DNA of 25,998 bases, from positions 1 to 25,998 of IMG/VR virus record IMGVR_UViG_3300017917_003721; one strand, 5' to 3'. Made by a program: the position numbers and the translations under genes. Origin of the DNA: a virus. Positions 1 through 25,998 of this stretch are shown here, one piece after another. Under the pieces are notes generated by a model. That model was not told the DNA's origin, did no database searches, and saw nothing but the letters and a program-made list of their open reading frames with translations. Positions within the stretch are counted from its first letter, which is position 1, and the number at the start of each line of letters is the position of its first letter.

Positions 1-744
1 ACTCCTATTAATTTCGGACAAGAAGCCGCAGGTAATTATGCGGCAATAATGAAATTATTTTTACATGATATTCCGTGGCAAGAATTAGAGGAAATTGTTG
101 TTTTATTTTTACCTACGGGAATGCAACGTTTTGATATTATTCGAGATGATAATGTAGGTGTACTGAATTCTGAATTTAAAACATTATGGCCCGGTCTTGC
201 AGTATCTCGAGTTAACGGCGACCAGACCTGGTTTGAGTTCAATGAGGCATACGCTTTAACAACGCATTCTAAAAAATTTGAAGTGCTTAACGCTATTTTA
301 AATTTTCAAATTTTAAAAACATGGGTTGAAAGACATAATGCCAAGCTGTTTGTATTTCCAGCTTTTAATAAAGAGTATTCTAAAGAGTATTTCTTAGAAA
401 ATATAAACGAAGAAATTCAACGACATGGAAAAACATTTCTAAGGCATTCCGGTCATGTAGGTAATCACCTTGACTACGGATTCTTAGTCGACTCAATACC
501 TTGGGACAAGTTTCTTGTTATTGATAACAAAACAAACTTTTTTGATCTTTGCTGGAGCAGAGACAAAAACTATAATGATCATTACGATATGTATCGAGTG
601 ATAATTGAACAACGAATGGCCGACAATAATTGGATCATGCCCGGTGGGCATCCAAGTAGACAAGGTCATAGATTGTTGGCAGAAAAACTTTTTGAAATTT
701 TGGTCTCAAAGTGTTCATGGACGCACATCAGCCTGTCACGCTGA
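1..744 (+). CDS. SGNH/GDSL-like hydrolase, 5'-truncated by window edge
   Basis: The frame is open from base 1, so the gene begins outside the window; the first internal ATG is at 49 and is probably not the start. The recognisable part is the C-terminal block GGHPSRQGHRLLAEKL (bases ~640-690), which resembles block V of SGNH/GDSL esterases (HPS..GH..LA). The Asp that usually lies two or three residues before this His is not seen (PGGH). The nucleophile Ser block (GDS) would lie upstream of the window. Substrates cannot be inferred; in phages such proteins often act on acylated glycans. The last ~14 codons lie inside the downstream tRNA-Asp gene (702-776) and the TGA stop comes from its anticodon arm. 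Family call is moderate. Confidence 0.5.
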   Translation, partial: TPINFGQEAAGNYAAIMKLFLHDIPWQELEEIVVLFLPTGMQRFDIIRDDNVGVLNSEFKTLWPGLAVSRVNGDQTWFEFNEAYALTTHSKKFEVLNAILNFQILKTWVERHNAKLFVFPAFNKEYSKEYFLENINEEIQRHGKTFLRHSGHVGNHLDYGFLVDSIPWDKFLVIDNKTNFFDLCWSRDKNYNDHYDMYRVIIEQRMADNNWIMPGGHPSRQGHRLLAEKLFEILVSKCSWTHISLSR

Positions 745-776
745 AAGAAGGGGATCGTTACCCCTTGGGACCGCCA
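702..776 (+). tRNA. tRNA-Asp(GTC)
   Basis: Acceptor GGTCTCA/TGGGACC, discriminator G, encoded CCA, anticodon arm TCAGC-CTGTCAC-GCTGA and T arm AGGGG/CCCCT. The T loop is ATCGTTA rather than TTCGANT. It overlaps the 3' end of the hydrolase gene by 43 bases, and the TAAATA box for the next gene starts directly after its CCA. Confidence 0.88.
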
Positions 777-782
777 TAAATA
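776..782 (+). promoter_or_regulatory. T4-late-like promoter box ATAAATA
   Basis: ATAAATATTC begins at the final A of the tRNA-Asp CCA end and ends 6 bases before ATG 789. There is no Shine-Dalgarno. T4 late transcripts start about 6 bases past this box, so the mRNA would be leaderless. The assignment rests on the same box recurring before other genes here. Confidence 0.5.
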
Positions 783-788
783 TTCTGT

Positions 789-1652
789 ATGCAGATAAAA
801 CCAGTAGCAACATGGGTATTTGAGCCCTATTTAAGAAAAAAATCTAACATGTGGTCTCGGACCAGTCATATGTTAGTCGCGGCAAAACTGGCAATTGATA
901 ATGTATGCAGAATCTACGGAAAACCTCAAGTTTATACAGATACACTCGGGCGTGACATATTACAACAATTAACTACCAACGCAGATTACATTGTTTGTTA
1001 TGATAACATATACGATCAAATTAGCTCTAATTTATGGATGTATCCTAAGCTATTAACATATCAACAGCAAACTGATAGGTACTTTCATTTTGATTTAGAT
1101 TTAATTTGTCTTAGACCATTTAGTGGTAATGTATTTGATGCAAATATTGTGACTCAAAATACTGAACAGGTTACAGAAATATATACCATCGAGTCTTATA
1201 ATGTAAAAGAAGTTCGAGATTTTTATACATTACCAGAAATATTTTATAGGCAAGATATAGATCAAGTTCCTGTATATAATTTAGGATTTTTTTACATAGA
1301 CGATCTAGGATTTAATCAAGAATATGCAAACACCTGTTTAAAAATTGTCAACGACAATAAACAGGTCATAGACACTCGGTTACCTGTTATTAGTCCCTGT
1401 ACAGTAGAACAACAAACATTGGGGCTAATGTTGAGAGACCGACCCGATCTTAAAATAGAAACATTGGTTGACATACCCAACAAATTACAAAGATGGAATT
1501 TTGAATTTATACATTTCTTCGGTTGGGCTAAAGATCATCAACATTATAAAGCGAAACGATGGCATCAATTATGGTTATCTCCGCATATTAATGACACCAT
1601 TATATCAATTGCAAACAGCATAGATTCCTTAATAGGGTCTCAGAATGTGTAA
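789..1652 (+). CDS. Glycosyltransferase-like protein with DxD motif
   Basis: 287 residues. The central FHFDLDLICLRPF (residues ~98-110) has the hydrophobic strand plus DxD arrangement of GT-A glycosyltransferases that bind nucleotide sugar and metal. No signal peptide or membrane segment is visible, so a cytoplasmic enzyme is expected. The start ATG follows a TAAATA box by 6 bases and has no Shine-Dalgarno. The 3' end overlaps the radical SAM gene by 8 bases, suggesting co-translation. Donor and acceptor are unknown. The GT-A fold is an inference from the motif and predicted pattern; the exact family is not recognised. Confidence 0.5.
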   Translation: MQIKPVATWVFEPYLRKKSNMWSRTSHMLVAAKLAIDNVCRIYGKPQVYTDTLGRDILQQLTTNADYIVCYDNIYDQISSNLWMYPKLLTYQQQTDRYFHFDLDLICLRPFSGNVFDANIVTQNTEQVTEIYTIESYNVKEVRDFYTLPEIFYRQDIDQVPVYNLGFFYIDDLGFNQEYANTCLKIVNDNKQVIDTRLPVISPCTVEQQTLGLMLRDRPDLKIETLVDIPNKLQRWNFEFIHFFGWAKDHQHYKAKRWHQLWLSPHINDTIISIANSIDSLIGSQNV

Positions 1653-3144
1653 TGCAATAATTATAGGTGGTATATCCTATGATAAATTTGGCAGAGCACT
1701 AGGCCCTTTTCGTTTGAGAACATCTGCAGAAAATGCAGGGTATTCAGTAAAACTGATCGACTATGCATGGGGACTAGAGGAATACCAATTACTAAAATTA
1801 CTTCGAACACTGATTACCGATGAAACTAAAGTTTTAGGTATAAGTGCCGCATGGTTCGATTTTCACTATGATGATACGGCAAATAAATGGGCCAAGCAAT
1901 CTTTTTTTAATGTGCTAAAAATTCTGTATCCTAATATAACAATAGTTACAGGAGGCACAAAAACTAATGCTCATCCTTTGTTGTTTAATAATTCAGACTG
2001 GTTCATTACTGGATTTAGTGACATAGCATTTGTAAAGTTATTAGACCATGTTCATGGAAAACAAACTAATTTAAAATACTGGAAAGAATCTAATGTTAAA
2101 ATCATTAAAGCCGATGAACATTACCCAGTATCAAATATGGATGACATTGAAACTGTTTTTAAAAAAGAGGACGGCTTTTTAAGTTATCAGCCCTTGCCGT
2201 TAGAAGTTAGTAGAGGATGTATCTTTAAATGTGCGTTTTGTACACATCCTTTCTTAGGAAAGAAAAGCTACGATTACATACGATCAGCGGAAAGCATTGC
2301 TCGAGAATTAGAAAGAAATTATAACTTATTCGGTACCTACAGGTATACAATTTCTGACGATACTTTCAATGACAGTATTGAAAAATTAGAAATAGTAAAA
2401 AGAGCAATCGATCTAGCCAAGTTATCTAAGTTCGAATTTGTTGGATATATAAGACCAGAAATTTTAGTAACTAAAAAAGAAATGATACCTATGTTAACAT
2501 CCTTGGGATTAAAAGGGTGTCACTTAGGTATAGAATCAATGAATAGTAATGCTAGAAAAACCATTGGGAAAGGTATGGACATTAACAGAGTTCTTGACGT
2601 GGTAGAAATATTACGAGATAATAACGTTAGAGTTCATGCTAGTTTTATTACAGGCCTCCCAGGAGAAACGGAAGAAGAAATGTATCAAACTAATAATTTT
2701 CTTATAGAAAATAAAAATAGATACTTTCACAGTTGGCGATGGAACGCACTGGGGTTAGCCAGCAGTAATATTGGTGACGGATACAGTCTTTTTGAAAAAA
2801 ATCCAGAAGAATATGGATTTAAAACCTTCAAGGTTAACAATTCCGTATGGTTAAACTGGATAAATGATGTAGGAATTACTAAAGAAAAGGCCGGAGAAAT
2901 AGCCGGAAATTGTAATGCTAATTCATGGACGCACTGTAGATTTGCCGGCTGGACATTGGCTCAAGCATGGTTTCATAACCTTACCGAAGAACAGATAAAT
3001 CGTCCATGTATGTTTACTAATATCGATGCTATAGTAAAACAAAATGGTTTAGAAAGATCAAATTTTAATTATCATTGGAAGTGTGGCAGAGTCCGGTTTA
3101 TTGCACCTGTCTTGAAAACAGACGATCCTGAAAAGGGTCCGTGA
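1645..3144 (+). CDS. Radical SAM protein with B12-binding-like N-terminus
   Basis: 499 residues. The SRGCIFKCAFC motif places C192, C196 and C199 in the CX3CX2C pattern that holds the 4Fe-4S cluster of radical SAM enzymes. The first ~150 residues (IIIGGISYDKFG..., VLGISAAW..., IVTGGTKT) resemble the Rossmann-like cobalamin-binding domain of class B radical SAM proteins. HLGIES and ITGLPGETEEEM fit later strands of the radical SAM barrel. It could be a methylase or another B12-dependent radical enzyme; the substrate is unknown. The last 22 codons lie within tRNA-Ser (3077-3168), and the TGA stop is in its T arm, so the natural C-terminus may have been replaced when the tRNA landed there. It overlaps the preceding gene by 8 bases. 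Confidence 0.82.
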   Translation: MCNAIIIGGISYDKFGRALGPFRLRTSAENAGYSVKLIDYAWGLEEYQLLKLLRTLITDETKVLGISAAWFDFHYDDTANKWAKQSFFNVLKILYPNITIVTGGTKTNAHPLLFNNSDWFITGFSDIAFVKLLDHVHGKQTNLKYWKESNVKIIKADEHYPVSNMDDIETVFKKEDGFLSYQPLPLEVSRGCIFKCAFCTHPFLGKKSYDYIRSAESIARELERNYNLFGTYRYTISDDTFNDSIEKLEIVKRAIDLAKLSKFEFVGYIRPEILVTKKEMIPMLTSLGLKGCHLGIESMNSNARKTIGKGMDINRVLDVVEILRDNNVRVHASFITGLPGETEEEMYQTNNFLIENKNRYFHSWRWNALGLASSNIGDGYSLFEKNPEEYGFKTFKVNNSVWLNWINDVGITKEKAGEIAGNCNANSWTHCRFAGWTLAQAWFHNLTEEQINRPCMFTNIDAIVKQNGLERSNFNYHWKCGRVRFIAPVLKTDDPEKGP

Positions 3145-3168
3145 GTTCGAATCTCACCGCTTCCACCA
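3077..3168 (+). tRNA. tRNA-Ser(TGA)
   Basis: Acceptor GGAAGTG/CGCTTCC, anticodon loop CTTGAAA, long variable arm (type II), T arm GTGAG-TTCGAAT-CTCAC and encoded CCA. The discriminator is A rather than the G usual in bacterial Ser tRNAs. It overlaps the radical SAM coding region by 68 bases. Confidence 0.85.
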
Positions 3169-3174
3169 TTTTTC

Positions 3175-3203
3175 TTGACTAATTCCATTTATGATTGCAT
3201 AAT
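3175..3203 (+). promoter_or_regulatory. Sigma70-like promoter for the tRNA array
   Basis: TTGACT, 17-base spacer, CATAAT. The expected start point is about 7 bases downstream, at or next to the first base of the tRNA at 3210. Confidence 0.6.
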
Positions 3204-3209
3204 TAATAT

Positions 3210-3311
3210 GCGACCGTGAGTGGAAATGGCAGACCTCTGCGTTCATCGCAGGCTGGGGCATCCGACTTAGTCAACGTGCCTTTGTAGGTTCGAAACCTAC
3301 CGGTCGTACCA
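3210..3311 (+). tRNA. Type II tRNA with anticodon TCA (UGA-reading or defective)
   Basis: Acceptor GCGACCG/CGGTCGT, discriminator A, CCA. The anticodon arm is TCTGC-GTTCATC-GCAGG, which gives anticodon UCA. The T arm GTAGG-TTCGAAA-CCTAC is intact. The D region resembles the Leu tRNAs in this window but its stem is weak. The variable region is about 31 bases, with stem GGCAT/GTGCC and an inner GAC/GTC. Base 37 is U, unusual for a working tRNA. It could be a UGA suppressor or a decayed Leu tRNA. Confidence 0.55.
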
Positions 3312-3318
3312 ATTTAAT

Positions 3319-3412
3319 AGTGACGTGGGTGAGAGGCTTAAACCACCTTCCTGCTAAGAAGACGATTCGGCATAAACCGGGTCCGAGGGTTCGAATCCCT
3401 CCGTCACTGCCA
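3319..3412 (+). tRNA. tRNA-Ser(GCT)
   Basis: Acceptor AGTGACG/CGTCACT, discriminator G, CCA; anticodon arm CTTCC-TGCTAAG region with GCT; long variable arm; T arm GAGGG-TTCGAAT-CCCTC. Confidence 0.9.
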
Positions 3413-3413
3413 A

Positions 3414-3480
3414 TTTTAGGATCAGTTCAGCAAACTAAAAAATCAAACTTGTAATTTGACTCAAAGTTGATCCTGTTATA
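3414..3480 (+). ncRNA. Element E1: stem-closed element with a free UGU anticodon stem-loop
   Basis: TTTTAGGATCA follows the tRNA-Ser CCA end; AGGATCA (3418-3424) pairs perfectly with TGATCCT (3468-3474). Next to the 5' arm is TTCAGCAAAC. In the middle, 3443-3459 is a textbook anticodon arm, TCAAA-CTTGTAA-TTTGA, with U33, UGU and A37-A38, but no acceptor, D or T arm. Its family is described in the findings. Expression as RNA is inferred from its place inside the tRNA array. Confidence 0.6.
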
Positions 3481-3486
3481 CAATAT

Positions 3487-3562
3487 GTCTCGCTGGTGTT
3501 TAACGGCAGCATAGCGGTCTCCAAAACCGTTGGACGGGGTTCGAATCCCTGGCGGGATGCCA
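3487..3562 (+). tRNA. tRNA-Trp(CCA)
   Basis: Acceptor GTCTCGC/GCGGGAT, discriminator G, CCA; anticodon arm GCGGT-CTCCAAA-ACCGT. Confidence 0.9.
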
Positions 3563-3574
3563 TATCAAAACTAT

Positions 3575-3654
3575 GTCTAGGTGGCGGAGAGGCCGAACGC
3601 GACAGTCTGCAAAACTGTATTTCATCGTGGGTTCGAATCCCACCCTAGATTCCA
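3575..3654 (+). tRNA. tRNA-Cys(GCA)
   Basis: Acceptor GTCTAGG/CCTAGAT, discriminator T as usual for Cys, CCA; anticodon arm ACAGT-CTGCAAA-ACTGT; T arm GTGGG-TTCGAAT-CCCAC. Confidence 0.9.
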
Positions 3655-3662
3655 ATTTTATT

Positions 3663-3736
3663 ACCTCGTTCGTCTAATGGTAGGGCCACGGTGTTACATA
3701 CCGTTGATGGCGGTTCGATTCCTCCACGAGGTACCA
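3663..3736 (+). tRNA. tRNA-Val(TAC), first copy
   Basis: Acceptor ACCTCGT/ACGAGGT, discriminator A, CCA; anticodon arm ACGGT-GTTACAT-ACCGT. A second Val(TAC) of different sequence lies at 13353. Confidence 0.88.
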
Positions 3737-3738
3737 AG

Positions 3739-3812
3739 TTTTAGGATGCGTTCAGCAAACTTTATGCATTTGACTTCTAATCAAAAACGCAAAAAAGCAT
3801 CCTGTTATTTTC
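3739..3812 (+). ncRNA. Element E2: stem-closed element with a free UCU anticodon stem-loop
   Basis: AGGATGC (3743-3749) pairs perfectly with GCATCCT (3797-3803). The 5' arm is followed by TTCAGCAAACT, identical to E1 over 11 bases. At 3769-3785 there is an anticodon arm, TTTGA-CTTCTAA-TCAAA, with U33, UCU and A37-A38, without the rest of a tRNA. An inner pair GCGTT/AACGC (3748-3752, 3786-3790) could compete with the outer stem. Its loop is identical to that of the tRNA-Arg(TCT) at 8000. Confidence 0.6.
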
Positions 3813-3815
3813 CGT

Positions 3816-3891
3816 GGTGTTCATAGTGTAGTGGCCTGCATACTTGTCTGTGAAACAGGTGGTACCGGATCGATACCGGTTGGACACCCCA
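3816..3891 (+). tRNA. tRNA-His(GTG)
   Basis: Acceptor GTGTTCA/TGGACAC with the diagnostic extra G-1 opposite C73, then CCA; anticodon arm CTTGT-CTGTGAA-ACAGG. Confidence 0.9.
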
Positions 3892-3893
3892 AT

Positions 3894-3970
3894 GCCCCTC
3901 TAGGCCAATTGGTAGAGTCAGCTCTCTCAAAAGGAGTTCAGTCGCGGTTCGAATCCGCGGAGGGGTACCA
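3894..3970 (+). tRNA. tRNA with anticodon CAA (Leu by anticodon), short variable loop
   Basis: Acceptor GCCCCTC/GAGGGGT, A73, CCA; anticodon arm GCTCT-CTCAAAA-GGAGT; T arm CGCGG-TTCGAAT-CCGCG. The variable loop is only about 5 bases, so this is type I, unlike the other Leu tRNAs here, and the D stem is weak. The amino acid is assigned by anticodon only. Confidence 0.75.
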
Positions 3971-3979
3971 CAACATCAT

Positions 3980-4055
3980 CCCGCTTTAGCTGATGTGGTC
4001 ATAGCAACGGACTGAAAATCCGTGGAACCCTGTTCGATCCGGGGAGGCGGGACCA
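3980..4055 (+). tRNA. tRNA-Phe(GAA)
   Basis: Acceptor CCCGCTT/AGGCGGG, A73, CCA; anticodon arm ACGGA-CTGAAAA-TCCGT. Confidence 0.9.
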
Positions 4056-4069
4056 TTTAATTTAACTGT

Positions 4070-4147
4070 TGGGGATTCGCCAAGTTGGTCCAAGGCATCG
4101 GATTTTGATTCCGACATTCCTAGGTTCGAATCCTAGATCCCCAGCCA
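4070..4147 (+). tRNA. tRNA-Gln(TTG)
   Basis: Acceptor TGGGGAT/ATCCCCA, G73, CCA, close to the bacterial Gln pattern; anticodon arm TCGGA-TTTTGAT-TCCGA. Confidence 0.9.
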
Positions 4148-4157
4148 TATATTCAGT

Positions 4158-4234
4158 TGGGGAGACATACGACTGGAAGTATACTCGGCTTTGAACCGAG
4201 GTCTTAGTGGGTTCGAATCCCGCCTCCCTTGCCA
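4158..4234 (+). tRNA. tRNA, anticodon TTG (second Gln-type)
   Basis: Acceptor TGGGGAG/CTCCCTT with an unpaired T1-T72, G73, CCA; D stem ATAC/GTAT; anticodon arm CTCGG-CTTTGAA-CCGAG; T arm GTGGG-TTCGAAT-CCCGC. It duplicates the preceding anticodon but differs in sequence. Confidence 0.8.
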
Positions 4235-4235
4235 T

Positions 4236-4309
4236 GCTCCTATAAGTAAATGGCATACTAGCACTTTGGTAAAGTGCCATTACAAGTTCGATTCTTGTTA
4301 GGAGCACCA
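4236..4309 (+). tRNA. tRNA-Thr(GGT)
   Basis: Acceptor GCTCCTA/TAGGAGC, A73, CCA; anticodon arm GCACT-TTGGTAA-AGTGC. Only one base separates it from the preceding tRNA. Confidence 0.9.
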
Positions 4310-4316
4310 GTTTCAT

Positions 4317-4391
4317 ACCACCTTCGTATAATGGAGAATACACTGGGCTACGAACCCGGGAATGTGAGTTCGATTCTTGCAGGTGGTACCA
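4317..4391 (+). tRNA. tRNA-Arg(ACG)
   Basis: Acceptor ACCACCT/AGGTGGT, A73, CCA; anticodon arm CTGGG-CTACGAA-CCCGG. A34 would normally be converted to inosine. Confidence 0.88.
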
Positions 4392-4397
4392 ATTAAT

Positions 4398-4473
4398 AGA
4401 TCCTTAGATTAGAGGCTAAATCGTCTCCGTGACATGGAGAAGACCACTGGTTCGAGTCCAGTAGGATCTACCA
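4398..4473 (+). tRNA. tRNA-Val(GAC)
   Basis: Acceptor AGATCCT/AGGATCT, A73, CCA; D stem GATT/AATC; anticodon arm TCTCC-GTGACAT-GGAGA. Confidence 0.88.
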
Positions 4474-4475
4474 TT

Positions 4476-4552
4476 GCGTGGTTAGCTCAGTTTGGTAGAG
4501 CATCTGGTTGCCAACCAGAAGGTCGCAGGTTCAAACCCTGTACCCCGCACCA
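4476..4552 (+). tRNA. tRNA-Gly(GCC), first copy
   Basis: Acceptor GCGTGGT/ACCCCGC with one mismatch, CCA; anticodon arm TCTGG-TTGCCAA-CCAGA. The discriminator is A, not the U usual for Gly and seen in the Gly tRNAs at 13266 and 17016. Confidence 0.85.
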
Positions 4553-4559
4553 TAATAAT

Positions 4560-4682
4560 GCCGCTGTAGTGTAATGGTTAGCACTCTAAAGAAGGTGATC
4601 CTGTCTTTAGGATACATACAGCAATTTTTCTATTTCCACTGTTAATGGAGAGGACTGGGTTCGAATCCCAGCAGCGGCGCCA
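4560..4682 (+). tRNA. tRNA-Asn(GTT) carrying a ~48-base insert (element E3)
   Basis: Acceptor GCCGCTG/CAGCGGC, G73, CCA, D stem GTGT/GCAC and T arm CTGGG-TTCGAAT-CCCAG form one tRNA. The anticodon arm (CTGTTAA-TGGAG) is separated from the D arm by an insert at about 4587-4634. Removing it restores a perfect CTCCA/TGGAG stem. The insert contains GTGATCCTGTC, TTTAGGATAC and TACAGCAA, the motifs of E1, E2 and E4, here in contiguous order. A normal tRNA-Asn(GTT) exists at 11734, so this copy may be processed by splicing or be defective. Confidence 0.65.
4587..4634 (+). other. Element E3: intron-like insert in tRNA-Asn
   Basis: ATCCT/AGGAT (with GT/AC beyond a bulged G) closes a short hairpin, followed by TACAGCAA. 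The junction falls in the 5' strand of the anticodon stem, with one-base ambiguity. It is far too short for a group I intron. Confidence 0.5.
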
Positions 4683-4808
4683 GTTTTAGGATACTTACAG
4701 CAAATTCTATCAAACGATAGGTAGTTGGTTCGATTCCAACATTACGCTCCATGCGTAGTTAGCTCATTAGGTAGAGCATTCGTCAAACGAAAGTATCCTG
4801 TTTTATTT
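4683..4808 (+). tRNA. Element E4: circularly permuted tRNA, anticodon ATC
   Basis: AGGATAC (4688-4694) pairs with GTATCCT (4793-4799). Inside, the 3' half of a tRNA (4708-4751, ending in CCA) comes first, then one T, then the 5' half (4753-4784). Joining 4784 to 4708 gives a regular 76-base cloverleaf: acceptor GCGTAGT/ATTACGC, D stem GCTC/GAGC, anticodon arm TTCGT-CTATCAA-ACGAT (one T-T mismatch), T arm GTTGG-TTCGATT-CCAAC, T73, CCA. The anticodon would be AUC (Asp GAU codon), which is odd with T73, so the identity is unsure. See the findings. Confidence 0.6.
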
Positions 4809-4895
4809 GCCCTGGTGGACGAATTGGTAGAGTCACTGCGTTGAGTACGCAGGTTAAGCGAACAGCTGGGAGTTCGAATCTCCCTCAGGGTACCA
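4809..4895 (+). tRNA. tRNA-Leu(GAG)
   Basis: Acceptor GCCCTGG/TCAGGGT, A73, CCA; anticodon arm CTGCG-TTGAGTA-CGCAG; long variable arm (type II). Confidence 0.9.
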
Positions 4896-4908
4896 TTATG
4901 TATTAAAA

Positions 4909-5451
4909 TTATTCAATTGAAGTTTTGTCTAACACTGAATCCATGTGAAATCTCGAAGTAATAAAATACCTCGGAGAATTGCTTAGGTTAATGGCACAGT
5001 GAGGATCAATATTATTGATAATATAGATTTTCCCTATTTTAAAATTTACTACATTAGATTGCTTATTCAATTCAGGTGTAGAGTTCCGCCACATCATTGC
5101 TACCTTGTCGTTAGTGATTATCGGTATTTGTAACTTTACGGCTGTTGAATTGTTATTTTTTCGAAGAATATTTAATTCATGTTTTGTGGCTAAATCAGAG
5201 TGCTCATTAAGATATGTCATAGGTTTCATTAACGCAATGTTCGTTCCAATATGACCTGTGATTTTAAAGTATCTAGATAGGTCATTTAAAATACTGGCCA
5301 TGTCATATGTATTAAGTTTCCCTGTTGTGATTATACCGTGATAAAAATCTGGATCAGGTTCGTATGAGTAATTAGGAACTTTTTCTTGTAGAGTAGATAA
5401 CAGAGCTTTGTCTAGTTGACCTATTTCTTTATAAAAGAAAGAATGCTTCAT
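4909..5451 (-). CDS. Aspartyl/asparaginyl beta-hydroxylase-like 2OG oxygenase (1)
   Basis: 180 residues from the ATG at 5451; the frame could extend to a TTG at 5472, but the ATG lies 7 bases after a TAAATA box and is preferred. H84-x-D86 (NEHSD), the strand KLQIPIIT, then GKIYIINN with distal H151 and R161 match the His-x-Asp...His facial triad and 2-oxoglutarate-binding Arg of the Asp/Asn hydroxylase cupin family. It probably hydroxylates a protein or small molecule using Fe(II), O2 and 2-oxoglutarate in the cytoplasm. It is divergent to two related genes at 5500 and 6004. The family call is by motif spacing. Confidence 0.6.
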   Translation of the reverse strand: MKHSFFYKEIGQLDKALLSTLQEKVPNYSYEPDPDFYHGIITTGKLNTYDMASILNDLSRYFKITGHIGTNIALMKPMTYLNEHSDLATKHELNILRKNNNSTAVKLQIPIITNDKVAMMWRNSTPELNKQSNVVNFKIGKIYIINNIDPHCAINLSNSPRYFITSRFHMDSVLDKTSIE

Positions 5452-5458
5452 ATTATGA

Positions 5459-5464
5459 TATTTA
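5459..5464 (-). promoter_or_regulatory. TAAATA box before minus-strand oxygenase
   Basis: On the minus strand TAAATATC lies 7 bases before ATG 5451, without Shine-Dalgarno. Same arrangement as other late-type boxes in the window. Confidence 0.4.
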
Positions 5465-5471
5465 GTGAACA

Positions 5472-5478
5472 ATAAATA
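5472..5478 (+). promoter_or_regulatory. T4-late-like box ATAAATA for the 5500 operon
   Basis: ATAAATATTC, 21 bases before ATG 5500, in the divergent interval. The first nine bases of the run match the box at 776. Confidence 0.45.
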
Positions 5479-5499
5479 TTCATATATCGTTAATATGTT

Positions 5500-5985
5500 A
5501 TGATAAAAATTTTAGAAACAATTGATACTCAACCGTTTTTAGATTGGTATAACAATCACGAAAAAAACATTGTATGGACAGACTACGGTTATAAAGGAAA
5601 ACAAAGCGGAATTCAATATAAAGAAAATGATGATTGTTGGACTAGTTCAGTAGGACGAAGCCAAGGCAATGAAGAACTTTACACTTTGCTCAATCCCTTT
5701 TATATCGATTCGATAATAGAAAAAATTATTGTAAAATACAATCTTTTTCGAACAAGGTTCATGTGGGTAGGTCCATACTCATGTTATAGTATGCATGCCG
5801 ATTCTACTCCTCGAATACATATACCGCTTGTAACTAATAAAGATTGTTATTTTCTTTTTAAACACTTCATGCCGACACACCTCGAAGAAGGAAAGGTATG
5901 GTTTGTCGATACCACTAAAACTCATACTTTCATAAATTGTTCTGATCAACCAAGACTTCATATAGTCGGTGCGGTCAGCCAATAA
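5500..5985 (+). CDS. Aspartyl/asparaginyl beta-hydroxylase-like 2OG oxygenase (2)
   Basis: 161 residues. H99-x-D101 (MHAD), RIHIPLVT, GKVWFVDTTKTH with distal H142 and a later Arg (PRLHIVG) form the Fe(II)/2-oxoglutarate pattern of the Asp/Asn hydroxylase family. It is shorter than cellular homologs and seems to be a minimal catalytic cupin. It leads a + strand group with the related gene at 6004 and two glycosyltransferase-like genes. No Shine-Dalgarno is visible at the start. The substrate is unknown. Confidence 0.65.
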   Translation: MIKILETIDTQPFLDWYNNHEKNIVWTDYGYKGKQSGIQYKENDDCWTSSVGRSQGNEELYTLLNPFYIDSIIEKIIVKYNLFRTRFMWVGPYSCYSMHADSTPRIHIPLVTNKDCYFLFKHFMPTHLEEGKVWFVDTTKTHTFINCSDQPRLHIVGAVSQ

Positions 5986-5987
5986 TT

Positions 5988-5993
5988 TAAATA
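5988..5993 (+). promoter_or_regulatory. TAAATA box before gene 6004
   Basis: TAAATATAG, 10 bases before ATG 6004, no Shine-Dalgarno. It may allow separate late transcription of this gene. Confidence 0.4.
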
Positions 5994-6003
5994 TAGAATA
6001 AAA

Positions 6004-6552
6004 ATGTTTCCATTTTTTTACGAATTAAAAAAAGATATTTTTAGCGATAATTTAAAAAAATATATTTCTAAAATAACTTTCGGTAAAATGAAACAGTTTT
6101 ATGATTATGGATCTAGAGCCAATGATCAACCCGACGGAAATAGAATATATTTTGGTCCTTTACTAGATGATCATGACGAGATAAAAGCTGTTGTAGACTC
6201 GTGTGTGTTAGATTGTCTACCAGTAATAATATTACATTATCCTAATATCGAAGTTATAAAACATTCCGATGACGGTAATAATAGGTCTTGTGTAATATCA
6301 ACACCGATATATCCATCAGACAACTATGCTCCTACATTGTTTTGGAAAGAGTTAACTGATCAAGATCCTATAGTTTGTGACTACCCTGATAGAAAACCTG
6401 TTCTATTGAACACTAAAAAAGTCCATAGTCTAAAAACCAAGGATTCAATGAGAATAAATTTTCAACTTTCTTTCTCAGCAGACTTCGAAGAAGTTGTTCA
6501 ATTATACGAAACAAATTCTCTTTTTAAATTAGATAGAAATTTATATGCATAG
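6004..6552 (+). CDS. Hydroxylase-like 2OG oxygenase (3)
   Basis: 182 residues. IKHSDDG gives H87-x-D89, CVISTPIYP the central strand, and VLLNTKKVHS the distal H141, with an Arg at ~150 (MRINFQLSF). This is the same active-site plan as the two genes to its left, but with little overall sequence similarity. Its last 8 bases overlap the next gene. This is the weakest of the three family calls because the strands flanking the motif diverge. Confidence 0.55.
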   Translation: MFPFFYELKKDIFSDNLKKYISKITFGKMKQFYDYGSRANDQPDGNRIYFGPLLDDHDEIKAVVDSCVLDCLPVIILHYPNIEVIKHSDDGNNRSCVISTPIYPSDNYAPTLFWKELTDQDPIVCDYPDRKPVLLNTKKVHSLKTKDSMRINFQLSFSADFEEVVQLYETNSLFKLDRNLYA

Positions 6553-7258
6553 AACTACCGATACTGCCATAGTGTTTTGCGGAGAACTGAGGACGTTTAC
6601 AATTTGCAGTAAAACAATGAAATTTTTAGAACAGCAGTCTCCGAAAATGGATATCTATTTCTCTACCTCTAACATTACCACTACTGTGAATCACAGTGAA
6701 ACAATGAAAACAAATTCATTGCATAATCGAGATACTGCCGGATCTGAAATCAAACACATGTTTAATAATTGCAAGGATGTTATTATACATGACAGTAAAG
6801 AAATATCTTTAAAACGTCAGGGTATTCCTTTAATAGAACATTGGAGATCGGGATTAAGAATGATCGAAAAATCTGGTTTAGACTACGGATACGTATTAAT
6901 GTTAAGACCAGATTTATTTTTTAGTCCTAACAGTTTCTTTGATATATCTAAGTTCACTCAATACGAAAATGCTATAGGGCTATCATATGTTCCGCCCGAC
7001 GAGTTTATTCCTGATACTATATTATTCTCTACCTACAAGAATATTTCTGACTTTATATACGGATACGATATCAACAAACATCTAGGTGGAGATCAATGGC
7101 ACAAGTATCTCTATTCCATAATTAAAAGTCTAAAATTAGACATTAAAGAAATACCTATTACTGGAACGACTGCTATCGGTCGATATGGAATTGAAGAACA
7201 TTGGACCTTAGATCAAGTAATCGATTTGTTTACTAAAGAAATGAATTCAAGAGAGTGA
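6545..7258 (+). CDS. Glycosyltransferase-like protein, tandem paralog A
   Basis: 237 residues. It starts with TAIVFCGELRTF and has YVLMLRPDLFFSPNSF near residue 120. The combination of an N-terminal (F)xGExRTF strand and a later RPDLFF motif is known from phage and bacterial proteins annotated as glycosyltransferase-like; the donor site cannot be proven. It is clearly similar along its whole length to the next gene, indicating tandem duplication. The start overlaps the upstream oxygenase by 8 bases, so translation is probably coupled. Confidence 0.45.
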   Translation: MHRTTDTAIVFCGELRTFTICSKTMKFLEQQSPKMDIYFSTSNITTTVNHSETMKTNSLHNRDTAGSEIKHMFNNCKDVIIHDSKEISLKRQGIPLIEHWRSGLRMIEKSGLDYGYVLMLRPDLFFSPNSFFDISKFTQYENAIGLSYVPPDEFIPDTILFSTYKNISDFIYGYDINKHLGGDQWHKYLYSIIKSLKLDIKEIPITGTTAIGRYGIEEHWTLDQVIDLFTKEMNSRE

Positions 7259-7261
7259 TCG

Positions 7262-7987
7262 ATGCACAGAAATACAAATACCGCAATAGTTTTTATCGGT
7301 GAGTATAGGACATTTCCTATATGTAAAACAACAATGAAATTTTTAGATCAACAGCTCCCACATACAGATGTGTATTTTTCTACATGGAACGTTACTACTA
7401 CAGTTAATAATCCTCAAAGAGGGGATCTAACAAACTATGGATCTCGACAAGATTATATTCGAGATATACCAGGATCTGAAATTAAACACATGTTTGGAAA
7501 TTGCAGAGCAGTAAAAATACAAGATTTTTCGAAATCCAGAAATGTGTGCGACGGCATTCCGTTAGTTAAACACTGGCGTTGGGGATTAGATCTTGTAAAA
7601 GAATCAGGAATCAAATATGATTATATATTATTACTAAGACCTGATTTATTTTTTAGCAATAATTCTTATTTTAACATAGATCTTTTCCCTCAATATGAAA
7701 ATGCAATTGGAGTAGATCCTGTGCCCGGTACCGCCATCATGACCGATACTATTTTATTTTCGACGTACGAAAATATTTTTAATTTTGTCTACAATTTTGA
7801 TGCTAATAGTTGCATAGCTAAAAAATTAGATTGGCATAGCTGTCTATATGATTATGTAGTAAATGAATTGAAATTAGAAATTAAAGGAATTCCTATTACA
7901 GGGAGAACCTCAATAGGGCGATATGGAATTACCGAAGACTGGACTATTGACGAGGTAGAACAGTTATACTACGAATCAATGAGATAA
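7262..7987 (+). CDS. Glycosyltransferase-like protein, tandem paralog B
   Basis: 241 residues. It shares TAIVFxGExRTF, (Y)FSTxNxTTTVN, GSEIKHMF, YxLxLRPDLFF, ENAIG, DTILFSTY and PITGxTxIGRYGI with paralog A, so one arose by duplication of the other. B has a ~12-residue insert near residue 60. It starts three bases after the stop of A and ends 12 bases before the tRNA-Arg at 8000. Function remains inferred as for A. Confidence 0.45.
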   Translation: MHRNTNTAIVFIGEYRTFPICKTTMKFLDQQLPHTDVYFSTWNVTTTVNNPQRGDLTNYGSRQDYIRDIPGSEIKHMFGNCRAVKIQDFSKSRNVCDGIPLVKHWRWGLDLVKESGIKYDYILLLRPDLFFSNNSYFNIDLFPQYENAIGVDPVPGTAIMTDTILFSTYENIFNFVYNFDANSCIAKKLDWHSCLYDYVVNELKLEIKGIPITGRTSIGRYGITEDWTIDEVEQLYYESMR

Positions 7988-7999
7988 GTTATTAAAATA

Positions 8000-8072
8000 G
8001 CCTCTGCCAATGGAGTGGGAGCAGGTCTTCTAAACCAGCTATCTGAGGGTTCGAATCCTTCCAGAGGCGCCA
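8000..8072 (+). tRNA. tRNA-Arg(TCT)
   Basis: Acceptor GCCTCTG/CAGAGGC, G73, CCA; anticodon arm CAGGT-CTTCTAA-ACCAG with one mismatch. The loop is identical to that of element E2. The D arm is irregular. Confidence 0.82.
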
Positions 8073-8073
8073 C

Positions 8074-8148
8074 ACCGCTGTAGTTCAATGGACAGAACAA
8101 CTCTCTCCTAAAGAGTAGATGTAGGTTCGATTCCTACCGGGGGTGCCA
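8074..8148 (+). tRNA. tRNA-Arg(CCT)
   Basis: Acceptor ACCGCTG/CGGGGGT with one G-G mismatch, G73, CCA; D stem GTTC/GAAC; anticodon arm ACTCT-CTCCTAA-AGAGT; T arm GTAGG-TTCGATT-CCTAC. Confidence 0.85.
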
Positions 8149-8169
8149 ATATACCTGATAAGTACGTAC

Positions 8170-8772
8170 ATGCATATAACAGATTCAGAATATCAAATAC
8201 TCTGGCAGGAAGTTCGAGAATACATCGATACCGTCTGCATAGAAAGAAATAAGCAAATGCCTGCAAAACAACCAGGAGAATATTATTCTTGGATGTTCTA
8301 TCTTAGACGAGCTACCTATAATCATAAGATAATGAACAAAATAGCCAGAATGTTCGTCTATAAATTTGAACGTATTGATCCAACATTTAATTTTCAAATA
8401 GCCGGATTGGAAACTGCTGCCGCACCTATAGTATGTTCTATTCCTGCTGTGGCAGCAGAATACGGTCTAGATATCAATGCTTTTATGGTAAGAAAGAATA
8501 GAAAGGATTACGGACTGTTAAATTTATTCGAAGGTCTTGTCAATGATAAACCTGTTGTGATGATCGACGATCTGAGTAACAGCACTTGGTCATTGGGCAG
8601 ATGCTTTGTTAAATTACTCACCGAAGGAACCAGCGTTGCTGACAAAGCATTCGTTATTGTCAGTAAAACTAATCATATAGACAAAACACATATAGATAAA
8701 TTTTTACCCCAACCGGGCCCAGAAATAGTTAGCCTATATAATCTCAATGATTTTGGACTAAGCTACGATTAA
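8170..8772 (+). CDS. Orotate-phosphoribosyltransferase-like protein
   Basis: 200 residues from ATG 8170; the frame extends up to a GTG at 8143 inside tRNA-Arg(CCT), which is unlikely as a start. GLETAAAPI, then FMVRKNRKDYGLLNLFEG and VVMIDDLSNSTWS follow the order of orotate phosphoribosyltransferases: the RK..K loop near the active site and the PRPP-binding VVxIDD(x)ST-like loop. It would transfer a base to PRPP, for example in pyrimidine synthesis or salvage, which fits a phage needing nucleotides. Other class I phosphoribosyltransferases remain possible. Confidence 0.65.
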   Translation: MHITDSEYQILWQEVREYIDTVCIERNKQMPAKQPGEYYSWMFYLRRATYNHKIMNKIARMFVYKFERIDPTFNFQIAGLETAAAPIVCSIPAVAAEYGLDINAFMVRKNRKDYGLLNLFEGLVNDKPVVMIDDLSNSTWSLGRCFVKLLTEGTSVADKAFVIVSKTNHIDKTHIDKFLPQPGPEIVSLYNLNDFGLSYD

Positions 8773-8777
8773 ATGTC

Positions 8778-8806
8778 TTGACAACACAACTAAAGCCGTG
8801 TATACT
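8778..8806 (+). promoter_or_regulatory. Strong sigma70-like promoter
   Basis: TTGACA, 17-base spacer, TATACT, just after the phosphoribosyltransferase stop and ~50 bases before tRNA-Leu(TAA). It probably drives the second tRNA array. Confidence 0.75.
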
Positions 8807-8855
8807 AATGACATACTAAGCAGTAAACGTTCTTTAAAAGTTTGAAACTCTAATT

Positions 8856-8943
8856 GCCCGGGTGGTGGAATAGGTAGACACAGCAGACTTAAAATCTGCC
8901 GCCCGTTAAGGGCGTACCGGTTCGAGTCCGGTCCCGGGCACCA
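8856..8943 (+). tRNA. tRNA-Leu(TAA)
   Basis: Acceptor GCCCGGG/CCCGGGC, A73, CCA; anticodon arm GCAGA-CTTAAAA-TCTGC; long variable arm. A standard bacterial-type Leu tRNA. Confidence 0.93.
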
Positions 8944-9012
8944 TATTGAAGCACATTTTTAGCGCGGTCGTAGTCAGTTACGGTGCCAAGCGGGATAGTG
9001 TGTTTCAATATG
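8942..9012 (+). ncRNA. Structured segment R1, 14-bp stem with ~43-base loop
   Basis: CATATTGAAGCACA (8942-8955) pairs with TGTGTTTCAATATG (8999-9012), one G-T pair. The loop has AGTTACGGTGCCAAG. The stem begins inside the CCA of tRNA-Leu and ends next to the stop of the convergent methyltransferase gene. There is no T-run, so it is not a standard terminator; it could be a processing or 3'-end stabilising structure. Confidence 0.45.
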
Positions 9013-9013
9013 A

Positions 9014-9592
9014 TTAGTCTAATACAAACATCCATAAACTCGATCTAGGAAATAGAGTTACTTTTTTGTTTAATCTGTTTTCTAAATAGTGTACGTTTTC
9101 AACAACATCTGGATATTCTTTGTTATAATCATGTCCTACAAAACATCCTTCCTGTTTAATCTTTGGTAACCAGAAATCGATGTTTAATCGATCGGACGGA
9201 TTTGAGTGGGCACCATCTAGAAAAACAAAATCAATCATTAAATTCCAGTCCTTTACTATATCAGGACTAGAACCTTTAATCGGAATGATGTTTGAAATAT
9301 CTTTTGTATTATCTAGAAAAAATTCTAGTGTATTAAAATGATATTTGTTAGGAAAATTTCTCTGAGCTATAGTATAGTCTGAAAAATTTTCGTTATATAA
9401 ACAGCTTCCGCACCATTTATCAATACAATACAATTTCCCAGGTGCTATTGCATTTGCTATTGCTACACTGCTCCGGCCATGCAAAGAACCAATTTCGACA
9501 CCTATTGTTGTCGAGTTCTTGTATTTCGAAAAAATTTTGTGTAAAATTTGTGGTTGAATCCCACTCATATAACCGGGAATTTTGTTTAACAT
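9014..9592 (-). CDS. Class I SAM methyltransferase (Methyltransf_24 type)
   Basis: 192 residues from ATG 9592; the frame extends to 9652, but this start lies 10 bases after a TAAATA box. TIGVEIGSLHGRSS is the SAM-binding glycine motif, LYCIDKW the acidic strand 2 end, DFVFLDGAHS the motif after strand 4, and GHDYNKEYPDVV the next block. This order is typical of the small Methyltransf_24 family, often found beside sugar or cephalosporin-hydroxylase-type enzymes. The acceptor is unknown. It is convergent with the tRNA-Leu unit. Confidence 0.75.
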   Translation of the reverse strand: MLNKIPGYMSGIQPQILHKIFSKYKNSTTIGVEIGSLHGRSSVAIANAIAPGKLYCIDKWCGSCLYNENFSDYTIAQRNFPNKYHFNTLEFFLDNTKDISNIIPIKGSSPDIVKDWNLMIDFVFLDGAHSNPSDRLNIDFWLPKIKQEGCFVGHDYNKEYPDVVENVHYLENRLNKKVTLFPRSSLWMFVLD

Positions 9593-9602
9593 AATCACCG
9601 AA

Positions 9603-9608
9603 TATTTA
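9603..9608 (-). promoter_or_regulatory. TAAATA box, minus strand
   Basis: Minus strand AATAAATATTC, 10 bases before ATG 9592. It shares the TAAATATTC core with the boxes at 776 and 5472. Confidence 0.45.
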
Positions 9609-9650
9609 TTTGTATATCTTTTGACTAAAACAGAATTTACTCTAGTAATC

Positions 9651-9843
9651 ATTAGTAGTGTTGTTATGGAAAAACTCAGTGTTCACCTGGGTAATGCACT
9701 CTCACTAACGGCTCTGGTTGCAAACACCCGTTACGAGTTGACTGTACACGAAAACCCCGGGACGCCGGACTTAATAAGTGTATAGCGTTAAAAGCAAACG
9801 ACAATAGGGCTATTGTTGTCCATAACATGACAACACTACTAAT
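9651..9843 (+). ncRNA. Structured segment R2 closed by a ~20-bp inverted repeat
   Basis: ATTAGTAGTGTTG (9651-9663) pairs perfectly with CAACACTACTAAT (9831-9843). After a small bulge, TTATGGA (9664-9670) pairs with TCCATAA (9819-9825). Inside are the hairpins TAACGG/CCGTTA (9706-9711, 9728-9733) and ACAATAG/CTATTGT. There is no convincing gene. The strand is uncertain; it lies directly upstream of tRNA-Ile(TAT), so + is assumed. Confidence 0.5.
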
Positions 9844-9851
9844 GGTTTCAA

Positions 9852-9941
9852 CCCCCGCTAGCTCATGGAGAGCAGGTCGGCTTATAACCGATTAATCTAG
9901 ATAAGGTCCAGGATGAGGTTCGATTCCTCAGCGGGGGACCA
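9852..9941 (+). tRNA. tRNA-Ile(TAT) with an unusually long variable region
   Basis: Acceptor CCCCCGC/GCGGGGG, A73, CCA; D stem GCTC/GAGC with a short 5-base loop; anticodon arm GTCGG-CTTATAA-CCGAT; T arm TGAGG-TTCGATT-CCTCA. The variable region is ~21 bases, as in type II tRNAs, which is not normal for Ile. Confidence 0.75.
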
Positions 9942-9948
9942 GGATTAC

Positions 9949-10026
<78 letters not shown>

Positions 10027-10030
10027 AGTT

Positions 10031-10213
10031 TTGTTGAAAGTGTGAGATGTAGAGAAAGGTAGTGTGGGCACACATTACTGAGCTAACGGTGCAAGTCCGA
10101 CAACACAGCAACTGGCAAGTAACTACTATCACTCACGAACCCTAAGCTAAGGTGGAGGCGCTGAATAATTTCCACAAAATGCGGTCAATGTTGTGGTGAC
10201 CGGCTTTCAACAA
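10031..10213 (+). ncRNA. Structured segment R3, ~183 bases, unknown class
   Basis: TTGTTGAAAG (10031-10040) pairs with CTTTCAACAA (10204-10213). Inside: GTGAG/CTCAC (10042-10046, 10132-10136), GTAG/CTAC, an 8-bp hairpin GTAGTGTG/CACATTAC with a 4-base loop (10059-10078), CGG/CCG around TGCAAGT (10087-10099) and CCACAA/TTGTGG (10172-10196). Nested stems point to a folded RNA with a multi-branch core. No ORF and no known motif recognised. Confidence 0.6.
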
Positions 10214-10217
10214 ATTC

Positions 10218-10224
10218 ATAAATA
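10218..10224 (+). promoter_or_regulatory. ATAAATA box before initiator tRNA
   Basis: CATAAATAG ends 3 bases before the initiator tRNA. It may be a late promoter or chance. Confidence 0.3.
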
Positions 10225-10227
10225 GAT

Positions 10228-10303
10228 CGCAGAGTGTTAGAAGTGGTATCTGGCAAGGCTCATAACCTTGAGGTCGGTGGTTCGAATCCACCCTCTGCAA
10301 CCA
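10228..10303 (+). tRNA. Initiator tRNA-fMet(CAT)
   Basis: Acceptor CGCAGAG/CTCTGCA leaves the C1-A72 mismatch that marks bacterial initiator tRNA; A73, CCA; anticodon arm CAAGG-CTCATAA-CCTTG; T arm GGTGG-TTCGAAT-CCACC. The three G-C pairs next to the loop seen in bacterial initiators are reduced to two. Confidence 0.85.
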
Positions 10304-10309
10304 AACAAT

Positions 10310-10393
10310 GCCCCGGTGGTGGAATGGTAGACACGCTGGTCTTAGAAGCCAGTGTCGAAAGGCGTGCGAGTTCGAGTCTCGCCTGGGGCACCA
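10310..10393 (+). tRNA. tRNA-Leu(TAG)
   Basis: Acceptor GCCCCGG/CTGGGGC, A73, CCA; anticodon arm CTGGT-CTTAGAA-GCCAG; long variable arm. Confidence 0.92.
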
Positions 10394-10411
10394 ATTAAAT
10401 TTAATTTAACT

Positions 10412-11008
10412 ATGAACGTAGAAGTTTTTAACACAGTTAAAGATGTCTTCTCAAATATCTATGATAAAAAGTTGTGGATCTGGGGTTCCGGGCACGGCTC
10501 ATTGCCAGCAACAACAATTTCATATCGAAATATCTTAATCGACGTTATAAAAAGTAACGACATCAAAACAGTTCTCGATTATGGATGCGGTGATTGGCAG
10601 TTCAGTAAATTAATTGATTGGAATAATCTTGTTGATAGTTATTTAGGTGTTGATATTGTCCCTAGCGTAATAGAAAAAATTCAGGTATACGCCAATGACA
10701 AAATAAAGTTTGAGTTGTTAACACCCGATTGGACATTTCCGCAAGTCGATTTAATTATTTGTAAAGATGTGTTTATGCATTTACCTAATAGTATGATTTC
10801 AGATTTATTAGATAAAATGAAACCTTCATCTAAATTTATGTTGATAACAAATAATCATGGAGGAAATTCCGAAGGTATATTAGGCGATTGTAGAGGTATA
10901 AACATGAAGCATCCGCCATGGAACCTTGAAGGACACGAATACGAACCATTAAAAGAATTTAATGGTATTACAGATAAACGCACCATTTTAATAAAAAATT
11001 CTCCCTAA
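10412..11008 (+). CDS. Class I SAM-dependent methyltransferase
   Basis: 198 residues from ATG 10412; the longer frame begins inside tRNA-Leu(TAG) and is rejected. TVLDYGCGDWQFSKLI is motif I, SYLGVDIVP the strand 2 end, and VDLIICKDVFMHLPNS the strand 4 segment. A short family (~200 residues) with no visible specificity domain. No Shine-Dalgarno; the leader is TTAAATTTAATTTAAC. It lies between tRNA-Leu and tRNA-Ala and could modify RNA, a sugar or a small molecule. Confidence 0.75.
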   Translation: MNVEVFNTVKDVFSNIYDKKLWIWGSGHGSLPATTISYRNILIDVIKSNDIKTVLDYGCGDWQFSKLIDWNNLVDSYLGVDIVPSVIEKIQVYANDKIKFELLTPDWTFPQVDLIICKDVFMHLPNSMISDLLDKMKPSSKFMLITNNHGGNSEGILGDCRGINMKHPPWNLEGHEYEPLKEFNGITDKRTILIKNSP

Positions 11009-11050
11009 CATACGGAGTACAATGAGATAAGTAGTATGTTAACGAATTTC

Positions 11051-11126
11051 GGGGGTATAGCTCAGCTGGGAGAGCAGTAGCTTTGCAAGCTAAAGGTCAT
11101 CGGTTCGATCCCGTTTACCTCCACCA
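11051..11126 (+). tRNA. tRNA-Ala(TGC)
   Basis: Acceptor GGGGGTA/TACCTCC, A73, CCA; D stem GCTC/GAGC; anticodon arm GTAGC-TTTGCAA-GCTAA. Confidence 0.9.
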
Positions 11127-11132
11127 TAAATA
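11126..11132 (+). promoter_or_regulatory. T4-late-like box ATAAATA
   Basis: The box starts at the last A of the tRNA-Ala CCA end, exactly as at 776, and ends 5 bases before ATG 11138. A leaderless mRNA is expected. Confidence 0.5.
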
Positions 11133-11137
11133 TTTTT

Positions 11138-11740
11138 ATGCCTTCTAGTATCTCAAAAATTATTCGAGATCTTTCAAATATAGAAATCGATACTATTGTT
11201 TCAGAGTTAAACGGTGCGCCCGAAGAAGCATGGGTTACTCATGCTTCAAAAAGACATTTGCACAGAACTCATTTGAGGGAAGGTAGATCTATACATTTGC
11301 ATTTTATAGATCAAAATAGCATGACTTGTGTGCTTGTGGATGATGTGAGTTACCACAGCTTTTTTCCTAAAACAATCGAGATGCTAAAAGAATTAGCAGG
11401 CCCTAATCTTTTAGGAAGATGCTATTTTCATAGATTAACTCCTGGCCAGCAGATCTTAAGGCATAACGATTCATGGGTCACACAAGCAATGCCTATCAAA
11501 CATAGAATGCAGATGTATCTAGATATTCCGGATAATTCAATTTTAATTCTTGATGGAAAATCTCAAGACATCGGTGCTTATAAATATAAACTTATTGATT
11601 TTGCTTTAAACTTGGACCACTATTATAAGAACAACGGATCTAATCCTTGGATATTTTTAGTGTTTGACATCCTTGAGGATTATGCTAAAATCAATAATAT
11701 TGATCAAGATCATATATACGCAAACAAATCTATTCCCTGA
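11138..11740 (+). CDS. Hydroxylase-like 2OG oxygenase (4)
   Basis: 200 residues. CYFHRLTPGQQILRHNDSW gives the H109-x-D111 pair preceded by a typical strand; HRMQMYLDIPDNS follows and H161 in NLDHYYKN may be the distal iron ligand. This order resembles Asp/Asn hydroxylase-like and phage 2OG oxygenases. Its N-terminal segment is rich in His and Arg (KRHLHRTHLREGRSIHLHF), which is unusual. The TGA stop lies inside the acceptor stem of tRNA-Asn at 11734. The start follows a TAAATA box by 5 bases. Confidence 0.55.
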   Translation: MPSSISKIIRDLSNIEIDTIVSELNGAPEEAWVTHASKRHLHRTHLREGRSIHLHFIDQNSMTCVLVDDVSYHSFFPKTIEMLKELAGPNLLGRCYFHRLTPGQQILRHNDSWVTQAMPIKHRMQMYLDIPDNSILILDGKSQDIGAYKYKLIDFALNLDHYYKNNGSNPWIFLVFDILEDYAKINNIDQDHIYANKSIP

Positions 11741-11809
11741 TAGCTCAGTCGGTAGAGTAACGGACTGTTAATCCGCTGGTCGCTGGTTCGAACCCAGCTC
11801 GGGGAGCCA
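11734..11809 (+). tRNA. tRNA-Asn(GTT), uninterrupted copy
   Basis: Acceptor TCCCTGA/TCGGGGA, G73, CCA; anticodon arm ACGGA-CTGTTAA-TCCGC. It overlaps the upstream gene by 7 bases and supplies its stop codon. Confidence 0.92.
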
Positions 11810-11827
11810 AACTTAAAAGAGGACATA

Positions 11828-11953
11828 ATGTCAACAAAACAAAAAGAAGGTCGTAAGCGTGTTGTTAAAAACACATGTCAAAATGGTAGTAAGACTAGCA
11901 CTTTGAACAAAAGCAGAAAAGGCTCAAAAGCATATAGAGGACAAGGTCGATAA
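11828..11953 (+). CDS. Small basic protein (41 aa)
   Basis: A clear AGAGGA lies 5 bases before ATG 11828. The product is rich in Lys, Arg, Ser and Gly (STKQKEGRKRVVKN..., SKAYRGQGR) and probably binds nucleic acid or ribosomes by charge alone. The stop TAA overlaps the next ATG (TAATG), so it heads a three-gene set with the two CDGSH-like proteins. The family is not recognised. Confidence 0.6.
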   Translation: MSTKQKEGRKRVVKNTCQNGSKTSTLNKSRKGSKAYRGQGR

Positions 11954-12222
11954 TGGTCGCTCGTAATGATATCACTGGCGATTCGATCCAGACTAAATCT
12001 GCATCCAGTGCCTTTCGTGATAATTACGATAGAATCTTTCGAAAGGATAAAAACATGGAACGCCGTGAAGAAAATAATAAAAAATGCGGTTGTGGTCGCA
12101 GTCCAAGTGGTTACTGTATGGGCTGGCACAGTCTAACTGAAGAGCAGTACCAAGAAAAGCTAGCTCGTCATATTCAACTTACCGAAAAAGTAAATAATAA
12201 AAACGAGGAAAGCAATGACTGA
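11953..12222 (+). CDS. CDGSH-like mini metal-binding protein (1)
   Basis: 89 residues. A C-terminal CGCGRSPSGYCMGWHSLTEE has the ligand order Cys-x-Cys...Cys-x-Gly-x-His of CDGSH iron-sulfur domains, with one residue fewer between the Ser and third Cys than the classical C-x-C-x2-S-x3-P-x-C-D-G-S-H. The N-terminal ~50 residues are charged and look disordered. It probably binds a 2Fe-2S cluster or zinc. The next gene is a shorter relative, and both overlap by 8 bases. Metal and role are unproven. Confidence 0.6.
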   Translation: MVARNDITGDSIQTKSASSAFRDNYDRIFRKDKNMERREENNKKCGCGRSPSGYCMGWHSLTEEQYQEKLARHIQLTEKVNNKNEESND

Positions 12223-12388
12223 TAGACCTAAATGCGGATGCGGACGAAGCCCCAATGGATATTGCTTAGGCTGGCATAAACTAACTGAAGAAGAATTTAA
12301 ACTGAAGCTTCAAGGTTATAATACAGCGGCGCAACAGTTAACCGGAAAAACATTTACACCGGTTGACAAGTCTCCTAAAAGACGTTAA
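12215..12388 (+). CDS. CDGSH-like mini metal-binding protein (2)
   Basis: 57 residues. KCGCGRSPNGYCLGWHKLTEEEF at residues 6-28 is nearly the same as the motif of the preceding gene, now at the N-terminus, followed by a Lys/Gln-rich tail. ATG 12215 overlaps the upstream stop; AGGAAAGC nearby serves as ribosome site. The pair arose by duplication of the metal-binding block. Confidence 0.6.
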   Translation: MTDRPKCGCGRSPNGYCLGWHKLTEEEFKLKLQGYNTAAQQLTGKTFTPVDKSPKRR

Positions 12389-12400
12389 ACTAGTATTTTA

Positions 12401-12424
12401 GCCGGATTAGCTCAGGGGTAGAAC
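12401..12424 (+). pseudogene. 5' fragment of a tRNA next to the HNH gene
   Basis: GCCGGATTAGCTCAGGGGTA is a normal tRNA 5' end (acceptor, positions 8-9, D arm). The D stem then breaks (GAAC instead of GAGC), and the HNH control hairpin and gene follow. No matching 3' half is seen downstream. A remnant of a tRNA interrupted by the endonuclease unit is the simplest reading. Confidence 0.55.
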
Positions 12425-12451
12425 ATAAATAACTATGTTAGGAGTTCTACC
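12417..12451 (+). promoter_or_regulatory. Hairpin hiding the HNH ribosome site, with late-type box in its loop
   Basis: GGTAGAAC (12417-12424) pairs perfectly with GTTCTACC (12444-12451); the 3' arm begins at the last G of the AGGAG ribosome site (12440-12444) and ends just before ATG 12453. ATAAATA (12425-12431) is in the loop. Transcripts from upstream would form the hairpin; a late transcript starting in the loop would not. Confidence 0.6.
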
Positions 12452-12452
12452 A

Positions 12453-12848
12453 ATGAAAACATATAAATGTCTAACCTGCGGTAAAGAGTGTATTTTTACT
12501 CATCAAAAGACTAACAAGTATTGTAGTATTACTTGTCAGCAAGAGTTTCAATACAGAACGTATATTACAGAATGGAAAGAAGGGCTCCGAGACGGACGTA
12601 AAGGTAAGCTACAAACTAGTGGCTATATTCATCGTTACATTTTGGAGAAACAAGATGGTAAATGTGCAGACTGCTGTATTGACACTTGGTGCGAAAAGCC
12701 TATAAAATTAGAGCTTGATCACATTAATGGAAATAGCGAAGATAACACAGAGAAGAATTTAAGATGTTTATGTCCTAATTGTCATAGTCAAACGCCTACA
12801 TTCAAGGCTAAAAACAAAGGCAATGGACGCAAGCATCGAGTAAGTTAA
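12453..12848 (+). CDS. HNH endonuclease, homing type
   Basis: 131 residues from ATG 12453, chosen because AGGAG lies 8 bases upstream; the frame also has an ATG at 12435. The N-terminus has a zinc-finger-like CLTCGKEC...YCSITC. The HNH block is LELDHINGNSEDNTEKNLRCLCPNCHS, with the two Cys pairs (CADCC, CPNC) that hold the structural zinc. It would nick or cut DNA and spread itself. It sits between a tRNA 5' fragment and tRNA-Thr, typical of phage homing genes in tRNA arrays. Control is discussed at the hairpin. Confidence 0.85.
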   Translation: MKTYKCLTCGKECIFTHQKTNKYCSITCQQEFQYRTYITEWKEGLRDGRKGKLQTSGYIHRYILEKQDGKCADCCIDTWCEKPIKLELDHINGNSEDNTEKNLRCLCPNCHSQTPTFKAKNKGNGRKHRVS

Positions 12849-12849
12849 C

Positions 12850-12925
12850 GCCCTTATAGCTCAGCTGGTAGAGCAACTGATTTGTAATCAGTAGGTCCCG
12901 TGTTCGAATCATGGTGGGGGCACCA
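12850..12925 (+). tRNA. tRNA-Thr(TGT)
   Basis: Acceptor GCCCTTA/TGGGGGC, A73, CCA; anticodon arm ACTGA-TTTGTAA-TCAGT. The T stem is imperfect (CCGTG/CATGG). Confidence 0.88.
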
Positions 12926-13265
12926 TACAACCCCGGATCCCGTACCGGTTAGTAAACGGGGGCTTATTGTCCTAGCCATACCGGACACGGCGCATTGGAT
13001 CTGCCGCAAGGCCCGCGTTACATGGGCGACTTGAGAAATCACAAAGGCAGGGACGCTAACCTGTCTAAATGGAAAAGTACGTAGACGGAGTAGACAGCCC
13101 AGTCTAGGGTTCCTGTGGTGGGAGTAGCTAGACACTTTATAAAAACTCTTTGAGTAGCTACACTTGGAGTATCGTTAGTAGAAGTAAAGTCGACTACACT
13201 TCGAAGACGCCAAGGAAGAGAGGGGCTACCGTGGATTCAAGCGCCGCAGAGAGTTCCTATAAAGT
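12926..13265 (+). ncRNA. Structured segment R4, ~340 bases, unknown class
   Basis: This 340-base stretch between tRNA-Thr and tRNA-Gly has no credible ORF and looks richer in G+C than nearby genes. It holds CCCCG/CGGGG (12931-12935, 12957-12961), a GNRA hairpin GCC-GCAA-GGC (13003-13012), GCCC/GGGC, CAGG/CCTG (13048-13063) and a direct repeat of GAGTAGCTA..ACACTT (13122-13137, 13152-13165). It resembles the large ornate RNAs that accompany phage tRNA arrays (GOLLD and ROOL classes), but is shorter and not recognised. Confidence 0.55.
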
Positions 13266-13343
13266 GCGGGTAGACAGGACAAGGGGCGTCCAGCAGCCTT
13301 CCAAGCTGAAGATCGCGGAGTTCGACTCTCCCTACCCGCTCCA
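13266..13343 (+). tRNA. tRNA-Gly(TCC)
   Basis: Acceptor GCGGGTA/TACCCGC, T73 as usual for Gly, CCA; anticodon arm GCAGC-CTTCCAA-GCTGA; D stem GGAC/GTCC set off by extra bases after the acceptor. The T stem has one mismatch. Confidence 0.82.
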
Positions 13344-13352
13344 TAATTTAAT

Positions 13353-13427
13353 GCCTGGATAGCTCAGGGGGAGAGCGTCTGCTTTACACGCAGAGGGTCC
13401 GCGGTTCGAAACCGTGTCCAGGTACCA
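13353..13427 (+). tRNA. tRNA-Val(TAC), second copy
   Basis: Acceptor GCCTGGA/TCCAGGT, A73, CCA; anticodon arm TCTGC-TTTACAC-GCAGA. Confidence 0.9.
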
Positions 13428-13548
13428 AGTTTTAGGGAACTAGCACTCCCGGACCTCGTTTGTCGTTGTGCTAGTTTTAAACAACAATGGACTATCAAGC
13501 GAAAGCTAGCCTCCTAGAGGTTGTGTAGTTAGTTGTGCCCTAATTTTA
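13428..13548 (+). ncRNA. Structured segment R5, ~115 bases
   Basis: AGTTTTAGGG follows the tRNA-Val CCA, the same lead-in as elements E2 and E4. TTAGGG (13432-13437) pairs with CCCTAA (13538-13543). A 9-bp hairpin AACTAGCAC/GTGCTAGTT (13438-13476) and a second arm ACAAC/GTTGT (13481-13485, 13520-13524) with a GAAA tetraloop (AGC-GAAA-GCT) give a three-way-junction-like fold. It may be a distant relative of the E elements; there is no anticodon arm. Confidence 0.55.
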
Positions 13549-13551
13549 TTT

Positions 13552-13629
13552 CGGAGTGTAGCGCAGTCTGGCTAGCGCACCTGCTTTGGGAGCAGGGGGT
13601 CCAAGGTTCGAATCCTTGTACTCCGACCA
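13552..13629 (+). tRNA. tRNA-Pro(TGG)
   Basis: Acceptor CGGAGTG/TACTCCG, A73, CCA; anticodon arm CCTGC-TTTGGGA-GCAGG. Confidence 0.92.
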
Positions 13630-13645
13630 ATTAAGGAGTTATTAT

Positions 13646-13798
13646 ATGCCAATGTATGAAACTACGGTAAAAACACCACAAGGTGAAGAAAAGAAGAGAG
13701 TCTATGCGGCAACACCGCAGGAAGCTAAGAAACTTTTTGAGCAACTATACGGTGGCCCTAGAGCAGTTCCATATATACCGCATGTAGTACCGAGTTAA
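13646..13798 (+). CDS. Small hypothetical protein (50 aa)
   Basis: AAGGAG lies 7 bases before ATG 13646; the longer frame starts in tRNA-Pro and is rejected. The product begins MPMYETTVKTPQGEEKKRVYAATPQEAKKLFEQLYG: a beta strand, a turn and a helix with EAKKLFE, as in small phage proteins with a strand-helix 'AxxxEA' pattern. It ends in a Pro-rich tail. It precedes the 69-residue gene by two bases. Function unknown. Confidence 0.6.
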   Translation: MPMYETTVKTPQGEEKKRVYAATPQEAKKLFEQLYGGPRAVPYIPHVVPS

Positions 13799-13800
13799 AA

Positions 13801-14010
13801 ATGAATAATATCGAAATTAATGATTGGGTAGAAATTCTACAAGAAAATTTAAAGCCGTTTAAAATAACTGCTCCTGTTGCTCATTTCGGGAGAGTTGTTG
13901 AAACTTCTCAAATCTCTTCAAAAGTTATAGTAGAAATTTGGGGAAGACCTAATAGTTGCACTAACTATTTTCCATTAGAGTTTTCAAATCAACGCCTGAG
14001 AAAGGTATAA
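13801..14010 (+). CDS. Small hypothetical protein with SH3/KOW-like pattern (69 aa)
   Basis: The product is beta-rich: INDWVEIL..., GRVVE, KVIVEIWG, PLE(F)SNQRLRKV. The order 'D.V.I...GRVVE....V.VE..G.....PLE.LRKV' is like the small SH3/KOW-type barrels common in phage accessory regions, but this is only a pattern match. It is co-oriented with, and two bases after, the 50-residue gene. Confidence 0.5.
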   Translation: MNNIEINDWVEILQENLKPFKITAPVAHFGRVVETSQISSKVIVEIWGRPNSCTNYFPLEFSNQRLRKV

Positions 14011-14036
14011 GTACTAGTAGTTAGATAACTAGACTT

Positions 14037-15194
14037 ATGAGAAAAAAATTAGCAATATTAGGTAGAGGCACTGCCGGATGCTTATCACTGGCACATTTTT
14101 TAAGACAGACTAATTGGGATATCGATCTTTATTACGATCCTAATATTCCACAACAGACTGTCGGCGAAGGATCTCAATTAAACTTACCCCATGCACTGTA
14201 TAATAATCTAGGGTTTCAGCACACTGATCTAGCTAAACTCGACGGTAGCTTCAAAGCAGGGATTTTTAAATCCGGTTGGGGATTAGAAGGTAAAGAGTTC
14301 TTTCATCATTTTCCCCCGCCAAGTCTTGCCTATCATTTTAATGCAGTAAAATTGCAAGAACACATTTTAGATCATGCTAGGACCAGCAGTAGATTTAAAG
14401 TCATAGAAGCGTACAAAGAACATAGTAACATAGATGCAGACTATATTCTAGATTGTTCCGGTAAGCCAGCTAACTACGATGATTTTATCATAGCCGATAG
14501 CATTCCAGTTAATTCTGTACATGTTACCCAATGCTATTGGGATTCACCTAAGTTTCAATATACATTAACTCTAGCCCGACCATATGGTTGGGTTTTCGGC
14601 ATTCCGTTAGCAAATCGATGTTCAATAGGTTATATGTACAACAACAATATTAACACACTCGACGAAGTTAAAGAAGATGTCAAAGAAATTTTTACTCAAT
14701 ATAATCTAGTACCTAGCACTACTACAAACACTTTTAGCTTTAACAATTACTATAGAAAAGAAAACTATAGTCAGCGAGTAATTTATAATGGAAATGCCAG
14801 TTTCTTTTTAGAACCCATTGAAGCGACATCAATTGGATTAATGAATAAAATTATAGCTCATGCACACGGTATTTGGAAAGATGGTGTCGAGCTCATACAT
14901 TTACACAACGATTATCTAAGAGAGATTGAAGAAATTAAAATCATGATGGCTGTACATTATTATGCAGGGTCAAAATGGGACACAGAATTTTGGAGGACTG
15001 CTCACGATAAAGCGCAGCCTGTAATAGATTCTGCGTTGAATAATTATCGTTTTAAAGATACTATTAAACAGGCTGAAACTTATAAACCCGGAGATCAACT
15101 TTTAGGCCATTTTGGAACCTGGGGTGAAGCAAGCTGGCAAGAAAACCTTAAGGGGCTAGGAATATTTTCAAAAATTAAGGGAATGATTAAATGA
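14037..15194 (+). CDS. Flavin-dependent halogenase-like protein (1)
   Basis: 385 residues. LAILGRGTAGCLSLAHFL is the N-terminal FAD-binding GxGxxG of the tryptophan-halogenase family; VGEGSQLNLP matches the block after strand 2 (VGE.t.p). YGWVFGIPLANRCSIGY corresponds to the family block that carries WxWxIP, here as GWVFGIPL, so the first Trp is missing. The enzyme would halogenate or otherwise oxidise a substrate with FADH2 and O2. A flavin reductase partner is not in this window. It is similar over its full length to the next gene and overlaps it by four bases (ATGA). Confidence 0.72.
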   Translation: MRKKLAILGRGTAGCLSLAHFLRQTNWDIDLYYDPNIPQQTVGEGSQLNLPHALYNNLGFQHTDLAKLDGSFKAGIFKSGWGLEGKEFFHHFPPPSLAYHFNAVKLQEHILDHARTSSRFKVIEAYKEHSNIDADYILDCSGKPANYDDFIIADSIPVNSVHVTQCYWDSPKFQYTLTLARPYGWVFGIPLANRCSIGYMYNNNINTLDEVKEDVKEIFTQYNLVPSTTTNTFSFNNYYRKENYSQRVIYNGNASFFLEPIEATSIGLMNKIIAHAHGIWKDGVELIHLHNDYLREIEEIKIMMAVHYYAGSKWDTEFWRTAHDKAQPVIDSALNNYRFKDTIKQAETYKPGDQLLGHFGTWGEASWQENLKGLGIFSKIKGMIK

Positions 15195-16360
15195 AAAAAC
15201 TATCTATTATAGGTAGAGGAACTGCTGGATGTTTTGCAGTTACACATTTTCTAAAACACACTGACTGGGAAATTGATTGGTACTTTGATTCTTCTATTAG
15301 CCCACAGGCAGTAGGAGAAGGTTCAACAGTTGATTTGCCGCCGTCTCTTTTTACCAATATAGGCTTTACCCTTGTCGACTTAGAAAAAATCTATGGAACA
15401 TTTAAAGCCGGCATCAAAAAACAGGGATGGGGTAAAGATGGCCGAGAGTTCTATCACTTTTTTGTACCAGGGCAGATCAGCTATCACTTTAATGCAGTAA
15501 AGCTACAAGAATATATTTTCGAAAAAGTCTGCTTAAATCCTCGAGTTAGGATTATAGATGCTAACATCACTGATCATAGCACCATTGACAGCGACTTTGT
15601 TTTTGATTGTTCTGGCAAGCCCAGCAACTTTAATGATTTTGTAGTTTCCGAAAACATACCTGTGAACTCTGTTCATGTTACTCAGTGCTATTGGGATTTG
15701 CCTAGATTTCAATATACGTTAACGTTGGCTCGACCATATGGTTGGGTATTTGGCATTCCATTGAGAAATCGATGCTCTATCGGATATCTTTACAACAACA
15801 AGATTAATTCGCTTGATGAAGTCAAAGAAGATGTCAAAGATATATTTAGGCAATACGAACTAACACCTAGTCAAGATACAAATAGTTTTTCATTCGGTAA
15901 CTATTATCGAAAAGAAAACTTTCAAGGTCGTAGTATCTATAGCGGTAATGCCAGTTTCTTTTTAGAACCGCTCGAAGCTACTAGTATCTATTGTATGAAT
16001 CAAATTCAATTCATGGCACTGAGTCATTGGAAGGGCGGTATACCTCGAGACCAAGCTAACATCGAATACAGTAAACTATTAAATGGTGTTGAAGATGTGA
16101 TTATGCTACACTATTTTGAATCCCCATATAAAACAAGATTCTGGGAAATGGCTAAAGAACGCAGTCGAAATAGGTTAAGGTTTAGTTTAGGTAAAGAAGG
16201 TAGTGAAAATTTAAAAGCACAGGTTAGAGGAGTTGTTAGTCCTGCAACAAATATGGATCCTACTAGAATACCATTCCATGGTTCATGGAATCATTATGCC
16301 TTTTCACAAAATTTAGAGAATCTCGGAATAAGTAGAGATCTTTATATTATGTCACGATAA
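15191..16360 (+). CDS. Flavin-dependent halogenase-like protein (2)
   Basis: 389 residues, paralog of the preceding gene. Shared blocks include GRGTAGC, VGEGS, FKAG, YHFNAVKLQE, FDCSGKP, NSVHVTQCYWD, FQYTLTLARPYGWVFGIPL, NRCSIGY and NASFFLEP-EATSI. It differs most in its C-terminal third. The start ATG overlaps the upstream stop, so the two are translated together, possibly as partners or for two substrates. Like its partner, it has GWVFGIPL in place of WxWxIP, so loss or change of halogenation is possible. Confidence 0.72.
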   Translation: MKKLSIIGRGTAGCFAVTHFLKHTDWEIDWYFDSSISPQAVGEGSTVDLPPSLFTNIGFTLVDLEKIYGTFKAGIKKQGWGKDGREFYHFFVPGQISYHFNAVKLQEYIFEKVCLNPRVRIIDANITDHSTIDSDFVFDCSGKPSNFNDFVVSENIPVNSVHVTQCYWDLPRFQYTLTLARPYGWVFGIPLRNRCSIGYLYNNKINSLDEVKEDVKDIFRQYELTPSQDTNSFSFGNYYRKENFQGRSIYSGNASFFLEPLEATSIYCMNQIQFMALSHWKGGIPRDQANIEYSKLLNGVEDVIMLHYFESPYKTRFWEMAKERSRNRLRFSLGKEGSENLKAQVRGVVSPATNMDPTRIPFHGSWNHYAFSQNLENLGISRDLYIMSR

Positions 16361-16362
16361 AA

Positions 16363-16980
16363 CTACATTGTTCCTGTGTCAGTATAACCGCATTCTCTAA
16401 AGGCCCATGCTCGCTCTTGACATTGCCAACAAGCATTACATCTTAATAGAACTGACTGGGTGCATGAATGTGTGAGATTTATTAGTTCATCGAGCTTCAT
16501 CTCAACAGCCAATTGAACTGTATCTTTTTTAGTGAAACCAAGAAATGGTTGTTCAACGAAAGGATTACTACTTTTAACTCTCTCCGGGGCACCGGCTTGT
16601 GAAGCAAGCTCTGTTTCGTAGGGCATTGCAGTATCACCTAGCAATAAAACATCTACTTTTTTTTCTTTAACAGCTAGTCGAATTCCTGACAATACCTGCT
16701 GACTGTGATGCAGATCTGGATCACCCCTTTTAATAAGAGTTCTCGATGGACAATTGAATTTTTGATCTAAATAATTTATTATTCTCTGTGCATGTAGTAC
16801 AGAATCGTCGTGTCTCGGAACAGTATAAAACACAAATTTGTGTTCAGGTGTTTTATATGTATGGAGTAGATACGCCAACAATGAGCTATCTAATCCGCCA
16901 GATAAAAAAATTCCGATAGCTTTATATCGATCTAAAACTTTTTTGACTTCGTCAATCATGGCGTCCATATTCATATTCAT
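16363..16980 (-). CDS. QueC-like PP-loop ATPase (7-cyano-7-deazaguanine synthase type)
   Basis: The frame is open to 17052, but that part runs across tRNA-Gly; starts at 16980, 16974, 16968 and 16959 (repeated ATGAAT) are likelier. IGIFLSGGLDSSLLAYLL is the ATP-pyrophosphatase loop SGGxDS. Near the C-terminus SCTQSVLLRCNACWQC carries four Cys with the C-x8-C-x2-C-x2-C spacing of the zinc site of QueC, followed by QERAWAF. QueC makes preQ0, the base for queuosine in tRNA and for deazaguanine DNA modification in phages. Related PP-loop enzymes are possible. A perfect TATAAATA overlaps the first ATG. Confidence 0.65.
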   Translation of the reverse strand: MNMNMDAMIDEVKKVLDRYKAIGIFLSGGLDSSLLAYLLHTYKTPEHKFVFYTVPRHDDSVLHAQRIINYLDQKFNCPSRTLIKRGDPDLHHSQQVLSGIRLAVKEKKVDVLLLGDTAMPYETELASQAGAPERVKSSNPFVEQPFLGFTKKDTVQLAVEMKLDELINLTHSCTQSVLLRCNACWQCQERAWAFRECGYTDTGTM

Positions 16981-16987
16981 ATTTATA
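16980..16987 (-). promoter_or_regulatory. Perfect T4 late box TATAAATA, minus strand
   Basis: Minus strand GTATAAATATGAATATG: the box overlaps the first of three repeated ATGs. A start ~6 bases downstream would fall at ATG 16974 or next to it, giving a leaderless message. Confidence 0.55.
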
Positions 16988-17001
16988 CAAATACGTGATT
17001 C

Positions 17002-17008
17002 ATAAATA
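17002..17008 (+). promoter_or_regulatory. ATAAATA box before tRNA-Gly
   Basis: CATAAATAAA, 7 bases before tRNA-Gly(GCC). Possible late promoter; may be chance. Confidence 0.3.
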
Positions 17009-17015
17009 AAAACAT

Positions 17016-17089
17016 GCGGGTATGATGTAAAGGTAACCTGAATCCTTGCCAAGGATTATTTGCGAGTTCGATTCTCGCTACCCGCTCCA
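17016..17089 (+). tRNA. tRNA-Gly(GCC), second copy
   Basis: Acceptor GCGGGTA/TACCCGC, T73, CCA; anticodon arm AATCC-TTGCCAA-GGATT; T arm GCGAG-TTCGATT-CTCGC. It stands alone between two minus-strand genes. Confidence 0.88.
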
Positions 17090-17092
17090 TAA

Positions 17093-17338
17093 TCAAAGTC
17101 GATAGGTCGGAGGTTTCGATTTATTTTTTGACGACGAGTGGTCTACTCTAGCCTTATCTAACCTAGCTTCTAGTTCTTGATTTACAGTCCAATCTGTAGA
17201 AGCAAGACGAGACATCCAGCCCATTAATAATCCAATTTGAGCTGCCATTGTTTCGCCTTTGGATTCATGAGCGTAGTAACCTAACAGCTCATTTATATCA
17301 TCAAGGGCTTTTTCTTGTCGAGTTTTTGCGCCACTCAT
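17093..17338 (-). CDS. Small hypothetical protein (81 aa)
   Basis: The start at ATG 17338 (MSGAKTRQEK) is preferred over 17410 because a minus-strand TAAATA box lies 5 bases upstream and the extension overlaps the opposite-strand promoter. Helical, charged: EKALDDINELLGYYAHES..., QELEARLDKARVDHSSSK. It ends next to tRNA-Gly. Function not recognised. Confidence 0.5.
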   Translation of the reverse strand: MSGAKTRQEKALDDINELLGYYAHESKGETMAAQIGLLMGWMSRLASTDWTVNQELEARLDKARVDHSSSKNKSKPPTYRL

Positions 17339-17343
17339 AGTAA

Positions 17344-17349
17344 TATTTA
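17344..17349 (-). promoter_or_regulatory. TAAATA box, minus strand
   Basis: Minus strand TTAAATATTACTATG, box 5 bases before ATG 17338; no Shine-Dalgarno. Confidence 0.4.
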
Positions 17350-17354
17350 ACCAC

Positions 17355-17383
17355 TTGACAATCTGGTAAAATGATATTAAACT
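17355..17383 (+). promoter_or_regulatory. Sigma70-like early promoter
   Basis: TTGACA, 17-base spacer, TAAACT. The first part, TTGACAATCTGGTAAAA, closely matches the promoter at 18991, suggesting an early-promoter type. It drives the operon starting at 17412. Confidence 0.65.
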
Positions 17384-17411
17384 GTAGTTACAGTAAAAAA
17401 AGGAGCTCAAA

Positions 17412-17624
17412 ATGCCCAGAATTGCAAAACCTAATGTAGTTGCTTTCCGTGTAGAGCTAACCGAATATGAGCGCGGTTGGGGTCAAAAGCACTGGGATAC
17501 TTGGTATTTTGATAACGAAGCAGAAGCTCGTCAGGCTGCTATTGATTACAATCTCAAGCATAACAATCTAAAAGAAGTTCCAGATTGGTATGTTCGAGCA
17601 GATTATGAAGGTCCAGTTCGATGA
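17412..17624 (+). CDS. Small hypothetical protein (70 aa)
   Basis: AAAGGAG precedes ATG 17412 by ~8 bases. It reads as two strands then a helix: VVAFRVELTEYERGWGQKHWDTWYFDNEAEARQAAIDYNLKHN, resembling small phage proteins with a 'WYFDNEAEA..A..YN' strand-helix unit. First gene of the early-type operon; its end overlaps the next start (ATGA). Confidence 0.65.
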   Translation: MPRIAKPNVVAFRVELTEYERGWGQKHWDTWYFDNEAEARQAAIDYNLKHNNLKEVPDWYVRADYEGPVR

Positions 17625-17821
17625 AATTAGATCCTATGCCTTTGCCCTGTGGCGGTACTGCTTATTTTGATGAGTCTAGCGGTATCAGCTACAGGTGTGA
17701 ATGCGGTGCCGTAGTTGGTAGTATTGGACAATCGCAGTGGTGTAAAGACCAAGCAAAGAAATGGGAAGTCTGGGAAGCTCTTGGCGGTAAGGGTTGGGAC
17801 TATTTAGAAGGAGTAGAATAA
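17621..17821 (+). CDS. Small Cys-containing hypothetical protein (66 aa)
   Basis: LPCGGTAYFDESSGISYRCECGAVVGSIGQ (residues 8-37) has C-x(n)-C-x-C, like a small zinc ribbon with one fewer ligand; a later Cys (QWCKD) could complete it. A Trp-rich helix WEVWEALGGKGWDYLEGVE ends it. Starts inside the previous stop and ends one base before the phosphatase. Function unknown. Confidence 0.6.
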   Translation: MKLDPMPLPCGGTAYFDESSGISYRCECGAVVGSIGQSQWCKDQAKKWEVWEALGGKGWDYLEGVE

Positions 17822-18331
17822 ATGCCGTGGATTCAAAACGTATCACTTGCTGATATCCCGAAAGGACATCATGTTCGTGTAGGTGAAAATAGTATGCTGA
17901 TTCAAATCGTAGATCCTGCTATGGAGTTTCCGATTCCTAAGCATCACTTCAAAGAAGTGCATCAATTTGAGTTCCTTGATCTTGAACGTGACGACAAGTG
18001 GGGTGAAGAATTTAAGGTCACCGACGAACAAGCAGAGCAACTAGTTCGACTTCTACAACATGCCCTTGATAAGAGAATGGATGTTGTAGTTCATTGTGTC
18101 GCAGGTGTGTGCCGTAGTGGTGCAGTCTGTGAAGTCGGTGTTATGATGGGCTTTCAGGACACCGAGGTTTACAGGAGTCCCAACTTGATGGTCAAGCACA
18201 AGATGATGAAGAGTTTGGGTTGGACCTACGATGAAAATGAACCGCACACCATTAACGGTGTGCCGTTCGAGTACGATGAACTAGGCAACAAAAAGATTTG
18301 GGTGCCGCCACAGAGAGACGGAGACATATGA
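17822..18331 (+). CDS. Dual-specificity/tyrosine phosphatase-like protein
   Basis: 169 residues. DVVVHCVAGVCRSGAVCEVG contains the P-loop signature H91-C92-x5-R98-S of Cys-based phosphatases; a region enriched in Asp (FLDLERDDKWGEEF, residues 51-64) may hold the general acid. It would remove phosphate from phosphoproteins or RNA 5' ends, and the neighbouring kinase-like gene makes RNA-end chemistry a possible role. Directly follows the previous stop and overlaps the next start by four bases. Confidence 0.7.
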   Translation: MPWIQNVSLADIPKGHHVRVGENSMLIQIVDPAMEFPIPKHHFKEVHQFEFLDLERDDKWGEEFKVTDEQAEQLVRLLQHALDKRMDVVVHCVAGVCRSGAVCEVGVMMGFQDTEVYRSPNLMVKHKMMKSLGWTYDENEPHTINGVPFEYDELGNKKIWVPPQRDGDI

Positions 18332-18522
18332 ACATTTCAAGAACAGAACAAATTCGTATTAAAGAATACAATCTAGAACAACGGCGTCTGCAGGATAAAC
18401 GAGACGAAGACTATCGCAAGCTCATAGAAAAACGTAAGTTTGACGAAATTGCATCGGAACGAGTTCAACGAAATATTCGGTTGGATTTAGATAAAGGTCG
18501 TAACGTAGATGTTGAATGCTGA
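18328..18522 (+). CDS. Small charged coiled-coil-like protein (64 aa)
   Basis: ATG 18328, with GGAG four to eight bases upstream, is chosen over an earlier start in the phosphatase gene. Nearly all of the product is one long charged helix (EQIRIKEYNLEQRRLQDKR..., EKRKFDEIASERVQRNI). It overlaps both neighbours. Function unknown. Confidence 0.55.
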   Translation: MNISRTEQIRIKEYNLEQRRLQDKRDEDYRKLIEKRKFDEIASERVQRNIRLDLDKGRNVDVEC

Positions 18523-18529
18523 GATTAAA

Positions 18530-18994
18530 ATGCCTAAATGTTATCAATTGATTGGAGTGCCTGCTTCGGGTAAAACTACTTGGATCGAATCTCAAGATTG
18601 GGCCCTTACCTGTGCTCGAGTTAGCACAGACAAGTGGGTTGAAATCTATGCTAAAGAGATCGGTAAGACCTATAGTGAAGTGTTTAATGATTTTATGCCT
18701 ACTGCGGTAGATCTAATGGCTAAAGAGATCGTTACCTATCGCAGTATGCACCGAAATATCATTTGGGATCAAACCAGCACCACTGTAAAAAGCCGATTGC
18801 GTAAATTTAACATGTTACCCAATTATGAGCATATTGCTGTGGTATTCAAAACTCCGCCAATCAGTGAATTAAAGCAACGATTGGCCGGTCGTCCTGGTAA
18901 AGAAATTCCTTGGGAAGTTGTGGCAGGAATGATCGATAATTTTGAAATGCCCACAGAAGAAGAAGGGTTTAAAGAAATTTGGATAGCCAGTTGA
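18530..18994 (+). CDS. Polynucleotide-kinase-like P-loop ATPase
   Basis: 154 residues from ATG 18530; a start at 18509 is also possible. QLIGVPASGKTTWI is a Walker A loop; ARVSTDKWVE and NIIWDQTSTTVKSR match the DxW and WDxT blocks of the AAA_33 / T4 Pnk-type kinase family; RLAGRPGKEIPWEVVAGMI is the lid region. T4 Pnk phosphorylates RNA 5' ends in tRNA repair. The 3'-phosphatase domain of T4 Pnk is absent here. It fits a tRNA-rich phage, but the substrate is inferred. Confidence 0.7.
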   Translation: MPKCYQLIGVPASGKTTWIESQDWALTCARVSTDKWVEIYAKEIGKTYSEVFNDFMPTAVDLMAKEIVTYRSMHRNIIWDQTSTTVKSRLRKFNMLPNYEHIAVVFKTPPISELKQRLAGRPGKEIPWEVVAGMIDNFEMPTEEEGFKEIWIAS

Positions 18995-19020
18995 CAAATT
19001 GGTAAAAACTGTGTTATAAT
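18991..19020 (+). promoter_or_regulatory. Sigma70-like early promoter with perfect TATAAT
   Basis: TTGACA, 18-base spacer, TATAAT, overlapping the stop of the kinase gene. It drives the metallophosphatase, which has a very strong AAAGGAGG. Confidence 0.75.
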
Positions 19021-19045
19021 ATTATTTTAAAGAAAGGAGGGCAAG

Positions 19046-19651
19046 ATGCCTAGTGTATTTTTAGTTAGTGACACGCACTTCGGACATACCGGTGTCTGCC
19101 GCTTCACACGTAACGACGGTGTTACAAAGTTAAGACCGTGGGACAATCCTGCAGAAATGGACGAAGCCATGATCAAGGCTTGGAACGAACGTGTTAAGCC
19201 CACAGATAAGGTTTACCACTTAGGTGACGTTGTAATCAACCGTAAGGCATTGCCTACCTTGGCTCGGTTAAACGGTGATAAGGTATTAATTCGCGGTAAC
19301 CACGATATCTTCCCTGATGCCGAGTATCGGCAATACTTCCGTGAACTTCGTGCATATCATGTTATGAACGGTATGATTTTAAGTCATATTCCTGTACACA
19401 GTGATAGTTTGGGCCGTTTCGGTGTTAACATTCACGGACACTTACACGCAAATCGTGTCAAGAAGGCTCGTGGTGTTGATGCACGTACCGGCGAAATCTT
19501 ATACAGCGACGAACCCGATGTGCGTTACCATTGTGTCTGTGTTGAACAGACTCCAGATTTTGCTCCTATCTTATTCGAAGATGTGTTAAAGCGTATTGGG
19601 GAAGAAGGTGGCGAAGTTGGATTTCGTAATGGAAACGGTCCTACCATGTAA
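19046..19651 (+). CDS. Calcineurin-like metallophosphatase
   Basis: 201 residues. VSDTHFGHTG (DxH), VYHLGDVVI (GD), LIRGNHDIF (GNHD) and VNIHGHLHAN (GHLH) are the four metal-binding blocks of the metallophosphoesterase superfamily. Phage members of this size are common; activity on nucleotides, RNA ends or phosphodiesters is possible. The ribosome site is near perfect, so high expression is expected. It is followed after 8 bases by the GGQ gene. Confidence 0.85.
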   Translation: MPSVFLVSDTHFGHTGVCRFTRNDGVTKLRPWDNPAEMDEAMIKAWNERVKPTDKVYHLGDVVINRKALPTLARLNGDKVLIRGNHDIFPDAEYRQYFRELRAYHVMNGMILSHIPVHSDSLGRFGVNIHGHLHANRVKKARGVDARTGEILYSDEPDVRYHCVCVEQTPDFAPILFEDVLKRIGEEGGEVGFRNGNGPTM

Positions 19652-19659
19652 GGTGTTGT

Positions 19660-20034
19660 ATGAAAATCACAGAAGATCAATTTAGATTCGAGTGGTACAG
19701 CGGCACAGGCAAAGGTGGGCAACATCGCAACAAGCATCAAAACTGTTGCCGTTGTATTCACGAACCTACTGGTATTATCGCTAATGGTACTGCTAGTAGG
19801 AGCCGTGAAGATAATCGGGCGTCGGCTTATGCTACTTGCAGAGCCCGAGTTGCCGCACACTTTCATAAAGACAAGGAGCGCGGACTTGCGGGAACAGAAC
19901 GTATTCGTACATATCACGAACCCGACAACCATGTTACAGACCATGCCAGTGGATTTCAAGACACTTATACCAATGTTGTCATCAAAGGTAATATGGAAGA
20001 TGTAATCGAGGCAAGAGCAAAGGCAGTTCGATAA
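19660..20034 (+). CDS. GGQ release-factor-domain protein
   Basis: 124 residues. WYSGTGKGGQHRNKHQNCCRC with G19-G20-Q21, then IHEPTGIIANGTASRSREDNR, matches domain 3 of class I release factors, which cleaves peptidyl-tRNA. Codon-recognition domains are absent. The length fits a rescue factor such as ArfB or the PrfH type, though the Lys/Arg-rich tail typical of ArfB is short. It probably frees stalled ribosomes. Overlaps the next start (TAATG). Confidence 0.8.
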   Translation: MKITEDQFRFEWYSGTGKGGQHRNKHQNCCRCIHEPTGIIANGTASRSREDNRASAYATCRARVAAHFHKDKERGLAGTERIRTYHEPDNHVTDHASGFQDTYTNVVIKGNMEDVIEARAKAVR

Positions 20035-20213
20035 TGAACGATGAATTAGAATATAAAATAAAATCAAAAGAAGCCGAATTAGTCAAATATAAAGAATCAA
20101 GTAAAAATTTTCCCTACGAATTACGTAAACGATTTGCAGTCCATTACATAAAAATGTTAGAGGAACAACTTGATAAATTATATGAGGAAAAACGTTTGAG
20201 AGACGGTCCTTAG
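20034..20213 (+). CDS. Small charged helical protein (59 aa)
   Basis: ATG 20034 overlaps the preceding stop. The product is Lys/Glu-rich and helical (NDELEYKIKSKEAELVKYKE..., HYIKMLEEQLDKLYEEKRLRDGP). The stop TAG lies inside tRNA-Arg(TCG), so the last codons are tRNA sequence. Function unknown. Confidence 0.6.
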   Translation: MNDELEYKIKSKEAELVKYKESSKNFPYELRKRFAVHYIKMLEEQLDKLYEEKRLRDGP

Positions 20214-20278
20214 TTCAATGGATAGAATGCTTGGCTTCGAACCAAGCGGTGTGGGTTCGATTCCTGCAGGACCGGCCA
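20204..20278 (+). tRNA. tRNA-Arg(TCG)
   Basis: Acceptor CGGTCCT/AGGACCG, G73, CCA; anticodon arm CTTGG-CTTCGAA-CCAAG. It overlaps the end of the 59-residue gene by 10 bases. Confidence 0.9.
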
Positions 20279-20290
20279 TAGGAGATCTAT

Positions 20291-20470
20291 ATGAAAACAA
20301 AATGGAAAAGATTTCAACCGATGACTCCTACAGCTGAGGAAAAGATTAAATTAATTCTAGACCGAGGCGGCGAAGTCATTGTAGAAACAAAAACTTATAT
20401 CGATATTAAAAGATTGTCCAGTATTGCTCGTATAGATCAATACGGACGAGTTGAATGGAGGCCGGAATAA
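20291..20470 (+). CDS. Small hypothetical protein (59 aa)
   Basis: AGGAG lies 7 bases before ATG 20291. It reads KWKRFQPMTPTAEEKIKLILDRGGEVIVETKTYIDI..., then IARIDQYGRVEWRPE: a short helix and two beta hairpins. Its last codons and stop form the 5' arm and loop of the terminator. Function unknown. Confidence 0.6.
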   Translation: MKTKWKRFQPMTPTAEEKIKLILDRGGEVIVETKTYIDIKRLSSIARIDQYGRVEWRPE

Positions 20471-20492
20471 TTTCCTGCCTCCTTTTTTTTTT
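20457..20492 (+). terminator. Intrinsic terminator
   Basis: GGAGGC (20457-20462) and GGAA pair with TTCC and GCCTCC (20477-20482), then ten T. It ends the early-type operon and overlaps the last codons of the 59-residue gene. It is the only clear Rho-independent terminator in the window. Confidence 0.85.
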
Positions 20493-20505
20493 GATAATTA
20501 GCTGT

Positions 20506-21528
20506 ATGAGTAATTTACATATACTAGGAAACCCAACTGGACCGGTTAATATTAAAAACAGAATAGATCCATTTGCTATAGCTGTTATCAAATTTGTTGA
20601 AAACATGACAAAATTAGGATGGAACTGTATACATTACGGTACCGTCGGTTGTGAAGTTGACTGCGAAACTGTTATCTGTTTAGATAAAATATATCCTAAT
20701 AGAAATGCATCTGTAGAAGTATTCAATCGAAATGCTGCTACAGAAATTAAGAAAAGAAAAAAACCTGGAGACCTGATCATGTGCTTTCATGGTTGGGAAA
20801 ATCAAGCGGCCGCAGAAGCCAACAACGACCTTCCTATTATAGAACCCAGTATCGGCTACGATCATAAAGCGGTGTTTGCTCCCTATCGTGTATTTGTCAG
20901 CTATGCTCAAATGCACATGTTCTATGGTCAACGAGATATGTTAATGTCTCCTTCCTGGTGGGACGCTGTAATTCCTAATGCATTTACGCCCAGCGAATTT
21001 GAATATAACGAAAATAAAGAAGATTACTTTCTTTACTTCGGTCGTGTCATTAAAAATAAAGGTGTAGATATTGCCATACAGGCAACAGAAGCCACAGGAA
21101 AAAAATTAATTATCGCAGGACCGGGAGATCTCTCAGATCTAGGATACAAAGAAATTCCCAGCCATGTAACCTGCACAGGATTAGTAGGGGCCGAGCAACG
21201 TCGAGAACTTATGAAAAATGCTCGCGCTATTTTAGGTCCTACATACTATGTTGAGCCTTTCGGCAATATGGTTGCCGAAGGGTACTTCTGCGGCACTCCG
21301 GCAATTACCACAGACTGGGGCGGTTTTACTGAAACTGTACAGCATGGTATCACAGGATTCCGTTGTCGAGAATTTAAAGACTTTATCTATGCTATAGAAA
21401 ATATAGACAGTATTAAGCATCAAGCCTGTAGAGATTACGCAATGGCCACCTATGCTGAAGATGTGGTACACAAGAAATTCGACGACTACTTTAAAAAAAT
21501 ATTAAAAGGTGATTTTTACAGAAAATGA
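20506..21528 (+). CDS. GT4-family glycosyltransferase
   Basis: 340 residues from ATG 20506; the longer frame begins in the terminator and is rejected. FLYFGRVIKNKGVDIAIQA, LIIAGPGD and VEPFGNMVAEGYFCGTPAITTDWGG form the C-terminal nucleotide-sugar-binding half of GT-B family 4 enzymes, with the EPFG Glu as phosphate/ribose contact. The N-terminal acceptor half is divergent. It probably adds a sugar to a glycan or DNA/protein target. Starts a run of glycan genes and overlaps the next gene by four bases. Confidence 0.8.
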   Translation: MSNLHILGNPTGPVNIKNRIDPFAIAVIKFVENMTKLGWNCIHYGTVGCEVDCETVICLDKIYPNRNASVEVFNRNAATEIKKRKKPGDLIMCFHGWENQAAAEANNDLPIIEPSIGYDHKAVFAPYRVFVSYAQMHMFYGQRDMLMSPSWWDAVIPNAFTPSEFEYNENKEDYFLYFGRVIKNKGVDIAIQATEATGKKLIIAGPGDLSDLGYKEIPSHVTCTGLVGAEQRRELMKNARAILGPTYYVEPFGNMVAEGYFCGTPAITTDWGGFTETVQHGITGFRCREFKDFIYAIENIDSIKHQACRDYAMATYAEDVVHKKFDDYFKKILKGDFYRK

Positions 21529-22286
21529 AAAAGGCTCTAATGATAACCAGCGTTATCGACATCGATAACTCCTACCCACTGACCTACAGCCAGGTTCGAT
21601 CTTTCTTTGGTAATCAAGAAAGATTCAGACAAACTATCTCTACAATCTGTATGCTTGATCATATAGCAGACGAAGATACTACATTGTTTTTAGTTGATGC
21701 CAGTGAAAACAGTGACACTTATAAAAACATTTTGTCTTATCAAAAAAATCTTGTTTACGTTGATGTCAGGAAAGAATTTCCAGAAATATACCAATTAATC
21801 AGAACTCACAAGCATAAAAGTTATTGCGAAATGATGTTGCAGATTACATTTCTAGAAAAATATAAAGAAGTCCTTTCTAAATTTGATTTTATTTTCAAAG
21901 TTAGCGGACGATACTTTTTCGACAGTAGCGTTAACCTATCATCGTGTACCAGTCAAAATGTCGATAAATTTTTGTTTAAAAAACCAATGCAATTTGATTG
22001 GAGCGATAATTGGGGCTATTCTATGGTTGACCGCAGAGCCATTCAAAACGACAACAAACTTCGACAGTATTCTTCTGTGTTTTATGGATGGGGACAGATG
22101 AATAACGATGCTATGTTAGATATCTTCCGAGTAGTAGCTGAGTTTACAAACAGAGAAGAAACTATGCACTATGACATCGAAACTTTATTATATTATTTTA
22201 CCAGAGACTTTGAAGATAGAATCATAGAACACGATTGGAAAATCTACGGATTTACCGGAGTGGACGGAACTTTCTTGAGGTACTGA
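21525..22286 (+). CDS. Glycosyltransferase-like protein
   Basis: 253 residues. LMITSVIDI(D)NSYPLTYSQVRS, FLVDAS and FDFIFKVSGRYFFDSS (residues ~123-138) resemble sugar-transferase-like proteins with a K(V/I)SGRY motif found in LPS and capsule loci. A donor-binding DxD is not clear. It lies between GT4 and the DUF6445-like gene in a tightly spaced operon. Family assignment is tentative. Confidence 0.45.
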   Translation: MKKALMITSVIDIDNSYPLTYSQVRSFFGNQERFRQTISTICMLDHIADEDTTLFLVDASENSDTYKNILSYQKNLVYVDVRKEFPEIYQLIRTHKHKSYCEMMLQITFLEKYKEVLSKFDFIFKVSGRYFFDSSVNLSSCTSQNVDKFLFKKPMQFDWSDNWGYSMVDRRAIQNDNKLRQYSSVFYGWGQMNNDAMLDIFRVVAEFTNREETMHYDIETLLYYFTRDFEDRIIEHDWKIYGFTGVDGTFLRY

Positions 22287-22287
22287 C

Positions 22288-22839
22288 ATGAATTTAGATC
22301 TAATGGTCATCGATAATTTTTATTCTAATCCGGATAATGTTCGTGCCTATGCCTTAGAACAACCTTTCGATGTTAAGGGTAACTATCCTGGTTCAAGAAC
22401 TAAACCTTACCTGCCTCAAGATGTAAAAGATGCTATACAATATTGGATGGCATTTGCTGGAGAAATCACAGACTGGTTTGAAAATACAGGATACACCGGG
22501 GCTTTTCAAATAGCCACAGCACAGGATAGAACCTGGATACACAGCGATCATTTTAATATGTGGGCAGGAGTTTGTTACCTTACACCCGATGCTCCTCATA
22601 CTGGCGGCACGGCACTTTATCGTCATCGTGCTACTGGATTTTATAGACGCGGCGACATAGAAGTTGGCGACGGCTACGATTATACCAAGTGGGATAAGTT
22701 TGACACTATCGGAAACAAATATAATCGTTTGATCTTATATAGGGCAGATTTATTTCATGCCAGTGTTGATTACTTTGGAGACAATCTACACAATGGTCGT
22801 TTATTTCAAACGTTCTTCTTTAACACAGAAAAATACTAA
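22288..22839 (+). CDS. DUF6445-like Fe(II)/2OG-type oxygenase
   Basis: 183 residues. RTWIHSDHFN gives H85-x-D87, GVCYLTPDAPHTGGTALY the middle strands, RLILYRADLFHASVDYFG the distal H157, and NGRLFQTFFF the R171. This matches the DUF6445 family of phage and bacterial proteins with a 2-oxoglutarate-oxygenase active site. It is a different branch from the four Asp/Asn-hydroxylase-like genes. It probably hydroxylates a sugar or protein in the same pathway as the adjacent transferases. Start spacing is one base after the previous stop. Confidence 0.7.
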   Translation: MNLDLMVIDNFYSNPDNVRAYALEQPFDVKGNYPGSRTKPYLPQDVKDAIQYWMAFAGEITDWFENTGYTGAFQIATAQDRTWIHSDHFNMWAGVCYLTPDAPHTGGTALYRHRATGFYRRGDIEVGDGYDYTKWDKFDTIGNKYNRLILYRADLFHASVDYFGDNLHNGRLFQTFFFNTEKY

Positions 22840-23591
22840 TGCCTAAAATTGTTCAAGTTATATTCTCTACAAATAGATTAGAATATCTCATACCCACCCT
22901 ACGATATATGCAGAATATCAATTATTATGGGTGCGAAGTACACAGAGTTATCATCGACGATTATCCTAGAACTAGAAACAATACAATGTTTTTAGAACTC
23001 TGCAAATTGTACGGTATTGATGAAATCATCCTCAATAACGAAAATAAAGGTCTGAGTCTTAACTGGACTGATTTTTATAAACTTATAGCAGAAAGAGATT
23101 ATGATTATATTTTTCATCTTGAAGACGATGTTAAAATAATGCAGCCGGTGTTAGTCACAGATTTAATTGAGCTTTTAGAAAACAATTCTGATGTTAGCCA
23201 AGTTCAACTAGCAAGACAGGCATGGTATAGCCATGAAGAGGATCCCAAGGCTAGCAGTACAGACTTTATCTACAAAAATTATCGATATATCAAAGGCAGT
23301 TTAATTTTTTCTCCAATGGCTAGTTTGTGCCCAATTTCAGTGGCACGATTACCGATTGCCCAAGAACAGGGTTGCAATCTCAATGAAGGTATTATTGGAC
23401 AGTATATGTTTGAACGACTTAATAAAGTGTCGTATAATGTTAGAAACTATTACGGCGGGCCGATTATCAATCATATTGGAGAATGGTTTGTAGGACGCAG
23501 GGTTTTACCCACTGAACCCAGCTATGAAATGTTTGCCCATTACGATCCGAATTTAAAATATTATAGTAGGGACGGAAGATCATTTCCATGA
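22839..23591 (+). CDS. GT-A glycosyltransferase (GT2-like)
   Basis: 250 residues. KIVQVIFSTNRLEYLIPTLRYMQ, VHRVIIDDYP and DYIFHLEDDVKIMQP provide the GT-A start, second strand and LEDD metal/nucleotide-sugar motif. Later GRRVLP and NHIGEW could be acceptor-side blocks. Its start overlaps the DUF6445-like stop by one base and its stop overlaps the deaminase start, so the operon is continuous. Confidence 0.7.
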   Translation: MPKIVQVIFSTNRLEYLIPTLRYMQNINYYGCEVHRVIIDDYPRTRNNTMFLELCKLYGIDEIILNNENKGLSLNWTDFYKLIAERDYDYIFHLEDDVKIMQPVLVTDLIELLENNSDVSQVQLARQAWYSHEEDPKASSTDFIYKNYRYIKGSLIFSPMASLCPISVARLPIAQEQGCNLNEGIIGQYMFERLNKVSYNVRNYYGGPIINHIGEWFVGRRVLPTEPSYEMFAHYDPNLKYYSRDGRSFP

Positions 23592-24106
23592 AAGAAAAGT
23601 TTATTAAGATGTATATGGATTGGGCTCTACGTGCTGCAGAACTCAGCCATGCCCGCAGGCTTCATGTAGGTGCAGTCATTGTCAAAGACGATACTGTGAT
23701 CAGCTACGGCTATAATGGTATGCCCGCAGGATGGGATAACAACTGCGAAGATGTAGAATGGTGCTCAGCAGGTGGTTGGCTAAGCCCCGAAGAAATTGAA
23801 GAAGGCTGGCCATATGAAGGTGTATACTTAGATGCAGATGGTAACGAAATGCAGAGCCGATATAGGCTTAGAACTAAACCAGAGGTACTTCATGCAGAAT
23901 CAAATGCTATTGCAAAATTGGCGAAGTCTAACAACAGTGGGCTTGGTGCCGATCTGTTTGTTACTCATAGTCCTTGTATTGAGTGTGCCAAACTTATCTA
24001 TCAATCTGGTATTCGCCGTGTATTTTACCGCGAAAATTATCGGGATGACACTGGAACAGAATTTTTACAAAAATCTAGGGTAGAAGTAATAAAAGTAGAC
24101 CATTAA
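23588..24106 (+). CDS. dCMP deaminase
   Basis: 172 residues. VGAVIVKDD...YGYNGMPAG, H102-A-E104 and S-P-C130-I-E-C133 are the zinc-binding and catalytic blocks of dCMP/cytidine deaminases; the ~45-residue insert with NNCEDVEW is typical of phage dCMP deaminases. It makes dUMP for thymidylate synthesis during DNA replication. ATG overlaps the upstream gene by four bases. Confidence 0.88.
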   Translation: MKEKFIKMYMDWALRAAELSHARRLHVGAVIVKDDTVISYGYNGMPAGWDNNCEDVEWCSAGGWLSPEEIEEGWPYEGVYLDADGNEMQSRYRLRTKPEVLHAESNAIAKLAKSNNSGLGADLFVTHSPCIECAKLIYQSGIRRVFYRENYRDDTGTEFLQKSRVEVIKVDH

Positions 24107-24163
24107 AGTAGCATATAATTATGCAGTAGGTGTGATAACTAATAGTACTAAAGCAAGGAACTT

Positions 24164-24886
24164 ATGACTAAATTTGCTTGGTACAGCCTAGATCGGCAGA
24201 ATATTATAAATTTTCTGCACCTTATTGATCCATTGTTGGTTTCTCAACAGCTAACCATTCCTCAATTTCATAGAATTTTAGTCAATCATATCAAAAAGTA
24301 CCTACCAATTAAATTTAAAAAAAATAAAAATCCTTTAGTAAAAGTTAATGAAGTCTGGGTAGGTGGAACCTATTACAGCGATTTTGATCAAGAAAGAAAG
24401 AAGTGTATTCAGCTAGTGTTAGAGTATTCTCTTTTTGACGAAGAAATTAAAATTAGTAGAAGAAATTGGAACAAAATGTGCTGTGGTATTGCAGATACAT
24501 TACTGCATGAAGTCATTCACATGAGGCAATATCGAAGAAGAAAATTTAAAATTCTTCCCGATTATGCCAGTACAGCTGAAAAACAAGAACTGCGGCAAGA
24601 GCAAAGTTATCTAGGATGCTCAGACGAAATAGATGCTTATAGCTTTAACATCGCCTGCGAGCTATATGACAAGTTTAACGGCGACCCCGCTAGCATCATA
24701 AATTATCTTAATGAAAATCAAAAGGGCAAACGTAGAAGGCACAATAGTTGGAGAATGTATCTAAAAGCCTTTCAACATGATCACAACCATCCTATAATAC
24801 AAAGAGTGAAAACTAAAGTAGTCCGATACCTACCATTTGCTGAAATCGGCAAGCCTTATCGAAATAAAGATTGGATTGATCGTTGA
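24164..24886 (+). CDS. Zinc metallopeptidase-like protein (HExxH)
   Basis: 240 residues. ADTLLHEVIHMRQYRRR gives H115-E116-x2-H119; SDEIDAYSFNIA after it may supply the third ligand (Glu), the pattern of SprT-like and related gluzincin-type phage proteins. AAGGAAC precedes the ATG. The N-terminal 60 residues are basic and helical. A target cannot be named. Confidence 0.6.
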   Translation: MTKFAWYSLDRQNIINFLHLIDPLLVSQQLTIPQFHRILVNHIKKYLPIKFKKNKNPLVKVNEVWVGGTYYSDFDQERKKCIQLVLEYSLFDEEIKISRRNWNKMCCGIADTLLHEVIHMRQYRRRKFKILPDYASTAEKQELRQEQSYLGCSDEIDAYSFNIACELYDKFNGDPASIINYLNENQKGKRRRHNSWRMYLKAFQHDHNHPIIQRVKTKVVRYLPFAEIGKPYRNKDWIDR

Positions 24887-24911
24887 CACCTCTATAAGAT
24901 GATGTTATGCT
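24883..24911 (+). promoter_or_regulatory. Sigma70-like promoter
   Basis: TTGACA, 17-base spacer, TATGCT. The -35 overlaps the metallopeptidase stop. Its expected start would fall at or very near ATG 24918, so the message may be leaderless or the promoter may serve a later start. Confidence 0.5.
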
Positions 24912-24917
24912 TAAGGT

Positions 24918-25145
24918 ATGAACATCACAGCCCGTACCACAAAAATCAAAACCATTCGGCAGACTGATCCTAATTTCCAGATTATAGACGGAATGGTGAT
25001 TTCTCCCCGAGCGGGTTTTGAAATAAACCAAAGTTGTCCGAGAGAATACAAAATGATTATATCAGAATGTATTAATAACGGATGGCTCAAACCTGTAGCG
25101 CATGTTACAGAACGTGAATTTATTTTCATGGGGCTGACCAAGTAA
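24918..25145 (+). CDS. Small hypothetical protein (75 aa)
   Basis: MNITARTTKIKTIRQTDPNFQIIDGMVISPRAGFEINQSCPREYKMIISECINNGWLKP..., beta-rich with a short helix. TTAAGG lies 2-6 bases upstream of the ATG, too near for a good ribosome site. No family recognised. It precedes the dehydrogenase gene by 13 bases. Confidence 0.55.
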   Translation: MNITARTTKIKTIRQTDPNFQIIDGMVISPRAGFEINQSCPREYKMIISECINNGWLKPVAHVTEREFIFMGLTK

Positions 25146-25147
25146 TT

Positions 25148-25153
25148 TAAATA
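25148..25153 (+). promoter_or_regulatory. TAAATA box before dehydrogenase-like gene
   Basis: TTTAAATAATAGTATG, box 5 bases before ATG 25159 and no Shine-Dalgarno. Confidence 0.4.
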
Positions 25154-25158
25154 ATAGT

Positions 25159-25965
25159 ATGAATTTTTTTAAAAGACCAAAAATAGGAATCGTCGGACTA
25201 GGGTTTGTCGGCGGTGCAATAAGAGATGCAATGGCAGATCATTGCGAACTTGTATTAGTAGATAAGGATCCAAATAAAGCAAGTCATACCTTTACAGATC
25301 TAAAAGACTGCGAGGGAATATTTGTCTGTGTTCCCACACCTTTTAGTGACGACGGCAGATGCGATACTAGTATTTTAGAGTATGTCCTTGAAAATCTTAA
25401 AGACTACGAAGGTGTTATTATCAGTAAATGTACAGCACCTCCGCTGGTATATCGAGAACTAAACAGAAATCATTCTAATTTAGTACATGCTCCTGAATTT
25501 CTTACTGCTGCCAATGCTCACATTGATTATATAACGGGTAAGTTTATTATTATTGGCGGGCGTGTTTCCGCATTTAGAAATGAAGCCGAACGTATTATTC
25601 GACTAGGGCAACCCGAAGCAGAACATGTAGCTCATTGCACTATCGAAGAAGCTAGTCTAGCCAAATATACCATTAATTCTTTCTTGGCAACTAAGGTTAC
25701 ATTTATGAATGAACTATACCAGTTGTCAACTCTATTAGGAACTGACTATAATACAGTAGCACGAATGGTAACCATGGATGAACGTATTGGTAAAAGTCAT
25801 ATGCGTGTTCCAGGTCCAGACGGCGAATTCGGATTCGGAGGGATGTGTTTTCCGAAGGATACAAGTGCTCTATTAAAATTTGCCAGCGATGTTGGCGCAA
25901 ATATGAATGTTCTCGATGCGGCTGTTAAGAAAAATACGCTATTGAGGTTGACAGAACCTAAATAA
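25159..25965 (+). CDS. UDP-sugar 6-dehydrogenase-like protein, short form
   Basis: 268 residues. KIGIVGLGFVGGAIRD is the NAD-binding GxGxxG; VCVPTPF, SKCTAP, VHAPEFLTAANA and EASLAKYTINSFLATKVTFMNE are family blocks; FGFGGMCFPKDTSAL carries the catalytic Cys (C230). Family members usually have 390-450 residues and a C-terminal UDP-binding domain, which is absent. It would oxidise a nucleotide sugar to the uronate, feeding the glycosyltransferases, if the missing domain is not needed. Confidence 0.78.
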   Translation: MNFFKRPKIGIVGLGFVGGAIRDAMADHCELVLVDKDPNKASHTFTDLKDCEGIFVCVPTPFSDDGRCDTSILEYVLENLKDYEGVIISKCTAPPLVYRELNRNHSNLVHAPEFLTAANAHIDYITGKFIIIGGRVSAFRNEAERIIRLGQPEAEHVAHCTIEEASLAKYTINSFLATKVTFMNELYQLSTLLGTDYNTVARMVTMDERIGKSHMRVPGPDGEFGFGGMCFPKDTSALLKFASDVGANMNVLDAAVKKNTLLRLTEPK

Positions 25966-25976
25966 TCGTGTACTAT
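25948..25976 (+). promoter_or_regulatory. Sigma70-like promoter at window end
   Basis: TTGACA, 17-base spacer, TACTAT. It overlaps the end of the dehydrogenase-like gene and should serve a gene beyond the window. Confidence 0.55.
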
Positions 25977-25998
25977 ATCATAATTAATGGTCGGAGAA

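Follow-up and report, generated by a model that had tools for sequence, protein, structure and literature searches.

A family of phage noncoding RNAs with tRNA-like cargo and, as probable protein partner, a phage-encoded relative of human Ro60

Elements in a viral tRNA array

The window, by which is meant the whole stretch of 25,998 nucleotides of viral DNA analysed here, contains a dense tRNA array in which four copies of a structured element are situated. Exact search of the window with AGGATNNNTWCAGCAA returned four plus-strand matches and no others, at 3418, 3743, 4609 and 4688, in agreement with the original prediction of four copies with common motifs. In the window's own record the pattern occurs four times forward and never in reverse, and the reversed pattern has no match. 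When up to two mismatches are allowed, five matches are found in the window against a mean of 1.5 in shuffled sequences, and none of 100 shuffles reaches five. A closing stem of 7 bp, in which the changes compensate one another, is common to the four plus-strand copies, as is T(T/A)CAGCAA in unpaired form. The compensating pairs that had been proposed, CA/TG (3423-3424 with 3468-3469), GC/GC and AC/GT (4793-4794), are all present, as is AC/GT with a bulged G (G4597) in the copy inside tRNA-Asn. Further downstream, the window carries two adjacent tryptophan-halogenase-like genes (14037-16360; Pfam PF04820 matches the first, to which the second is alike by eye), and genes for a DSP phosphatase, a PNK-like kinase and a metallophosphoesterase (17822..19651, plus strand, from Pfam). 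Next to the latter cassette is the gene of a short protein that has an RF-1 domain and a GGQ motif and resembles release or rescue factors (19660-20034).

Element 1 (3418..3476, plus strand, exact pattern) is 59 nt long, with the closing stem AGGATCA/TGATCCT, the motif GTTCAGCAA and a 3' end CTGT. Its cargo (3443..3459, plus strand) is an anticodon stem-loop, TCAAA-CTTGTAA-TTTGA, with a loop as in tRNA-Thr UGU, assigned from the sequence and from class statistics. Element 2 (3743..3805, plus strand, exact pattern and fold) is 63 nt long and possesses the stem AGGATGC/GCATCCT, again with GTTCAGCAA and a 3' CTGT. Its cargo (3769..3785, plus strand), TTTGA-CTTCTAA-TCAAA with a loop as in tRNA-Arg UCU, was recognised from sequence, fold and class statistics and stacks on a short TGC/GCA helix. 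Both cargo hairpins have the 5 bp, 7-nt loop and U33 of an anticodon arm. Element 3 (4688..4801, plus strand, exact pattern) extends to 114 nt, with the stem AGGATAC/GTATCCT, TTACAGCAA, a 3' CTGT and a predicted fold of -37.9 kcal/mol. Its cargo (4724..4777, plus strand) is a permuted tRNA-like domain composed of a T-arm (4724-4740), acceptor strands (4741-4747 and 4753-4759) joined by TCCAT, and a D-arm (4762-4777); ARAGORN calls the insert a tRNA only once its ends are joined, and there is no anticodon arm, the predicted fold showing two small hairpins in that place. A covariance model (R1), built from elements 1 and 2 together with metagenomic copies, gives 63.9 and 69.5 bits to these two of its training sequences, and 30.1 bits (E 2e-4, R1 E-values being rough) to element 3, which is not among them.

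The fourth copy lies within a tRNA-Asn(GUU) of normal order (4560..4682, plus strand; Rfam tRNA 44.4 bits), which is interrupted between positions 28 and 29, its exons forming a CTCCA/TGGAG stem with the loop CTGTTAA; ARAGORN left this tRNA at 4560..4682 uncalled in the window. Here the motifs occur in hairpin order (4595..4624, plus strand), as GT(G)ATCCT-GTCTTT-AGGATAC with ATACAGCAA, inside an insertion at 4588-4635. The view that one element exists in two topologies, a flanking pair in three copies and a hairpin in tRNA-Asn, is thereby borne out, while the length of about 48 bases that went with it holds for this insertion and not for the other elements, which measure 59, 63 and 114 nt. 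Group I and II introns had been excluded by length, and rightly so, the insertion of 48 nt being set against a core of at least about 200 nt. No Rfam intron family matches in the window, no Rfam ribozyme matched in the window and element searches, and DNA matches between the window and named relatives are confined to tRNA genes.

Covariation and cargo classes

Elements were sampled from fetched viral-contig loci among the 5'-motif matches listed, and these loci contain at least 361 distinct strict copies, that is, copies with distinct inserts and a matching 3' motif. Covariation was assessed on 260 elements defined solely by AGGATNNNTWCAGCAA and the next ATCCTGT, so that the variable NN positions played no part in their choice. 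The first two N positions pair in 98.8% and 93.8% of these elements, against about 40-42% after shuffling, and both variable pairs are formed in 244 of the 260 (about 41% per pair if shuffled); the third N, paired in 31.5%, has no consistent pairing. The claim of a genuine RNA stem is confirmed by these figures, and the covariance-model and covariation checks suggested with it yielded hundreds more phage copies with covarying stems. An alignment of 67 sequences has 98.9% of its cells paired (slid control 33-42%) and shows substitutions in both strands of the stem for six of its seven pairs, but as that set had been selected for pairing it describes the family and provides no independent test. 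When stems of 7 bp were sought in general form, 924 enclosed CAGCAA and 14-22 enclosed permuted 6-mers, which are in themselves two to three times rarer than CAGCAA; in this search every stem position varies as a pair except the second G-C. Covariation in relatives extends to AGGAT (AGAAT/ATTCT, AGGTT/AACCT, AGAGT/ACTCT), and the stem is not fixed to this sequence.

All 346 elements that could be judged share the strand of the nearest tRNA, at a median distance of 72 nt, and within each of 14 records all copies are found on a single strand. The anticodon-arm form of the pattern is absent from the 84,980 bacterial genomes searched. As in Y RNAs, the ends pair into a stem accompanied by a conserved unpaired motif, and at least one RNA of the set (element 3) contains a tRNA-like domain.

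The cargo between the ends is of several kinds: anticodon arms, permuted tRNA-like domains, other hairpins, and structured RNAs of 140-240 nt. Among 164 small inserts a hairpin of 5 bp with a 7-nt loop is present in 112 (16.6 in shuffled inserts), and one that also has U33 in 92 (3.6 shuffled); the commonest anticodons of the latter end in U and are followed by A37 (48 of 92). Among 194 inserts of 60-240 nt, ARAGORN recognises 69 as tRNAs when the insert is circularised (ends trimmed and joined) but only six in linear form and none of 194 when shuffled, which indicates that the permuted tRNA-like domains are real. The proposed tie to tRNAs is borne out, while the cargo need not be an anticodon arm and can be, for instance, a permuted tRNA-like domain. 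A third class of inserts, 130-240 nt in length, is conserved among phages and found no family in an Rfam search; for the 140-240-nt cargo no E. coli or phage homologues were found. Two large cargo classes of about 140 and 200 nt (L041:3236-3640 and many similar loci) are often in tandem, have no Rfam match, are conserved and lie at a median of 300-480 nt from the Ro-like gene described below; they are possibly the main Y RNAs of the phages that bear them. Another recurrent cargo, GCTAACT.TGG.TGTCTAGCGAC (L103:7617-7676, minus strand, and others), is not an anticodon arm.

The Ro-like gene and its neighbourhood

When all ORFs around the elements were clustered, the commonest family, present in 138 loci, proved to be a Ro-like family. 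It corresponds to phrog_850 ('RNA-binding protein'), and carries DUF2828 and DUF7788 as a DUF2828/vWA protein; records of mycobacteriophages call it 'Ro-like RNA binding protein'. At loci that possess both, the elements without exception (171 of 171) share their strand with the Ro-like gene, and 162 are upstream of it. The gene is found in 19 of the 22 records searched (mostly 90-370 kb), with the exceptions of the window and of records of 114 and 91 kb. Pfam TROVE gave no match to the Ro-like protein (0/22). An AlphaFold (AF2) model from 24 homologues (pLDDT 78.8) has as its best PDB matches in Foldseek TROVE 9kop (E 2e-10), Ro60 1yvr/2i91 (3e-8) and Rsr 2nvo (2e-7), with TM of 0.4-0.57. The Ro-like protein has a predicted Ro60 fold, an assignment made from this model of moderate confidence and from the names in the records; a literature search found no paper connecting DUF2828 with Ro60.

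The Ro-like gene has no match in the 26-kb window, including the site that it occupies in relatives, but is present in all four nearest relatives (L134, L143, L186 and L041), and the link between the window's elements and the gene runs through relatives. The kinase/phosphatase genes kept in the window often adjoin the Ro-like gene in relatives; co-occurrence with it was recorded for the DSP phosphatase in 65/87, the PNK-like kinase in 49/58 and the metallophosphoesterase in 78/104. Such a cassette is in line with RNA repair or decay. The tie to tRNAs that had been foreseen is correct but incomplete, the tie to the gene of the Ro60-fold protein being equally strong. The elements are most plausibly phage-encoded Y-RNA-like noncoding RNAs that serve as scaffolds of a Ro-like ribonucleoprotein presenting tRNA mimics, a reading to which a probability of roughly 0.8 is assigned.

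About a dozen similar interrupted tRNAs, with stem variants, are found in other phages. The tRNAs at L329 7067, L326 9494, L323 2466 and L093 5069 (all minus strand), L230 7225 and L269 894 have a docking hairpin inserted on the 5' side of their anticodon stem, ACTCT/AGAGT being among the stem variants of this set. The two motifs might be the halves of a very small tRNA intron, such that the insert in tRNA-Asn is spliced out and the permuted copies, as permuted intron-exon elements, give rise to circular anticodon arms or circularly permuted tRNAs. The anticodon stem does stay continuous across the insertion in interrupted tRNAs, and of 58 permuted copies joined at the 28^29 junction, 12 acquire a perfectly paired anticodon stem of 5 bp whose 7-nt loop contains U33, against a mean of 3.7 and a maximum of 8 with swapped halves. 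The same pairing, however, is expected from a three-way junction without splicing; many permuted copies, element 3 included, acquire no proper anticodon arm on joining; and the permuted order exists in known Y RNAs that undergo no splicing. Four phages with an interrupted tRNA were checked, and each also encodes, beside it, an uninterrupted tRNA of identical anticodon, so splicing is unneeded. There is also no common ligase: RtcB and RNA ligase, considered as obligate partners and rejected, are encoded in one and eight of 20 records, respectively. Splicing is thus unlikely, and a self-splicing permuted intron was rejected in view of the gene neighbourhood, in which the Ro-like family is the commonest. 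In anticodon stems rebuilt from permuted copies (for example L054:9704, L091:3577 and L193:183) a single 29-41 mismatch is frequent, with bases that differ between copies, as though the mismatch were retained.

Named phages provide a separate comparison. R1 matches 12 of the 14 named phages with a Ro-like gene, many of the matches lying beside the gene, and none of four tRNA-rich named phages without it. The two gene-bearing phages with no R1 match, Campylobacter NCTC12673 and Bacillus FADO, did match in a looser stem search. The hosts include Synechococcus, Vibrio, Aeromonas, Escherichia, Mycobacterium, Listeria, Staphylococcus and Enterococcus, and among these phages the stems vary while CAGCAA is constant. 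Listeria phage P100 has CAGCAA elements just upstream of its Ro-like gene. In its relative CKA15, three highly transcribed putative noncoding regions were described in the 2 kb of sequence upstream of the gene for an Rsr-like protein, which was itself found in virions, and the authors suggested Y RNAs (PMC12282133). These abundant early transcripts of a P100-like phage resemble the elements in position, the comparison with P100 being one of place; unlike the present elements, the CKA15 Y RNAs are a hypothesis without motif, structure or cargo (PMC12282133).

That the elements serve ribosomes or a different protein as generic RNA scaffolds, with the Ro-like gene a mere passenger of tRNA arrays, would agree with their proximity to tRNAs and with the window, which has elements and no Ro-like gene. 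Yet in named phages from hosts of several phyla, with few tRNAs, elements stand directly beside the Ro-like gene, and tRNA-rich phages without the gene are also without elements, which makes this explanation quite improbable. A DNA-level mobile or recombination element, a hairpin-ended cassette inserted in tRNA arrays, is suggested by the numerous dispersed copies and inverted ends but is highly improbable in view of the confinement to a single strand, the conserved unpaired CAGCAA and the structured, tRNA-mimicking cargo.

Relation to known RNAs and proposed function

The Y-RNA-like reading finds its nearest bacterial counterpart in YrlA (RF02553) with Rsr/Ro60, in which the ends likewise pair into a stem, a Ro60-fold protein gene is adjacent, as the Ro-like gene is to the elements in relatives of the window, and the Rfam consensus has the same order of T-arm, acceptor and D-arm as element 3. 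The YrlA model matches element 3 alone among the window's elements, at 27.6 bits and far under its 69-bit gathering score. YrlA has a different conserved motif, with no CAGCAA in the consensus, and the phage elements differ further in the many RNAs per genome, the lone anticodon arms as cargo, the docking hairpin inside tRNAs and the DUF2828-type partner outside Pfam TROVE. Circularly permuted tRNA genes of algae and archaea also place the 3' half ahead of the 5' half; they possess a bulge-helix-bulge splice motif, which in the phage elements is replaced by the CAGCAA closing stem, and the tRNA-like part of the phage elements often has no anticodon arm. HDV-like theta ribozymes (PMC10879173) are likewise structured RNAs linked to phage tRNAs, but the elements have no Rfam ribozyme match.

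Class I RNAs of Dictyostelium (RF01414) are about 60 nt long with AG...CUGU ends, an 11-nt motif by the 5' strand of a short stem that shows compensatory changes, and a variable interior, and none were found outside dictyostelids (PMC7919456). The phage elements fit this description almost point by point: 5' AG, 3' CUGU, a covarying stem of 6-7 bp, a UUACAGCAA-type motif beside the 5' stem strand, a length of about 60 nt and a highly variable interior. Class I RNAs have A before CAGCAA where the phage motif has T or A, and differ in their dictyostelid origin, a eukaryotic (DUSE) promoter and binding by Rnp1A, an RRM protein. The RF01414 model matches 16 of 23 phage records at E 0.01 or better and none of 14 control genomes; its best phage match (36.0 bits, E 1.4e-6 in its record) falls below the gathering score of 41.5 bits. 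This match is at L133:5269-5327, where an A-rich interior is also similar. At a limit of 0.05, seven of the 14 named phages with a Ro-like gene and none of the four without are matched, as are, weakly, four of 14 cellular controls. Element 3 obtains 16 bits, below the cutoff, and elements 1 and 2 are unlisted at E 5. Common ancestry of the phage elements and class I RNAs is possible on these sequence likenesses, although with so short a motif the two may instead have converged towards a like site in a protein; that the phage Y RNAs and class I RNAs form one family, recognised in both by Ro60-fold (DUF2828-type) proteins, is put forward tentatively, as the less probable outcome.

In the proposed mechanism, the paired 5' and 3' ends and the unpaired T(T/A)CAGCAA would form a docking site for the phage Ro60-fold protein (DUF2828/DUF7788, phrog_850), and the exchangeable cargo held between them would mimic tRNA. 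Elements 1 and 2 would carry a lone anticodon stem-loop, element 3 a permuted tRNA-like domain in which the scaffold stands in for the anticodon side, and tRNA-Asn would be a whole tRNA whose anticodon stem has received a docking hairpin. The order would look permuted because the scaffold stem occupies the place of the anticodon arm, without any need for splicing. Expressed in the window's phage and bound by a Ro-like protein, such RNAs may present tRNA or anticodon-loop mimics to tRNA-acting enzymes, serving either to decoy anticodon nucleases of the host or to tether enzymes of RNA decay, repair or modification. Presentation of this kind is proposed by analogy with Rsr and its Y RNAs and with the suggestion that YrlA may inhibit an anticodon nuclease (PMC7790460).

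The elements constitute a large family of phage noncoding RNAs, defined by a simple signature and accompanied by a Ro60-fold protein in the phages checked, that takes in such well-known phages as the Felix O1-like phages, Listeria P100 and mycobacteriophages. The cargo, and most of all the lone anticodon loops and the tRNAs with a docking hairpin in the anticodon stem, points to a phage-host conflict centred on tRNA. For the class I RNAs of Dictyostelium, previously without relatives beyond the social amoebae, the family offers a testable lead: if the two are one family, class I RNAs would be amoebal Y RNAs, and such RNAs would serve phages as exchangeable tRNA-mimic scaffolds.

What the first reader, a model, noticed from the sequence alone, without database searches (positions are those of the whole stretch)
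3414..3480. Free anticodon stem-loop with UGU (element E1)
Bases 3443-3459 form a 5-bp stem and 7-base loop CTTGTAA with all anticodon-arm hallmarks (U33, A37, A38), but there is no acceptor, D or T arm. It is enclosed by the family stem. It could be a decoy for an anticodon nuclease that attacks tRNA-Thr(UGU), an exchangeable anticodon exon, or a permuted tRNA that lost its body.
Basis: partly seen in the sequence, partly recalled or inferred. Interest (0 to 1): 0.78.

Follow-up and report, generated by a model that had tools for sequence, protein, structure and literature searches.

The report
Phage Ro60-partner RNA displaying anticodon loop
The odd free anticodon loop is one of a large, so far uncatalogued family of phage RNAs that mount tRNA look-alikes on a common handle and travel with a phage version of the human Ro60 RNA-binding protein, probably to mislead or recruit enzymes that act on tRNAs.

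Summary
In detail: 3443-3459 is a 5-bp/7-nt hairpin with loop CTTGTAA (UGU, U33, A37, A38) and no tRNA body. Folding energy alone does not make it special, but comparison does. E1 belongs to a large virus-specific RNA family: a 7-bp stem P1 whose variable pairs covary (302/307 and 291/307 paired; 127 and 140 expected), a core TNCAGCAA, and an exchangeable payload. Payloads are anticodon stem-loops (177 of 339 short payloads have a 5/7 hairpin; 24.7 expected), circularly permuted tRNA bodies with capped acceptors (E4 here), or, in E3, the stem grafted into a tRNA. The family travels with a DUF2828 protein: present in 52 of 60 element-bearing virus records of at least 50 kb, against 681 of 50,697 phage records overall. 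Conversely 59 of 80 DUF2828 loci carry elements, 50 of 93 within 500 nt of the gene (6 expected). The predicted DUF2828 fold matches Ro60/TROVE (top 10 PDB hits). So E1 is best read as a phage Y-RNA analogue whose effector module is an anticodon arm. Decoy or recruitment of tRNA-acting enzymes is inferred, not shown. Exon and lost-body readings are not supported.

The parts
3413..3479 (+). E1: whole element between tRNA-Ser (ends 3412) and tRNA-Trp (starts 3487)
3418..3424 (+). E1 stem P1, 5' strand AGGATCA
   Evidence: covariation of P1 across 307 elements; extended to 10 pairs counting G-U in E1
3426..3433 (+). E1 core TTCAGCAA (TNCAGCAA), presumed protein-binding internal loop
   Evidence: 507 P1-closed copies of the core in the loci held, against 4-8 for five rearranged cores; 44 for TNCTGCAA, one base off
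3443..3459 (+). E1 payload: anticodon stem-loop TCAAA-CTTGTAA-TTTGA (UGU)
3468..3474 (+). E1 stem P1, 3' strand TGATCCT, followed by GTTAT
3738..3808 (+). E2: same scaffold; payload anticodon stem-loop 3769-3785, loop CTTCTAA (UCU)
   Evidence: MFE contains the stem-loop
4560..4682 (+). E3: tRNA-Asn (ASL 4634-4650, loop CTGTTAA) with the scaffold stem as an extra capped arm: ATCCT 4598-4602, loop GTCTTT, AGGAT 4609-4613, core TACAGCAA 4617-4624, between D arm and anticodon arm
   Evidence: Rfam tRNA 44.4 bits across the insert; fold z = -3.1; second case in a tRNA-Glu-like gene of L058
4684..4804 (+). E4: scaffold (P1 4688-4694 with 4793-4799, core 4696-4703) enclosing a circularly permuted tRNA body: T arm 4724-4740, acceptor 4741-4747/4753-4759 capped by TCCAT, D arm 4762-4777
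   Evidence: fold z = -5.5; sub-threshold end-to-end match to Rfam YrlA 27.6 bits, gathering 69

Best explanation
E1 is a small non-coding RNA of a phage Ro60 ribonucleoprotein, that is, a phage Y-RNA analogue. Its paired ends (P1) plus the core TTCAGCAA are the handle, bound by a phage Ro60-like protein (Pfam DUF2828 + DUF7788, phrog_850). The variable payload is an effector module, here an anticodon stem-loop mimicking tRNA-Thr(UGU). Sister elements in the same genome carry other tRNA mimics: E2 Arg UCU; E4 a permuted, anticodon-less tRNA body as in YrlA; E3 a tRNA with the handle grafted on. Most likely mode of action: the RNP presents tRNA pieces to enzymes that recognise tRNA, above all as competitive decoys for anticodon-loop nucleases of the host, so that real tRNAs survive infection. 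Shown here: RNA family, covarying structure, anticodon-loop payloads, genetic linkage to DUF2828, Ro60 fold of DUF2828 (predicted). Inferred: binding of the core by DUF2828, presence of that gene in the rest of this virus, and the decoy function.
For: Family and stem. Anticodon payloads. DUF2828 linkage in both directions: 17 of 20 and 35 of 40 element-bearing IMG/VR records of at least 50 kb have DUF2828; DUF2828 relatives in 681 of 50,697 phage records; 80 loci fetched by the DUF2828 protein alone hold 99 strict elements in 59 loci, 94 on the gene's strand, rearranged cores 4-8; 50 of 93 within 500 nt of the gene, 6.0 expected. Six isolates chosen by protein alone: elements beside or near the gene in five of six (Campylobacter CPX, Mycobacterium Moostard, Listeria LP-083-2, Staphylococcus SEP9, Vibrio VH1_2019; not Serratia BF within 5 kb). 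Ro60 fold: AlphaFold model pLDDT 84, pTM 0.84; all ten Foldseek hits with E<1e-5 are Ro60/TROVE, including a Thermus phage Ro60; VIA Z 13.0-19.6 over 368-404 residues, next unrelated row 10.8 over 182. E4 has the YrlA-type capped permuted tRNA module. A record with a near twin of E4 (L107 = G040) has DUF2828. PMC12282133 (passages read): in Listeria phage CKA15 three very abundant unannotated RNA regions lie within 2 kb upstream of an Rsr-like gene, and the authors suggest Y RNAs. PMC7790460 (passages) suggests YrlA's tRNA-like domain may competitively inhibit an anticodon nuclease.
Against: The window fragment has no DUF2828, so the partner is inferred from relatives; 8 of 60 element-bearing records lack it (all may be fragments). 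Classical TROVE PF05731 was absent in 20 of 20 such records. No sequence match between this handle and the YrlA Ro-binding stem (many non-standard pairs). Many short payloads are not anticodon loops (162 of 339 lack a 5/7 hairpin), which a pure anticodon-decoy reading does not explain. E1 alone folds no better than shuffles. No expression or binding data for this virus. 21 of 80 DUF2828 loci had no strict element, partly short loci.
Confidence: 0.78

Rival explanations
1. Tether, not decoy: the anticodon arm on the Ro60-type RNP recruits helpful tRNA enzymes (RNA ligase, RtcB, kinase, modification enzymes) or a nuclease such as PNPase, to repair or clear damaged tRNAs, as Y RNA tethers PNPase to Rsr in Deinococcus.
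For: Y-RNA precedent (Deinococcus tethering, passages of PMC7790460 and PMC12282133). DUF2828 neighbourhoods with RNA ligases: LP-083-2 RtcB-like and RNA ligase, BF RNA ligase, and, in the tRNA region, EniLVp02 RNA ligase. The anticodons are biased to NNU/NNA: 125 of 142 against 78.8 expected from tRNAs of the same loci, classes that carry bulky modifications at position 37 (general knowledge).
Against: No test of co-occurrence with specific enzymes was made; neighbouring RNA ligases are common in large phages anyway.
Confidence: 0.3
2. Anticodon exon of a split or permuted tRNA gene: P1 halves act like intron halves and E1 supplies a middle exon.
For: P1 would pair exon flanks as in split tRNAs; E3 and E4 contain tRNA halves around the same motif.
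Against: Permuted bodies often have acceptor stems capped by short loops without a CCA end; ASL elements coexist with same-anticodon tRNAs (72 of 128); elements cluster at DUF2828 genes; the same scaffold carries many non-ASL hairpins.
Confidence: 0.03
3. E1 is a processing or folding element of the tRNA operon transcript (spacer hairpin) with a payload of no function.
For: Elements often sit 1-3 nt behind a CCA (180 of 307).
Against: Loop identity is under strong constraint; elements also occur as tandem runs beside DUF2828 genes (LAh_9, SEP9, LP-083-2).
Confidence: 0.05
4. Substrate or mimic for tRNA modification enzymes acting at A37 (TsaD for U36, MiaA for A36), titrating host modification.
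For: 92 of 142 ASLs end in U36 and 33 in A36; A37 in 146 and A38 in 130 of 177 hairpins.
Against: AU-rich payloads favour A/U; permuted anticodon-less tRNA bodies would not bind these enzymes; no assay.
Confidence: 0.12

Closest known systems
YrlA (Rfam RF02553), bacterial Y RNA of Rsr/Ro60
   Same: Small RNA with paired ends plus a circularly permuted, capped tRNA-like module; gene near a Ro60-fold gene. E4 matches the YrlA model end to end below threshold, 27.6 bits.
   Different: Handle sequence and core differ; partner is DUF2828-type, not Pfam TROVE; payloads include bare anticodon stem-loops and other hairpins; several copies per genome, scattered through tRNA arrays.
Y RNAs suspected in phages (Listeria CKA15, PMC12282133; mycobacteriophages cited there to Chen et al. 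2014, not held)
   Same: Abundant RNAs next to an Rsr-like gene; in the relative LP-083-2 three elements of this family sit directly upstream of that gene.
   Different: That paper gives no RNA motif, family or anticodon-loop payload in the passages read.
T4 stable RNAs rnaC and rnaD (species 1 and 2)
   Same: Stable RNAs in a phage tRNA cluster; rnaC has a T-arm-like hairpin. Their function is unknown as far as I recall.
   Different: No TNCAGCAA core with P1; T4 has no DUF2828.
Ro60/Rsr/TROVE proteins (1YVP, 2NVO, 9L5Y)
   Same: Predicted fold of DUF2828+DUF7788, with MIDAS-like DVSGSM; only PDB sequence-profile hits, E 0.06-0.07.
   Different: 11-18% identity; separate Pfam families; vWA_Ro60 only sub-threshold.

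Membership tests
Y RNA (Ro60-bound small RNA), broad sense | Bound by a Ro60-fold protein | not testable with these tools
   Linkage only:
Y RNA (Ro60-bound small RNA), broad sense | Gene next to a Ro60-fold gene | tested here: met
   For the family: 50 of 93 elements within 500 nt of DUF2828, 6.0 expected; fold. In this window itself inconclusive: no DUF2828 in the fragment
Y RNA (Ro60-bound small RNA), broad sense | Paired-end handle with conserved internal loop plus variable effector module | tested here: met
YrlA (RF02553) | Score above Rfam gathering threshold | tested here: not met
   E4 27.6 bits against 69; E1 no match at E<=5, E2 only a chance-level match to another family
YrlA (RF02553) | Permuted tRNA-like module with capped acceptor | tested here: met
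   E4 only; E1 does not have it
YrlA (RF02553) | Partner with Pfam TROVE domain | tested here: not met
   0 of 20 element-bearing records
tRNA / split tRNA exon | Acceptor, D and T arms available in the gene or in trans through splice motifs | tested here: not met
   E1 has none; permuted bodies are capped; anticodon not missing from the genome
Ro60/TROVE protein (for the partner) | HEAT-type ring plus vWA domain fold | tested here: met
   (predicted model)
Anticodon-nuclease decoy RNA | Binds or is cleaved by an anticodon nuclease and protects tRNA | not testable with these tools
   Loop mimicry only

The most novel reading that the evidence does not exclude
Phages across Gram-negative, Gram-positive, mycobacterial and cyanobacterial hosts run a modular RNA counter-defence: a Ro60-type protein loaded with interchangeable Y-type RNAs, each displaying a different tRNA piece (anticodon arms of chosen identity, anticodon-less bodies, handle-bearing tRNAs), so that host anticodon and tRNA nucleases are bound by decoys instead of cutting tRNAs. 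The anticodon set would then record which nucleases the phage meets.
Probability: 0.35. Interest if true: 0.93.

Novelty: new variant of a known kind. Interest (0 to 1): 0.86.

Why it matters
It turns a single odd hairpin into an RNA family with hundreds of members, not matched by Rfam 15, and gives the widespread DUF2828 phage proteins a candidate RNA partner. It makes the old question what tRNA mimicry by Y RNAs is for directly testable, because phages offer many natural payload swaps on one handle. It also names a candidate identity for the abundant unexplained RNAs reported in a Listeria phage, and it warns that some odd tRNA annotations in phages may be such elements.

Tried and rejected
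Self-cleaving ribozyme or group I remnant: no Rfam match for E1 at E<=5 and only a chance-level Ysr35 match on E2. T4 rnaC/rnaD as members: no core with P1. Bacterial origin: 1 hit in 84,980 genomes for the same 22-base pattern; I estimate about one chance hit at that size. Missing-tRNA replacement: rejected. Weak BLAST hits in Sf-FR1 and CPt10 turned out to be chance matches. Rhizobium phage RHph_TM30 has a TROVE protein but no TNCAGCAA element in 30 kb, so its Y RNA, if any, differs. Control phages: DUF2828 in 0 of 9 (T4, CPt10, Sf-FR1, KaAlpha, FLC9, RHph_TM30, D419, Francob, pSal-SNUABM-01); at a loose 6-bp rule KaAlpha gave 4 and FLC9 2 hits, against 0-2 for single rearranged cores; they lack the CTG tail of the family. 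In one search the relaxed CAGCA rule has chance hits too (controls 0-4 per locus); Moostard and LP-083-2 rest on their tandem position and payloads. E3-type scan: 17 hits against 5-9 for controls, so only the window case and L058, which sit inside tRNA sequences, are claimed. Literature: ten answered searches (listings only, except passages named elsewhere) showed no description of this RNA motif; DUF2828 occurs in four papers of the library, all on plants by title. Chen 2014, Sim and Wolin 2018 and Sim 2020 are not held, so prior description there cannot be excluded. PMC7824862 and PMC7765460: passages only.

Full report
Observation. Neither ARAGORN nor Rfam's tRNA model calls it. Its own folding energy is unremarkable: z -0.53 and -1.02, and the anticodon stem is absent from the predicted MFE and centroid of E1, though present in E2. 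The case therefore rests on comparison.

A family. The motif TTTAGGATNNNTNCAGCAA occurs four times in the window, all on one strand. In 307 distinct AGGAT-type elements the two variable stem positions pair in 302 and 291 cases (127.3 and 140.4 expected), with all four Watson-Crick pairs at both; the third position is not paired (108, 123.7 expected). Freed of the AGGAT requirement, TNCAGCAA closed by seven exact pairs occurs 507 times in the loci held, against 4-8 for five rearranged cores and 44 for TNCTGCAA, which is one base off. P1 begins AGGAT, AGGTT, AGAAT, AGGCT, AGAGT or GGGAT, with matching 3' strands.

Payloads. Of 613 distinct strict elements, 339 have short payloads without a T-arm. 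177 of these hold a 5-bp/7-nt hairpin (shuffled mean 24.7, max 37), with T at loop position 2 (U33) in 150, A37 in 146 and A38 in 130. Commonest loops: CTTTTAA 27, CTTGTAA 22 (E1's loop), CTGTTAA 11, CTTCTAA 7 (E2's loop). Selecting by loop sequence only, 95 of 120 have five of five flanking pairs (18.5 expected, max 29) over 38 distinct stems. Anticodons ending in U or A make up 125 of 142, against 78.8 expected when drawing tRNAs from the same loci (max 97 of 2,000 draws). Other payloads are permuted tRNA bodies: T arm, capped acceptor, D arm. E4 is one, with fold z -5.5 and a sub-threshold match to YrlA whose T, acceptor and D arms align while the Ro-binding stem does not. E3 has the handle, capped, inside a tRNA-Asn between D and anticodon arms; the tRNA model still scores 44.4 bits, and L058 shows the same arrangement in a Glu-like tRNA.

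Partner. Isolates with elements were found by BLAST. In two of them an element lies beside a DUF2828 gene or an unnamed gene of similar length, which led to the family search. PF11443 is present in 17 of 20 and 35 of 40 element-bearing IMG/VR records of at least 50 kb, in the six element-bearing isolates, and in 0 of 9 control phages. DUF2828 relatives occur in 681 of 50,697 phage records. Reversing the test, 80 loci fetched with the protein alone hold 99 strict elements in 59 loci, 94 on the gene's strand (rearranged cores 4-8); 50 of 93 lie within 500 nt of the gene, 6.0 expected. Six further isolates chosen by protein gave elements in five, including Campylobacter CPX and Moostard elements with loop CTGCTAA, and three elements directly upstream of the gene in Listeria LP-083-2. 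Milchi shows a variant core, AACAGCAC, in four P1-closed elements, one with loop CTTTTAA. The window fragment itself has no DUF2828.

Protein. The proteins carry DUF2828 and DUF7788, with vWA_Ro60 sub-threshold in two of four, belong to phrog_850 'RNA-binding protein', and are named Ro-like in several mycobacteriophage records. The AlphaFold model (29 sequences, pLDDT 84.1, pTM 0.84) finds Ro60/TROVE structures as its ten best Foldseek hits (E 5.9e-10 to 5.9e-6), among them a Thermus phage Ro60, and VIA Z 13.0-19.6.

Function. Shown: a conserved handle, exchangeable tRNA-like payloads, genetic linkage to a Ro60-fold gene. Inferred: binding and decoy action. ASL elements do not stand in for missing tRNAs (72 of 128 coexist with the same anticodon, 64.3 expected). 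[quoted passage not shown] PMC12282133 (passages) reports three very abundant RNA regions upstream of an Rsr-like gene in a Listeria phage, and that protein in purified particles. Recruitment of repair or modification enzymes is the main rival.

Novelty. Rfam 15 has no match for E1 and only a chance-level one for E2. The ten literature searches found no description of this motif; key Y-RNA papers are not held. Phage Ro60 proteins and phage Y RNAs as such are known or suspected, so I class this as a new variant of a known kind.

Noticed in passing
window 3204-3311: tRNA-like sequence with anticodon loop GTTCATC (UCA, would read UGA), not called by ARAGORN.
   Followed up: no
window 12402-12848: tRNA 5' part (GCCGGATTAGCTCAGGGGTAGAAC) runs into an ORF 12435-12848 that looks like an HNH endonuclease by eye: possibly a homing-interrupted tRNA gene.
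   Followed up: no
window 10026-10228, 12930-13265, 13428-13548: Long intergenic stretches with inverted-repeat ends in the tRNA cluster; 12930-13265 holds a tmRNA-like stretch GGGGCTACCGTGGATTC. No Rfam match besides tRNAs and chance-level plastid hits at E<=1.
   Followed up: partly
window 14037-16360: Two adjacent similar ORFs (repeat D1, 76% DNA identity) that look like flavin-dependent halogenases by eye.
   Followed up: no
L007 3022, L160, L217 7035, L278 9818: A long payload class with a T-arm-like hairpin such as GTGAGTTTCGATTTCTCAC followed by AAAAAGTAGAAAAC before P1; what it mimics is unknown.
   Followed up: no
many loci, e.g. L005, L030, L065: Short payload hairpins with ATTGG/ATGGA-type loops instead of anticodon loops.
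   Followed up: no
L343 23929-25497: Rhizobium phage RHph_TM30 carries a TROVE protein inside its tRNA array but no TNCAGCAA element nearby.
   Followed up: partly
Listeria phage CKA15 (PMC12282133): The Rsr-like protein CKA15_055 was detected in purified virions (20 peptides), so the Ro60-type RNP might be packaged.
   Followed up: no

Follow-up and report, generated by a model that had tools for sequence, protein, structure and literature searches.

Bacterial Y RNAs of the YrlA type have a terminal stem that binds the ring of Ro60 (Rsr) and another end that mimics the D, T and acceptor arms of a tRNA, and a structure of the Salmonella YrlA is available (PDB 6CU1; PMC8394870). A suggestion from Wolin's group is that the tRNA-like domain of Salmonella YrlA might compete for anticodon nuclease (PMC7790460). 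Among phages, mycobacteriophages are on record as having Y RNAs (Chen et al. 2014, through PMC12282133 and PMC9569102), and in the Listeria phage CKA15 three very abundant RNAs near an Rsr-like gene were tentatively given the same name (PMC12282133). Permuted tRNA genes of red and green algae and of archaea also place the 3' half before the 5' half between flanks that pair, and there a decoding tRNA is spliced out. It was with these genes that an earlier note had compared the phage locus described here, taking the flanks as an intron and the RNA as circularised and then matured to a tRNA; the note knew of no such gene in a tailed phage. The phage element is not without precedent, since the YrlA design already places a permuted tRNA-like domain on an RNA that binds Ro60 (PMC8394870), and Y RNAs have already been reported from mycobacteriophages, as far as Chen et al. 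2014 is cited in PMC12282133.

The window (the whole stretch of 25,998 bases analysed, from IMG/VR virus record IMGVR_UViG_3300017917_003721, probably a fragment) contains 30 tRNAs by ARAGORN. On its plus strand positions 4688-4799 are, we conclude with good confidence, a phage Y RNA of YrlA design, with 4560-4682 as the other circular permutation. The order of arms in 4688-4799 is 5' stem strand, ACAGCAA, small hairpin, T-arm, acceptor hairpin, D-arm and 3' stem strand, and on re-reading the sequence the permuted order of T-arm, acceptor hairpin and D-arm that had been reported earlier stands with its coordinates. The flanking stem pairs perfectly as had been said, and at 9 bp is longer than the 7 bp first given, with the 5' strand AGGATACTT at 4688-4696, proposed to be Ro60-binding, and the 3' strand AAGTATCCT at 4791-4799, after which comes GT (a CCTGT end is common among relatives). 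Beside the 5' strand lies the ACAGCAA motif (4697-4703), then a small hairpin CTATC/GATAG in the anticodon-arm position (4707-4720), the T-arm GTTGG-TTCGATT-CCAAC (4724-4740), a 7-bp acceptor-stem hairpin (4741-4759, made of the 3' strand ATTACGC at 4741-4747, the loop TCCAT at 4748-4752, which is variable in relatives, and the 5' strand GCGTAGT at 4753-4759), the D-arm GCTC-ATTAGGTA-GAGC (4762-4777) and, 3' of it, TTCGT (4779-4783). For the linear RNA 4688-4799 the folding energy is −37.0 kcal/mol, where shuffled sequences give −18.7 ± 2.9 (z −6.3).

The minimum-energy fold places the small hairpin at 4707-4720, and this hairpin shares bases with the anticodon stem proposed in the earlier note, in which 4714-4717 form the 3' side and pair with 4780-4783. 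In the window copy the competing local fold (CTATC/GATAG plus a TTCG..CGAA hairpin) beats the anticodon-stem version by 8 kcal/mol. The minimum-energy fold was dropped as the sole guide to structure, since the competing anticodon-stem helix covaries widely, and both forms may be real states.

The YrlA model of Rfam (RF02553) matches over its full length at 4697-4807; the score is 27.6 bits, the gathering score 69, and relatives reach up to 41 bits with none above 69; because the gathering score is missed, the element is described as YrlA-like and outside RF02553. The same model also hits 7 of 14 control genomes weakly, an effect probably of tandem tRNAs, in which the arms come in this order too, and tandem-tRNA junctions in the window itself score 20-23 bits. 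In view of the control genomes a YrlA match was rejected as sole proof. The element shares with YrlA a long terminal stem made from its 5' and 3' ends (in YrlA the part that binds Ro60/Rsr), the T-arm, closed acceptor hairpin and D-arm in permuted order, and a short helix in place of the anticodon stem. It differs from YrlA in its low score, in the motif NTACAGCAA, which is absent from the Rfam consensus, in the extra hairpin at the anticodon position and in sitting within a phage tRNA array.

Relatives were sought in viral contigs with a 16-base stem-motif pattern AGGATACNTACAGCAA and a pattern of the permuted layout, and being retrieved by the motif itself they are a biased sample of about 57 distinct permuted elements after parsing, the window copy included. 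The search for the same layout in related phages, put forward earlier as a check, thus gave 56 further elements of this anatomy. The motif NTACAGCAA beside the 5' stem strand is common to the window element, these 56, the mini RNAs described below and three RNAs of the mycobacteriophage Wilder, and its ACAGCAA end has the same place in the permuted, mini and inserted versions. The relatives run from stem strand to motif ending ACAGCAA, T-arm, acceptor hairpin, D-arm and a pairing 3' strand, mostly followed by GT. Their terminal stems vary with both strands changed together, as in AGGATAC, AGGTTAC/GTAACCT, GATTCAC/GTGAATC and GGACTCC/GGAGTCC.

The anticodon stem of the earlier note (27-31/39-43) gains support from the relatives. 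Across 33 non-redundant permuted elements, 82 of the 99 cells for 27-43, 28-42 and 29-41 are paired, where shuffled partners give a mean of 44 with none of 5000 shuffles reaching 82 and shifted registers give 28-52, and in the same 33 elements all four Watson-Crick pair types occur at 27-43 and 28-42. This covarying stem lies at the position of the corresponding helix in the YrlA consensus. Among relatives the outer pairs of the small hairpin also change together (CTAAC/GTTAG, ACAAC/GTTGT, ATAAC/GTTAT), and in the sub-lineage of the window it reads CTATC/GATAG, CTAAC/GTTAG or ACAAC/GTTGT; the anticodon loops there differ (CTATCAA, AACATAA, AACTCAA, CTAACTC, ACAACTC) and often have no U33. The encoded CCA had been read as a tRNA feature, yet an NCCA is correctly placed in only 6 of 53 relatives.

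The stem and motif are found as well on mini RNAs of 50-75 nt (about 60 nt) without any tRNA body. An anticodon-arm-like hairpin (7-nt loop, U33, purine 37) occurs in 13 of 27 of these mini RNAs against a shuffle mean of 0.65. As a further form, a near-complete tRNA body in normal order but with a truncated acceptor stem is fused directly into the Ro60 stem in four viral contigs (L025 at 6501, minus strand; L018 at 2813, minus; L027 at 7906; L133 at 2349, minus). A separate conserved Y-RNA-like class, the AGGATGACTACAGCAA elements, is marked by hairpins rich in GC and, ahead of the 3' stem, by one that resembles a T-arm (viral contigs L151 at 1676, minus; L161 at 1677, minus; L163 at 10280).

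Directly upstream of the permuted element, at 4560-4682 on the same strand, is a tRNA(Asn)-like gene in normal order that carries the same module as an intron-like insert, identified from cmscan, ARAGORN and some 100 similar elements, so that in the window both permutations adjoin each other. It scores 44.4 bits in cmscan as a tRNA with a long insert and is not called by ARAGORN on the window, which calls a tRNA-Asn (GTT) once most of the insert is omitted. The insert (4588-4635) falls between tRNA positions 28 and 29; positions 27-28 (CT, 4586-4587) and the CCA at 4636-4638 complete, without it, a 5-bp anticodon stem around the loop CTGTTAA (Asn GUU), and the body has an encoded GCCA end. The insert reads GTGATCCT, a short loop, AGGATAC and ATACAGCAA, that is, both stem strands of 4688-4799 in reverse order and closed by a loop, the 3' strand with one extra G, plus the motif, of which ACAGCAA is at 4618-4624. 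At 4595-4615 the insert can form the stem proposed to bind Ro60, GTGATCCT/AGGATAC, in which a single G is bulged and the loop is GTCTTT. The minimum-energy fold of the window copy has a different hairpin (CTAAAGAAGG/CCTGTCTTTAG) in its stead, and hairpins equivalent to 4595-4615, with compensating changes, are seen in L040, L192, L194, L203, L208 and L209.

A pattern search free of the stem gave about 20 further normal-order elements from viral contigs, mostly with hairpins whose stems carry compensating changes, and a second D-arm pattern with a parser brought the collection to about 100 distinct elements. The parser demanded the Ro stem, the acceptor pairs and the T-arm pairs, which are thus not independent evidence, and did not demand the anticodon-stem pairs, which hold in 207 of 300 cells against 116 with shuffled partners (none of 3000 reaching 207). 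Ignoring the insert, 67 of 101 have a perfect anticodon stem, where shuffled linkers give 25.6 expected and a maximum of 34, and the insert break comes mostly after nucleotide 28 or 29. Of the 67, 50 have U33, and the base at 37 goes with that at 36 in the manner of real tRNAs (G36-G37 in 16, U36-A37 in 23, A36-A37 in 6). From this completion of the anticodon stem across the insert it follows, as a reading of sequence, that the permuted and the normal-order form share one design in two circular permutations, the opening lying at the acceptor end in one case and at the Ro stem in the other. The form with the module at 28/29 is apparently new, and no account of it was found in the open-access literature, whose coverage is incomplete and omits the main reviews. 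It seems to have been overlooked, as public genomes label such genes oversized tRNA or pseudo-tRNA: in Aeromonas phage Aeh1 it is annotated as a tRNA-Val of 122 nt, 2.7 kb downstream of a Ro-like gene, in Serratia phage BF, at 296567-296691, as 'tRNA-Pseudo', and in Aeromonas phage PX29 likewise as an oversized tRNA or pseudo-tRNA. Aeh1 was rejected as an exact ACAGCAA example, its copy reading ACCGCAA.

A protein partner is suggested by the mycobacteriophage Wilder (KX580962), in which a gene annotated Ro-like RNA-binding protein is followed by three RNAs of this anatomy, one permuted and two mini. The Wilder Y RNAs have the same motif and arm order as the window element, from which they differ in keeping a full anticodon arm with loop CTGTTAA and in their stem sequence. 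In the E. coli phage Alf5 (KX377933) such RNAs come directly after the Ro-like gene and within the tRNA array: the gene spans 22627-24042, two mini RNAs follow at 24381-24446 and 24547-24604, and a permuted one at 25088-25213. Pfam TROVE (PF05731) matches neither the Wilder protein nor that of L007 (a 26-kb record whose genes are in part common to the window phage, as read from the ORF lists, and which has such an RNA in the same stretch), and a TROVE search found none in 50 Y-RNA records. As a marker of Ro60 it was dropped, since it misses the annotated Wilder protein, and PHROG family phrog_850 was used instead, which both proteins match together with Pfam DUF2828 and DUF7788. Because the window is a 26-kb fragment in which the TROVE search, with the same model that misses the Wilder protein, found no Ro gene, the link of the window element to such a gene rests on its relatives.

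The kinship to Ro60 is visible by fold comparison, a sequence search of the PDB with the phrog_850 protein giving no significant Ro60 homologue. Modelled with a mean pLDDT of 79, the L007 protein aligns with Ro60 structures for some 400 residues, with Z scores of 18.9 for TROVE 9kop, 17.9 for the Thermus phage phiLo Ro60 9l5y, 15.6 for the Ro autoantigen 2i91 and 13.5 for Deinococcus Rsr 2nvo. The next rows of the fold library are vWA domains near Z 10, and rows beyond Ro60/TROVE, mostly single vWA domains, were not used. On this model the phrog_850 protein is predicted to have the HEAT-like ring plus vWA fold of Ro60. It is present in 39 of 50 Y-RNA records versus 3 of 24 controls (Fisher p 1e-7), a comparison weakened by the shorter average length of the control records, and one of those three control records (L075) itself carries such an RNA. 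Normal-order records have it in 12 of 20 cases versus 0 of 21 coincidental pattern matches, several of the latter above 100 kb, and a further set in 26 of 33. Relatives of the Ro-like protein are encoded in 677 public phage records, with hosts that include Escherichia, Salmonella, Vibrio, Listeria, Campylobacter, Aeromonas, Mycobacterium and others. In two contigs (L193 and L216) the start codon of the Ro-like gene is immediately preceded by a truncated normal-order element that has an ACAGCAA motif, perhaps a leader through which the protein regulates its own mRNA. Listeria phage 20422-1 and Pectobacterium phage CBB each have an RNA ligase gene in the vicinity of the Ro-like one (L352 at 12861-14072 and L350 at 12940-14196), hinting at a tRNA repair neighbourhood.

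The phage Ro60-family ring protein would then bind the RNA at its terminal stem and motif. The tRNA-like domain, which is open at the anticodon arm, would project outward from the protein and, by analogy to bacterial YrlA, may act as a gate or tether for RNA-handling enzymes. In 4560-4682 the tRNA body of ordinary order would have the Ro60 stem, closed by a short loop, inserted into the 5' strand of its anticodon stem. The anticodon arms that many versions display could act in the infected cell as bait for, or competitor of, the enzymes by which tRNAs are cut or modified at the anticodon arm, and because so many versions display one we tentatively favour this as the likeliest job, while holding it to be short of an even chance. 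Recurrent anticodon arms on otherwise different RNAs fit a competition for nucleases better than decoding, and the RNA ligases of some phages of this kind fit a life among tRNA-cutting enzymes.

Other explanations for 4688-4799 and its neighbour have to be set against the Y RNA reading. A permuted tRNA gene, cut at the boundaries of the anticodon arm, circularised, and opened by RNase P and RNase Z to yield a decoding tRNA, would account for the 3' half standing before the 5' half and for the 76-mer joined from them, which folds as a cloverleaf as had been claimed and which ARAGORN calls tRNA-Asp (ATC). It would account as well for the perfect 5-bp anticodon stem that joining gives in 23 of 37 permuted relatives, 16 of the 23 with U33. 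Yet the AUC anticodon is an odd one, and the phage elements differ from the algal and archaeal genes in keeping neither anticodon nor CCA; the anticodon loop, which a decoding tRNA would conserve, is not kept in the sub-lineage of the window. The circularised-intron mechanism is further opposed by the occurrence of its supposed flanks, as one stem-motif module, on small RNAs that have no tRNA body, and by the co-occurrence of this module with a protein of Ro60 fold; in the phage elements a proposed Ro60-binding module takes the place of the intron. To our knowledge no splicing endonuclease of that type occurs in bacteria, and a permuted tRNA gene seems very improbable. Still harder to credit is that two broken tandem tRNA genes have decayed to leave a 3' half before a 5' half between chance flanking repeats, for although the same local order arises where tRNA genes follow each other at a short distance, and such junctions are matched by the YrlA model, neither the covariation across many phages, nor the conserved motif with its terminal stem, nor the association with a Ro-like gene is expected of remnants.

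The intron idea itself revives as a rival for the neighbouring normal-order element 4560-4682. In this form the module would be removed at 28/29 or 29/30 and the halves ligated by a phage RtcB or another RNA ligase, with the Ro60-like protein as a splicing chaperone and the permuted genes following the same route. The perfect anticodon stems seen without the insert, the frequency of U33 and the tRNA-like pattern at 36-37 are what a new tRNA intron would show, and the RNA ligase genes near the Ro-like gene in 20422-1 and CBB could supply the joining. A73 is equally common in the normal-order elements and in ordinary tRNAs, therefore charging is possible and the intron is kept as an unlikely rival, if a better one than a permuted tRNA gene. 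Against it, splicing of the mini versions would leave nothing, and no nuclease candidate is at hand. The normal-order elements also have an encoded CCA more rarely (14 of 104 against 179 of 495 ordinary tRNAs of the same stretches) and are enriched in C73 (14 of 104 against 18 of 495 neighbouring tRNAs), and several of their anticodons duplicate an ordinary tRNA of the same stretch, often so where the stretch is rich in tRNAs; in the window the repeated anticodon is Asn-GTT, with the ordinary tRNA at 11734.

The phage Y RNAs have a further resemblance in the Class I RNAs of Dictyostelia, eukaryotic RNAs of about 60 nt that end in CUGU, have a conserved motif of 11 nt next to the 5' strand of a variable terminal stem, and are reported from no other organism (PMC7919456). 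Their Rfam model RF01414 matches the phage mini RNAs over their whole length in 19 of 35 records at 24-37 bits, versus 1 of 29 controls, a rate inflated in that the phage set was chosen by part of the Class I motif. The best E-value is 5e-7, all matches fall below the gathering score of 41.5, and the window element (4689-4800) scores 16 bits; L306 (9092-9345) is among the phage mini Y RNA regions that match. The joint occurrence of motif, place, end and length was not chosen, and the mini versions have in common with Class I RNAs the variable terminal stem, the motif CUUACAGCAA beside the 5' stem, the CUGU end and the length. Chance as the source of the match was withdrawn given these features (PMC7919456) and the counts. 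Unlike the phage RNAs, the Class I RNAs are eukaryotic, have no tRNA-like part and have an RRM protein as described partner, and the scores stay below gathering; kinship, or convergence on a common protein, is possible. More widely drawn, and still more tentatively held than the bait proposal, a modular Ro60-docking element might be present in both tRNA permutations, on bare anticodon arms and, intron-like, at 28/29-29/30, for a Ro60-based display of anticodons (as decoy or in tRNA processing), with the Class I RNAs as eukaryotic kin in kind.

Phage Y RNAs, previously noted in mycobacteriophages and guessed at in a single Listeria phage (PMC12282133), now appear as a large family recognisable by motif and stem inside the tRNA arrays of many phages. 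Should the idea of anticodon display hold, Ro60, a protein of largely unexplained function in bacteria, would be tied to the struggle of phages with defences that cut tRNA. Elsewhere in the window, the stretch 10027-10227 between two tRNA-Met genes has a motif-like GTGCAAGTCC with ACAGCAA at 10105 and is neither called as tRNA nor a clear gene. The window tRNA-Asp at 702-776 overlaps the 3' end of ORF 49-744, and the tRNA-Ser at 3077-3168 overlaps the 3' end of ORF 1645-3144.
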